A stretch of 40,208 bases of DNA, taken from positions 1 through 40,208 of the forward strand of contig JAJTHM010000033.1 in assembly GCA_021297855.1 (NCBI GenBank). Direction: 5' to 3'. The translations under genes and the position numbers were made by a program. How positions within the stretch are numbered: position 1 is the first letter of the stretch; each line of letters opens with the position of its first letter. The notes beneath the pieces are model-generated. The model was not told the DNA's origin, made no database searches, and saw only the letters and a list, made by a program, of their open reading frames with translations. Shown here one piece after another: positions 1 to 40,208 of the stretch. This stretch comes from Sphingobacteriales bacterium. Lineage in GTDB: Bacteria; Bacteroidota; Bacteroidia; Chitinophagales; JADJOU01.

Positions 1-54
1 CTCTTTACAGCTTTGTTCTGTCGGAAACTCCTTCATAAATGATAATAGGTTCAT
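1..54 (-). CDS. IS1595-family (ISXO2-like) transposase, N-terminal fragment cut by the window edge
   Basis: Reading leftward from the ATG at 54-52, 18 codons give MNLLSFMKEFPTEQSCKE before the window ends. The pattern FPTE-x-SC near the N-terminus is how many IS1595/ISXO2-type transposases begin, just ahead of a CxxC zinc ribbon and the DDE domain, which would lie outside the window. The frame stays open upstream to another ATG at 180-178 (42 more codons), so the start is not certain; the inner ATG fits the family best. The terminal inverted repeat cannot be placed because the other end of the element is not visible. The family call rests on pattern recall from a short stretch. Confidence 0.5.
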   Translation of the reverse strand, partial: MNLLSFMKEFPTEQSCKE

Positions 55-204
55 ATAAAATTCTTTAATTTTACACAAACATACTCCTACAACATGACAT
101 AAAATGTCGCTCTTTGTGGTATTTTTGCGGAGTCTCATATTGTTTTTTATTCCTGTTTTTATCCCTTCTATTGAATTCATATAATATTTGGATTTTTGGA
201 CTCA

Positions 205-345
205 CTTAAGAATGGCCGATAACGCCCAGGCAGCTGAAGGTGTGGCTTAACCAAACTGCACTTCGACAAATATACAAAATATCGATACCCAACTGCAAAT
301 TTTTCAAACTCTGTCACCCACATTTTTAGAAGACTGCCAGATATG
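205..345 (-). other. Gap between transposase and lipoprotein, with a possible attC-like folded site
   Basis: The stretch 55-354 holds no convincing gene; the frame at 177-503 is a shadow. Within it, plus-strand GGCAG (229-233) and TGTGG (241-245) pair with CCACA (318-322) and CTGCC (334-338), giving two 5-bp stems separated by a 7/11-nt bulge around a loop of about 70 nt. On the minus strand the outer end reads GCGTTATCGGC, reminiscent of the right core of integron attC sites, and it lies just downstream of the lipoprotein gene, where an attC would sit in a gene cassette. The opposite core is poor and no integrase is visible. It could equally be IS-flanking sequence. Confidence 0.2.
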
Positions 346-354
346 GTGAGGGTT

Positions 355-939
355 TTATTTATATTTGGAAGATTCATCAATGATAGAATCAATCTGTATA
401 CCAATAGCGCCAAATTGAATTTCTTCATACCCATTACTATTAGAATAACCCATAAATGGTGACCAAAGTGAAAATGCGCAATAATTATCTTTATTGTAAC
501 CATATAAAAATTCTCTAAACTGTGATTTTAGAAAATATCTTTTTTTCTCAATAAGACTTTTTGCAGTTATTTCATCAACTAATCCATAAAGTTCAAAATT
601 GATATCCCCGATTAATCTTTCTTTTTCATTATCGGGTCTAATTTGGTGATTGAAATAAACTACATACTTGTTATTACACTTTTCGACTTTATCCAGTATG
701 AAAGGATAATCATCAAAAAGTCCAGTATTGAATACTTTTTTGAATTCTTTTTTAAATGACTCATTCATTTCATCTCTAATAACAGAGTTGTTTTCGTAAC
801 CTTTGAATTCATTTTTTATTTTAAAGGAATCGACGAATGTTTCTACTTTATATCTTTTGATAAAATTGTTTTTAGAGCTTGAGTTGTCGCAGCCCATCAG
901 TACTAAAATCAATAAAGTATAAATGATATTTTTTGGCAT
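355..939 (-). CDS. Hypothetical lipoprotein, 194 aa
   Basis: A small exported lipoprotein of unknown function. The N-terminus (MPKN, hydrophobic stretch, VLMGC) is a lipoprotein signal peptide with the acylated cysteine at residue 17, followed by DNSSSKNN. The rest is charged and soluble with no domain I recognise; FNHQIRPDNEKE and FREFLYGYNKDNY look like ordinary mixed alpha/beta sequence. The gene stands alone, between a mobile-element edge and the terminator of the pnp unit, and both flanks are AT-rich. A 26-nt dyad lies 21 nt upstream of its ATG. Accessory cargo is likely; the function is unknown. Confidence 0.75.
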   Translation of the reverse strand: MPKNIIYTLLILVLMGCDNSSSKNNFIKRYKVETFVDSFKIKNEFKGYENNSVIRDEMNESFKKEFKKVFNTGLFDDYPFILDKVEKCNNKYVVYFNHQIRPDNEKERLIGDINFELYGLVDEITAKSLIEKKRYFLKSQFREFLYGYNKDNYCAFSLWSPFMGYSNSNGYEEIQFGAIGIQIDSIIDESSKYK

Positions 940-960
940 AATTTTAATATTGTATTTTTT

Positions 961-986
961 AGTGAGTGTTATTATAAACTCTCACT
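961..986. promoter_or_regulatory. Inverted repeat upstream of the lipoprotein gene
   Basis: AGTGAGtGTT (961-970) and AACtCTCACT (977-986) pair over 9 of 10 positions around ATTATA. The dyad sits 21 nt ahead of the lipoprotein start and has no U-tract on the reading strand, so an operator or leader hairpin is likelier than a terminator. Confidence 0.3.
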
Positions 987-1100
987 TATCTTGTATAAAT
1001 ACGAATATATATCATTTAACACATTCATAGTTAAAAAATGTATAATTTCCCGCCTAGCTTTCAGATATTGAATCTTAGGACATGACAGTTTCTATAACAC

Positions 1101-1128
1101 AAAAGCCTCCATAATTATGAAGGCTTTT
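1101..1128 (-). terminator. Rho-independent terminator of pnp
   Basis: AAAAGCCT (1101-1108) pairs with AGGCTTTT (1121-1128) and the interior CATAATTATG is also self-complementary. It lies 25 nt past the pnp stop. The A/T ends make it usable on either strand. Confidence 0.75.
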
Positions 1129-1153
1129 ATATAAATCAAAATCAAACTATAGA

Positions 1154-3277
1154 CTAGTTATCCTGCGGCTTACCATCTGGTCTTGGCAATAGAGCTTTTC
1201 TACTCAACTTATATTTACCAGTTTTCTTGTCGATATCAATCAATTTTACTTGAATAGGATCGCCTACCTTGAATATGCCTTCCATTGTATCGAGTCTCTT
1301 CCAATCAATTTCAGATATATGAAGCAATCCTTCCTTGCCTGGAAGTATTTCTACGAAAGCGCCGAAGTCCACTATATTTTTTACTACAGCATCGTAGATT
1401 TCTCCAACCTCTGGTCTAGCAGTGATGCCAGCAATTTTCTTTGTAGCAGCAGCTATATCGTCCGCATTATTGGCGAATATTTGAACATAACCCTTATCGT
1501 TCTTTTCTTCAATGGTGATGGTTGTATTGGTTTCAGCTTGCAGTCCCTGAATGATTTTGCCACCTGGACCTATCACCGCACCAATAAATTCTTTATCAAT
1601 GATAATTTCTACTAATCTAGGAGTATGCGGTTTCAATTCTGCATTAGAAACAGCGATGGTTTTATTCATTTCATTCAAAATGTGTGTTCTTCCTTCTTTT
1701 GCTTGATTTAAAGCTTCCATCAATAATTCTGAAGATAAGCCATCGATTTTAATATCCATTTGACATGCTGTAATTCCTTTAGAAGTTCCTGCTATCTTGA
1801 AGTCCATATCTCCTAAATGATCTTCATCTCCTAATATATCAGAGAGAATAGCATAGTTTCCTTTGTCATCCGATATCAATCCCATGGCGATTCCTGATAC
1901 ACCACTAGTTAGTGGTACACCTGCATCCATCATAGCTAAGCTTCCTGCACAAACAGATGCCATAGAAGAGCTACCATTCGATTCTAGGATATCAGAAACT
2001 ATTCTAATAGTATAAGGGAAATTAGGGTCCAACGCTTTCTCAAGCGCTCTTTGAGCTAGGTTTCCATGACCAACTTCTCTGCGGCCAACACCTCTATAAG
2101 CATGAGCTTCTCCTGTGGAGAAAGAAGGGAAGGTATAATGAAGTATAAATTTTTTGCTTCCTTGGAATATAGCACCATCAATGCTTTGCTCATCCATTTT
2201 AGTTCCCAAAGTGACAGTAGTTAATGCTTGAGTTTCACCACGAGTGAATACCGCAGAACCATGCGGACTAGGAAGATAATTGATTTCAGACCAAATATCT
2301 CGCACGTCTTTCATGCCTCTACCGTCTAGTCTAATTCTGTTATCCAGCATCACCCTTCTGATAGCCTCTTTTTTCACCTTGCCAAAATAGAATTTTATTA
2401 AAAACTCATTTGCCAACTCTTCTTCTGTGAATGTAGCCTTACAATCGGCCAAAATAGCATCAAAGGCAGCACTTCGAGCATCTTTCCCGCTGGCAGATTT
2501 TGCTACCTCTTGAATTTTACTGTATGTGAAGTCTTTTATTTTAGCATATAAATCCAAATCACTTTTTTCGTGACAATATTCTCTTTTCTGTGTTTTTCCA
2601 GCAGCAGCTTCTAGTTCTTTCTGGACTCTGCATTGAACTTTGATGGTTTCATGGGCAAAAAGTATGGCATCCGCCATTTCCTTTTCAGAAATTTCTTTCA
2701 TTTCTCCTTCTACCATCATGATATCTTTTTCGGTAGCGGCAATAATCATATCGATATCGCACTCAGCTATATCTTTTTGGTTGGGGTTAATGACATATTC
2801 ACCATTTAATCTACCTACGCGAACCTCACTAACAGGTCCATTGAATGGAATATCCGAAACCATAATAGCGCAGCTAGCAGCTAAACAGGCTAATGTATCC
2901 GGCATGATCTGGTCATCCGCACTAATTAGAGTCACCGTAAGCATGGTGTTTGCATGATAATCATCAGGGAATAGAGGTCTGCACGCTCTATCTATTAATC
3001 TGCATATTAGTATTTCATGATCGCTCGGTCTCATTTCTCTTTTTAGAAATCCGCCAGGAAATCTACCTGTACTGGCAAATCGCTCTCTATAATCTACAGT
3101 TAGCGGAAGAAAATCTACGTTTTCACCAGCTTTATATTCAGACACCACTGTAGCCATAATCATGGTATTGCCTTGTCTTACCACCACGGAGCCATGTGCC
3201 TGCTTGGCCAATTTACCAGTTTCTATTGTGATTTCCTGCCCATTGGCATGAACTATTTTTTTTGTTACTATATTCAT
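1154..3277 (-). CDS. pnp: Polyribonucleotide nucleotidyltransferase (PNPase)
   Basis: A 3'-to-5' phosphorolytic exoribonuclease that degrades RNA with inorganic phosphate, releasing nucleoside diphosphates; a trimeric cytoplasmic enzyme. The 707 residues match full length. Two RNase PH domains (about 10-140 and 315-540) flank an all-helical linker. The catalytic aspartates lie in GDEDHLGD (D484 and D490). A KH domain (about 555-612, GPGGKIIQGL) and an S1 domain (about 624-694, DFGAFVEILPGKEGLLHIS) follow. It lies downstream of rpsO, the common bacterial order, but an intrinsic terminator separates them, so pnp gets either readthrough or its own promoter. Nothing is missing. Confidence 0.98.
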   Translation of the reverse strand: MNIVTKKIVHANGQEITIETGKLAKQAHGSVVVRQGNTMIMATVVSEYKAGENVDFLPLTVDYRERFASTGRFPGGFLKREMRPSDHEILICRLIDRACRPLFPDDYHANTMLTVTLISADDQIMPDTLACLAASCAIMVSDIPFNGPVSEVRVGRLNGEYVINPNQKDIAECDIDMIIAATEKDIMMVEGEMKEISEKEMADAILFAHETIKVQCRVQKELEAAAGKTQKREYCHEKSDLDLYAKIKDFTYSKIQEVAKSASGKDARSAAFDAILADCKATFTEEELANEFLIKFYFGKVKKEAIRRVMLDNRIRLDGRGMKDVRDIWSEINYLPSPHGSAVFTRGETQALTTVTLGTKMDEQSIDGAIFQGSKKFILHYTFPSFSTGEAHAYRGVGRREVGHGNLAQRALEKALDPNFPYTIRIVSDILESNGSSSMASVCAGSLAMMDAGVPLTSGVSGIAMGLISDDKGNYAILSDILGDEDHLGDMDFKIAGTSKGITACQMDIKIDGLSSELLMEALNQAKEGRTHILNEMNKTIAVSNAELKPHTPRLVEIIIDKEFIGAVIGPGGKIIQGLQAETNTTITIEEKNDKGYVQIFANNADDIAAATKKIAGITARPEVGEIYDAVVKNIVDFGAFVEILPGKEGLLHISEIDWKRLDTMEGIFKVGDPIQVKLIDIDKKTGKYKLSRKALLPRPDGKPQDN

Positions 3278-3301
3278 ATTGATTTTTACTATTATTAATT
3301 A

Positions 3302-3335
3302 CAAAAAAAGCCGACAAATATAAATTTATCGGCTT
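3302..3335 (-). terminator. Terminator between rpsO and pnp
   Basis: On the minus strand AAGCCGA and TCGGCTT (3335-3329 and 3314-3308) form a 7-bp stem followed by seven T residues, directly after the rpsO stop. The loop contains TATATTTG (3322-3315), a match to the Bacteroidota -7 element that might serve pnp, though no -33 TTG lies at the right distance. Confidence 0.7.
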
Positions 3336-3362
3336 ATATATTAGATTACCTCGTGGAAGTAA

Positions 3363-3632
3363 TTATTTTCTTATTTTCAATTTAGCTATAATCTCTCTGT
3401 ATCTGCTGATCTCAGACTTAGCTAAATAATTAAGTAATTTTCTTCTCTGACCAACTAGCTTGATAAGCGAAAGCATAGTGTTTTTGTCATTTTTCTGCCC
3501 TCTGAGGTGTTCGGTCATGCTGGAGATTCTCTCCGTTAGCATAGCTATTTGAACCTCTGACTTGCCTGTATTCGTAGCAGATCCGCCATGTTCAGCAGCT
3601 AATTCTTTTTTTCTTTCTGTTGATAAAGCCAT
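3363..3632 (-). CDS. rpsO: 30S ribosomal protein S15
   Basis: A small-subunit ribosomal protein that binds 16S rRNA helices h20-h22 and contributes to an intersubunit bridge. The 89 residues are the standard length. Family hallmarks are GGSATNTGKSEVQIA near residues 16-30 and the helix LIKLVGQRRKLLNYL followed by RYREIIAKL. The region before the last hallmark (GQKNDKNTMLSL) departs from the usual basic HKKDHHSRRG-type loop but keeps its length. A TATATTTG promoter element lies about 35 nt upstream of the ATG. Confidence 0.97.
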   Translation of the reverse strand: MALSTERKKELAAEHGGSATNTGKSEVQIAMLTERISSMTEHLRGQKNDKNTMLSLIKLVGQRRKLLNYLAKSEISRYREIIAKLKIRK

Positions 3633-3666
3633 ATTACTTTAAATTTTACTTACTTTTATGAGGGTG

Positions 3667-3693
3667 CAAATATAGTACTTATTTTCTGAACAA
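3667..3693 (-). promoter_or_regulatory. Probable rpsO promoter
   Basis: Minus strand: TTG (3693-3691), 16 nt, then TATATTTG (3674-3667), followed by CACCC. The -7 element is a perfect TAnnTTTG; the spacer is shorter than the usual 19-21, so the -33 assignment is weak. Confidence 0.5.
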
Positions 3694-3704
3694 TGAGGTG
3701 TTTT

Positions 3705-4754
3705 TTATTTTAGTTCTACTTTTTTGACAACTATCTCATTGTTTATCTTAAGTTTAACTAAATAAATGCCATTTGAAAGATGCGATAAATCAATAGAAGT
3801 GTTATGGTTTAAGGGATTATAAAATGCCAACTTGCCTTGAATGGAATAGATAGAAAGTTCTATTTTTTCTTTCACTTCATTGAAATACAATACCTTATTG
3901 AATATATAAATGTTTGGAAAGTTTGGATTAGTCTCCGTTTTTACATGAGAGGTAGGATTTGTTTTCACCACTACTATAGGCTTAGAAATAGCCGGATTGG
4001 GTAAAGCTCCAAATTGGCTTGAATACATCCAACATGTCACCGTATCGCCACCCCTTATGGTCGAACTAGTATACGTATCCTCTGAAGTTTTAGTCCCAAT
4101 ATTTTTTCCATTTACTTTCCATTGGTATTCTGGCGTAGGTCCTCCATTAGTGGGAAAGGCTTTAAAGATAATAACAGAATTGGGATTCTTTGGATCATAG
4201 GTGTTTGTTATTCTGACTTCTACACTTGCTGAATCTGAAGCAGTCAGTTCATCAAATGAATAGCTAAATTTACTACTTGGTTTGTCTCCGGTGGCATCAT
4301 TGCTATTATCCACTGCGTTGAGGTATGCCTCTAAAGTGACGCTTCCAGTGCCTTTTGCGGGCGAATTCCATCTGGCAGAAACCTGAAATTTACTTGAGGT
4401 CCCGGTTATTTTTTGTTTATGTTCCCAAATATTTCCCGATACCTGACAGTCGGCAGAAGGGTTGGTAAAGCTGCCCTTTCCACCATGCGTCATTTGAAAT
4501 CCAAATCGATTCAAAGCCCCCGAATTTGATCCGTAGATGGTGATAATATAAGGCTTAGCAGGACTGTATTTGATCATTTTATCGAGTGTGGTTACATCTC
4601 GAAGAATGATACTATCTATTTTGGTCGTTGTGCTAGAGCCATTATGGCAGTTGTTGCAATTGAAATTGGCACTACCAGCTCCTGTAGAATTGCTATTGTA
4701 AAGAGTCCAGAGAAGAATAGATAGGCAAAGGGCGTATAGGTATTTAAACTTCAT
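3705..4754 (-). CDS. T9SS-exported protein with N-terminal CxxCH domain, 349 aa
   Basis: A signal peptide covers roughly residues 1-25. The mature start carries CNNCH (C33, C36, H37), a c-type-haem-like motif also usual in the bacterial domain annotated as choice-of-anchor V or Reeler-like, which appears to run to about residue 165. A PKD/Ig-like segment follows (about 175-265, EYQWKVNGKNIG). The C-terminus (about 275-349; IELSIYSIQGK, then SNGIYLVKL) is a type A T9SS sorting domain, so export across the outer membrane with cleavage or anchoring is predicted. The start codon is one base after the stop of the small membrane protein, so the two are probably co-translated. The N-terminal domain resembles that of the 1518-aa protein at 27-31.7 kb. 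The molecular role is unknown. Confidence 0.8.
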   Translation of the reverse strand: MKFKYLYALCLSILLWTLYNSNSTGAGSANFNCNNCHNGSSTTTKIDSIILRDVTTLDKMIKYSPAKPYIITIYGSNSGALNRFGFQMTHGGKGSFTNPSADCQVSGNIWEHKQKITGTSSKFQVSARWNSPAKGTGSVTLEAYLNAVDNSNDATGDKPSSKFSYSFDELTASDSASVEVRITNTYDPKNPNSVIIFKAFPTNGGPTPEYQWKVNGKNIGTKTSEDTYTSSTIRGGDTVTCWMYSSQFGALPNPAISKPIVVVKTNPTSHVKTETNPNFPNIYIFNKVLYFNEVKEKIELSIYSIQGKLAFYNPLNHNTSIDLSHLSNGIYLVKLKINNEIVVKKVELK

Positions 4755-4755
4755 C

Positions 4756-5118
4756 TTAGTCTTTATCTTTTAAGAAATAGTCAATTATTGAACTAGTCAG
4801 AGCAAATAATATACTGAATATAAAAGTATATGTCCAGTCTGTAAACTCAAACGAATCGACTAATTTATCAGCAAAGTAAGTAATAATAAAATTGACTACA
4901 AAAGAGAATAATCCAAATGTCAAACAGTTTAAAGGAAATGTCAATAATTTTAAAATCGGTTTGACAAAGGTGTTTAAAACGACTAATGCCGCTAGAAAGA
5001 TGATGATGGATTTAAAGTCATTGGGATTGGTTACTCGAATATATTCCCCGTTGTTATAAAACAGAACAAACCCGCTAAGGACGGCAGCGAGGATAAGAAA
5101 TTTGATAATAAAGTTCAT
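4756..5118 (-). CDS. Phage-holin-family (YvlD-like) four-TM membrane protein
   Basis: A 120-residue protein, mostly membrane: helices near residues 4-22, 37-57, 70-94 and 98-115. The central PILKLLTFPLNCLTFGLFSFVVN is the signature of the small family annotated as phage holin family/YvlD, which is chromosomal in most bacteria and not tied to a prophage. Its function is poorly known. It is first in an apparent unit with the CxxCH T9SS protein, one base from the next ATG, and has a consensus promoter 20 nt upstream. No phage genes lie nearby, so a lysis role is unlikely. Confidence 0.8.
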   Translation of the reverse strand: MNFIIKFLILAAVLSGFVLFYNNGEYIRVTNPNDFKSIIIFLAALVVLNTFVKPILKLLTFPLNCLTFGLFSFVVNFIITYFADKLVDSFEFTDWTYTFIFSILFALTSSIIDYFLKDKD

Positions 5119-5138
5119 AAAATGTCGATTTAGTAGAG

Positions 5139-5168
5139 CAAATATAGCTTTTATTTTATTTTTACCAA
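5139..5168 (-). promoter_or_regulatory. Bacteroidota-type promoter for the membrane protein/T9SS gene pair
   Basis: Minus strand: TTG (5168-5166), 19 nt, TATATTTG (5146-5139). Both boxes and the spacing match the TTG-N19-21-TAnnTTTG consensus, 20 nt upstream of the ATG. Confidence 0.65.
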
Positions 5169-5186
5169 TTCATATAACAAAATAAA

Positions 5187-6431
5187 ATGAGCGAAAAAAA
5201 TGTACACCCCGAGAGTTTGATGATGACTTTAGGGTATAATCCAGAATGGTCAGAGGGAAGTGTAAAAACTCCCATATTTCAAACGAGTACTTTTGTATTC
5301 AAATCCGCAGAAGAAGGTAAGCAGTTCTTTGAAGTGATTACAGGTAAGAAAACCTTACCTCCAGGACAAACGAATGGATTAGTTTATAGTAGATTTAATA
5401 ATCCAAATTTGGAAATCGTTGAGTGCAGATTGGCAGTGTATGAGAAAGGAGCAGAAGATGCTTGTGTGTTTGAAAGTGGTATGGCTGCTATATCTACAGT
5501 TATGTTAGAGTTTATGCGACCTGGGGATATTGTTTTACATTCAAATCCATTATATGGGGGTACGAATACATTCTTCAAATCGATTTTATCCCGATATCAT
5601 ATAGGCGCCCATGGTTTCATGCCAGGAGACAAAGAGGAGGATATTATGAAGGCCATTGATGCAGCAGGGATAAAAGATAAAATTTCGGTCATTTTTGTGG
5701 AAACTCCTGCGAATCCGAATAATGTACTGATCGATATCGCCATGTGTGTATCGATTGCGAAAAAATTATCTACAGCCGATAGAAAGGTATTGGTAGTTGC
5801 GGATAATACTTACATGGGACCTATTTGGCAACATCCTATCCCAATGGGAGCTGATATCTGCGTCTATAGTGCCACCAAGTATTTGGGCGGACATAGTGAT
5901 ATAGTAGCAGGGGCATGTATGGGAAGCAAAGAGCATATTACGCGTGTGAAAAAAATGCGCAATAATTTAGGGGGGATGAGCGGGCCCCATACTGCTTGGT
6001 TATTGACAAGAAGCTTAGAAACCCTGAAACTGAGAATGGATAAGCAATGTGAAAATGCAAAGGTGGTAGCAAGATATTTACGAAGTCATCCGAAGGTAGA
6101 AAAAGTATATTATTTTGACCAATTTGATAATCCAGAGCAAGAGAGATTATACAAAGCTCAATGTTCAGAACCAGGAGCTATGATTTCCTTTGATGTCAAA
6201 GGTGGGGAAGCAGAGTGTTTTAAGTTTTTGAATAAACTAAAATTGATAAAACTTGCCGTAAGCCTAGGGAGCACGGAGAGTTTGATTCAGCATCCATATT
6301 CTATGACTCATGCGGGTGTTCCGGAGGATATAAAAGCAAAAATAAATGTAACAGATAAATTGATACGATTTTCTGTAGGAGTAGAAAATCCTCAAGATCT
6401 AATAGCTGATATTGAATCAGCATTTAAATAA
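5187..6431 (+). CDS. Cystathionine gamma-synthase-family PLP enzyme
   Basis: A fold-type I pyridoxal-phosphate enzyme of the Cys/Met metabolism family, 414 aa. The Schiff-base lysine is K231 in YSATKYLGGHSD, the PLP-ring aspartate is D206 in VVADNTYMGP, and YSRFNNPN (about 67-74) supplies the phosphate-binding Tyr/Arg. SLGSTESLIQHP near the C-terminus is the substrate-carboxylate region. Family members catalyse gamma-replacement or gamma/beta-elimination (cystathionine gamma-synthase, methionine gamma-lyase, cystathionine gamma-lyase); sequence alone does not settle which. An insertion around residues 47-65 (GKKTLPPGQTN) marks a subgroup usually left as 'family protein'. It precedes a GT2 gene by 9 nt, so it is probably co-transcribed with the glycosyltransferases, without an obvious metabolic link. 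Confidence 0.9.
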   Translation: MSEKNVHPESLMMTLGYNPEWSEGSVKTPIFQTSTFVFKSAEEGKQFFEVITGKKTLPPGQTNGLVYSRFNNPNLEIVECRLAVYEKGAEDACVFESGMAAISTVMLEFMRPGDIVLHSNPLYGGTNTFFKSILSRYHIGAHGFMPGDKEEDIMKAIDAAGIKDKISVIFVETPANPNNVLIDIAMCVSIAKKLSTADRKVLVVADNTYMGPIWQHPIPMGADICVYSATKYLGGHSDIVAGACMGSKEHITRVKKMRNNLGGMSGPHTAWLLTRSLETLKLRMDKQCENAKVVARYLRSHPKVEKVYYFDQFDNPEQERLYKAQCSEPGAMISFDVKGGEAECFKFLNKLKLIKLAVSLGSTESLIQHPYSMTHAGVPEDIKAKINVTDKLIRFSVGVENPQDLIADIESAFK

Positions 6432-6440
6432 TCGATTCCA

Positions 6441-7364
6441 ATGAAAGTAAGTGTTGTCGTCCCTTGTTATAATGAAGAATTTGTCATTGCGGAAACTAAT
6501 TCTCAATTAAATTCCGTCTTGTCATCTTGTTTCGAGGACTATGAAATAGTCTATGTCAACGATGGAAGTAAAGATGGTACAAAGGCATTACTGCTGGCAT
6601 TTAGGGATAAGTTTCCAAATATAAAATCCATACATTTTTCTAGAAATTTTGGGCATCAACCGGCGGTATCCGCAGGAATAAAAAATGCTTCTGGAGACTA
6701 TATCGTCATCATAGATGCAGACCTGCAAGATCCGCCTTCATTAATTCCTGAAATGGTAAAAAAGGCACAAGAAGAAAATGCTAATGTAGTCTATGCAGTG
6801 CGAAAAACGAGATTGGGAGAATCATGGTTTAAGAAAATAACAGCAAAATATTATTATCGATTGATAAATTCTATGTCAGAGACTCAGTTGCCACTAGATA
6901 CCGGAGATTTCAGACTTATAGATCGAAAGGTCGCAGATGTCTTTAATAAAATCGAAGAACGACAGAAATATATTCGAGGGATTATTACATGGATTGGTTT
7001 TAAACAAGTTCCTATAGAGTATGATAGGGAAGAGCGTTTCGCAGGCGAAACACATTATCCTCTGTCTAAGATGATTCAATTTGCAATGCGTGGCTTGTTG
7101 TATTTCTCTAAGAAACCATTGACTTTAGCTACAAATCTTGGACTAACCTTGGTGGCATTAAGTGTATTATTTTTTATCGCACAATTCGTTAAATGGATTT
7201 TCTATCCAGAGACATTTGAAATCGGTTGGATGTCGATTTTTGGCTCTATTATTTTCTTCGGTGGAATACAGATGCTTTCCATTGGGGTACTGGGAGCCTA
7301 TATAGGTAATATTTTTGATGAGATAAAGAATAGACCGGAGTATATAATCGATGAAATAAATTAA
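6441..7364 (+). CDS. GtrB/ArnC-like polyprenyl-phosphate glycosyltransferase (GT2)
   Basis: It transfers a sugar from a nucleotide donor to a polyprenyl phosphate on the cytoplasmic face of the inner membrane, supplying lipid-linked sugar to GT-C enzymes. The GT-A domain spans about 1-215: VVPCYNEE at the start, NDGSKDGT (40-47), and DADLQDP (92-98) as the metal-binding/acceptor motif. R-E-R-F-A-G-E-T-H-Y-P (197-207) is the family's arginine-rich segment. Two C-terminal TM helices (about 225-253 and 263-290) are typical of GtrB/DPM1 bacterial forms. The 307 aa are of normal length. It is followed after 6 nt by the first GT-C gene, a natural donor-acceptor pairing. The sugar is unknown. Confidence 0.9.
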   Translation: MKVSVVVPCYNEEFVIAETNSQLNSVLSSCFEDYEIVYVNDGSKDGTKALLLAFRDKFPNIKSIHFSRNFGHQPAVSAGIKNASGDYIVIIDADLQDPPSLIPEMVKKAQEENANVVYAVRKTRLGESWFKKITAKYYYRLINSMSETQLPLDTGDFRLIDRKVADVFNKIEERQKYIRGIITWIGFKQVPIEYDREERFAGETHYPLSKMIQFAMRGLLYFSKKPLTLATNLGLTLVALSVLFFIAQFVKWIFYPETFEIGWMSIFGSIIFFGGIQMLSIGVLGAYIGNIFDEIKNRPEYIIDEIN

Positions 7365-7370
7365 GTAGTT

Positions 7371-8783
7371 ATGGGAAGGTATTTGAACTGGTTTGAATAT
7401 AAGTCCATACTTCCCTTTCTTATATTTCCTTTTCTTGTTTGCATAGTTTCTTGGATTCACTTCTATCAGATGGGCAATTTATTGGTGGACGGTAGTCCAG
7501 TGAACCCTTTATACCTCCGATTAGCATTGATGGCTTTGATTTGCGGATCCTTTGTATATTATTATAGCAGGTTATATTCTTTATTAATATTGTCTAGCGA
7601 GATAGAATTACATTTTGATATTCGCAGACTTAGCTATATGCATTTAATCATAAGTGTTTTCACTTTACCCTTATTTAGCAATGATTTTTTTTCATTATTA
7701 GGGTATGCAGATGCATTTGTAAATGGGCATAATATTTATACTAGTTTTAATGCTAAGGGTCAAACAGAGTATGCTGCCCTTATCAATCCATTGTATCAAA
7801 ATTTAAACTGTAAATATGGACCTCTAAATATGCTGATCATGCTGCCGTCTGTGCTATGGAATCAGCATTCTATCATAACTAGTATATTCATAAGCAAAAG
7901 TCTTCTTTTTATATTCGGGGTTTTTTATATAGAGTTTTCTTTGAAACTCTCTCGCCTTCTATCTAAAGATTTCATTTATATTCTCTTATTGTTTCCTATA
8001 TGGTTTATTCAGGGCGTAGGACAATTTCATCTCGATCTCATAGGCGTCTGTTTTGTCCTTATCGGTTATTATTATTGTTATAAAAATAAGAGTTGGATTG
8101 GAATTTTTTTTCTAGTTCTAGCAGTCTTGAGTAAGATTACCTACCTCCTTTTTTTATGTATACCATACCTACTGCTTCTAGAAAGGCAGAAAAAAATGGA
8201 TATGCGTGCTTGGTTGCAGTGTACAATTCTAAACTTAATTTATTTATCTGTTTTAGGATATCTAGCCTATGCTCCATTTATTGATCATTGGAAGGAGTTA
8301 TTGGCTCCCATAAGGGCTATGAATGTGGAAAGACCATCGAGCACTATGGCAGACATTGGGGCGTATATACTTCTCCCATGGAATAATGACTTTAAAGCGA
8401 ATTATACTATAACGATGACGGTGTTTAAATATTTAGGGCTACTAGTTATGCTTGGGATTACATCGATTTATTTTAAAAATTATTCTAAGAAGTATAGTCA
8501 TAGAATATTCCTCTTGTCCATTTTTATCACCTTGATTTTAGTATACTCTCATAGATTTCTGCCTTGGTATTTAATGGTAGTTCCTCTATTCTTATACATA
8601 GGAGATAGAAAGGATTGGCTGAAATGGTTTTTATGGATTTCTTTTATTTCCATGTTTCAAGACTTTGCTATTTTTATGCAGACAGACTGGCTAGGTGGTA
8701 AAATTATGATGGCATTGGCTACTATAGGCACCGTGGGGTGTTTTTTCTATCATTTTCAAAGCAGAATAAAATATACGGAATGA
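7371..8783 (+). CDS. GT-C membrane glycosyltransferase, 470 aa
   Basis: An integral membrane protein with about a dozen hydrophobic helices and short loops. The first large loop has SNDFFSLLGYADAFVNG (D105), placed where GT-C enzymes keep the acidic residue that contacts the lipid-linked sugar. The pattern resembles DUF2029/MptB-type mannosyltransferases and the third GT-C in this window (ASDIYTYLAEGELL). It probably takes a polyprenyl-phosphate sugar made by the preceding GT2 and adds it to a glycan or glycolipid on the periplasmic side. It lies 6 nt after the GT2 and its stop overlaps the next gene's start by four bases (ATGA). The acceptor and linkage cannot be read from sequence. Confidence 0.75.
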   Translation: MGRYLNWFEYKSILPFLIFPFLVCIVSWIHFYQMGNLLVDGSPVNPLYLRLALMALICGSFVYYYSRLYSLLILSSEIELHFDIRRLSYMHLIISVFTLPLFSNDFFSLLGYADAFVNGHNIYTSFNAKGQTEYAALINPLYQNLNCKYGPLNMLIMLPSVLWNQHSIITSIFISKSLLFIFGVFYIEFSLKLSRLLSKDFIYILLLFPIWFIQGVGQFHLDLIGVCFVLIGYYYCYKNKSWIGIFFLVLAVLSKITYLLFLCIPYLLLLERQKKMDMRAWLQCTILNLIYLSVLGYLAYAPFIDHWKELLAPIRAMNVERPSSTMADIGAYILLPWNNDFKANYTITMTVFKYLGLLVMLGITSIYFKNYSKKYSHRIFLLSIFITLILVYSHRFLPWYLMVVPLFLYIGDRKDWLKWFLWISFISMFQDFAIFMQTDWLGGKIMMALATIGTVGCFFYHFQSRIKYTE

Positions 8784-10273
8784 AAGACTTTATTGAAAAT
8801 AATAAACAATCTATAAAATGGCTAGTTTTAATTTTATGGAGTTGTTTGAGTATTTATACTGCCTTTCATCATGAGATATGGCGTGACGAAATGCGAGCGC
8901 TTAGTCTAGCTATTCAACATTCTACGCTTACTCAGTTGTATCATAATTTAACCAATGAAGGTCATCCTATTTTATGGTATTTAATTTTAAAAGGCTTTTA
9001 CTCCTTTTACTCAGATACTGTAATTTTAAAATTAGTCTCTTTTATAATAGGATTTAGCAGTGTGGCACTCTTTTTATTTCACATACGAGTTTCTTTACCC
9101 ATAGCTATACTTTTTTGTTTTTCCAATATTATGATGTGGGAGAATACGATATCCTGCAGGAATTATGGAATTGCGGCGCTTCTTATAATGCTTTTCTCTA
9201 TTTTTTATGATCGACATAAATACTTTTTGGCTTCATTGATGCTAGTCTTGCTAGCCCAGTCAAATCTTATTGGATTATTAGTCGCCATGATGCTAATGGG
9301 ATATATGCAAATCCGTTTCTACCAAAATAGAATTTTCACTATACTTGGATCAATGGTCTATCCTCTAATGGTCTTATTTTCTATGTGGTTTTTCTATATA
9401 ACGACTAAGCCAAATGAATTGTCCTTGGTAGTGCCTTTTAGCGAAAAAAATCTAGCTACTCTACTAAATCATTTCGTACAATCTATATTTTATCCATCAA
9501 AGGTATTGCATCCCTTTATCCCAGATTTACCTATCGTGTCGGCATTGATTATATATATGCTCACTTTTTATTTTTCAAAAGATAAATGGTTGGCATTTAT
9601 TTTCTATATGAGTGTTGTCCTTTTAAATTTTCTTTGTCTAGAATTCAATATGATTTCTACGCGGCACACTGGGGTGTTTTTAGTTTTTCTTTTTTTCTTA
9701 ATCCATCAATATAATGATTCACAGATTGAAGGAAATAGACTGACTGAGTGGGCATTTAAATTAGGAAAAAACATACTATTGCCATTGATGTGTATCTCTT
9801 TGTTTATATCCAACTTAATTTTTTGCTATCGAGATGTAACAACGAAAATGAGCAATAGCAAAGAATTAGGAGAGTTCATCTCTAGTCATCCAAGATATAA
9901 AGATGCTATAATCATCGGCGAATCAGATTATACTTTAGAAGGCATACCCTATTACGTCAGAAATAAGTTTTATATTCCACGGGAAAAACGTTTTGGAAAC
10001 TATACCCATTTTACAAGAGAAAATGCAAGGGAAATAAGTATGTCTGAGATTATTAAAAATTGCGACTCATTAACTTCTATTGATGGAAAAATATGTTTGT
10101 TTGTGGCTAGCCAACCTATTGCATTTGGCATTGACCAGAAAATTAAGATACCCTATTATGTGGAAAAATATTTCACTATAAGGAAAGAAGATTTTTATCG
10201 ATTGAGAAAAATCGCTGAGTTTAAAGATGCCTATTACAAAGATGAAAACTTTACTCTTTATGAAATTCAATAG
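8780..10273 (+). CDS. GT39-like membrane glycosyltransferase (GT-C), 497 aa
   Basis: A polytopic protein with a C-terminal soluble part (about 375-497). The first periplasmic loop reads HHEIWRDEMRALSLAI, then NEGHPILWYLILKGF; the Arg-Asp-Glu and Gly-His-Pro signatures are those of GT39/ArnT-like enzymes that use polyprenyl-phosphate sugars. I place the start at the ATG at 8780, which overlaps the previous stop as ATGA; the open frame reaches back to 8738, but that would overlap the neighbour by 46 nt. It converges with the GT-C gene on the other strand, with 7 nt between the stops. Substrate unknown; an LPS or surface-glycan modifier is the best inference. Confidence 0.8.
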   Translation: MKDFIENNKQSIKWLVLILWSCLSIYTAFHHEIWRDEMRALSLAIQHSTLTQLYHNLTNEGHPILWYLILKGFYSFYSDTVILKLVSFIIGFSSVALFLFHIRVSLPIAILFCFSNIMMWENTISCRNYGIAALLIMLFSIFYDRHKYFLASLMLVLLAQSNLIGLLVAMMLMGYMQIRFYQNRIFTILGSMVYPLMVLFSMWFFYITTKPNELSLVVPFSEKNLATLLNHFVQSIFYPSKVLHPFIPDLPIVSALIIYMLTFYFSKDKWLAFIFYMSVVLLNFLCLEFNMISTRHTGVFLVFLFFLIHQYNDSQIEGNRLTEWAFKLGKNILLPLMCISLFISNLIFCYRDVTTKMSNSKELGEFISSHPRYKDAIIIGESDYTLEGIPYYVRNKFYIPREKRFGNYTHFTRENAREISMSEIIKNCDSLTSIDGKICLFVASQPIAFGIDQKIKIPYYVEKYFTIRKEDFYRLRKIAEFKDAYYKDENFTLYEIQ

Positions 10274-10280
10274 ACGTTAC

Positions 10281-11798
10281 TTAGTTTGCCACTAAAATCG
10301 ATCTATACATCCCACGTATCTCTTGCAGCGGTTCTTTAATAAAGTGCAGTTTAAACTTATAAAGAAACATAATGAGCATAAGAACCATATTGATCGTTAC
10401 CAGTAAATTCAAAAGTGAATCTAATGGAATGCTATTTCCAATCTGATAATTCATGCTAATAGACGTGATAAATATTAAAAAGAAAATCCAACTTTTTTTT
10501 CTGTGATAAATCATAAGTAAAATAATAGGCATAAAATACCAAGGATTGAAAATGGGGGAGTAAATGACTATGATTATAATCCATAGCTTAGCAAAATAGT
10601 AGTAAACATCATTGGTTTTTTTGACGGCTAAAACGGGCAGTAAATTTAAAATAGCTAGCAATAAACCCAAGCCAGCAAAGAATGGCGCAATTTTATTTTT
10701 TAGTGAGATTACCTCGCTGATAGGGAAAAAATCAGGGGATTGAGCTAGTTTCATTAATTCAGGTATTGTAGTTCCATTTGCTAATATTTCCGAACCATAT
10801 CGATAGACTAGAATAAATATTTCGGTATAGCTGCGACTTGGGGTTTTTGTACTGTGGTATGCCATCGGATTGGTTATCGTAGCCCACCCTTCCCAAATAG
10901 GCCAATATAACAATATAACCATAGTGGACAAAATACCAATGCAAATGAGTCCATTCTTGAAGAAATAACTCCATCGGTTTTTCTCATGCTTGCTCGATAC
11001 AAACAATAAGGTCATAAACAAGGGAAAAAGAATAACGCCATATAATATTTTGCATGCTATCGCTGTGCCGATAAATAGCGCAGCTAAGTAAATGTTTTTC
11101 TTCTGCATAGAAAGCATTGTGGCCGCTAGTAGCAATGTTATGACTATCTCGGCGTGTACTTGCCCTATTCCTTCTATCATTAAAATGGGAGAGAGCGCTA
11201 TGATTGCGAAATAATTGTATTCGGTATCATTTTCAGTATCTTCTAGCTTAGAGACTAATTGTATTATTAAAAGTCCAATAAGAAAGATGAGAAATTTAAA
11301 CACAAGATAACTTTTAAATATCGATTTTCCTATAAGACAAGAAATTCCGAACAGAAGGAGCAGTGGTGATCCATAGTGGTTAGGGCAGTCTTTCCACCAA
11401 TGACTTACATAATCAATGAATTTAGATTGTCTCACTAATTCTCCATTTGTATATGTCAATATACCTCTTGTTAATAGTTCTCCTTCAGCTAAATAGGTAT
11501 AGATGTCTGAAGCAAACATCACTGTCATTCCAAAAAAAATGAGCATAGATGCAATGCTGATAGTAATAGTCTGTTTTTTTGTAATATGATAGTTAGGTTT
11601 ATTGCAAACTATATTGTAAAGTGTATAGATCATGCCATAGATGCCTATATGATATAACCCCACACAAAGCCAAAGAGCCCAATTAGATTGGTCAATAAAA
11701 TTTTCATCAGCCTTTAATGTCCCAGTACTATACCATCTGATCCAAGAAGATAGCACTACAAAGAAGCTAAAAAGGATAAAGAGATATGCTCTTGGCAT
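10281..11798 (-). CDS. GT-C membrane glycosyltransferase, 505 aa
   Basis: An integral membrane protein with about 12-13 predicted helices. The acidic first-loop motif is FASDIYTYLAEGELLTRG, followed by YTNGELVRQSKF and a conserved-looking CPNHYGSPLLLLFG loop; HVEI-like lipid-contacting sequence is seen as GQVHAEIVITLLL. It matches the general plan of DUF2029/MptA-B-type polyprenol-phosphate mannosyltransferases. In-frame GTG (11804) and TTG (11801) precede the ATG at 11798; I use the ATG. It is the last gene of a four-gene minus-strand unit and sits 35 nt after a GT2 that could supply its lipid-linked donor. The sugar and acceptor are unknown. Confidence 0.72.
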   Translation of the reverse strand: MPRAYLFILFSFFVVLSSWIRWYSTGTLKADENFIDQSNWALWLCVGLYHIGIYGMIYTLYNIVCNKPNYHITKKQTITISIASMLIFFGMTVMFASDIYTYLAEGELLTRGILTYTNGELVRQSKFIDYVSHWWKDCPNHYGSPLLLLFGISCLIGKSIFKSYLVFKFLIFLIGLLIIQLVSKLEDTENDTEYNYFAIIALSPILMIEGIGQVHAEIVITLLLAATMLSMQKKNIYLAALFIGTAIACKILYGVILFPLFMTLLFVSSKHEKNRWSYFFKNGLICIGILSTMVILLYWPIWEGWATITNPMAYHSTKTPSRSYTEIFILVYRYGSEILANGTTIPELMKLAQSPDFFPISEVISLKNKIAPFFAGLGLLLAILNLLPVLAVKKTNDVYYYFAKLWIIIIVIYSPIFNPWYFMPIILLMIYHRKKSWIFFLIFITSISMNYQIGNSIPLDSLLNLLVTINMVLMLIMFLYKFKLHFIKEPLQEIRGMYRSILVAN

Positions 11799-11833
11799 CA
11801 ACACCAGATATTATTTTGAAAATATGAAAATTT

Positions 11834-12577
11834 TCAACCTTGTAAATAATCATTTTTTAGCAGCCCTAGCTTATTGAGTCGGTACTGTAAGGCTGTCCAC
11901 AAACAACCTAGGCCGTATATAGAACTTCGCTGAAAATTAATAGAAGAAGCCTCTTCAAAGTATTTAGTTGGACATGTGACTTCCCCACACTCAAAGCCTT
12001 TATAAAATAACTGCGCTAGCATTTGGTTATCAAATACAAAATCATCGGAATTTTTATTGTATTGAATGCTTTCTAGAGATTTTTTTGAAAATGCTCTATA
12101 TCCTGTATGGTATTCTGAGAGCTTTTGATTCATAACTATATTTTGTATGAGCGTCAAAATACGATTAGCTATATACTTATATATGGGCATTCCACCTTTC
12201 AATGCTCCTTTTCCAAGAATTCTCGATGCTAATACTACGTCATACAATTCATTTCCTATTATGGATACCATTGCCTCCACTAATTTAGGAGTATATTGAT
12301 AGTCAGGATGCACCATGACGACTATATCCGCTCCTATTTCTAATGCTTTGTTATAACACGTTTTTTGATTGCCACCATAGCCCTTGTTTTGCTCATGCTT
12401 TATCACATGATGTATTCCAAGTGATTTTGCTACTTCGCTTGTATCATCCTTACTTGCATCATCGACCAATACTACTTCGTCAACTAAGTTCATTGGTATT
12501 TCCTTTAATGTCATCTCTATCGTTTTTGATGCATTGTAAGCGGGCATGACCACAACTACTTTTTTATCTTTAAACAT
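11834..12577 (-). CDS. DPM1-like glycosyltransferase family 2, 247 aa
   Basis: A cytoplasmic GT-A glycosyltransferase without membrane helices. VVVMPAYNASKTI opens the domain; VDDASKDDT (about 38-46) and VMVHPDYQYTP (about 86-96) occupy the nucleotide and metal-binding positions, the usual DxD being HPD-Y here. GYRAFSKKSLE (about 158) is a family landmark. Members make polyprenyl-phosphate sugars or act on nucleotide-sugar donors in polysaccharide pathways. It follows rpe by 28 nt and precedes the GT-C gene, mirroring the GT2-GT-C order on the opposite strand. A TM-free DPM1-type synthase is the best call; the donor sugar is not determined. Confidence 0.85.
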   Translation of the reverse strand: MFKDKKVVVVMPAYNASKTIEMTLKEIPMNLVDEVVLVDDASKDDTSEVAKSLGIHHVIKHEQNKGYGGNQKTCYNKALEIGADIVVMVHPDYQYTPKLVEAMVSIIGNELYDVVLASRILGKGALKGGMPIYKYIANRILTLIQNIVMNQKLSEYHTGYRAFSKKSLESIQYNKNSDDFVFDNQMLAQLFYKGFECGEVTCPTKYFEEASSINFQRSSIYGLGCLWTALQYRLNKLGLLKNDYLQG

Positions 12578-12605
12578 ATTTTACTTTTTAAAAATTAATA
12601 TAAAA

Positions 12606-13262
12606 CTAATACTTTTTCTGTAATTCTGTAATATAAGCATGGAAGTCCGAAGCCTTGAACAACGCGCTGCCGCATACTAATGCGTTCGCACCAGATTCTA
12701 GCAGAGCTCGACTATTCGCAGTGGATACGCCCCCATCTACTTGTAGTATGATATTTCTATCCGCTAAGTCTATAAGTCTTCTCGCCTTCTTCACTCTCTC
12801 AAAGGTATCTTCGATAAATTTTTGTCCTCCAAAACCAGGATAGACAGACATGATTAAAACTAAATCTAAATGTGGCAGGAATGGCTCTATAACCTCCACT
12901 GCTGTGTCGGGATTTAAAACCAAACCGACCTTCATACCTAGAGCTGCTATTTTCTTCAAATCACCTTCGATGTTGGTATTTTTTTCAAAATGAATAGTTA
13001 ATCCATCTGCCCCATATTTTTTAAATTCCTCAAAATAACGATGGGGTTCTTCTATCATCAAATGCACATCGATAAACTTGTCAGTTAGTTTTCGACAAGC
13101 CTCCAGTATAGGAAACCCAAAGGATAAATTGGGTACATTTATTCCATCCATCACATCAAAGTGAAGCCATTGGGCAGCACTGGGATTTATCCTTTCAAAC
13201 TCTTTTTCTAGATTTTTGAAGTCTGCAGCCAGAAGAGACGGGGCGATGATTGTTTTATTCAT
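12606..13262 (-). CDS. rpe: Ribulose-phosphate 3-epimerase
   Basis: It interconverts D-ribulose 5-phosphate and D-xylulose 5-phosphate in the pentose phosphate pathway; a metal-dependent TIM barrel. The 218 aa are standard. Visible sites: APSLLAADF at the first strand, HFDVMDG with the catalytic/metal Asp, VHLMIEEP with the metal His, and VDGGVSTANS with the second Asp. The phosphate site is GANALVCGSALF. Its ATG overlaps the kdsB stop by 8 nt, indicating translational coupling. Pentose phosphates feed Kdo synthesis via arabinose 5-phosphate, which may explain the pairing with kdsB. Confidence 0.96.
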   Translation of the reverse strand: MNKTIIAPSLLAADFKNLEKEFERINPSAAQWLHFDVMDGINVPNLSFGFPILEACRKLTDKFIDVHLMIEEPHRYFEEFKKYGADGLTIHFEKNTNIEGDLKKIAALGMKVGLVLNPDTAVEVIEPFLPHLDLVLIMSVYPGFGGQKFIEDTFERVKKARRLIDLADRNIILQVDGGVSTANSRALLESGANALVCGSALFKASDFHAYITELQKKY

Positions 13263-14028
13263 TCGTATATCGTGAAATATTTTTTAAAATATATTTATAA
13301 TCTTCGATGGTGTCGATCGATTTTGATTCATGTTTTGTTTCACCTACAAAGATAGAATACCCATTTTCTAACCAGCGCAGTTGTTCTAATTTTTCAGTTT
13401 TTTCCAGAGGGGATTCCCCTAGTTTTATGATTTTTTTAAGCACACTGGATTTGAATCCATACATGCCTATATGTTTTTTAAACTCTAGTTTATAATTTGG
13501 AGTCAATTTCTCTGTGTCTCTCATATACGGAATGAGGCTTCTAGAAAAGTACAGCGCCTTGTTTTGACAGTCTGTAACTACTTTGATATAATTGGGATTC
13601 CCTATATCCGATGGCACATTTTCAGGATACACATATACCACTTGAATGAGAGTGCCTATTTCAGCGTTCGGATTATTTTCAAACACAGTTATCAATTCAT
13701 CTATACTTTCAGGATGTATAAATGGTTCATCCCCTTGAATATTTAAAATCACATCGAAGTCCTCCCCAATATGTTCAAGGACCTCTCCGCAGCGTTCTGT
13801 GCCATTAATATGACTTGTAGATGTCATCATGACTGGTATTTGATATTTTTCACACTCCTCTTGAATACCTCTATAATCAGTAGCTACGATGATTTTATGA
13901 GGCTTTTTGGCTAGAATGGCCTTTTCATAGACTCTTCGAATCATCGTCTTTCCGGCTATATCCAGTAATGGTTTACCTTCAAGTCGGCTAGATCCATATC
14001 GGGCTGGAATAATACCTAGTACTTTCAA
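13255..14028 (-). CDS. kdsB: 3-deoxy-manno-octulosonate cytidylyltransferase (CMP-Kdo synthetase)
   Basis: It activates Kdo with CTP to give CMP-Kdo for the LPS inner core, in the cytoplasm. The 257 aa are full length. The signature IPARYGSSRLEGKPL opens the protein; LNIQGDEPFIHPESID (about 93-108) holds the catalytic acidic residues; HIGMYGFKSSVL and LEQLRWLENGYSI are family blocks near the C-terminus. It heads the minus-strand unit kdsB-rpe-GT2-GT-C. A perfect TAnnTTTG box lies about 17 nt upstream. Presence of kdsB supports a Gram-negative, Kdo-containing envelope. Confidence 0.97.
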   Translation of the reverse strand: MKVLGIIPARYGSSRLEGKPLLDIAGKTMIRRVYEKAILAKKPHKIIVATDYRGIQEECEKYQIPVMMTSTSHINGTERCGEVLEHIGEDFDVILNIQGDEPFIHPESIDELITVFENNPNAEIGTLIQVVYVYPENVPSDIGNPNYIKVVTDCQNKALYFSRSLIPYMRDTEKLTPNYKLEFKKHIGMYGFKSSVLKKIIKLGESPLEKTEKLEQLRWLENGYSIFVGETKHESKSIDTIEDYKYILKNISRYTNE

Positions 14029-14044
14029 CTATTTTTGTTTTTTG

Positions 14045-14052
14045 CAAATGTA
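14045..14052 (-). promoter_or_regulatory. -7 element of the kdsB operon
   Basis: TACATTTG on the minus strand, 17 nt from the kdsB ATG, matches TAnnTTTG. No clear TTG at -33 is visible. Confidence 0.4.
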
Positions 14053-14240
14053 TATGAATTTTTTTATTCCTATATTTTCATAAAGACGCTGTAAAATTTC
14101 ATAGAATTCTAAAATTTCAGTCAATTCAATTTAAATTTCTAATCGGAAGACTTGTTTTGTATTTTATTTACAGGATAGTTTAAACGCTCGCAGACCAATT
14201 TTGTCAAAGGATAGAGTGAGAAAATTAGTAACTTTACACA

Positions 14241-14939
14241 ATGAATAGTAGATATTGGAGTGGTATAATGGCAAATAGTGTGAGATGCTTAATGATGGTG
14301 ATATTTGCAGTCTGCTTGTTTCATGCAAAGGCTCAACCTAAAATAGCAAAACCTCTGGCCACTAATGATCCAGAGGCAGAAAAGTATTTAAAAGCAGTGA
14401 AAATTAAGTTGCAGAATCTCAAAGCATTTAAATTAAATTTTACCACAGAAATTACAGATGCAGATCAAAAAAAGCAAACGAACAAGGGGACTTATCTAGG
14501 TAGTGGAGAAAAGTTTGAGATGGATATGTCGGATATAAAAACCATCAATGATGGCAAGACGCATTGGAGTATAAATAAAATCGAAAAGGAAATCAATATA
14601 ACTAAATATACTAAGCCAAAACTATCTAAAACGGAGAATCCGATTGACATCATCAAAAATTATGCAACTCTTTTTAAATTTAGAGTCAAAGAGCCCATAC
14701 AAAACCAGAGGATAGTAATAGAATTGGTGCCGCTAAATAAGAACAATAGTTTTTTTAAAGTCGATTTAGTGCTGGATACGAGGAAAAATCAACTTCTAGG
14801 AGCTAAATTATACGATAAGGGTGGACACCGAATTCAGTTTAGCTTTTCAAACATGCAGGAACTGACAATACTGCCAGCGGGTGCATTTGTACTATATAAG
14901 GAAGCATATAAGGAATATGAGATATTAGATATGCGTTAA
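14241..14939 (+). CDS. LolA-like outer-membrane lipoprotein carrier protein
   Basis: A periplasmic chaperone family that shuttles lipoproteins from the inner-membrane LolCDE complex to the outer membrane. The hydrophobic signal stretch CLMMVIFAVCLFHAKA precedes the mature start at QPK. The mature part has the LolA-type order: an amphipathic first helix (AEKYLKAVKIKLQNLKAF), beta strands with NFTTEIT and GTYLGSGEKFEMDM, then VDLVLDTRKNQLLGAKLYD. The 232-aa frame begins at ATG 14241; an inner ATG at 14268 gives a tidier signal peptide (MANSVRCLMM) and leaves room for a leader, because a -7-like TAACTTTA ends at 14236. A single gene between the kdsB unit and a repeat-rich gap. Confidence 0.82.
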   Translation: MNSRYWSGIMANSVRCLMMVIFAVCLFHAKAQPKIAKPLATNDPEAEKYLKAVKIKLQNLKAFKLNFTTEITDADQKKQTNKGTYLGSGEKFEMDMSDIKTINDGKTHWSINKIEKEINITKYTKPKLSKTENPIDIIKNYATLFKFRVKEPIQNQRIVIELVPLNKNNSFFKVDLVLDTRKNQLLGAKLYDKGGHRIQFSFSNMQELTILPAGAFVLYKEAYKEYEILDMR

Positions 14940-14956
14940 GAGCCTAAGGCTTCATG

Positions 14957-15014
14957 CCAAATGAATCATTAGAAGCAACTATGTCGCGAACTATATGATT
15001 TAGTTGGGTTTAAT
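14957..15014. repeat. Dispersed 58-bp palindromic element, copy A
   Basis: It matches copy B (26948-27005) at 54 of 58 positions, including the block TTAGAAGCAACTATGT and CGAACTATATGATTTAGT. The inverted arms seen in copy B are more decayed here. The gap 14940-15233 holds this element, a 113-bp segment absent from copy B, and a terminator; I see no gene in it. Confidence 0.75.
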
Positions 15015-15175
15015 CTCCTACGAGTCTGATAAGACTATTGGGAGTCATCATGATCCGACTTAGATATTGTTTCAAGAATTAAAAAATATTGAAATACAAT
15101 TTCTTGTTCGAATACGCATTTTTTAATGCCGATTTTGGGTTCAAATTTTAGGAAACTCTATGCTAGAGCTAAAAT

Positions 15176-15211
15176 AAAAAAAGCGACTCATCCGTGATGG
15201 GTCGCTTTTTT
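15176..15211 (-). terminator. Bidirectional intrinsic terminator
   Basis: AAAAAAGCGACtCATC and GATGGGTCGCTTTTTT pair around CGTG-like loop bases, with poly-A/poly-T flanks. It serves the Cys-rich gene on minus and could end readthrough from lolA on plus. Confidence 0.8.
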
Positions 15212-15233
15212 ATAAGAATTCAGCTGTCTTTAA

Positions 15234-15476
15234 TTATCTAGCAGGAGTTACTTCTGCAGGATTTGGTGCAGGAGCAGTCGTCTCAGCTGTTTTTTTCTTG
15301 CAACAAGATTTTGCCTTTGCGCAAGACTTTTCATCCTTAGAAGCACAAGCCTTTGCATCTTTTTTGCAGCAAGCTTTTTTCTCGCCTTTGCTACACGCTT
15401 TTTTCTCTTCACCACAGGCTAGTGATATAGTAGCAGCAGTAAATATTACAGCTATAGTTAAAATTAATTTTTTCAT
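15234..15476 (-). CDS. Small Cys/Lys-rich exported protein, 80 aa
   Basis: A hydrophobic signal (LILTIAVIFTAATISLA) precedes a first cysteine at about residue 21 (ACGEE), which could be a lipoprotein acylation site or simply the mature N-terminus. Residues 21-64 hold nine further cysteines in KACS, KACCKK, KACASK, KSCAKAKSCCKKK patterns, alternating with lysine and acidic residues. The C-terminal tail is Pro/Ala/Thr-rich (TTAPAPNPAEVTPAR). The composition suggests metal binding or a redox-active extracytoplasmic peptide, but no family is recognised. It has its own promoter and terminator. A spurious frame cannot be fully excluded; the signal peptide, promoter and terminator together argue that it is real. 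Confidence 0.75.
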   Translation of the reverse strand: MKKLILTIAVIFTAATISLACGEEKKACSKGEKKACCKKDAKACASKDEKSCAKAKSCCKKKTAETTAPAPNPAEVTPAR

Positions 15477-15520
15477 TTGTTTATGATTTTGATGGTTAAT
15501 TAAATACTAGTATTAAGATG

Positions 15521-15552
15521 CAAATTTAAATTAGATGTTTAATCCTTTGCAA
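15521..15552 (-). promoter_or_regulatory. Promoter of the Cys-rich gene
   Basis: Minus strand: TTG (15552-15550), 21 nt, TAAATTTG (15528-15521), giving a leader of roughly 40 nt before the ATG at 15476. Confidence 0.55.
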
Positions 15553-15567
15553 TTAAATAAACTTAAA

Positions 15568-16224
15568 TTAAGAAGGAATAGTTCCAATGACGGTTTCCCC
15601 TCCGCGCACTTTTTGGTTAAGCTCAACGCTGATGCGGGTATCCAAGGGCAGAAACAAATCAATTCTAGAGCCAAACTTTATGAATCCAAACTCTTCTCCT
15701 CGCTCTATTTCATCACCTTCTTCGATATAATAAACGATTCTTCTAGCCAATTTTCCTGCTATTTGCCGAACAAGGACAGAAAATGATTCATTTTCAATTA
15801 CCATACTCGTTCGCTCATTATCCGTGCTTGATTTAGGATGCCAAGCCACTAAATATTTACCTGGGTGGTATTTAAAATATTTAATCTCTCCGTCTATTGG
15901 ACTTCTATTGACATGCACATTCGCGGGAGACATAAAAACTGACACTTGCTTGCGCATTTCATTGAAATACTCTGTTTCCATAACATCTTCTATAACAACC
16001 ACTTTCCCATCAGCAGGGCATATTATGGCATCATCTCCCAAAGGTATGTAGCGCTTAGGGTTTCTAAAAAAGGAAATAATAAATACACAGATAATAATAG
16101 AGAATATACTTATAGCCAGAGCCCATTTATCCTTTGGATAGTACAAGTACCATATAGAGGTTGTGGCTAAGGCGAAAAAGAAAACAATAAATATAAGTCC
16201 GTATCCTTCTTTGTGGATCTTCAC
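15568..16224 (-). CDS. psd: Phosphatidylserine decarboxylase (short form)
   Basis: It converts phosphatidylserine to phosphatidylethanolamine at the inner membrane; a pyruvoyl enzyme that cleaves itself. The 218 aa match the short PSD type. Two hydrophobic segments (about 8-28 and 33-52) anchor the N-terminus. Landmarks: CPADGKVV (69-76), FMSPANVHVNRSP (97-109), and the self-cleavage site KFGSRIDLF, where S186 after G185 should become the pyruvoyl group. The start ATG is the first in frame. A TAAATTTG box at 16252-16245 lies about 20 nt upstream. The phosphatidylserine synthase often found beside it in Bacteroidota is not in this window. Confidence 0.95.
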   Translation of the reverse strand: MKIHKEGYGLIFIVFFFALATTSIWYLYYPKDKWALAISIFSIIICVFIISFFRNPKRYIPLGDDAIICPADGKVVVIEDVMETEYFNEMRKQVSVFMSPANVHVNRSPIDGEIKYFKYHPGKYLVAWHPKSSTDNERTSMVIENESFSVLVRQIAGKLARRIVYYIEEGDEIERGEEFGFIKFGSRIDLFLPLDTRISVELNQKVRGGETVIGTIPS

Positions 16225-16426
16225 ACTTTCAGTTTTTTGGTGGGCAAATTTAATAGAAACTAGCCAAAGTAGCGATTAAAAAGTTCATTTTTATTAGATT
16301 GTCAATTAGTTATGACGACGATTCCTTTATGACTGAGCTTATTAGCATTTTTAAACAAGGAACTATTCTATGAAACCTATATTTTTGTTTTATAGTATAC
16401 AACAAGTTTTCACTAAATTCATTCAA

Positions 16427-19312
16427 ATGAAGTACATTTTTTTATCACTTATGATTATAACAAGTTCCATGCATGCTCAGTTTCAAGAAGTGCCTAATGA
16501 TATTCTAAAGGCGAAGATTCATACCTTGAAAAATGGGTTGAAAATATATATGACGGTAAACAAAACAGAACCTAAGATTCAAACCTATATTGCGGTGAAG
16601 GCGGGCTCTAAATTTGACCCAAGTGACAATACAGGTCTGGCGCATTATCTAGAACACCTTATGTTTAAGGGAACCCCAAACCTCGGGACTATGGGCTGGG
16701 AGAAGGAAAAAGTACTACTTAATCAAATTTCAGACCTCTACGAACAGCACAAATCAGAAAAAGATCCAGAAAAGAAGAGAGCAATATATAAAATCATCGA
16801 TAGTGTAAGCTACGAAGCATCTAAGCAGGCTGTGCCCAATGAATACGATAAAATCGTGACATCCCTAGGTGCACAGAATACGAATGCCTATACTAGTACA
16901 GACCAGACCGTTTATCAAAATATTATACCAAGCAATGAACTGGAAAAATGGCTAAAGTTGGAAAGCGAGCGATTTAACCACCTGGTTATGAGACTATTTC
17001 ATACAGAGTTGGAGGCAGTATATGAGGAATTTAATATCAGTCAGGACAATGACGGCCGCTGGGCTTATGCTAATTTATTAAAAGCACTATTGCCGAATCA
17101 TCCATATGGCACGCAAACGACTATCGGAGAAGGGGAACATCTAAAAAACCCGTCCATGGTCAATATTCGCAAATACTTTGAAAAATATTATGTGCCCAAC
17201 AATGTGGCAATTTGTCTTTCTGGTGATTTAGATCCAGAAAAAACAGTTGCATTGATTGAGCAATATTTCGGAGGATGGCAGCCAAAAAATATTGAGCCCT
17301 TCAAAATGTCGGAGCTACCAGCTATTGCTAAGCCTATTTCGATTGAAAATTTCGGTCCGCAAGAAGAGTTCTTGTACATCGGCTATAGAATACCTCCACC
17401 AAGTGACAAAGAGTCACTCAAGGCCACTGTAATTGATATGATTATGGCTAATGGTGTAGCTGGAATCATAGACCTTAATATAGTCCAAAAGCAACGCACG
17501 CTTTCAGCAAGTTCTTTCGTCAGTGGTATGCATGACATTGGAGTATATATGCTCAACGGAAAGCCGAAAGAAGGTCAGACCCTGGAAGAAGTCCGCGATA
17601 TTTTGTTAGAGCAAATGGAAAAGTTTAAAAAGGGCGAATTCGAGGAATGGCTCATTCAAGCTGCGATTAACGATTTGGAACTGAAAACCATAAAGGGCTA
17701 TGAAAGTAATGCCGCAAGAGCAGGAGCCTTTGTCGCCTCATTTACGGAAAACATACCTTGGGAAAATTATGTATCCCAGATTGCAGATATGCGAAAATTT
17801 ACTAAACAAGAATTGATAGATTTTGCAAATAAATATTATAGAACGGACAACTATGCAGTATCTTATAAGAGAAAAGGAAAGTCGGATAATCCAAAGGTGG
17901 ACAAACCTCAAATAACTCCGGTAGTAATGAATAGAGACAACAGCTCTGAATTTTATAAAAGTATTACTGGAACGAAAAGCCCAAATATTGAACCACTTTT
18001 CGTAGATTATAAAACAGCAATTAAGACACAGAAATTAAAAGGTGATTTAGAATTCAGTTATGTAAAGAATGATGAAAATAATTTTGCTAAGTTCTGTATT
18101 GTTTTGCCATTTGGCAAAGACCACTCCAAACTAATGGGACTTACCGCTTCGTATCTAAACTATCTAGGAACAGATAAATTGTCCAATGAGGAATTAAAGA
18201 AAGAGCTGTACAAAAATGGTTTGGAAATTTCAACGAGTGTGCAAAGAGAATATACCTATATAACCCTAGCTGGTCTTGAGCAAAATATGAAGGCGGGGAT
18301 AGAGCTTTTGTATGCAAATCTAAAAACCACCAAGGTAGATGAAGACGCTTGGAAAAAATTGATTGAGAAGACGATCAAGGAAAGAGAGAATGCCAAAATC
18401 AATAAGGGTGCTTGTTTTCAGGCTTTGGTAAATTTCTCTAAGTATGGCCCACAAAATCCTTTTAACACTGTATTGACTAATGATGAATTGAAAGCTTTGA
18501 TGCCACCGCAAATTGTTAACTATTTAAACAATCTAATTAAGTACAAGCATAGTATATTCTATTATGGAAAGGATGAGAAAAATGCGTTGAACAATTTACC
18601 TCGTTCATATTCTCTGCTAGATGCTACGTACATGGCGCCACCCTCCAAATTAGCCAGTTTTGAAATTCTAACGAATGACTTGGATAAAGTTTATTTTTAT
18701 AACTATTCCAACATGGTTCAAGCGCAAATCATGTTTCTAAATAAGGCGGAACCTTTTACCAAAGCTAATATGCCATTTGCGAGTTTGTATAATGATTTCT
18801 TCGGTAGCGGACTTTCTTCCATCGTTTTCCAGGAATTGAGGGAGCAAAAGGCATTGGCGTATTCAGCCTATTCGCTCTATGCGCCACCAAGTGTTAAGGG
18901 AGAGCCTTACTTTTTACAATCTTTCATAGGTACTCAGGCCGATAAAATGGCTACAGCTGCTCAGGAGTTTAAAAAATTGAAAAGCAAAGCTCCGAATGTG
19001 GAGATTCAATTTAATAATGCGAGAGAAAGTGTCATTAAGCAAATTTCCTCCGATAGAATTGTACGAGATAATATCTATTGGTCACATCTTAATTTGAAAC
19101 GCCTTTATATTGACTATGATTATAGAAAAGAAACTCTGGAATTGATTAAGAAAATGACTTTGGCAGATTTTTCTTTGAATTTCAATAATAAAATATCAAA
19201 CAGAGTATACACTACTGCTATCATGGGAGATAAGACTAAACTTAAATTTGAAGATATCAAGAGTTTTGGTCATATGGAAGAGATTGATAGTAAGACTCTT
19301 TTTGGATTTTAA
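16427..19312 (+). CDS. M16-family (insulinase/pitrilysin) zinc peptidase
   Basis: A large two-half M16 peptidase, probably periplasmic. I start at ATG 16427, where MKYIFLSLMIITSSMHAQ is a clean signal peptide; the frame extends upstream to 16370. The inverted zinc motif is HYLEH (H73, E76, H77 from this start), with the third ligand expected in ELEAVYEEFN about 75 residues on. N-terminal M16, M16C-type middle and inactive C-terminal M16 halves account for 961 aa; QELREQKALAYSAYS is the conserved R/Y block of the second half. It probably degrades peptides released in the envelope. It is followed by a 23-nt perfect dyad and then the transketolase gene. Confidence 0.92.
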   Translation: MKYIFLSLMIITSSMHAQFQEVPNDILKAKIHTLKNGLKIYMTVNKTEPKIQTYIAVKAGSKFDPSDNTGLAHYLEHLMFKGTPNLGTMGWEKEKVLLNQISDLYEQHKSEKDPEKKRAIYKIIDSVSYEASKQAVPNEYDKIVTSLGAQNTNAYTSTDQTVYQNIIPSNELEKWLKLESERFNHLVMRLFHTELEAVYEEFNISQDNDGRWAYANLLKALLPNHPYGTQTTIGEGEHLKNPSMVNIRKYFEKYYVPNNVAICLSGDLDPEKTVALIEQYFGGWQPKNIEPFKMSELPAIAKPISIENFGPQEEFLYIGYRIPPPSDKESLKATVIDMIMANGVAGIIDLNIVQKQRTLSASSFVSGMHDIGVYMLNGKPKEGQTLEEVRDILLEQMEKFKKGEFEEWLIQAAINDLELKTIKGYESNAARAGAFVASFTENIPWENYVSQIADMRKFTKQELIDFANKYYRTDNYAVSYKRKGKSDNPKVDKPQITPVVMNRDNSSEFYKSITGTKSPNIEPLFVDYKTAIKTQKLKGDLEFSYVKNDENNFAKFCIVLPFGKDHSKLMGLTASYLNYLGTDKLSNEELKKELYKNGLEISTSVQREYTYITLAGLEQNMKAGIELLYANLKTTKVDEDAWKKLIEKTIKERENAKINKGACFQALVNFSKYGPQNPFNTVLTNDELKALMPPQIVNYLNNLIKYKHSIFYYGKDEKNALNNLPRSYSLLDATYMAPPSKLASFEILTNDLDKVYFYNYSNMVQAQIMFLNKAEPFTKANMPFASLYNDFFGSGLSSIVFQELREQKALAYSAYSLYAPPSVKGEPYFLQSFIGTQADKMATAAQEFKKLKSKAPNVEIQFNNARESVIKQISSDRIVRDNIYWSHLNLKRLYIDYDYRKETLELIKKMTLADFSLNFNNKISNRVYTTAIMGDKTKLKFEDIKSFGHMEEIDSKTLFGF

Positions 19313-19318
19313 AATTGT

Positions 19319-19341
19319 CCTCTTAACTAATAGTTAAGAGG
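19319..19341. promoter_or_regulatory. Perfect 11-bp inverted repeat
   Basis: CCTCTTAACTA and TAGTTAAGAGG flank a single A. It lies 6 nt after the M16 stop and 28 nt before the transketolase ATG. There is no T-tract, so it is either a weak terminator/mRNA 3'-end hairpin or an operator. Confidence 0.4.
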
Positions 19342-19369
19342 TGAAAGAAGTAAATATTAAATCAGAAAT

Positions 19370-20233
19370 ATGCTAAGCGTAGAAAAGAAAAATGAATTAG
19401 ATAAAGTCGCACTGAACGTCAGAGAGCATATCGTGAATATGAGCACCAATGGGGGCTGCTTCACAGGAGCTTCACTTTCATGTGCGGATATTTTAGTTTA
19501 TCTTTATCATGATTATCTCAATATTGGCCCACATAATTTTAAAGATGAGAATCGAGATTATTTGTTTTTGTCTAAGGGCCATGATGTTCCAGCGCTTTAT
19601 GGTATGTTTGTAGAGAAAGGTTGGATGACCAGGGATAGATTAATTAATAATCACCTCAAATCAAATGATGATATTTACTGGCATCCAAATAGAAAAATAG
19701 ATGGAATAGAGTTTCATTCTGGGTCATTAGGGCATCTACCTTCTGTAGCTTTAGGTGTAGCCTATGATTGTAAAATGAAAAAGCAATCGAATAAAATTAT
19801 CTGTATCGTAGGCGACGGCGAATGTGATGAAGGTTCCGTGTGGGAAGCTATGCTAGTAGCGAGTGCTAAGAAAATGAACAATCTCACCATAGTCGTAGAT
19901 CGAAATCACTTTCAGGCAAATGTAGCTACGGAAGATTTGATTCCTCTCGAGCCTTTTGCAGATAAATTTATCGCTTTCGGCGCTGAGGTAAGACGAATTG
20001 ATGGACATGATTTTGATGCACTGCATGAAACTTTCAGCCAACTCCCTTTTCATAGTGAAAAACCAAGCGTTATCATCTGCGATACTGTTAGAGGTAAAGG
20101 ACTTCCCTCCATCGAAGCCAGAGCAGACCGCTGGTTCTGCAATTTCAATTCAGACGAAGTAGAATCTTTATTGAAAGAACTTCATGGAGATGCTACGACA
20201 GAATTAGTATCGGAGACATTGGTGGTGAGGTAA
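19370..20233 (+). CDS. Transketolase, N-terminal (thiamine-diphosphate) subunit
   Basis: The half of a split transketolase that binds the ThDP pyrophosphate; it transfers two-carbon units between sugar phosphates. Sites: SKGHDVPALYG (S68-H71), GSLGHLPSVALG (118-129), the Mg/ThDP motif GDGECDEG starting at G148 with the downstream N179 in VVDRNHFQ, and EDLIPLEPFADKF. The 287 aa are normal for the N-terminal subunit. The C-terminal subunit (pyrimidine-binding domain), which usually follows, is absent; instead the exosortase gene runs in from the other strand and overlaps the 3' end by 52 nt. Either the partner is elsewhere or this paralogue serves a dedicated sugar pathway. Confidence 0.9.
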   Translation: MLSVEKKNELDKVALNVREHIVNMSTNGGCFTGASLSCADILVYLYHDYLNIGPHNFKDENRDYLFLSKGHDVPALYGMFVEKGWMTRDRLINNHLKSNDDIYWHPNRKIDGIEFHSGSLGHLPSVALGVAYDCKMKKQSNKIICIVGDGECDEGSVWEAMLVASAKKMNNLTIVVDRNHFQANVATEDLIPLEPFADKFIAFGAEVRRIDGHDFDALHETFSQLPFHSEKPSVIICDTVRGKGLPSIEARADRWFCNFNSDEVESLLKELHGDATTELVSETLVVR

Positions 20234-21504
20234 TTTTCATTAATTAATCTGCTCTTACCTCCATACAAAATTTGTTGTAAGTTCATTTTCCATGTAGAAG
20301 TAAACACCACATCTCTGTGCTCAAACCAATAGTATGCGGCGATGGTATCCTTTTTATTAGTTATTAAAGCGAGATTAACTTTTTCCATTTTACCTCGTAC
20401 GATTTTTTCTGTAATTTTTTTATCAAGTATGGCAAAACCGTCCCCTGTCCAACAAATTAGAGGGTTGTGATATTTGGCTTTAATATAAATAAGTTTGTTA
20501 TCTGTAAATATTTTATAAACATCGGGTTCGACCCATTTTCCATTTGCAATTGGGTATCTCTTTTCTAAACCATTTAAAACATATTCAGTTTTGTTCTGAT
20601 TTCGTTTAACTGAATATCCAATACAAACTAAGAATATGCTCACAGCAGCAATAATGATTATAGAAGATGGAGATATATCGTCGGACTTTATAGATTTGAC
20701 ATCCAGAATTACTGGCTTGCAATACCTCACAAGAAAATATAAGGGAAGTATCTGATATAATAAAAAACAAACTATGCCTATCAAATAATGAATAGTTCCA
20801 GCCTGTGTGTTTTTTAGAAGAATGAGTAAAATTATTCTAAAGTAATTGGAAAATATATTGAGAAAAAAACAGACAACAATTAATAGAAAGTAGAACCAAT
20901 ATTTGTAGAACAGGTTTTCGATTTTTTCCTTAAGGGTAATTAGAATTAGTAAAACAAGAAATCCTGTTTTAAACATATGGAGTCCCATGCAACTACTGTC
21001 AATTGTTATCCATTGAGAACCTTGTTTGAAATGTACTCCAGATATATCCGATAAGTTCAAAAGGTCTTTAAGCGTCCAATAAGAAAGCTGAGTTAAATAC
21101 TGTTTAATATTAGGAGTATAAACCGACATTATTTTGTCGAATATGGGGGAGTAAAAAATCAAAATGAATAGTACTAACCAATTTAGTTTACGGTACAGAA
21201 AATATTGAAAATAGATAATGAATAATACAAGGGAAGTTAAAAACAAAGATTTTGCATCAAGTCTTACTGAGAGAAAAGAAAAAATAAGGATAAGTCCTAA
21301 CAGTAAACTATGTGGAATCTTAGAGTGGTAACTACGCCCATGTATAAAGCTGATTAATATGCAGATACTTAAACCGAAAAAATTATCATTCATAGAAACC
21401 AGGACTATTTCAAAATGAAGTAGAAATGGAAAAAGTATAAGAAGAGAGGCAATAAATTCCAATCTGCTCAATGGTCTAATTGCTGGTGTGCTGAAAAAAC
21501 TCAA
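20182..21504 (-). CDS. xrtN: Exosortase, XrtN type, with C-terminal periplasmic extension
   Basis: A membrane-embedded transpeptidase-like enzyme that recognises PEP-CTERM-type tails. It has about eight helices; the predicted catalytic residues are C172 in DSSCMGLHM, R223 in SNYFRIILL and H239 in GTIHYLIG. After the last helix (about residue 300) a soluble region of about 140 aa contains YHNPLICWTGDGFAI, which recalls the EpsI-type domain fused to or near some exosortases. I place the start at TTG 21504, two bases past the VIT-gene stop; an upstream TTG at 21552 would overlap that gene by 47 nt and no ATG lies early in frame. The adjacent VIT protein carries the expected tail. The 3' end overlaps the convergent transketolase by 52 nt. 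Confidence 0.85.
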   Translation of the reverse strand: MSFFSTPAIRPLSRLEFIASLLILFPFLLHFEIVLVSMNDNFFGLSICILISFIHGRSYHSKIPHSLLLGLILIFSFLSVRLDAKSLFLTSLVLFIIYFQYFLYRKLNWLVLFILIFYSPIFDKIMSVYTPNIKQYLTQLSYWTLKDLLNLSDISGVHFKQGSQWITIDSSCMGLHMFKTGFLVLLILITLKEKIENLFYKYWFYFLLIVVCFFLNIFSNYFRIILLILLKNTQAGTIHYLIGIVCFLLYQILPLYFLVRYCKPVILDVKSIKSDDISPSSIIIIAAVSIFLVCIGYSVKRNQNKTEYVLNGLEKRYPIANGKWVEPDVYKIFTDNKLIYIKAKYHNPLICWTGDGFAILDKKITEKIVRGKMEKVNLALITNKKDTIAAYYWFEHRDVVFTSTWKMNLQQILYGGKSRLINENYLTTNVSDTNSVVASP

Positions 21505-21505
21505 T

Positions 21506-23971
21506 TTATTTAGTAAGTAATCTTCGTTTATAAATGTAAAATGTGCATACAATTCCTAGCAATAATAATGCCCATTCATGCGGTTCAGGAACAGCACCTG
21601 CATTTTTCATAGAGGCATTGCCTAAGGTATTTTCATTTTTTTGGATACCATGCTTTTTGTAATCTTCATCCGTTTCTAATACTACTAAGGAGCTTATAGG
21701 AGTCACAATATTGGCGTCTTCAGCTAGCTGAAGACTGGCATAGTTTTCGGCGTTAGTGTCAGCCGCATTGCCTACGAAATCATTGAGAACTTGTCTGTAA
21801 GCAAACATTCTATAAATATGGTCTGAGCCATTTGATTTGGTATTATTATTTAGCACAGATTCCTTTCTTATACCTACTTTCGATGTCTCTATATAAGATA
21901 AATTAGCATCTTCTATGACTAGTGGATAACGCTGATGCAGAATAATATGGATTGCTTTATCCATATCCGTTTGATGATATTTCACATATTTTTGTTCGCT
22001 CAAAGTCTGCCAATAAGGTGTGATCTCGCTACCAATGTTTAATGCATATAGTGTGTGCTTTTGTTTGTACTTTGTCAAACTATCATAAAACGGACTTTCT
22101 TTCAATTCCTCAAAATTGGCAGAATTATTCCCCATTTTAGTTAGAATAAAACCTTCTTTTGATATTTTGTGTAAAGGAATCAGACTATAATTGTATTTTA
22201 TATTTTCTTTAATTATATTCTTGAGATTTGATTTTTCGATTCGGACTTGCTCTCCATTTATAAAAGTATAGCAAGAAAATTTAGGGTCTAACTGTCCAAG
22301 AATTTTTTTAATTTCAGTCTCTTCCCAGTTCGAGTTTAGATCGAAATAAACCTCACTCAAGTCAGTTTGTGCAGTATCGTATATTGGATTGATTACAGTG
22401 TAGTTAAACCCTTTCCATTGAAAGTGAATAGGAGTAAGAGTAGCCCGTGGTAGAGATGCATTCCATTTAGTATATCCTTGGGAAGAACGTATTAATTGAT
22501 TCGCTTCAGTATCAAATTTTGATGAAGTGGAAACTTTCTCAAGACTTTTGGAACGCACACGAGAGATTATCTTAGCTTCAGCCATAGACGGACCCTTTAT
22601 AGAGATGTTATCATATTTCATCTGATTATTCTCCATAGAAAAAGGAGAAGTGATTCCTAACTTAAATTGTCTTGGCATTTCTTTCGTTACAGGGAATATT
22701 CTACAAACAATTCTATTTCCTTCGCGCCATTGAAGCAGAGATGGATCTCTGGCTTCCACACCTACTATTTGATCATACGCTTTTTTAGCTTTCGATTTTG
22801 AAGTCAATACACCTTTTCTTTCTACACCATTCACCCACAGAGAGAGGGAGGTAGCTACGGCTCCTTCAGGCAGTTGAAAAGAGTAAATGGCTTCGCCTTG
22901 ACCCCATTTTGAATTATTGGCTATATCCATAGTTAATTCTGTGTACGCTAGCCTCTCTTTTTCAAAAAGATATACATCTTCTTTAATTGCTTTAGTTTCT
23001 AAGTTATCACCACTCCACAATTGATGTTCTGTTTGACTTCTATTGTCAAAATTGGCCTCTAAAATTTTAATTCTATCATCTTTTGATATGCTGGGGTCTT
23101 TGGTCAAACTGAAACAGGTGAGAATAAATGGGTCGTGTATTTTTCTCTCGTTGTATTGTTTAGAACTACCAAAATCAAATCTGGACATAGTCCAAAATTC
23201 GTCAATGCTATTATAAACGAGTCCTTTCTTTAAAAGAATCTCATTGATGAAATTAGGTTTGACCCTTTGAGATATTTGAACCCAGTCAAGTAATTCTTCA
23301 TTGGATTCAAATTGAAAAATAGTTTTAGAATTAACTAGTTTAGTACTCTCCATATTCAATAAAATAGTAAATACACCTATGAGTAGAAGCACAGATCCAA
23401 TGCCAGAAAAGAAGTAATACCAATTTATCTTTTCAGTATTTAACTTGGATATTAATGTACTTATATGTAATATGCTTATCAATAAAGGAGCGAATCCGTG
23501 TAGCCCTAATCCTAAAAGAATTATAACAAGAGCTGAGATGGGGATTAAAGGGATTAAGTAAACTGTAAAGTAAATTACTAAAAGAAAGGAAACGCCATTG
23601 AGGTAAAATGCCAATTTTTGGTGTTTTTCTTTTTGATGATATATCCAGTAACTACTTATAAAAAATATTGCTAATAAAATATAAACCCAATATGTTGTAT
23701 TTTCGAATACATCAAAAAGTAGGTTGAGACTAAAACAACTGATCGTCCATAAACTATATAGTAAAGGAAGTCCTAAGCTATCAATTTTTTTATGTCGAAA
23801 TAAGTTTGCTAGACATGTAATACTATATACTGTACATAGAATTACATTGATAAAAACGATACTTAAGGCATCATCCGATATCCATTCCATTTGATGACCA
23901 GTGAGTAAGACGAAAAATGTAATACCAGCAATTAGATTGGCAATTACCCCAAATTTTCTAGTAAAGTTCAT
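21506..23971 (-). CDS. XrtN-system VIT-domain protein with PEP-CTERM-type C-terminus
   Basis: An 821-aa envelope protein. Residues 1-207 contain about seven to eight TM helices. A long extracytoplasmic part follows, with a VIT domain at about 335-445 (AIYSFQLPEGAV, then KAKKAYDQIV, RDPSLLQW, RIFPV). A region resembling a vWA fold starts near 540 (VYFDLNSNWEE), but its metal site is DLNSN instead of DxSxS, so it is probably degenerate. The C-terminus is VPEPHEW (794-800), a hydrophobic helix and KRRLLTK: the PEP-CTERM plan recognised by exosortases. The gene is immediately upstream of the exosortase and presumably encodes its substrate. The molecular role is not known. Confidence 0.88.
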   Translation of the reverse strand: MNFTRKFGVIANLIAGITFFVLLTGHQMEWISDDALSIVFINVILCTVYSITCLANLFRHKKIDSLGLPLLYSLWTISCFSLNLLFDVFENTTYWVYILLAIFFISSYWIYHQKEKHQKLAFYLNGVSFLLVIYFTVYLIPLIPISALVIILLGLGLHGFAPLLISILHISTLISKLNTEKINWYYFFSGIGSVLLLIGVFTILLNMESTKLVNSKTIFQFESNEELLDWVQISQRVKPNFINEILLKKGLVYNSIDEFWTMSRFDFGSSKQYNERKIHDPFILTCFSLTKDPSISKDDRIKILEANFDNRSQTEHQLWSGDNLETKAIKEDVYLFEKERLAYTELTMDIANNSKWGQGEAIYSFQLPEGAVATSLSLWVNGVERKGVLTSKSKAKKAYDQIVGVEARDPSLLQWREGNRIVCRIFPVTKEMPRQFKLGITSPFSMENNQMKYDNISIKGPSMAEAKIISRVRSKSLEKVSTSSKFDTEANQLIRSSQGYTKWNASLPRATLTPIHFQWKGFNYTVINPIYDTAQTDLSEVYFDLNSNWEETEIKKILGQLDPKFSCYTFINGEQVRIEKSNLKNIIKENIKYNYSLIPLHKISKEGFILTKMGNNSANFEELKESPFYDSLTKYKQKHTLYALNIGSEITPYWQTLSEQKYVKYHQTDMDKAIHIILHQRYPLVIEDANLSYIETSKVGIRKESVLNNNTKSNGSDHIYRMFAYRQVLNDFVGNAADTNAENYASLQLAEDANIVTPISSLVVLETDEDYKKHGIQKNENTLGNASMKNAGAVPEPHEWALLLLGIVCTFYIYKRRLLTK

Positions 23972-24014
23972 AAGAAAGCAAGATTAGTAGCTAAAGTATA
24001 ATGTTTTAATAAGA

Positions 24015-24022
24015 CAAATATA
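24015..24022 (-). promoter_or_regulatory. -7 element of the VIT/xrtN unit
   Basis: TATATTTG on the minus strand, 43 nt upstream of the VIT-gene ATG, matches TAnnTTTG. No good -33 TTG is seen. Confidence 0.4.
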
Positions 24023-24103
24023 ACTCTCATGCGCAGTAGTTTAGTATTTTTAATTTTGTTAAAGACTATTAGAATAATGGTCTCACTTTAAATTAACCTT
24101 TAG

Positions 24104-24111
24104 TATTTTTG
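24104..24111 (+). promoter_or_regulatory. -7 element of the toxin-antitoxin operon
   Basis: TATTTTTG lies 45 nt upstream of the antitoxin ATG and matches TAnnTTTG. The -33 region is unconvincing. Confidence 0.35.
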
Positions 24112-24156
24112 TAAAAAAGAAATATTTACACAAGAATTGATTAATAGTATTCGCTT

Positions 24157-24366
24157 ATGAAAGTTCTTATTGAGATACCAGAAAATGAAATAATTTCTCT
24201 TATGGAGTGGTCACAAGAGCATGATTCTGAGGTATTGATGAAATCATCAGAGGAATTGTCCAGTGAATATTTAAGTGAATTGCTAGAAAGAACAAAAACT
24301 CCTTTAGACCAGTGCAGAAACGCGCATGAGCGTTTAGCGGAGATAGAAAAGGACTATGGAGTTTGA
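24157..24366 (+). CDS. Antitoxin of a type II toxin-antitoxin pair, 69 aa
   Basis: A short acidic protein (MKVLIEIPENE, then helices rich in Glu/Ser and a tail AHERLAEIEKDYGV). It has the size, charge and position of antitoxins paired with RelE/ParE toxins: it lies directly upstream and its stop overlaps the toxin start by 11 nt. A DNA-binding motif is not evident; the first strand (KVLIEIPENE) could be a short beta strand as in ribbon-helix-helix types. Its specific antitoxin family is not recognised. Confidence 0.75.
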   Translation: MKVLIEIPENEIISLMEWSQEHDSEVLMKSSEELSSEYLSELLERTKTPLDQCRNAHERLAEIEKDYGV

Positions 24367-24652
24367 AATCAAGATTGAAGATAGGGCAGATAGAGAAATG
24401 TTAGAAGCTATTAATTATTATGCTTCTTTAAATGTATCTGGTTTGGTTGAGAGGTTTTTAAGAGACTATAGAAGAACTCTAAATCAATTACAAACTAGCC
24501 CATATTTCCCTGTAAAGATAGATACTATTAGGGTTATTCCTTTTAAGGTTTTTCCCTATGTTTTATTTTTTAAAATATTTGAATCAAAAGGAATAATACT
24601 AATTGTTTCTGTGTTCAATACCTTTCAAGACCCGACAAAGTATCCTGCCTGA
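24356..24652 (+). CDS. RelE/ParE-superfamily toxin, 98 aa
   Basis: A small basic-to-neutral protein with the ParE/RelE layout: an N-terminal strand (FEIKIEDRADREM), two helices (LEAINYYASLN, VERFLRDYRRTLNQLQ) and a C-terminal sheet (IRVIPFKVFPYVLFFKIF, IILIVSVFNTFQDPTKYP). The F-P-Y-V-L-F-F strand and the final DPxxYP-like tail are common in this family. The target (ribosome-bound mRNA or gyrase) cannot be told from sequence. gyrB lies 7 kb away, which is probably coincidence. It may be a chromosomal, degenerating or domesticated pair, but both frames are intact. Confidence 0.85.
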   Translation: MEFEIKIEDRADREMLEAINYYASLNVSGLVERFLRDYRRTLNQLQTSPYFPVKIDTIRVIPFKVFPYVLFFKIFESKGIILIVSVFNTFQDPTKYPA

Positions 24653-24708
24653 TATAATTTAGGTAGAGGTAGTCAAAAATTATATCAAATTCTATATTAA
24701 CACTTAAA

Positions 24709-25842
24709 ATGTCCTTCTTCTCCCTCATACATACTTCCCCTTCTTCCCACGCTCGTGCGGGATCTATAGCTACGGCGCATGGAGAGATTCAGACGCCGAT
24801 TTTTATGCCTGTGGGCACTCAAGCAGCTGTCAAAGCAGTACATTTTTCTGAATTGAAGAATGATATTAAAGCAGACATAATACTTGGAAATACCTACCAT
24901 CTTTATCTTAGGCCTGGTATAGAGGTTTTAAAAAATGGAGGAGGACTGCAAAAGTTTACTGGGTGGAATCGACCTATGTTAACAGATAGTGGAGGTTTTC
25001 AAGTATATTCATTAGCACATCGAAGAAAAATAACGGAAGATGGCGTAAAATTTGCCTCGCATATAGATGGTTCCTATCATCTCTTCACACCAGAGAATGT
25101 GATGGATATTCAGCGAGCGATTGGGGCAGATATCATTATGGCATTCGACGAATGCACACCATATCCGTGCGAGTATAACTATGCTAAGAATTCATTAGGA
25201 CTGACACATAGATGGCTAGATCGATGTATTGAGCAATTTGAAAAATCAGAAGGACTCTACGGATATCCGCAACATTTGTTTCCCATAGTACAAGGCTCAG
25301 TTTATAAAGATTTGAGAATAGAATCTGCCAAGTATATAGCAGATAAGGGCGCTTTTGGCAATGCTATAGGCGGGCTCGCCGTAGGCGAGCCCGCAGAGGA
25401 GATGTACGAAATGATTGAAATAGTCAATGATATTCTCCCTCAAAATGCACCAAGATATTTGATGGGGGTAGGTACACCTGAAAATATTCTCGAAGCTATA
25501 GATAGAGGGATAGATATGTTTGACTGTGTGATGCCTACGCGCAATGCAAGACACGGCTACCTATTTACACATCAAGGTATTTTGCATGCAAAGTCTAAGA
25601 AGTGGGAATTTGATTTATCGCCAATAGATGAGTTGTCAGGAAATGAACTTCTTCGAACAACTAGCAAATCCTATCTCCGTCATCTATTCAAGTGTGAAGA
25701 AATACTCGCTATGCAAATAGCTTCGATTAATAACTTAAGTTTTTATTTAGAACTAGTCAGAGAAGCTAGGCAGCATATTATTGAAGGTGATTTTTCTTCT
25801 TGGAAAAAGGAGAAGATAAAATCTATAAGTTGTAAGCTTTAA
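24709..25842 (+). CDS. tgt: tRNA-guanine transglycosylase (queuosine pathway)
   Basis: It exchanges guanine-34 for preQ1 in tRNAs with GUN anticodons. The 377 aa are full length. Catalytic residues are present: D93 in LTDSGGFQVYSL and the nucleophile D272 in FDCVMPTRNARHG, with GGLAVGEP at 221-228. The C-terminal zinc site known from the E. coli/Zymomonas enzyme (CxCxxC and a distal His) is absent: the stretch 306-315 is IDELSGNELL and the usual IHNL reads INNL (N341). As far as I recall, Bacteroidota enzymes often lack these cysteines. A 25-nt GC-rich palindrome lies within the coding sequence, and a decayed copy of the 3' end lies 640 nt downstream. Confidence 0.95.
   Translation: MSFFSLIHTSPSSHARAGSIATAHGEIQTPIFMPVGTQAAVKAVHFSELKNDIKADIILGNTYHLYLRPGIEVLKNGGGLQKFTGWNRPMLTDSGGFQVYSLAHRRKITEDGVKFASHIDGSYHLFTPENVMDIQRAIGADIIMAFDECTPYPCEYNYAKNSLGLTHRWLDRCIEQFEKSEGLYGYPQHLFPIVQGSVYKDLRIESAKYIADKGAFGNAIGGLAVGEPAEEMYEMIEIVNDILPQNAPRYLMGVGTPENILEAIDRGIDMFDCVMPTRNARHGYLFTHQGILHAKSKKWEFDLSPIDELSGNELLRTTSKSYLRHLFKCEEILAMQIASINNLSFYLELVREARQHIIEGDFSSWKKEKIKSISCKL
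25370..25394. repeat. GC-rich perfect palindrome inside tgt
   Basis: GCGGGCTCGCC and GGCGAGCCCGC (11 bp each) flank GTA. It encodes the conserved GGLAVGEPA of Tgt with GC-rich codons, unlike the AT-rich codon choice around it. No other copy is seen in the window. Confidence 0.6.
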
Positions 25843-25863
25843 ATTTGAGAGTATTGCAGCAGT

Positions 25864-26370
25864 ATGGAGAATAAGTTGACGTTAAAAATTGACCACACTA
25901 CTTTGTATAACAGTCTAAGATATACCTTATTTTTAACAATTATGGGAGGGATTGTTATAACTGTTATAGGGAGTAGTGTTTCAGCTAAAATTTTTGCAAT
26001 TGTTTTTTGGATTACAATTTTTCATGTTCCAACTATAATTGTATTAGCAGGTTATTTATCTTCAAATTTTAGACAAACGATTGAACTGAATAGAGACTAT
26101 TTAGTATTTAAATCGTCTGGTAAAGAGACCAAGTATCTATATTCAGAAATAAGGCAAATGATAATATACAGACAAGATGAGAAGACAATTGAGCGTATGA
26201 AATATGATAGCCTTCTCGATTTTTACTTTGTGAAACTGAAGTTAAACGATTCTAAAGAAATTTTAATAACTTCTTTAATGATAAAAAATTATAGCACTTT
26301 TATTGAATTTTTCAATGAAGTTGAAAAAACACAAATTCAAAATGGTGTTATGCATATTTGGCGGGATTAA
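25864..26370 (+). CDS. Hypothetical two-TM membrane protein, 168 aa
   Basis: Two hydrophobic helices at about residues 18-42 and 45-68 are followed by a cytoplasmic-type domain of about 100 aa with alternating strands (TIELNRDYLVFKSS, YLYSEIRQMIIYR, FYFVKLKLNDSKEILITSL) and a final helix (YSTFIEFFNEVEKTQI), a plan like small bacterial PH-type membrane proteins. The function is unknown. It begins 22 nt after the tgt stop and is followed at once by a decayed copy of the tgt tail, so the gene appears to have entered together with a recombination event at the tgt 3' end. AT content is higher than in tgt. Confidence 0.65.
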   Translation: MENKLTLKIDHTTLYNSLRYTLFLTIMGGIVITVIGSSVSAKIFAIVFWITIFHVPTIIVLAGYLSSNFRQTIELNRDYLVFKSSGKETKYLYSEIRQMIIYRQDEKTIERMKYDSLLDFYFVKLKLNDSKEILITSLMIKNYSTFIEFFNEVEKTQIQNGVMHIWRD

Positions 26371-26388
26371 CAAAAGAATTTAAAGTAT

Positions 26389-26481
26389 TTAAGTTTGGCT
26401 GCATTAGGCTTTTTTCAAAGCAAAGTATTAATTATTGCGGGAGATTTTTCTTCGTGGAAAAAGGAAAAAATAATTATTAGT
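26389..26481 (+). pseudogene. Decayed second copy of the tgt 3' end
   Basis: The stretch lines up with tgt 25735-25830 without gaps up to ATAA. Over 26431-26473 against 25777-25819, 37 of 43 bases agree. Translated in the tgt frame it gives LSLAALGFF, then IIAGDFSSWKKEKI, against LSFYLELVR and IIEGDFSSWKKEKI in tgt. It has no start and its first half is strongly diverged. It reaches into the last codons of the convergent GreA-like gene, so the tail was originally the neighbour of that gene. Confidence 0.75.
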
Positions 26482-26920
26482 GCACCTCTTCTATCTGAAA
26501 AGTTTCTCCATGAAAATTGTAACTATCACCAGCCTTTTTACCTAACATTTCTTTAAATATTGGTGCAGATGGTGAAATCGCTTCTATCGTTTCTCCCTCA
26601 AATTGAAAGGGTCTTTTAGGACTAGCGATTACCAATCTTTTGCCATTGATTTTAACTATCGAACCAGGTTTTACGGTATCTGTAGGAGCGAAATTTATTT
26701 CTTCTAGATGCTGAATGGTATCCATATGTCCTGAAACTCTCGCTTCTAGGTCGTGCCCGAAGTACGAGCTGGCGTCATTCTGCGCCAAGTCATCTAGGTC
26801 CTTTACCGTGTCATGATCAAGACTATTCTCTACCCGATAATCTTGTAAATCTTTGCGAGCTTCTTCCAGTAGAATTTTCTCTTCAGCTATTAAAAATTGT
26901 TTCAATTTGATCTTATCCAT
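26477..26920 (-). CDS. GreA/GreB-like C-terminal-domain protein, 147 aa
   Basis: An N-terminal helical half (KIKLKQFLIAEEKILLEEARKDLQDYRVEN, about residues 3-32, and 40-75) precedes an FKBP-like Gre C-terminal domain (about 80-147: PGSIVKINGKRLVIASP, ISPSAPIFKEMLGKKAGDSYNF). Gre factors bind the RNA polymerase secondary channel; the helical half here is shorter and lacks a clear acidic coiled-coil tip, so it may be a Gre-like regulator and not a cleavage factor. The ATG at 26920 is the first good start. Its stop overlaps the tgt-tail remnant, and the repeat copy B lies just upstream. Confidence 0.75.
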   Translation of the reverse strand: MDKIKLKQFLIAEEKILLEEARKDLQDYRVENSLDHDTVKDLDDLAQNDASSYFGHDLEARVSGHMDTIQHLEEINFAPTDTVKPGSIVKINGKRLVIASPKRPFQFEGETIEAISPSAPIFKEMLGKKAGDSYNFHGETFQIEEVH

Positions 26921-26947
26921 ATGAATTAATACTTTTTTATCTTAACC

Positions 26948-27005
26948 CCAAATTAATCATTAGAAGCAACTATGTTCCGAACTATATGATTTAGTTGGGG
27001 TTAAT
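26948..27005. repeat. Dispersed 58-bp palindromic element, copy B
   Basis: The outer arms TTAACCCCAAATTAATCAT (26942-26960) and ATGATTTAGTTGGGGTTAA (26986-27004) are complementary at 17 of 19 positions around a 25-nt loop. 54 of 58 bases match copy A. It sits between the GreA-like gene start and the terminator of the 1518-aa gene; the 193-bp gap holds nothing else that I can see. Confidence 0.8.
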
Positions 27006-27070
27006 GCGAATTTTGGGTTAAATATATTTACCTCAAATGTACAAAAACAATTCGATAATGAGCAAAAAAA

Positions 27071-27097
27071 ATGCCCCACGTTTTGTGGGGCATTTTT
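27071..27097 (-). terminator. Intrinsic terminator of the 1518-aa T9SS gene
   Basis: ATGCCCCAC and GTGGGGCAT (9 bp) around GTTTT, with A-rich and T-rich flanks on both sides. It lies 17 nt past the gene's stop. Confidence 0.85.
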
Positions 27098-27113
27098 AAT
27101 TAGGATTTAAAAT

Positions 27114-30100
27114 TTATTCCATGATAAACTTCAAACTAGTGGAAGTTTTTTCACCCTGAAGAAGAATGAAATACGTTCCAGATGTCAACCCTAGTGGGAC
27201 TAAATCGATAGCGTTTTCAGTCTTTTTAATCACAGATTCGAATCTATTCTTACCTGTCATATCATAAATGAAATAATTCATGTTTTCTTTATGGTTATTC
27301 ACTTGAATTTTATTAGCATATTTAAAGACCTCAAACTTATCTGAACTAGATACAATCGAAGAAGAACCCGGATATACCTGCACTGCATAAATACAATTTT
27401 GATTGCCAATCTGAATGTTAAAGTTTGCCCATCCATTTGATGTTGTTGTGCCGCTTAAGTTGTATCTCAAAACGCCATCACCAAAGTTTAATACCCCACT
27501 GGCAGACTGGGCAGCAAGACCAGTAATACCAGCAGATTGAATAGCTTGAGCGCTAACTGGACCACCATTTCCACCTTGATAAGGTATAGTAAAGAATACA
27601 CCAGGATTTAATGTGCCAACTAAAACGGAGGTACTTAATTGTCCTTTGTCACAGCTTATATTCATAACTTGCCCTGTTGAAGATCTTACTGGAATCGAGA
27701 ATGAACACATCTTGCCGCCTATATTTAGCGCAAAGCTAGCAGTACCCTCGGCAGAAGGAGTGCCTGTTATCGAGTAGGATACTAGACCAAATCCAAGTGC
27801 GAATTGACCAGAATTCAAGGTGGCAGTCAAACCTGTAACACCTGTTGAAGGAGTTGTTTGGCCAAAATGATAGCCTCTATTTCCTCCATCGTATGGTATC
27901 GTAAAAGATGTGCCATTGCTTGCAGTTCCTTGGATTAAAAAGCCAGAGATTTTCCCATCTGTACAGCTCAAAGAATTTATTGTACCAACTAATAGTGGTT
28001 TCACAGGAATAACATAGTTACATATTTTGCCAGCAATATTAATTGCAAACTCTGCATTGCCTGAATTAGTTGGGGTACCAGTGATGGTTAGTATGATATT
28101 CCCATTACCAGTGGCTAAAACGCCGGCATTAGCGGCGGCAGTGAGTCCAGTGACACCTGTGGAAGCAATATTAATAGCATTGTATGATCCTCCATTAGCA
28201 CCTAAGTAAGGAACCTTTAACGAAACTCCCGCTAGAGGAATTTGAGCCATTATATCCTCGGTCTTGCTTAGCTTCAAGCTATCACATTGCAGGGTGGCTA
28301 TTGTTCCAACTGGTTGTATTACATTATAAGAGAAATCACAGGATTTACCTCCGATTAAAACATTAAATAGAGCAGTGCCTGCAGTGGTGGGTGTACCAGA
28401 AACATTAAATAATAAATTGCCATTCCCATCTTTCAAGGTATCTGCAGTAATACTTGCGGTAAGTCCTGCGACTCCTGTTGAATTTATCGATTGAGCAGAG
28501 AATAATCCCCTATTGCCTTGAGTATAAGGAATGGTGAAAGAAATACCAGTCGCAACTTCTCCTCTCACTAAAGTTCCTGTTCTCACGCCATTTCCACAAT
28601 CGAGTTGACCGCCAATTCTAGCATTAGGCAAACCGACCTGAATAGTGTGAATACATGTTTTACCATCTATAGTGAATGAGAAACTAGCTACACCTCCTTT
28701 GTCTGGAGTACCAGTTACTGTAAACATAACACTATCTGAACCTACAACAAAGGTATCAGCAGGTGTTTGGGCTGTGAGGCCTAGCACTCCCGTGGAGTTT
28801 ATATTACTAATAGCAGAATACAGCCCTCCATTTCCTCCTGTATAGGGTACTTTGAAAGATACACCGCTTGCTGCCTGCTCACCTTTTAAGGTTCCACTTG
28901 TCATTATTTGACCACATACCAATGCAGAAATAGTTCCTTGTTGCAATCTAACAGGGATAGAATAACTACACGATTTACCACCGAGATTCAAAGCAAAGCT
29001 TGCACTTCCTGCGCCTGTTGGTATGCCAGTAACGGTATACGTGAGATTACCATTTCCTGTAGCGAACAAAGCTGAAGGTGTATTAGCCGATAAACCTAAG
29101 GCTCCAGTTGAACTTACAGTTTGACCTGCGTGGGAACCATTATTTCCGCCAGTATATGGAATAGAGAAGGAAACCCCATTGGCTGCTACTGTCGCAGTTA
29201 AAGTGCCAATGGTAGTGCCATTTGGACAATTTAAGGCTGAAATAACACCAATAGCAGGAGATACAGTGATCGAATATAAACAAGATTTACCTCCTATATT
29301 GAGGAAGAAGTCCGCTGTTCCAAAAGTTGATGGTGTTCCTGTTACGAAATAAGTTAAATTTCCGCTACCTGTTGCAAAATTCCCTGAGGATAGAGTAGCA
29401 GTTAGACCTGTGACACCTGTAGAATTAATAGTTTGACCACTATGTGTGCCCCCATTGCCTCCAGTATATGGAACATCAAATGAGACGCCGCTGGCTAGGT
29501 TAGCAGCTGTTAAAGTACCTGTAGTGGCAGCAGACCCACAATTAATAGAACCAATGGCTCCTGGCCCAACATTAATAGTATATGTACAGTTTTTTCCTCC
29601 TATGTTGACCGCAAAATTTGCATTACCAACTGCGCTCGGAGTTCCTGTCACATTATAGGTCACATCACCACTGCCATTGGCAAAGCTATTAGAAGATAAA
29701 ACTGCTGTAAGTCCTGTGATATTGGTTGAATTAATCGTTTGTCCGGTATGAAATCCACCGTTTCCTCCAGAATAAGGAACTTTAAAGGACAATCCACTGG
29801 CAGCAGCTCCTGCAGCAGCAGTACCTGTGGTCGTTCCTGACGCACAGTCAATAGCACCAATCAAACCTGAATTTACTGTAATTGAAAACGCACATGTCTG
29901 CCCACCTCTTGAAACTGAAAAGTCTGCTGAACCAGCTGCCGCAGGTGTCCCAGTCACTGTGTAGGTGATTGTCCCAGCCCCAGAAGCAAATAATCCTGCT
30001 TGAATAATCGCCTTCAAACCAGTCACTGTAGTCGAAAATATAGTGTCTGCATTATATGTTCCAGCATTCCCTCCAGTATATGGTATAGTAAATGAAACCC

Positions 30101-31670
30101 CGTTAGCAGCTACGCCATTGGATAAAGTACCACTGACACTGCCACCTGCACAGTTAAGAACAGTGACTACGCCAACTGGTGGAAGGACATTTGCTACATA
30201 GTTGCAATTGCGTCCGCCAATATTAAGAGCAAAGGTTGCATTCCCTGTACCTGAAGGTGTTCCAGAAATAGAATAGGTTACGCTATCGTTTCCTGTTTTG
30301 AAACTACCAGCGTTAAGAGTAGCAGTCAAGCCAGTTACTCCTGTTGAGCTAACTATTTGACCACTATGTGCTCCACCATTACCACCAGTATATGGTATTT
30401 TGAAAGAATCAGTGACTTGAGTAGCTGAACCATTCATCAGTATGCCTAATAATTTACCATTTGCACAATTTAAGGCAGTAATTGTTCCAACCACGGCGTT
30501 GACCGTAGCAGGGTATAAACAGTTTCTGCCACCTATATTTAAAGCAAAATTTGCAGCACCAACCCCAACTGGAGTTCCGCTTACAGTATAAGTCACGCTA
30601 TCAGATCCATTCGCAAAATTCCCTGCAGCCAAGGTAGCTGTGAGACCAGTGACCCCCGTGGATGTGACGGATTGCCCAGTATGTGTACCAGTATTTCCTC
30701 CTGTGTAGGGCACTTTAAATGAAACTCCACTGGCAGCTTGACCGTTTGTTAAGCTGCCTATAGTTCTGCCATTGTTGCAATCTAAAGAGGTGATTGAACC
30801 CGCTGGCGCAGTCACTGCGACGCTAACTGTACAGTTCTTTAGACCTATATTTAAGGCAAAGTTAGCAGTACCAGGACCAGAAGCCGTCCCAGTTATTGTA
30901 TAGGTCAATGAATCATTGCCATTTATAAAATTCCCCGCAGTGAGAGTAGCGGTCAATCCAGTAACTCCAGTAGATGTGACTACCTGTCCGAAATGTGCAC
31001 CACCATTTCCACCAGTGTACGGCACTCTGATTGAAACACCAGAGGCAGGTGTCCCAGAAGTTAAATTACCTACCAATCTTCTGTTTGCGCAAACTAAAGT
31101 GGTAACTATTCCTAAAACATTAAAACTCTCTGATCTAGGAGATGAAGAAAAGGCATCGCCAGCATTTGAACCAGTTCCATTTACAGCATTGACGACAGAT
31201 TGCAGTGTTATCGAATTTTGTCCTGTTGGGGCTTTCCATGTAGCTTCTACGATGTATTTACCTGAGGCAGGACTTACCATCGCACTGTTCGTCAGCATTT
31301 GTGCACCTGAACTGAGGCCTGTGCTTGTTGGAAAAGGAGTTTGAAATGAACCTACTACAGCACTTGAGGTATTGATGCCTCTTAGTTGAAATCCAAAGTT
31401 AGGATATGTCCCAGTACCAGAAGTATTGGAAGCTACCATACGTATTTTATAATTAGAATCTGGATAGAAACCAGTCATCACTGCCCCTGTAGTTGGGTGC
31501 ATTAATATTATGGAATCTACAGTGGTACTGGATGACGATGTATGACAACCGGCATTGGCACATGTATTCCAGCCTTTTACATTAGCTACTGCTACATTGT
31601 CAGAGTTATTGGTGAAAGTATAGAATATTACTATGGATAATAATAGACCAAAGGCAAACTTTTTTCTCAT
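27114..31670 (-). CDS. Giant T9SS-exported repeat protein with CX4CH N-terminal domain, 1518 aa
   Basis: A signal peptide covers about residues 1-29. The first domain (about 30-190) has TCANAGCH (C37, C42, H43), then FGFQLRG and SITLQSVVNAVN, matching the CxxCH-bearing choice-of-anchor V/Reeler-like domain also found at 3.7-4.8 kb. Residues 194 to about 1435 form 12 tandem units of about 103 aa, each with two cysteines and the pattern GVSFxVPYTGGNGG, STGVTGLTA, GTPxxxGxAxF, GGKxC. The C-terminus (about 1437-1518; NYFIYDMTGKN, LTSGTYFILL) is a T9SS type A sorting domain. It is probably a surface adhesin or secreted fibre-like protein; ligand unknown. A consensus promoter lies 31 nt upstream. 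Confidence 0.88.
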   Translation of the reverse strand: MRKKFAFGLLLSIVIFYTFTNNSDNVAVANVKGWNTCANAGCHTSSSSTTVDSIILMHPTTGAVMTGFYPDSNYKIRMVASNTSGTGTYPNFGFQLRGINTSSAVVGSFQTPFPTSTGLSSGAQMLTNSAMVSPASGKYIVEATWKAPTGQNSITLQSVVNAVNGTGSNAGDAFSSSPRSESFNVLGIVTTLVCANRRLVGNLTSGTPASGVSIRVPYTGGNGGAHFGQVVTSTGVTGLTATLTAGNFINGNDSLTYTITGTASGPGTANFALNIGLKNCTVSVAVTAPAGSITSLDCNNGRTIGSLTNGQAASGVSFKVPYTGGNTGTHTGQSVTSTGVTGLTATLAAGNFANGSDSVTYTVSGTPVGVGAANFALNIGGRNCLYPATVNAVVGTITALNCANGKLLGILMNGSATQVTDSFKIPYTGGNGGAHSGQIVSSTGVTGLTATLNAGSFKTGNDSVTYSISGTPSGTGNATFALNIGGRNCNYVANVLPPVGVVTVLNCAGGSVSGTLSNGVAANGVSFTIPYTGGNAGTYNADTIFSTTVTGLKAIIQAGLFASGAGTITYTVTGTPAAAGSADFSVSRGGQTCAFSITVNSGLIGAIDCASGTTTGTAAAGAAASGLSFKVPYSGGNGGFHTGQTINSTNITGLTAVLSSNSFANGSGDVTYNVTGTPSAVGNANFAVNIGGKNCTYTINVGPGAIGSINCGSAATTGTLTAANLASGVSFDVPYTGGNGGTHSGQTINSTGVTGLTATLSSGNFATGSGNLTYFVTGTPSTFGTADFFLNIGGKSCLYSITVSPAIGVISALNCPNGTTIGTLTATVAANGVSFSIPYTGGNNGSHAGQTVSSTGALGLSANTPSALFATGNGNLTYTVTGIPTGAGSASFALNLGGKSCSYSIPVRLQQGTISALVCGQIMTSGTLKGEQAASGVSFKVPYTGGNGGLYSAISNINSTGVLGLTAQTPADTFVVGSDSVMFTVTGTPDKGGVASFSFTIDGKTCIHTIQVGLPNARIGGQLDCGNGVRTGTLVRGEVATGISFTIPYTQGNRGLFSAQSINSTGVAGLTASITADTLKDGNGNLLFNVSGTPTTAGTALFNVLIGGKSCDFSYNVIQPVGTIATLQCDSLKLSKTEDIMAQIPLAGVSLKVPYLGANGGSYNAINIASTGVTGLTAAANAGVLATGNGNIILTITGTPTNSGNAEFAINIAGKICNYVIPVKPLLVGTINSLSCTDGKISGFLIQGTASNGTSFTIPYDGGNRGYHFGQTTPSTGVTGLTATLNSGQFALGFGLVSYSITGTPSAEGTASFALNIGGKMCSFSIPVRSSTGQVMNISCDKGQLSTSVLVGTLNPGVFFTIPYQGGNGGPVSAQAIQSAGITGLAAQSASGVLNFGDGVLRYNLSGTTTSNGWANFNIQIGNQNCIYAVQVYPGSSSIVSSSDKFEVFKYANKIQVNNHKENMNYFIYDMTGKNRFESVIKKTENAIDLVPLGLTSGTYFILLQGEKTSTSLKFIME
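27366..31091 (-). repeat. Coding tandem array: 12 units of about 310 bp
   Basis: Each unit starts with a Cys codon (first at residue 194) and ends before the next. Unit-to-unit protein identity is moderate and the DNA has diverged, so this is old duplication and not a recently slipped array. Confidence 0.85.
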
Positions 31671-31700
31671 GAGAGTTAATTTAGTAATTTTTTAGAATGA

Positions 31701-31731
31701 CAAATATACATTAAAATTATAAATCGACAAA
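31701..31731 (-). promoter_or_regulatory. Promoter of the 1518-aa T9SS gene
   Basis: Minus strand: TTTG (31731-31728), 19 nt, TATATTTG (31708-31701), an exact fit to the Bacteroidota consensus, 31 nt ahead of the ATG. Confidence 0.75.
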
Positions 31732-31803
31732 TTTTCAGCATTCTGGACTAAATTCAAAAACTCATTCTTACCTCTTGAGTATTAAAGTAGTTTGCTTGAT
31801 TTG

Positions 31804-31844
31804 TTTTGCACATTAATTTGCGGGTTTTCCACAGGTTTTGCCCA
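31804..31844 (+). promoter_or_regulatory. Three DnaA-box-like 9-mers upstream of gyrB
   Basis: TTTTGCACA (31804-31812) and TTTTCCACA (31825-31833) fit TTWTNCACA; TTTTGCCCA (31836-31844) has one mismatch. All face the same way, with starts 21 and 11 nt apart, close to one and two helical turns. AT-rich sequence follows up to the gyrB promoter. Confidence 0.4.
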
Positions 31845-31900
31845 TTAATTGAATGGTGAAAGGATAGTTTTTTATAACAAAAATTTAAGTAATTATTGCC

Positions 31901-31908
31901 TATATTTG
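31901..31908 (+). promoter_or_regulatory. -7 element of gyrB
   Basis: TATATTTG, 33 nt upstream of the gyrB ATG; the -33 position reads TTTA instead of TTTG. Confidence 0.5.
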
Positions 31909-31911
31909 TAG

Positions 31912-33897
<1,986 letters not shown>

Positions 33898-33952
33898 TTA
33901 TTGCGTAACATCATCTAATTTATAACAATTTAATAAACTACATAACCCTCGA

Positions 33953-35296
33953 ATGAATATTGTAATTATGGTCGCACAGCTTCTATTGTCCTTGACAATA
34001 CTAGTTTTCGTGCATGAGCTTGGACATTTCCTCGCCGCTAAATTTTTTAAAACAAAAGTAGAACGATTCTATCTTTTTTTTGACTTCTTATTTCCAATGC
34101 CTCATGTTTTAAACTTCGCATTATGGAAAAAGAAAATAGGGGAAACCGAATATGGTTTCGGCTGGTTTCCTCTCGGAGGCTATGTGTCGATAGCCGGCAT
34201 GGTCGATGAGACACAAGATGCTAACCAATTAGCTTCAGAGCCCCAGCCATGGGAGTATAGAAGCAAACGAAGTTATCAAAAAATGATTATCATTTTAGGT
34301 GGGATTATTTTCAACTTGATTTTTGCTGTGATGATTTTTGCCGCTGTATTAAAGATTTATAATAAGGAGTATTTGCCAGCCGAACAACTTAGAAATGGAG
34401 GTGTTATGGTAGGTGATTTAGCCAAGTCTCTAGGATTTCAAAATGGAGATGTGATTTTGAAAGTGAATGGAGAAACTCCTGAACGATTTGATGACCTAGT
34501 TCCTTTGAATATATTGTTCGGCGGAGAGTATGAAATTTTGCGCAAAGTGAATGGTGCTGAAACTGAACAAAAAATATCTATCCCTTCAGATTTCTATAAA
34601 AAATTCGAAAAAAATCTTTTCTATCCTTTTTATCACACGGTATCTGTAGAAAATGTTGTTTCGGGCTCAGCAGCGGATAAGGCTGGTTTGAAAATGGGAG
34701 ATAAAATTATTTCTGCAAAGAATTTAAGTGTTGCTCACTTTGATGAGTTTAGACAAATACTGGATTCAAGTAAAAGTCAAACTATAGGATTAGATGTTTT
34801 ACGCGGCAAAGATACTGCTCATTTAACCGTTAACGTAAGTGAATCCGGTAAGATAGGTTTCAATCCAGGCTTTCAGTTAGCAGATAGTAAATATAAGATG
34901 AAGGAGTACGGACTATTTCAATCTTTAAAATACGGAGCAAGTGAATGTGTCAAATTATTTACACTCCAAATTGTTAATGTTGCAAAGATTTTCAAAGGGG
35001 AAATAAAAGCCAAAGATAGCGTCGGTGGACCAATTGCAATAGCAAAAGGATTTGGAGTGGAGTGGAACTGGCATAGATTTTGGTTGTTTACTGCCATGAT
35101 TTCTGTTGCTCTGGCATTTGCCAACTTGCTTCCTATTCCAGGTTTGGATGGAGGACATGCAGTTATTATAATTATTGAAGCCATTACCAGAAAGCCAGTT
35201 AATCCGAAGGTATTGCAGATATTGCAATCTATAGGAACCTATATGATTCTAGCCTTAATGGTTTATGTGTTTTATAATGACTTAACTAGAAAATAA
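33953..35296 (+). CDS. rseP: RIP metalloprotease (RseP/site-2 protease family, M50)
   Basis: A membrane-embedded zinc protease of regulated intramembrane proteolysis. The 447 aa contain HELGH (H21, E22, H25) in the first TM helix, two PDZ-like regions (about 140-210 and 215-290; GDVILKVNGE, GDKIISAKNL), and NLLPIPGLDGGHA near the C-terminus holding the third ligand Asp. VGGPIAIAKGFG precedes it, as in RseP. Family members cut anti-sigma factors or signal peptides in the membrane. It lies 55 nt after gyrB and 18 nt ahead of an M3 peptidase; the latter pair may be co-transcribed. Confidence 0.95.
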   Translation: MNIVIMVAQLLLSLTILVFVHELGHFLAAKFFKTKVERFYLFFDFLFPMPHVLNFALWKKKIGETEYGFGWFPLGGYVSIAGMVDETQDANQLASEPQPWEYRSKRSYQKMIIILGGIIFNLIFAVMIFAAVLKIYNKEYLPAEQLRNGGVMVGDLAKSLGFQNGDVILKVNGETPERFDDLVPLNILFGGEYEILRKVNGAETEQKISIPSDFYKKFEKNLFYPFYHTVSVENVVSGSAADKAGLKMGDKIISAKNLSVAHFDEFRQILDSSKSQTIGLDVLRGKDTAHLTVNVSESGKIGFNPGFQLADSKYKMKEYGLFQSLKYGASECVKLFTLQIVNVAKIFKGEIKAKDSVGGPIAIAKGFGVEWNWHRFWLFTAMISVALAFANLLPIPGLDGGHAVIIIIEAITRKPVNPKVLQILQSIGTYMILALMVYVFYNDLTRK

Positions 35297-35314
35297 ATTT
35301 TTAAAATTATTCCA

Positions 35315-37021
35315 ATGAAATTAGAAGAAGTAAAATACGCACGCCCCGATATAGTGGGCTTTGAGAATGCAGTCAAAGATGCTTTAGGTGCAATGCAGAA
35401 TATGACTGATTATACAGAATTTAAAAAGCATTTTTTAGCGGTCAATAAATTGTCTAAAGAATTTATGGGTGCCTACACGATTGTGAGTGTTCGCTACAGC
35501 CAGAATACGGCGGATAAATTCTATGAAGAGGAGCAAAACTTTTTTGATGAAGTATTACCTCGTTTCCAAAAAGTTTCGACAGACTTTACCAATATGCTCC
35601 TAGATTCTCAGCATAGAGCGCAGTTGAGTTCGGAATATGGCTCACAGTTTTTAGATTTGGCTGAATTGTCTCGTAAGACAATTTCAGAAGAAGTGATGCC
35701 TTTGCTTCAAAAAGAGAATGTATTGGTTTCAGAATATCAAAAATTGACTTCTCAAATCAAAATTGAATTTGAAGGTAAGACCTATAATACGAGTGGCATG
35801 GCTCCATTGATGGAGAATACGAATCGAGATTATAGAAAAGGAGCTTCAAAAGCACTTTACTCTGAAATGCTCAAGAATCAACCAGAGTTGGATAGAATCT
35901 ACGATGAGTTGGTAAAGGTTCGTTCCGAAATCAGTTCAAAATTGGGATATAAAACATTTACTCAGCTAGGCTATGACCGCATGGGTAGAACTTGTTATGG
36001 ACCTGATGAAACGGCAAAATACAGAGAATTTGTATTGAAATACATAACGCCAAGAGCGAATGAGTTAAAGACTAAAATTGCTAAGACATTAGGAATTGAA
36101 ACACCTTATCAATACGATGGTTTATTATTTCCTGATGGCAATCCTACACCAAAGACCTCCCCAGAGCAGATGATATCGGATGCACAGGTCATGTATAATG
36201 AATTGTCTAAAGAAACGGGGGAGTTCTTCAACATGATGCAGGAGAAGGGTATGCTAGACCTTTTGAATAGAGAAAATAAATCTCCAGGAGGATATTGTAC
36301 CTATGTGGATGCTGTAAAGTCTCCTTTTATATTCTCAAATTTTAATGGCACTTCACATGATGTGGATGTATTGACTCATGAGGCTGGCCATGCGTTTCAG
36401 TGCTATTGCTCCATGCACTTTGAGCTAGGCGAGTATTATTTCCCTACTTCAGAATCTGCGGAAATTCACTCGATGAGTATGGAATTTTTCGCTTGGAATT
36501 GGGTAGATAAATTTTTCCTTCAAGATACGGAGAAGTATAAGCTTGGTCATTTGATGAAGTCTTTTTTATTCCTTCCTTATGGTGTTACTGTAGATGAATT
36601 CCAACATAGAGTTTATGAAAATCCTACGATGACCCCTGAGGAAAGAAGAAAAGTCTGGTTAGAAATTCAAGGGAAATATATGCCTTGGGTGAAGTATGAC
36701 GATGCTCCTTTCTTGGAGAATGGAGGTAGATGGCAAAATCAAGGACATTTATTCTTCTCTCCGTTTTATTATATAGATTATACCCTGGCTCAGCTATGTG
36801 CCTTTCAGTTTTATAAGAAAATGAATGAGGACTTCAAAGGAGCATGGAAAGATTATTATGATTTATGCTGTGCTGGAGGAAGTAAAAACTTCTTGGAATT
36901 ATTGCCGATAGCTAAACTGAGCTCACCCTTCGAGGAAAGTGGTTTCAAAGCTACCGCAGATTTTGTGTTCTCGGAGATTGACACGATGTTTTCACAATTT
37001 AATAATAAAGCACAAGCTTAA
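35315..37021 (+). CDS. M3-family oligoendopeptidase (PepF-like)
   Basis: A cytoplasmic zinc peptidase that degrades short peptides; 568 aa. The active site is HEAGH (H355, E356, H359) with the third ligand E383 in SAEIHSMSMEFF. The upstream GGYCTYVDAVKSPFIFSNFNGT and downstream HRVYENPTMTPEERRKVW are standard M3 landmarks. No signal peptide. It follows rseP by 18 nt. The exact subtype (PepF, or the M3B clade usual in Bacteroidota) is not resolved here. Confidence 0.94.
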   Translation: MKLEEVKYARPDIVGFENAVKDALGAMQNMTDYTEFKKHFLAVNKLSKEFMGAYTIVSVRYSQNTADKFYEEEQNFFDEVLPRFQKVSTDFTNMLLDSQHRAQLSSEYGSQFLDLAELSRKTISEEVMPLLQKENVLVSEYQKLTSQIKIEFEGKTYNTSGMAPLMENTNRDYRKGASKALYSEMLKNQPELDRIYDELVKVRSEISSKLGYKTFTQLGYDRMGRTCYGPDETAKYREFVLKYITPRANELKTKIAKTLGIETPYQYDGLLFPDGNPTPKTSPEQMISDAQVMYNELSKETGEFFNMMQEKGMLDLLNRENKSPGGYCTYVDAVKSPFIFSNFNGTSHDVDVLTHEAGHAFQCYCSMHFELGEYYFPTSESAEIHSMSMEFFAWNWVDKFFLQDTEKYKLGHLMKSFLFLPYGVTVDEFQHRVYENPTMTPEERRKVWLEIQGKYMPWVKYDDAPFLENGGRWQNQGHLFFSPFYYIDYTLAQLCAFQFYKKMNEDFKGAWKDYYDLCCAGGSKNFLELLPIAKLSSPFEESGFKATADFVFSEIDTMFSQFNNKAQA

Positions 37022-37097
37022 TATTCATGGAACTTGTCTTTTTAATCATTACATTCGCAAATAAAATTATTCAATAACAACTAAAAATCAAAAAATC

Positions 37098-37544
37098 ATG
37101 GGACTATTTTCATTCATTAAAGATGCAGGAACTAAATTATTCGGAGGTGGTGATACTGCCGAAGAACAAGCAGCAAAAGCCACCGCAGAGATCAAAAAAT
37201 TTCAACTATCAGAAACTGTTTCTGCTATAGTAGAGGGAGATCAAATCACCTTAACAGGAGAGTGTCCGACTCTTTTGGCTAAACAAAAAGTGCTAACCAT
37301 AGCGGGGAACATAGCTGGTATAGCTAAAGTTGTTGACAATATGACTGTAGCTGAGCCCGCTGGAGAATTGTCCGACTCTAACTTTTACGATGTAAAACCA
37401 GGAGATAATCTTTCTAAAATTTCTAAGGAAGTTTATGGCGACCCAAATAAATACCCTACAATTTTCGAGGCCAATAAGCCAATGCTTACTCACCCTGATA
37501 AAATTTACCCTGGACAGAAATTAGTTATTCCTGCTTTAGGATAA
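37098..37544 (+). CDS. BON-LysM protein (Kbp/YgaU-like)
   Basis: A 148-aa protein without a signal peptide. A short N-terminal segment (GLFSFIKDAGTKLFG) is followed by a BON domain (about 25-85, VSAIVEGDQITLTGECPT) and a LysM domain (about 96-146; YDVKPGDNLSKISKEVYGD, PGQKLVIPAL). The same layout occurs in E. coli Kbp, a cytoplasmic potassium-binding protein, and the N-terminus is of the same type; the ion role is inference from family. It forms a single-gene unit with a terminator just downstream. Confidence 0.92.
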   Translation: MGLFSFIKDAGTKLFGGGDTAEEQAAKATAEIKKFQLSETVSAIVEGDQITLTGECPTLLAKQKVLTIAGNIAGIAKVVDNMTVAEPAGELSDSNFYDVKPGDNLSKISKEVYGDPNKYPTIFEANKPMLTHPDKIYPGQKLVIPALG

Positions 37545-37571
37545 AAAAACAAATTATAAACTAATCATATG

Positions 37572-37601
37572 AAAGCACTTCCAACTAGGGAGTGCTTTTT
37601 T
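37572..37601 (+). terminator. Terminator shared by the LysM and DUF1573 genes
   Basis: AAAGCACTtCC pairs with GGgAGTGCTTT around AACTA and runs into six T residues on plus. The DUF1573 stop codon (37585-37587) lies in the loop, so the hairpin is partly coding on minus. Confidence 0.75.
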
Positions 37602-37998
37602 GTTTGGCAGTGGTATTATCCTTGACTTCACCATAAATTCTAATTAGACTTATGGGATTTTTCTGGTCATTGGAATAAACCGTAATCGTTTTAGAAAACG
37701 AGCCAATATTATGTGTGTTATAGCGAATCTTTATGGTAGATTTTTTCTTGGGAGCAATAGCTTCGACTGGGCAATTGGGCACGGTGCAGCCACAGCTGGC
37801 CCGACAACTATTAATAATCAGCGGGTAGTTTCCTAAATTTGTAATGGTGATTTCTCGAAAAGGATCAGAGTCCCTTTCTATAATGCCAAAATTTACTTCT
37901 TTAGCACTGAAGTGTATTGTACCCGCTTGAATATCTTCTTGAGCATACAGACTCAGAATTCCAAAATTTATAAACAAACAAGCTAGGGTTCTTTTCAT
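37585..37998 (-). CDS. DUF1573 domain protein, exported, 137 aa
   Basis: A signal peptide (MKRTLACLFINFGILSLYA) precedes one DUF1573 Ig-like domain: FSAKEVNFGIIERDSDPFREITITNLG, then INSCRASCGCTVPNCP (a four-cysteine cluster), APKKKSTIKIRYNTHNIGSFSKTITVYSND. Such small domains are abundant in Bacteroidota envelopes; the function is unknown. The last residues (TTAKQKSTP) end inside the terminator hairpin of the convergent LysM gene. Single gene. Confidence 0.9.
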   Translation of the reverse strand: MKRTLACLFINFGILSLYAQEDIQAGTIHFSAKEVNFGIIERDSDPFREITITNLGNYPLIINSCRASCGCTVPNCPVEAIAPKKKSTIKIRYNTHNIGSFSKTITVYSNDQKNPISLIRIYGEVKDNTTAKQKSTP

Positions 37999-38098
37999 TT
38001 TCTTTTTCTTACTTAGAACTACAAAGTTGGGAAAAGTTTATGACAGTCCTAGGTTAAAAAGACTGAATGATTATCAAAAAAGGAAAAGAAAGCAGATA

Positions 38099-39289
38099 TT
38101 AACGCAAAACTTCCTTAACAGCCTCCGCAGCTTCACGCAATAAGATGGCGGATTTTACTTTTAATCCACTTTCATCTATGAGACGCTTTCCTTCTTCCGC
38201 ATTGGTTCCTTGCAGGCGAACGATGATAGGTACAGGAATATTGCCAATAGATTTGTAGGCATCGACTACACCCTGTGCTACTCTATCGCAGCGCACAATA
38301 CCACCAAAAATATTAATTAGTATGGCTTTGACTTTTGGATCTTGTAGAATAATTCGAAAGGCTTTCTCTACTCGCTCAGCATTAGCAGTTCCCCCTACAT
38401 CGAGGAAGTTTGCAGGCTCACCACCACTTAGTTTGATGATATCCATAGTAGCCATAGCTAGACCAGCACCATTGACCATGCAGCCTACGTTGCCATCTAG
38501 TTGAACATAATTTAAATCATAGGAAACAGCTTCTACCTCTGTAGCCTCTAGCTCGCGCTTATCTTCCATCGCCGCTAGGTCGGCCTGTCTATAAAGCGCA
38601 TTATCATCGATCGATATTTTGCCATCTACAGCTATGATTTTATCATCCGATGTCTTTAAACATGGGTTGATTTCGACCAATGTCGCATCAGCGCCTACAT
38701 AGGCATTATAGATGTTTGCCATAAACTTAACCATTTCCTTGAAAGCGTTGCCTTCCAAGCCCAGATTGAAGGCAATTCTGCGGCACTGATAGCCTTGGAT
38801 TCCTATCAGCGGGTCTATATATTCCTTATGTACTTTTTCGGGATGCGTTTCAGCTACTTCTTCAATATCCATGCCCCCTTCGGTAGAATAGATGATGACA
38901 TTTTTCTTGGTCGTTCTATCCAGTAATATAGATACGTAAAATTCTTTGATTTTATCTTTCTCACCATAATATACATCCTCCGCAATTAGAATTCTGTTGA
39001 CTATTTTTCCTTGGGCTCCCGTCTGTGGAGTCACTAGATTCATTCCTAAGATTTCAGAGGCTTTCACCTTGAGCTCATCGGCATTTTTAGCTAATTTCAC
39101 CCCTCCACCTTTGCCTCTACCACCAGCATGGACTTGTGCCTTGACCACATACCACTGAGTGCCTGTCTGCTCTGTGAGGGTTTGTCCAGCTTTTACGGCA
39201 TCGGCTAAAGACTCTACTGCTATTCCTTCTTGGATTTTTGCGCCGTATTTTTTTAGCAACTCTTTGGCTTGATGTTCATGCAGATTCAT
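38099..39289 (-). CDS. sucC: Succinyl-CoA ligase (ADP-forming) subunit beta
   Basis: It couples succinyl-CoA cleavage to ADP/GDP phosphorylation in the TCA cycle with SucD. The 396 aa are standard. The ATP-grasp part (1 to about 235) shows NLHEHQAKELLKKYGAKI, KAQVHAGGRGKGGGVKLA and VEINPCLKT with its metal ligands; the C-terminal CoA-ligase half shows NFLDVGGTAN and INIFGGIVRCDRVAQG. The alpha subunit is not adjacent, which is common in Bacteroidota. It is transcribed divergently from the LolD-like gene, with about 90 bp between. Confidence 0.97.
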   Translation of the reverse strand: MNLHEHQAKELLKKYGAKIQEGIAVESLADAVKAGQTLTEQTGTQWYVVKAQVHAGGRGKGGGVKLAKNADELKVKASEILGMNLVTPQTGAQGKIVNRILIAEDVYYGEKDKIKEFYVSILLDRTTKKNVIIYSTEGGMDIEEVAETHPEKVHKEYIDPLIGIQGYQCRRIAFNLGLEGNAFKEMVKFMANIYNAYVGADATLVEINPCLKTSDDKIIAVDGKISIDDNALYRQADLAAMEDKRELEATEVEAVSYDLNYVQLDGNVGCMVNGAGLAMATMDIIKLSGGEPANFLDVGGTANAERVEKAFRIILQDPKVKAILINIFGGIVRCDRVAQGVVDAYKSIGNIPVPIIVRLQGTNAEEGKRLIDESGLKVKSAILLREAAEAVKEVLR

Positions 39290-39321
39290 GGATAATTTAA
39301 TTTAATTGTCGTGTTTTGGGA

Positions 39322-39329
39322 TAAATTTG
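39322..39329 (+). promoter_or_regulatory. Possible -7 element of the LolD-like gene
   Basis: TAAATTTG, 48 nt ahead of the TTG start, within the divergent sucC intergenic region; no TTG at the right -33 distance. Confidence 0.3.
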
Positions 39330-39377
39330 AAAACTTTGCGAAGTTATAAAAAATCACTTAGACCTTAAAAGAATTTA

Positions 39378-40043
39378 TTGACAACAACTCCGATTATTTC
39401 TGCTAGTCATCTCCAAAAAAATTACAACCACTTGACGGTTTTAGATGTGACTGAAATTCACATTGAGCCCAGCATAGTCACCACAATTGTGGGGCCTTCT
39501 GGTGCTGGCAAGAGCACGCTACTGCATATTTTAGGTACCTTATTGAAACCAACAGCAGGGGAGATATGGATTGAAAATCAACTGATTTCTAAAATGAATG
39601 ATGACCAGCTCGCTAGGATACGAAATCAATTTTTGGGCTTTGTATTTCAGACGCATCACCTCCTACCCGAATTTAATGCACTCGAAAATGTATGCCTACC
39701 AGCTATGATTGGAAATAGAAAAGAAGCAGAATATAAAGCTAAAGCCAAGGAATTACTTGAGTTTATAGGTCTAAAAGATAGAATGCACCATAAGCCTTCA
39801 GAACTCAGCGGGGGAGAGCAGCAGCGCGTCTCTATAGCTAGAGCACTCATCAACCAACCCAAAATGGTTTTTGCAGACGAACCTACTGGAAATCTGGACA
39901 CGAAGAATGCCCTCGATATCCACGATTTATTTTTTCGATTAAAAAAGGAGTTTGGTTATTCTTTTCTCATAGTCACACACAATCCAGAACTCGCCAAGAT
40001 GAGCGATCGTGTGATAGAAATGAAAGATGGAAAGTTGGTATAG
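39378..40043 (+). CDS. lolD: LolD-like ABC transporter ATP-binding protein
   Basis: The ATPase of an MacB/LolD-type ABC transporter, probably driving lipoprotein release from the inner membrane. The 221 aa contain Walker A GPSGAGKST (39-47), the Q-loop block VFQTHHLLPEFNALENV typical of LolD, the signature LSGGEQQR, Walker B MVFADEPT with the catalytic Glu, and the H-loop VTHN. The start is TTG at 39378; no ATG lies close to the domain start. No permease gene is next to it on the visible side. FtsE or MacB cannot be excluded, but the HHLLPEF motif favours LolD, and a LolA-like gene is in the same window. Confidence 0.85.
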   Translation: MTTTPIISASHLQKNYNHLTVLDVTEIHIEPSIVTTIVGPSGAGKSTLLHILGTLLKPTAGEIWIENQLISKMNDDQLARIRNQFLGFVFQTHHLLPEFNALENVCLPAMIGNRKEAEYKAKAKELLEFIGLKDRMHHKPSELSGGEQQRVSIARALINQPKMVFADEPTGNLDTKNALDIHDLFFRLKKEFGYSFLIVTHNPELAKMSDRVIEMKDGKLV

Positions 40044-40183
40044 GGCTTAACTATAAATCCCGTTTATCCCAAATTTTAAGAAAACGTATGCTTTATGACA
40101 AAAGAGAGCTAATTAGCGCCTGTGAGCAAGGCCTATGTTTAAAATGGTGATTTAATCCCCTCCCAAATTTTGGTTGAAATGCA

Positions 40184-40207
40184 AAAAGGCTTCGTTTACG
40201 CGAAGCC
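40184..40207 (-). terminator. Terminator for a minus-strand gene beyond the right edge
   Basis: GGCTTCG (40188-40194) and CGAAGCC (40201-40207) pair around TTTACG, with AAAAA before it, i.e. a T-tract on the minus strand. The gap 40044-40183 holds no gene that I can see. Confidence 0.65.
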
Positions 40208-40208
40208 C

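What the first reader, a model, noticed from the sequence alone, without database searches (positions are those of the whole stretch)
20182..23971. Self-contained exosortase-substrate pair (XrtN plus VIT/PEP-CTERM protein)
Seen: an exosortase with all three active-site residues directly downstream of a large VIT protein ending in PEP, a TM helix and KRR; the exosortase start lies two bases past the VIT stop. Known: most exosortases process many PEP-CTERM proteins, while the XrtN type in Bacteroidota is tied to a VIT partner. Inferred: a one-enzyme, one-substrate envelope system whose purpose is undescribed, in a cell that also has T9SS for bulk surface sorting.
Basis: partly seen in the sequence, partly recalled or inferred. 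Interest (0 to 1): 0.62.

Follow-up and report, generated by a model that had tools for sequence, protein, structure and literature searches.

The report
Exosortase with one dedicated VIT substrate
A membrane enzyme (XrtN) and the single large membrane protein it very probably trims at the C-terminus sit side by side and appear to travel through Bacteroidota genomes as a two-gene unit; the pair is already named in protein-family databases, but I found no report of an experimental test of it.

Summary
Window 20182-21504 (minus) is exosortase XrtN (TIGR04476, 240.7 bits). One base upstream lies the VIT protein at 21506-23971 (TIGR04477 'sorted_by_XrtN', 770.8 bits). The pair is therefore already curated. 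The one-enzyme/one-substrate reading holds. In 14 genomes, including this one, a profile of the tail finds exactly one strong match each. In 80 of 80 named relatives xrtN is the next gene downstream. In a 396-genome phylum sample the two families occur in the same 5 genomes. The catalytic Cys/Arg/His are intact in 85 of 85 XrtN.

Three corrections or additions. (1) The substrate is not an ordinary secreted PEP-CTERM protein: it has a predicted bundle of 7-8 N-terminal TM helices that would stay in the inner membrane after cleavage. Its ectodomain folds like human inter-alpha-inhibitor heavy chain 1, with a degenerate metal site. (2) Here the pair sits, with a ParE-type toxin and an upstream partner ORF, in a ~4.5 kb insert between tkt and tgt. 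Four congeners have the empty site, and xrtN's last 16 codons read antisense into tkt. (3) Trees place it with Flavobacterium-type pairs, not with a same-order pair. Biological function remains untested.

The parts
20182..21504 (-). xrtN, exosortase N, 440 aa from TTG. Membrane exosortase core with C172/R223/H239, then a C-terminal EpsI/DUF3485-like domain with invariant H346-x-P-x-x-C351-W-x-G-x-G
   Evidence: TIGR04476 240.7 bits, EpsI TIGR02914 22.2 bits (below its cut-off); start codon; invariance 85/85; model pLDDT 79
21506..23971 (-). VIT protein, the proposed sole XrtN substrate, 821 aa: 7-8 N-terminal TM helices (residues 7-221), VIT/vWA-like ectodomain (222-795), C-terminal sorting tail
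   Evidence: TIGR04477 770.8 bits; Pfam VIT; model pLDDT 83.6; PDB best match 6fpy E 1.9e-14
21509..21598 (-). C-terminal sorting tail of the VIT protein, residues 792-821: GAVPEPHEW, TM helix 797-820, basic end KRRLLTK
   Evidence: GAVPEPHEW nearly invariant in 85; profile hit E 1.4e-15, the only strong one in the genome
23972..24156 (-). Divergent intergenic region upstream of the VIT gene with a Bacteroidota -7-like TATATTTG at -51
   Evidence: pattern scan; consensus match only
24157..24366 (+). 69 aa ORF overlapping the toxin gene, antitoxin-like by position only; part of the insert
   Evidence: no Pfam match
24356..24652 (+). ParE-type toxin, 98 aa; part of the insert, not of the exosortase system proper
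   Evidence: PF05016 27.1 bits against cut-off 23
20234..24708 (.). About 4.5 kb insert between tkt-N and tgt carrying the pair and the toxin gene; 7-11 nt separate tkt and tgt in three congeners, about two dozen in a fourth
20182..20233 (-). 3' end of xrtN (codons 425-440 plus stop) read antisense from the end of tkt; the native stop appears to be lost at the junction
   Evidence: codon map

Best explanation
XrtN and the VIT protein are a dedicated enzyme-substrate pair in the inner membrane. The VIT protein is inserted through its N-terminal helix bundle, its VIT/vWA-like ectodomain sits in the periplasm, and its C-terminal helix carries GAVPEPHEW at the periplasmic face. XrtN, translated directly after it, recognises that motif. 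Cys172, helped by Arg223 and His239, attacks near the PEP, the C-terminal helix is cut off, and the new C-terminus is either freed or passed to an unidentified envelope acceptor (lipid or glycan). The ectodomain stays tied to the inner membrane through its N-terminal bundle. In this genome the pair was acquired as one cassette with a ParE-type toxin gene. Shown: pairing, single tail per genome, catalytic residues, predicted architecture, empty sites in congeners. Inferred: cleavage, transfer, periplasmic topology, acceptor, direction of gain versus loss, cell-level role.
For: Curated family matches. 80/80 adjacency on the same strand. Same 5 of 396 genomes. Only strong tail per genome in 14 genomes. 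Triad 85/85. VIT and XrtN trees mirror each other, r = 0.954 against a permutation maximum of 0.47. Net charge of at least +2 after the helix in 83 of 84 tails. Ectodomain fold like inter-alpha-inhibitor heavy chain 1. Insert and empty sites. Phylogenetic placement with Flavobacterium-type pairs.
Against: No experiment on XrtN was found in the paper library. PF07589 scores this tail below its cut-off, so it is not a textbook PEP-CTERM. A profile of XrtN tails cannot exclude a second substrate with a very different tail. Mirror trees partly reflect shared ancestry.
Confidence: 0.8

Rival explanations
1. XrtN has further substrates whose tails differ too much from GAVPEPHEW to be seen, so the system is one-to-many.
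For: [quoted passage not shown] PF07589 missed even the known tail in the genome scan.
Against: No second match with the Gly-Val-Pro-Glu-Pro region plus helix in any of 14 genomes. The motif is nearly frozen across 85 partners, consistent with a single cognate site.
Confidence: 0.1
2. XrtN simply hydrolyses the tail as a maturation or activation switch, with no acceptor attached.
For: The substrate is already anchored by its N-terminal helices, so no new anchor is needed. There is no recognisable exopolysaccharide cluster around the pair in this window, only two scattered glycosyltransferases.
Against: Related enzymes are thought to act as transpeptidases that leave a new C-terminal moiety (statement in PMC11980579). 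The nearest solved fold, inter-alpha-inhibitor heavy chain, is esterified through its new C-terminus to a glycan (PMC7170535).
Confidence: 0.4
3. The pair was ancestral in the genus and lost precisely by the four congeners, rather than gained in this lineage.
For: Patchy presence among relatives: 3 of 61 including this genome.
Against: tkt and tgt form a tight 7-11 nt junction in G405, G406 and G407. xrtN's last 16 codons read into tkt antisense. The pair groups with Flavobacterium-type pairs and the AU test rejects grouping it with the same-order G417 pair and L116.
Confidence: 0.15

Closest known systems
XrtN / XrtN-system VIT protein (NCBIfam TIGR04476 / TIGR04477)
   Same: Both proteins exceed the curated cut-offs and are adjacent.
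   Different: Placed in an insert with a ParE-type toxin; XrtN C-terminus extended by antisense tkt; the HTH_34 and ~220 aa partner genes seen in 9 of 25 non-Flavobacterium loci are absent.
XrtK / MSEP-CTERM (TIGR04287 / TIGR04286)
   Same: Dedicated exosortase next to a large VIT protein with an N-terminal multi-TM region; the substrates are homologous (97.8 bits over residues 94-485; MSEP proteins hit TIGR04477). Single loci of both systems carry CreD and DUF1361.
   Different: XrtK is a minimal 166-179 aa enzyme; motif MSEP instead of PEPHEW; enzyme gene lies upstream. Present in 4 of 396 genomes, none with XrtN.
Canonical XrtA / PEP-CTERM
   Same: Cys/Arg/His membrane enzyme; tripartite PEP-TM-basic tail.
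   Different: One substrate instead of many; polytopic substrate instead of a signal-peptide secreted one; no exopolysaccharide cluster here.
Inter-alpha-inhibitor heavy chain 1 (human)
   Same: Ectodomain fold, Foldseek E 1.9e-14 over about 590 columns. In the human protein a C-terminal pro-domain is removed as the C-terminus is esterified to a glycan (PMC7170535).
   Different: MIDAS is degenerate here (D-x-N-x-S/N); N-terminal TM bundle; any modification unknown.
TIGR02921 PEP_integral
   Same: Named as a PEP-CTERM protein; a weak sub-cut-off match of one XrtN-VIT homologue (28.5 bits against 200).
   Different: Far below cut-off, so not a member.

Membership tests
Exosortase N (TIGR04476) | Score above curated cut-off | tested here: met
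   240.7 bits against 200
Exosortase N (TIGR04476) | Catalytic Cys, Arg, His | tested here: met
   C172, R223, H239; 85/85
Exosortase N (TIGR04476) | Proteolytic or transpeptidase activity | not testable with these tools
   needs experiment
XrtN system VIT protein (TIGR04477) | Score above cut-off and VIT domain | tested here: met
   770.8 bits against 250; PF08487 51.3 bits
XrtN system VIT protein (TIGR04477) | Adjacent to xrtN | tested here: met
   1 nt gap; 80/80 relatives
Canonical PEP-CTERM protein | PEP, TM helix, basic end at the C-terminus | tested here: met
   GAVPEPHEW, helix 797-820, KRRLLTK
Canonical PEP-CTERM protein | Pfam PF07589 above cut-off | tested here: not met
   11.1 bits against 20.7
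Canonical PEP-CTERM protein | Secreted by a cleavable signal peptide, no other TM helix | tested here: not met
   7-8 predicted N-terminal helices
Canonical PEP-CTERM system | Many substrates per genome | tested here: not met
   one strong tail per genome in 14 genomes
MSEP-CTERM (TIGR04286) | Score above cut-off | tested here: not met
   97.8 bits against 150
Inter-alpha-inhibitor heavy chain-like | VIT plus vWA hybrid fold | tested here: met
   6fpy E 1.9e-14, probability 1.00; whole-chain TM-score only 0.31-0.40
Inter-alpha-inhibitor heavy chain-like | Intact MIDAS DxSxS | tested here: not met
   D544-L-N546-S-N548 in the window; N at 546 in 76 of 85

The most novel reading that the evidence does not exclude
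VIT/vWA-fold proteins may be a general class whose new C-terminus is covalently joined to an envelope or matrix glycan or lipid by a dedicated enzyme. XrtN/VIT, XrtK/MSEP and possibly the marine proteobacterial sortase target TIGR03788 would be bacterial versions of what inter-alpha-inhibitor heavy chains do in animals. XrtN would then make a protein tether between the inner membrane (N-terminal bundle) and an envelope polymer (C-terminus), in a cassette that moves between Bacteroidota lineages as a unit.
Probability: 0.2. Interest if true: 0.75.

Novelty: new member of a known kind. Interest (0 to 1): 0.45.

Why it matters
Exosortase chemistry (what, if anything, replaces the removed tail) is unsettled and most systems have many substrates. 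A two-gene, one-substrate system that is compact and portable, with a substrate that cannot leave the inner membrane because of its N-terminal bundle, is a clean place to measure cleavage and identify an acceptor. The fold link to inter-alpha-inhibitor heavy chains gives a concrete hypothesis to test.

Tried and rejected
PF07589 scan of the own genome: its two weak hits lie in Lgt-like and NuoK-like frames (my reading), and it missed the window's own tail, so it was replaced by a profile of XrtN tails with a working positive control. The two next-best tail hits in the own genome (C128) are the C-terminus of IlvE and a duplicate scrap, GAIPDPHNWVMVVE (the name IlvE is my reading of the sequence). 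Foldseek of XrtN gave nothing significant; the EpsI-like domain weakly resembles DcrB/SciW/PsbP (E 0.23), recorded only as a lead. No plasmid in the collection carries the VIT protein. No match to PADLOC defence models. No clear target-site duplication is visible at the insert edges by eye, and the direct repeats found are short and unconvincing. GC content (0.31-0.33 against 0.39-0.40 for tkt/tgt) agrees with an insert but other window genes are as low, so it is weak evidence. The library has no paper naming XrtN in this sense or MSEP-CTERM, and Haft 2012 is not held.

Full report
WHAT IS THERE. Two genes on the minus strand: a VIT protein (23971-21506, 821 aa) and, one base after its stop, an exosortase (TTG 21504 to 20182, 440 aa). 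NCBIfam names them XrtN (TIGR04476, 240.7 bits) and 'XrtN system VIT domain-containing protein' (TIGR04477, 770.8 bits). The pairing itself is therefore known to database curators. The held library gave no paper on this XrtN.

ONE ENZYME, ONE SUBSTRATE. A profile of 24 XrtN-VIT tails (A3) was run on this genome and 13 others. Each has exactly one strong match (E 1e-14 to 1e-19), all in frames of VIT-protein size (832-870 aa, 825 in the window). For the window and the four G-handle genomes these are the positions found with TIGR04477. Everything else is at E 0.03 or worse. The two next-best in this genome are the end of IlvE, a soluble enzyme, and a nearby duplicate scrap. The earlier PF07589 scan is uninformative because it missed the known tail. 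TIGR04178 finds only this exosortase above cut-off. In a 396-genome sample of the phylum, both families exceed their cut-offs in the same five genomes, side by side. In 80 named loci from genome contigs, xrtN follows the VIT gene on the same strand every time, usually within a few bases or overlapping (L124 has a broken VIT frame). C172, R223 and H239 are invariant in 85 of 85, and so is the EpsI-domain motif H-x-P-x-x-C-W-x-G-x-G. Trees of the two proteins mirror each other, r = 0.954, permutation maximum 0.47, though shared ancestry contributes.

THE SUBSTRATE IS UNUSUAL. The predicted structure (pLDDT 83.6) has 7-8 N-terminal TM helices (residues 7-221), a large ectodomain and a single C-terminal helix at 797-820. 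Cutting at the PEP therefore cannot free the protein from the membrane as it would a signal-peptide PEP-CTERM protein. The best solved match is human inter-alpha-inhibitor heavy chain 1, E 1.9e-14 over about 590 columns; TM-scores of 0.31-0.40 over whole chains mean that domains match better than the overall arrangement. The metal site is degenerate: D544 is kept in 84 of 85, but the serine at +2 is Asn in 76 of 85. In the human protein a C-terminal pro-domain is removed as the C-terminus is esterified to a glycan (PMC7170535). That parallel is suggestive only.

A SISTER SYSTEM. MSEP-CTERM proteins, paired with XrtK, are homologous to the XrtN substrate, while XrtK is a much shorter enzyme encoded upstream. 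MSEP-CTERM occurs in 4 of the 396 genomes, none of them with XrtN; with counts this small, that does not show exclusion. One XrtK locus carries CreD and DUF1361, which also occur in a few XrtN loci. Nine of 25 non-Flavobacterium XrtN loci, and G417, also have an HTH_34 regulator and a ~220 aa protein upstream. The window's locus has neither.

THE PAIR IS AN INSERT HERE. In congeners G405, G406 and G407, tkt-N (93% identical) and tgt (85-90%) are directly adjacent, 7-11 nt apart. They are also adjacent, about two dozen nt apart, in G408, which is 62% complete. Neither family exceeds its cut-off in any of the four. In the window 4475 nt lie between tkt and tgt, holding the pair and a ParE-type toxin with an upstream partner ORF. 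The junction falls two residues after XrtN's last invariant residue, N422, and the last 16 codons read antisense into tkt, as expected if the native stop was lost on insertion. The pair groups with L080 and Flavobacterium pairs at 100/100, and the AU test rejects grouping it with the same-order G417 pair and L116, p 2e-53 and 2.5e-5; the XrtN branch is long. Gain is favoured over loss but not proven.

MECHANISM. Most likely XrtN cuts the tail near the PEP by a Cys/Arg/His mechanism, as proposed for exosortases (PMC1569441). Whether an acceptor is attached is open. The F. johnsoniae XrtF work (PMC10936215) shows that a related exosortase of the phylum affects surface colonisation and biofilm; it says nothing direct about XrtN.

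VERDICT. A genuine, well-supported member of a known two-gene system, with three additions: single-tail evidence across genomes, a membrane-anchored substrate with a heavy-chain-like fold, and an empty-site case for movement as a unit.

Noticed in passing
window 24157-24652: 69 aa ORF plus ParE-type toxin on the plus strand, inside the same insert as the exosortase pair; no relative found by tblastn (E <= 1e-3) in the 80 other XrtN loci or the congener stretches.
   Followed up: partly
L147 5470-7269 (G000 contig C128): A scrap repeating the last ~23 residues of IlvE lies about 700 bases downstream of the intact ilvE.
   Followed up: partly
window 20182-20233: Convergent xrtN and tkt overlap by 52 bases; the XrtN C-terminus is read antisense from tkt.
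   Followed up: yes
L166-L168, L173: Empty tkt-tgt sites in four congeners, giving a clean comparison for the insert.
   Followed up: yes
L080, L109, L114-L117, L120, L122, L123, L170: Recurrent upstream genes: ~220 aa protein and HTH_34 regulator, sometimes followed by CreD or DUF4153, with DUF1361 downstream of xrtN in three loci.
   Followed up: partly
window 20182-21504, residues 340-430 of XrtN: The EpsI-like domain has an invariant second Cys (C351) and His (H346) and a weak structural resemblance to DcrB/SciW/PsbP (E 0.23); possible second functional site.
   Followed up: no
window 27114-31670 and 3705-4754: Two T9SS cargo-type proteins with C-terminal sorting domains; the first is a 1518 aa repeat protein without a Pfam match.
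   Followed up: no
L122: A MAG labelled Williamsia (Actinomycetota) carries a Chitinophagaceae-like XrtN locus, probably a binning or labelling error.
   Followed up: no
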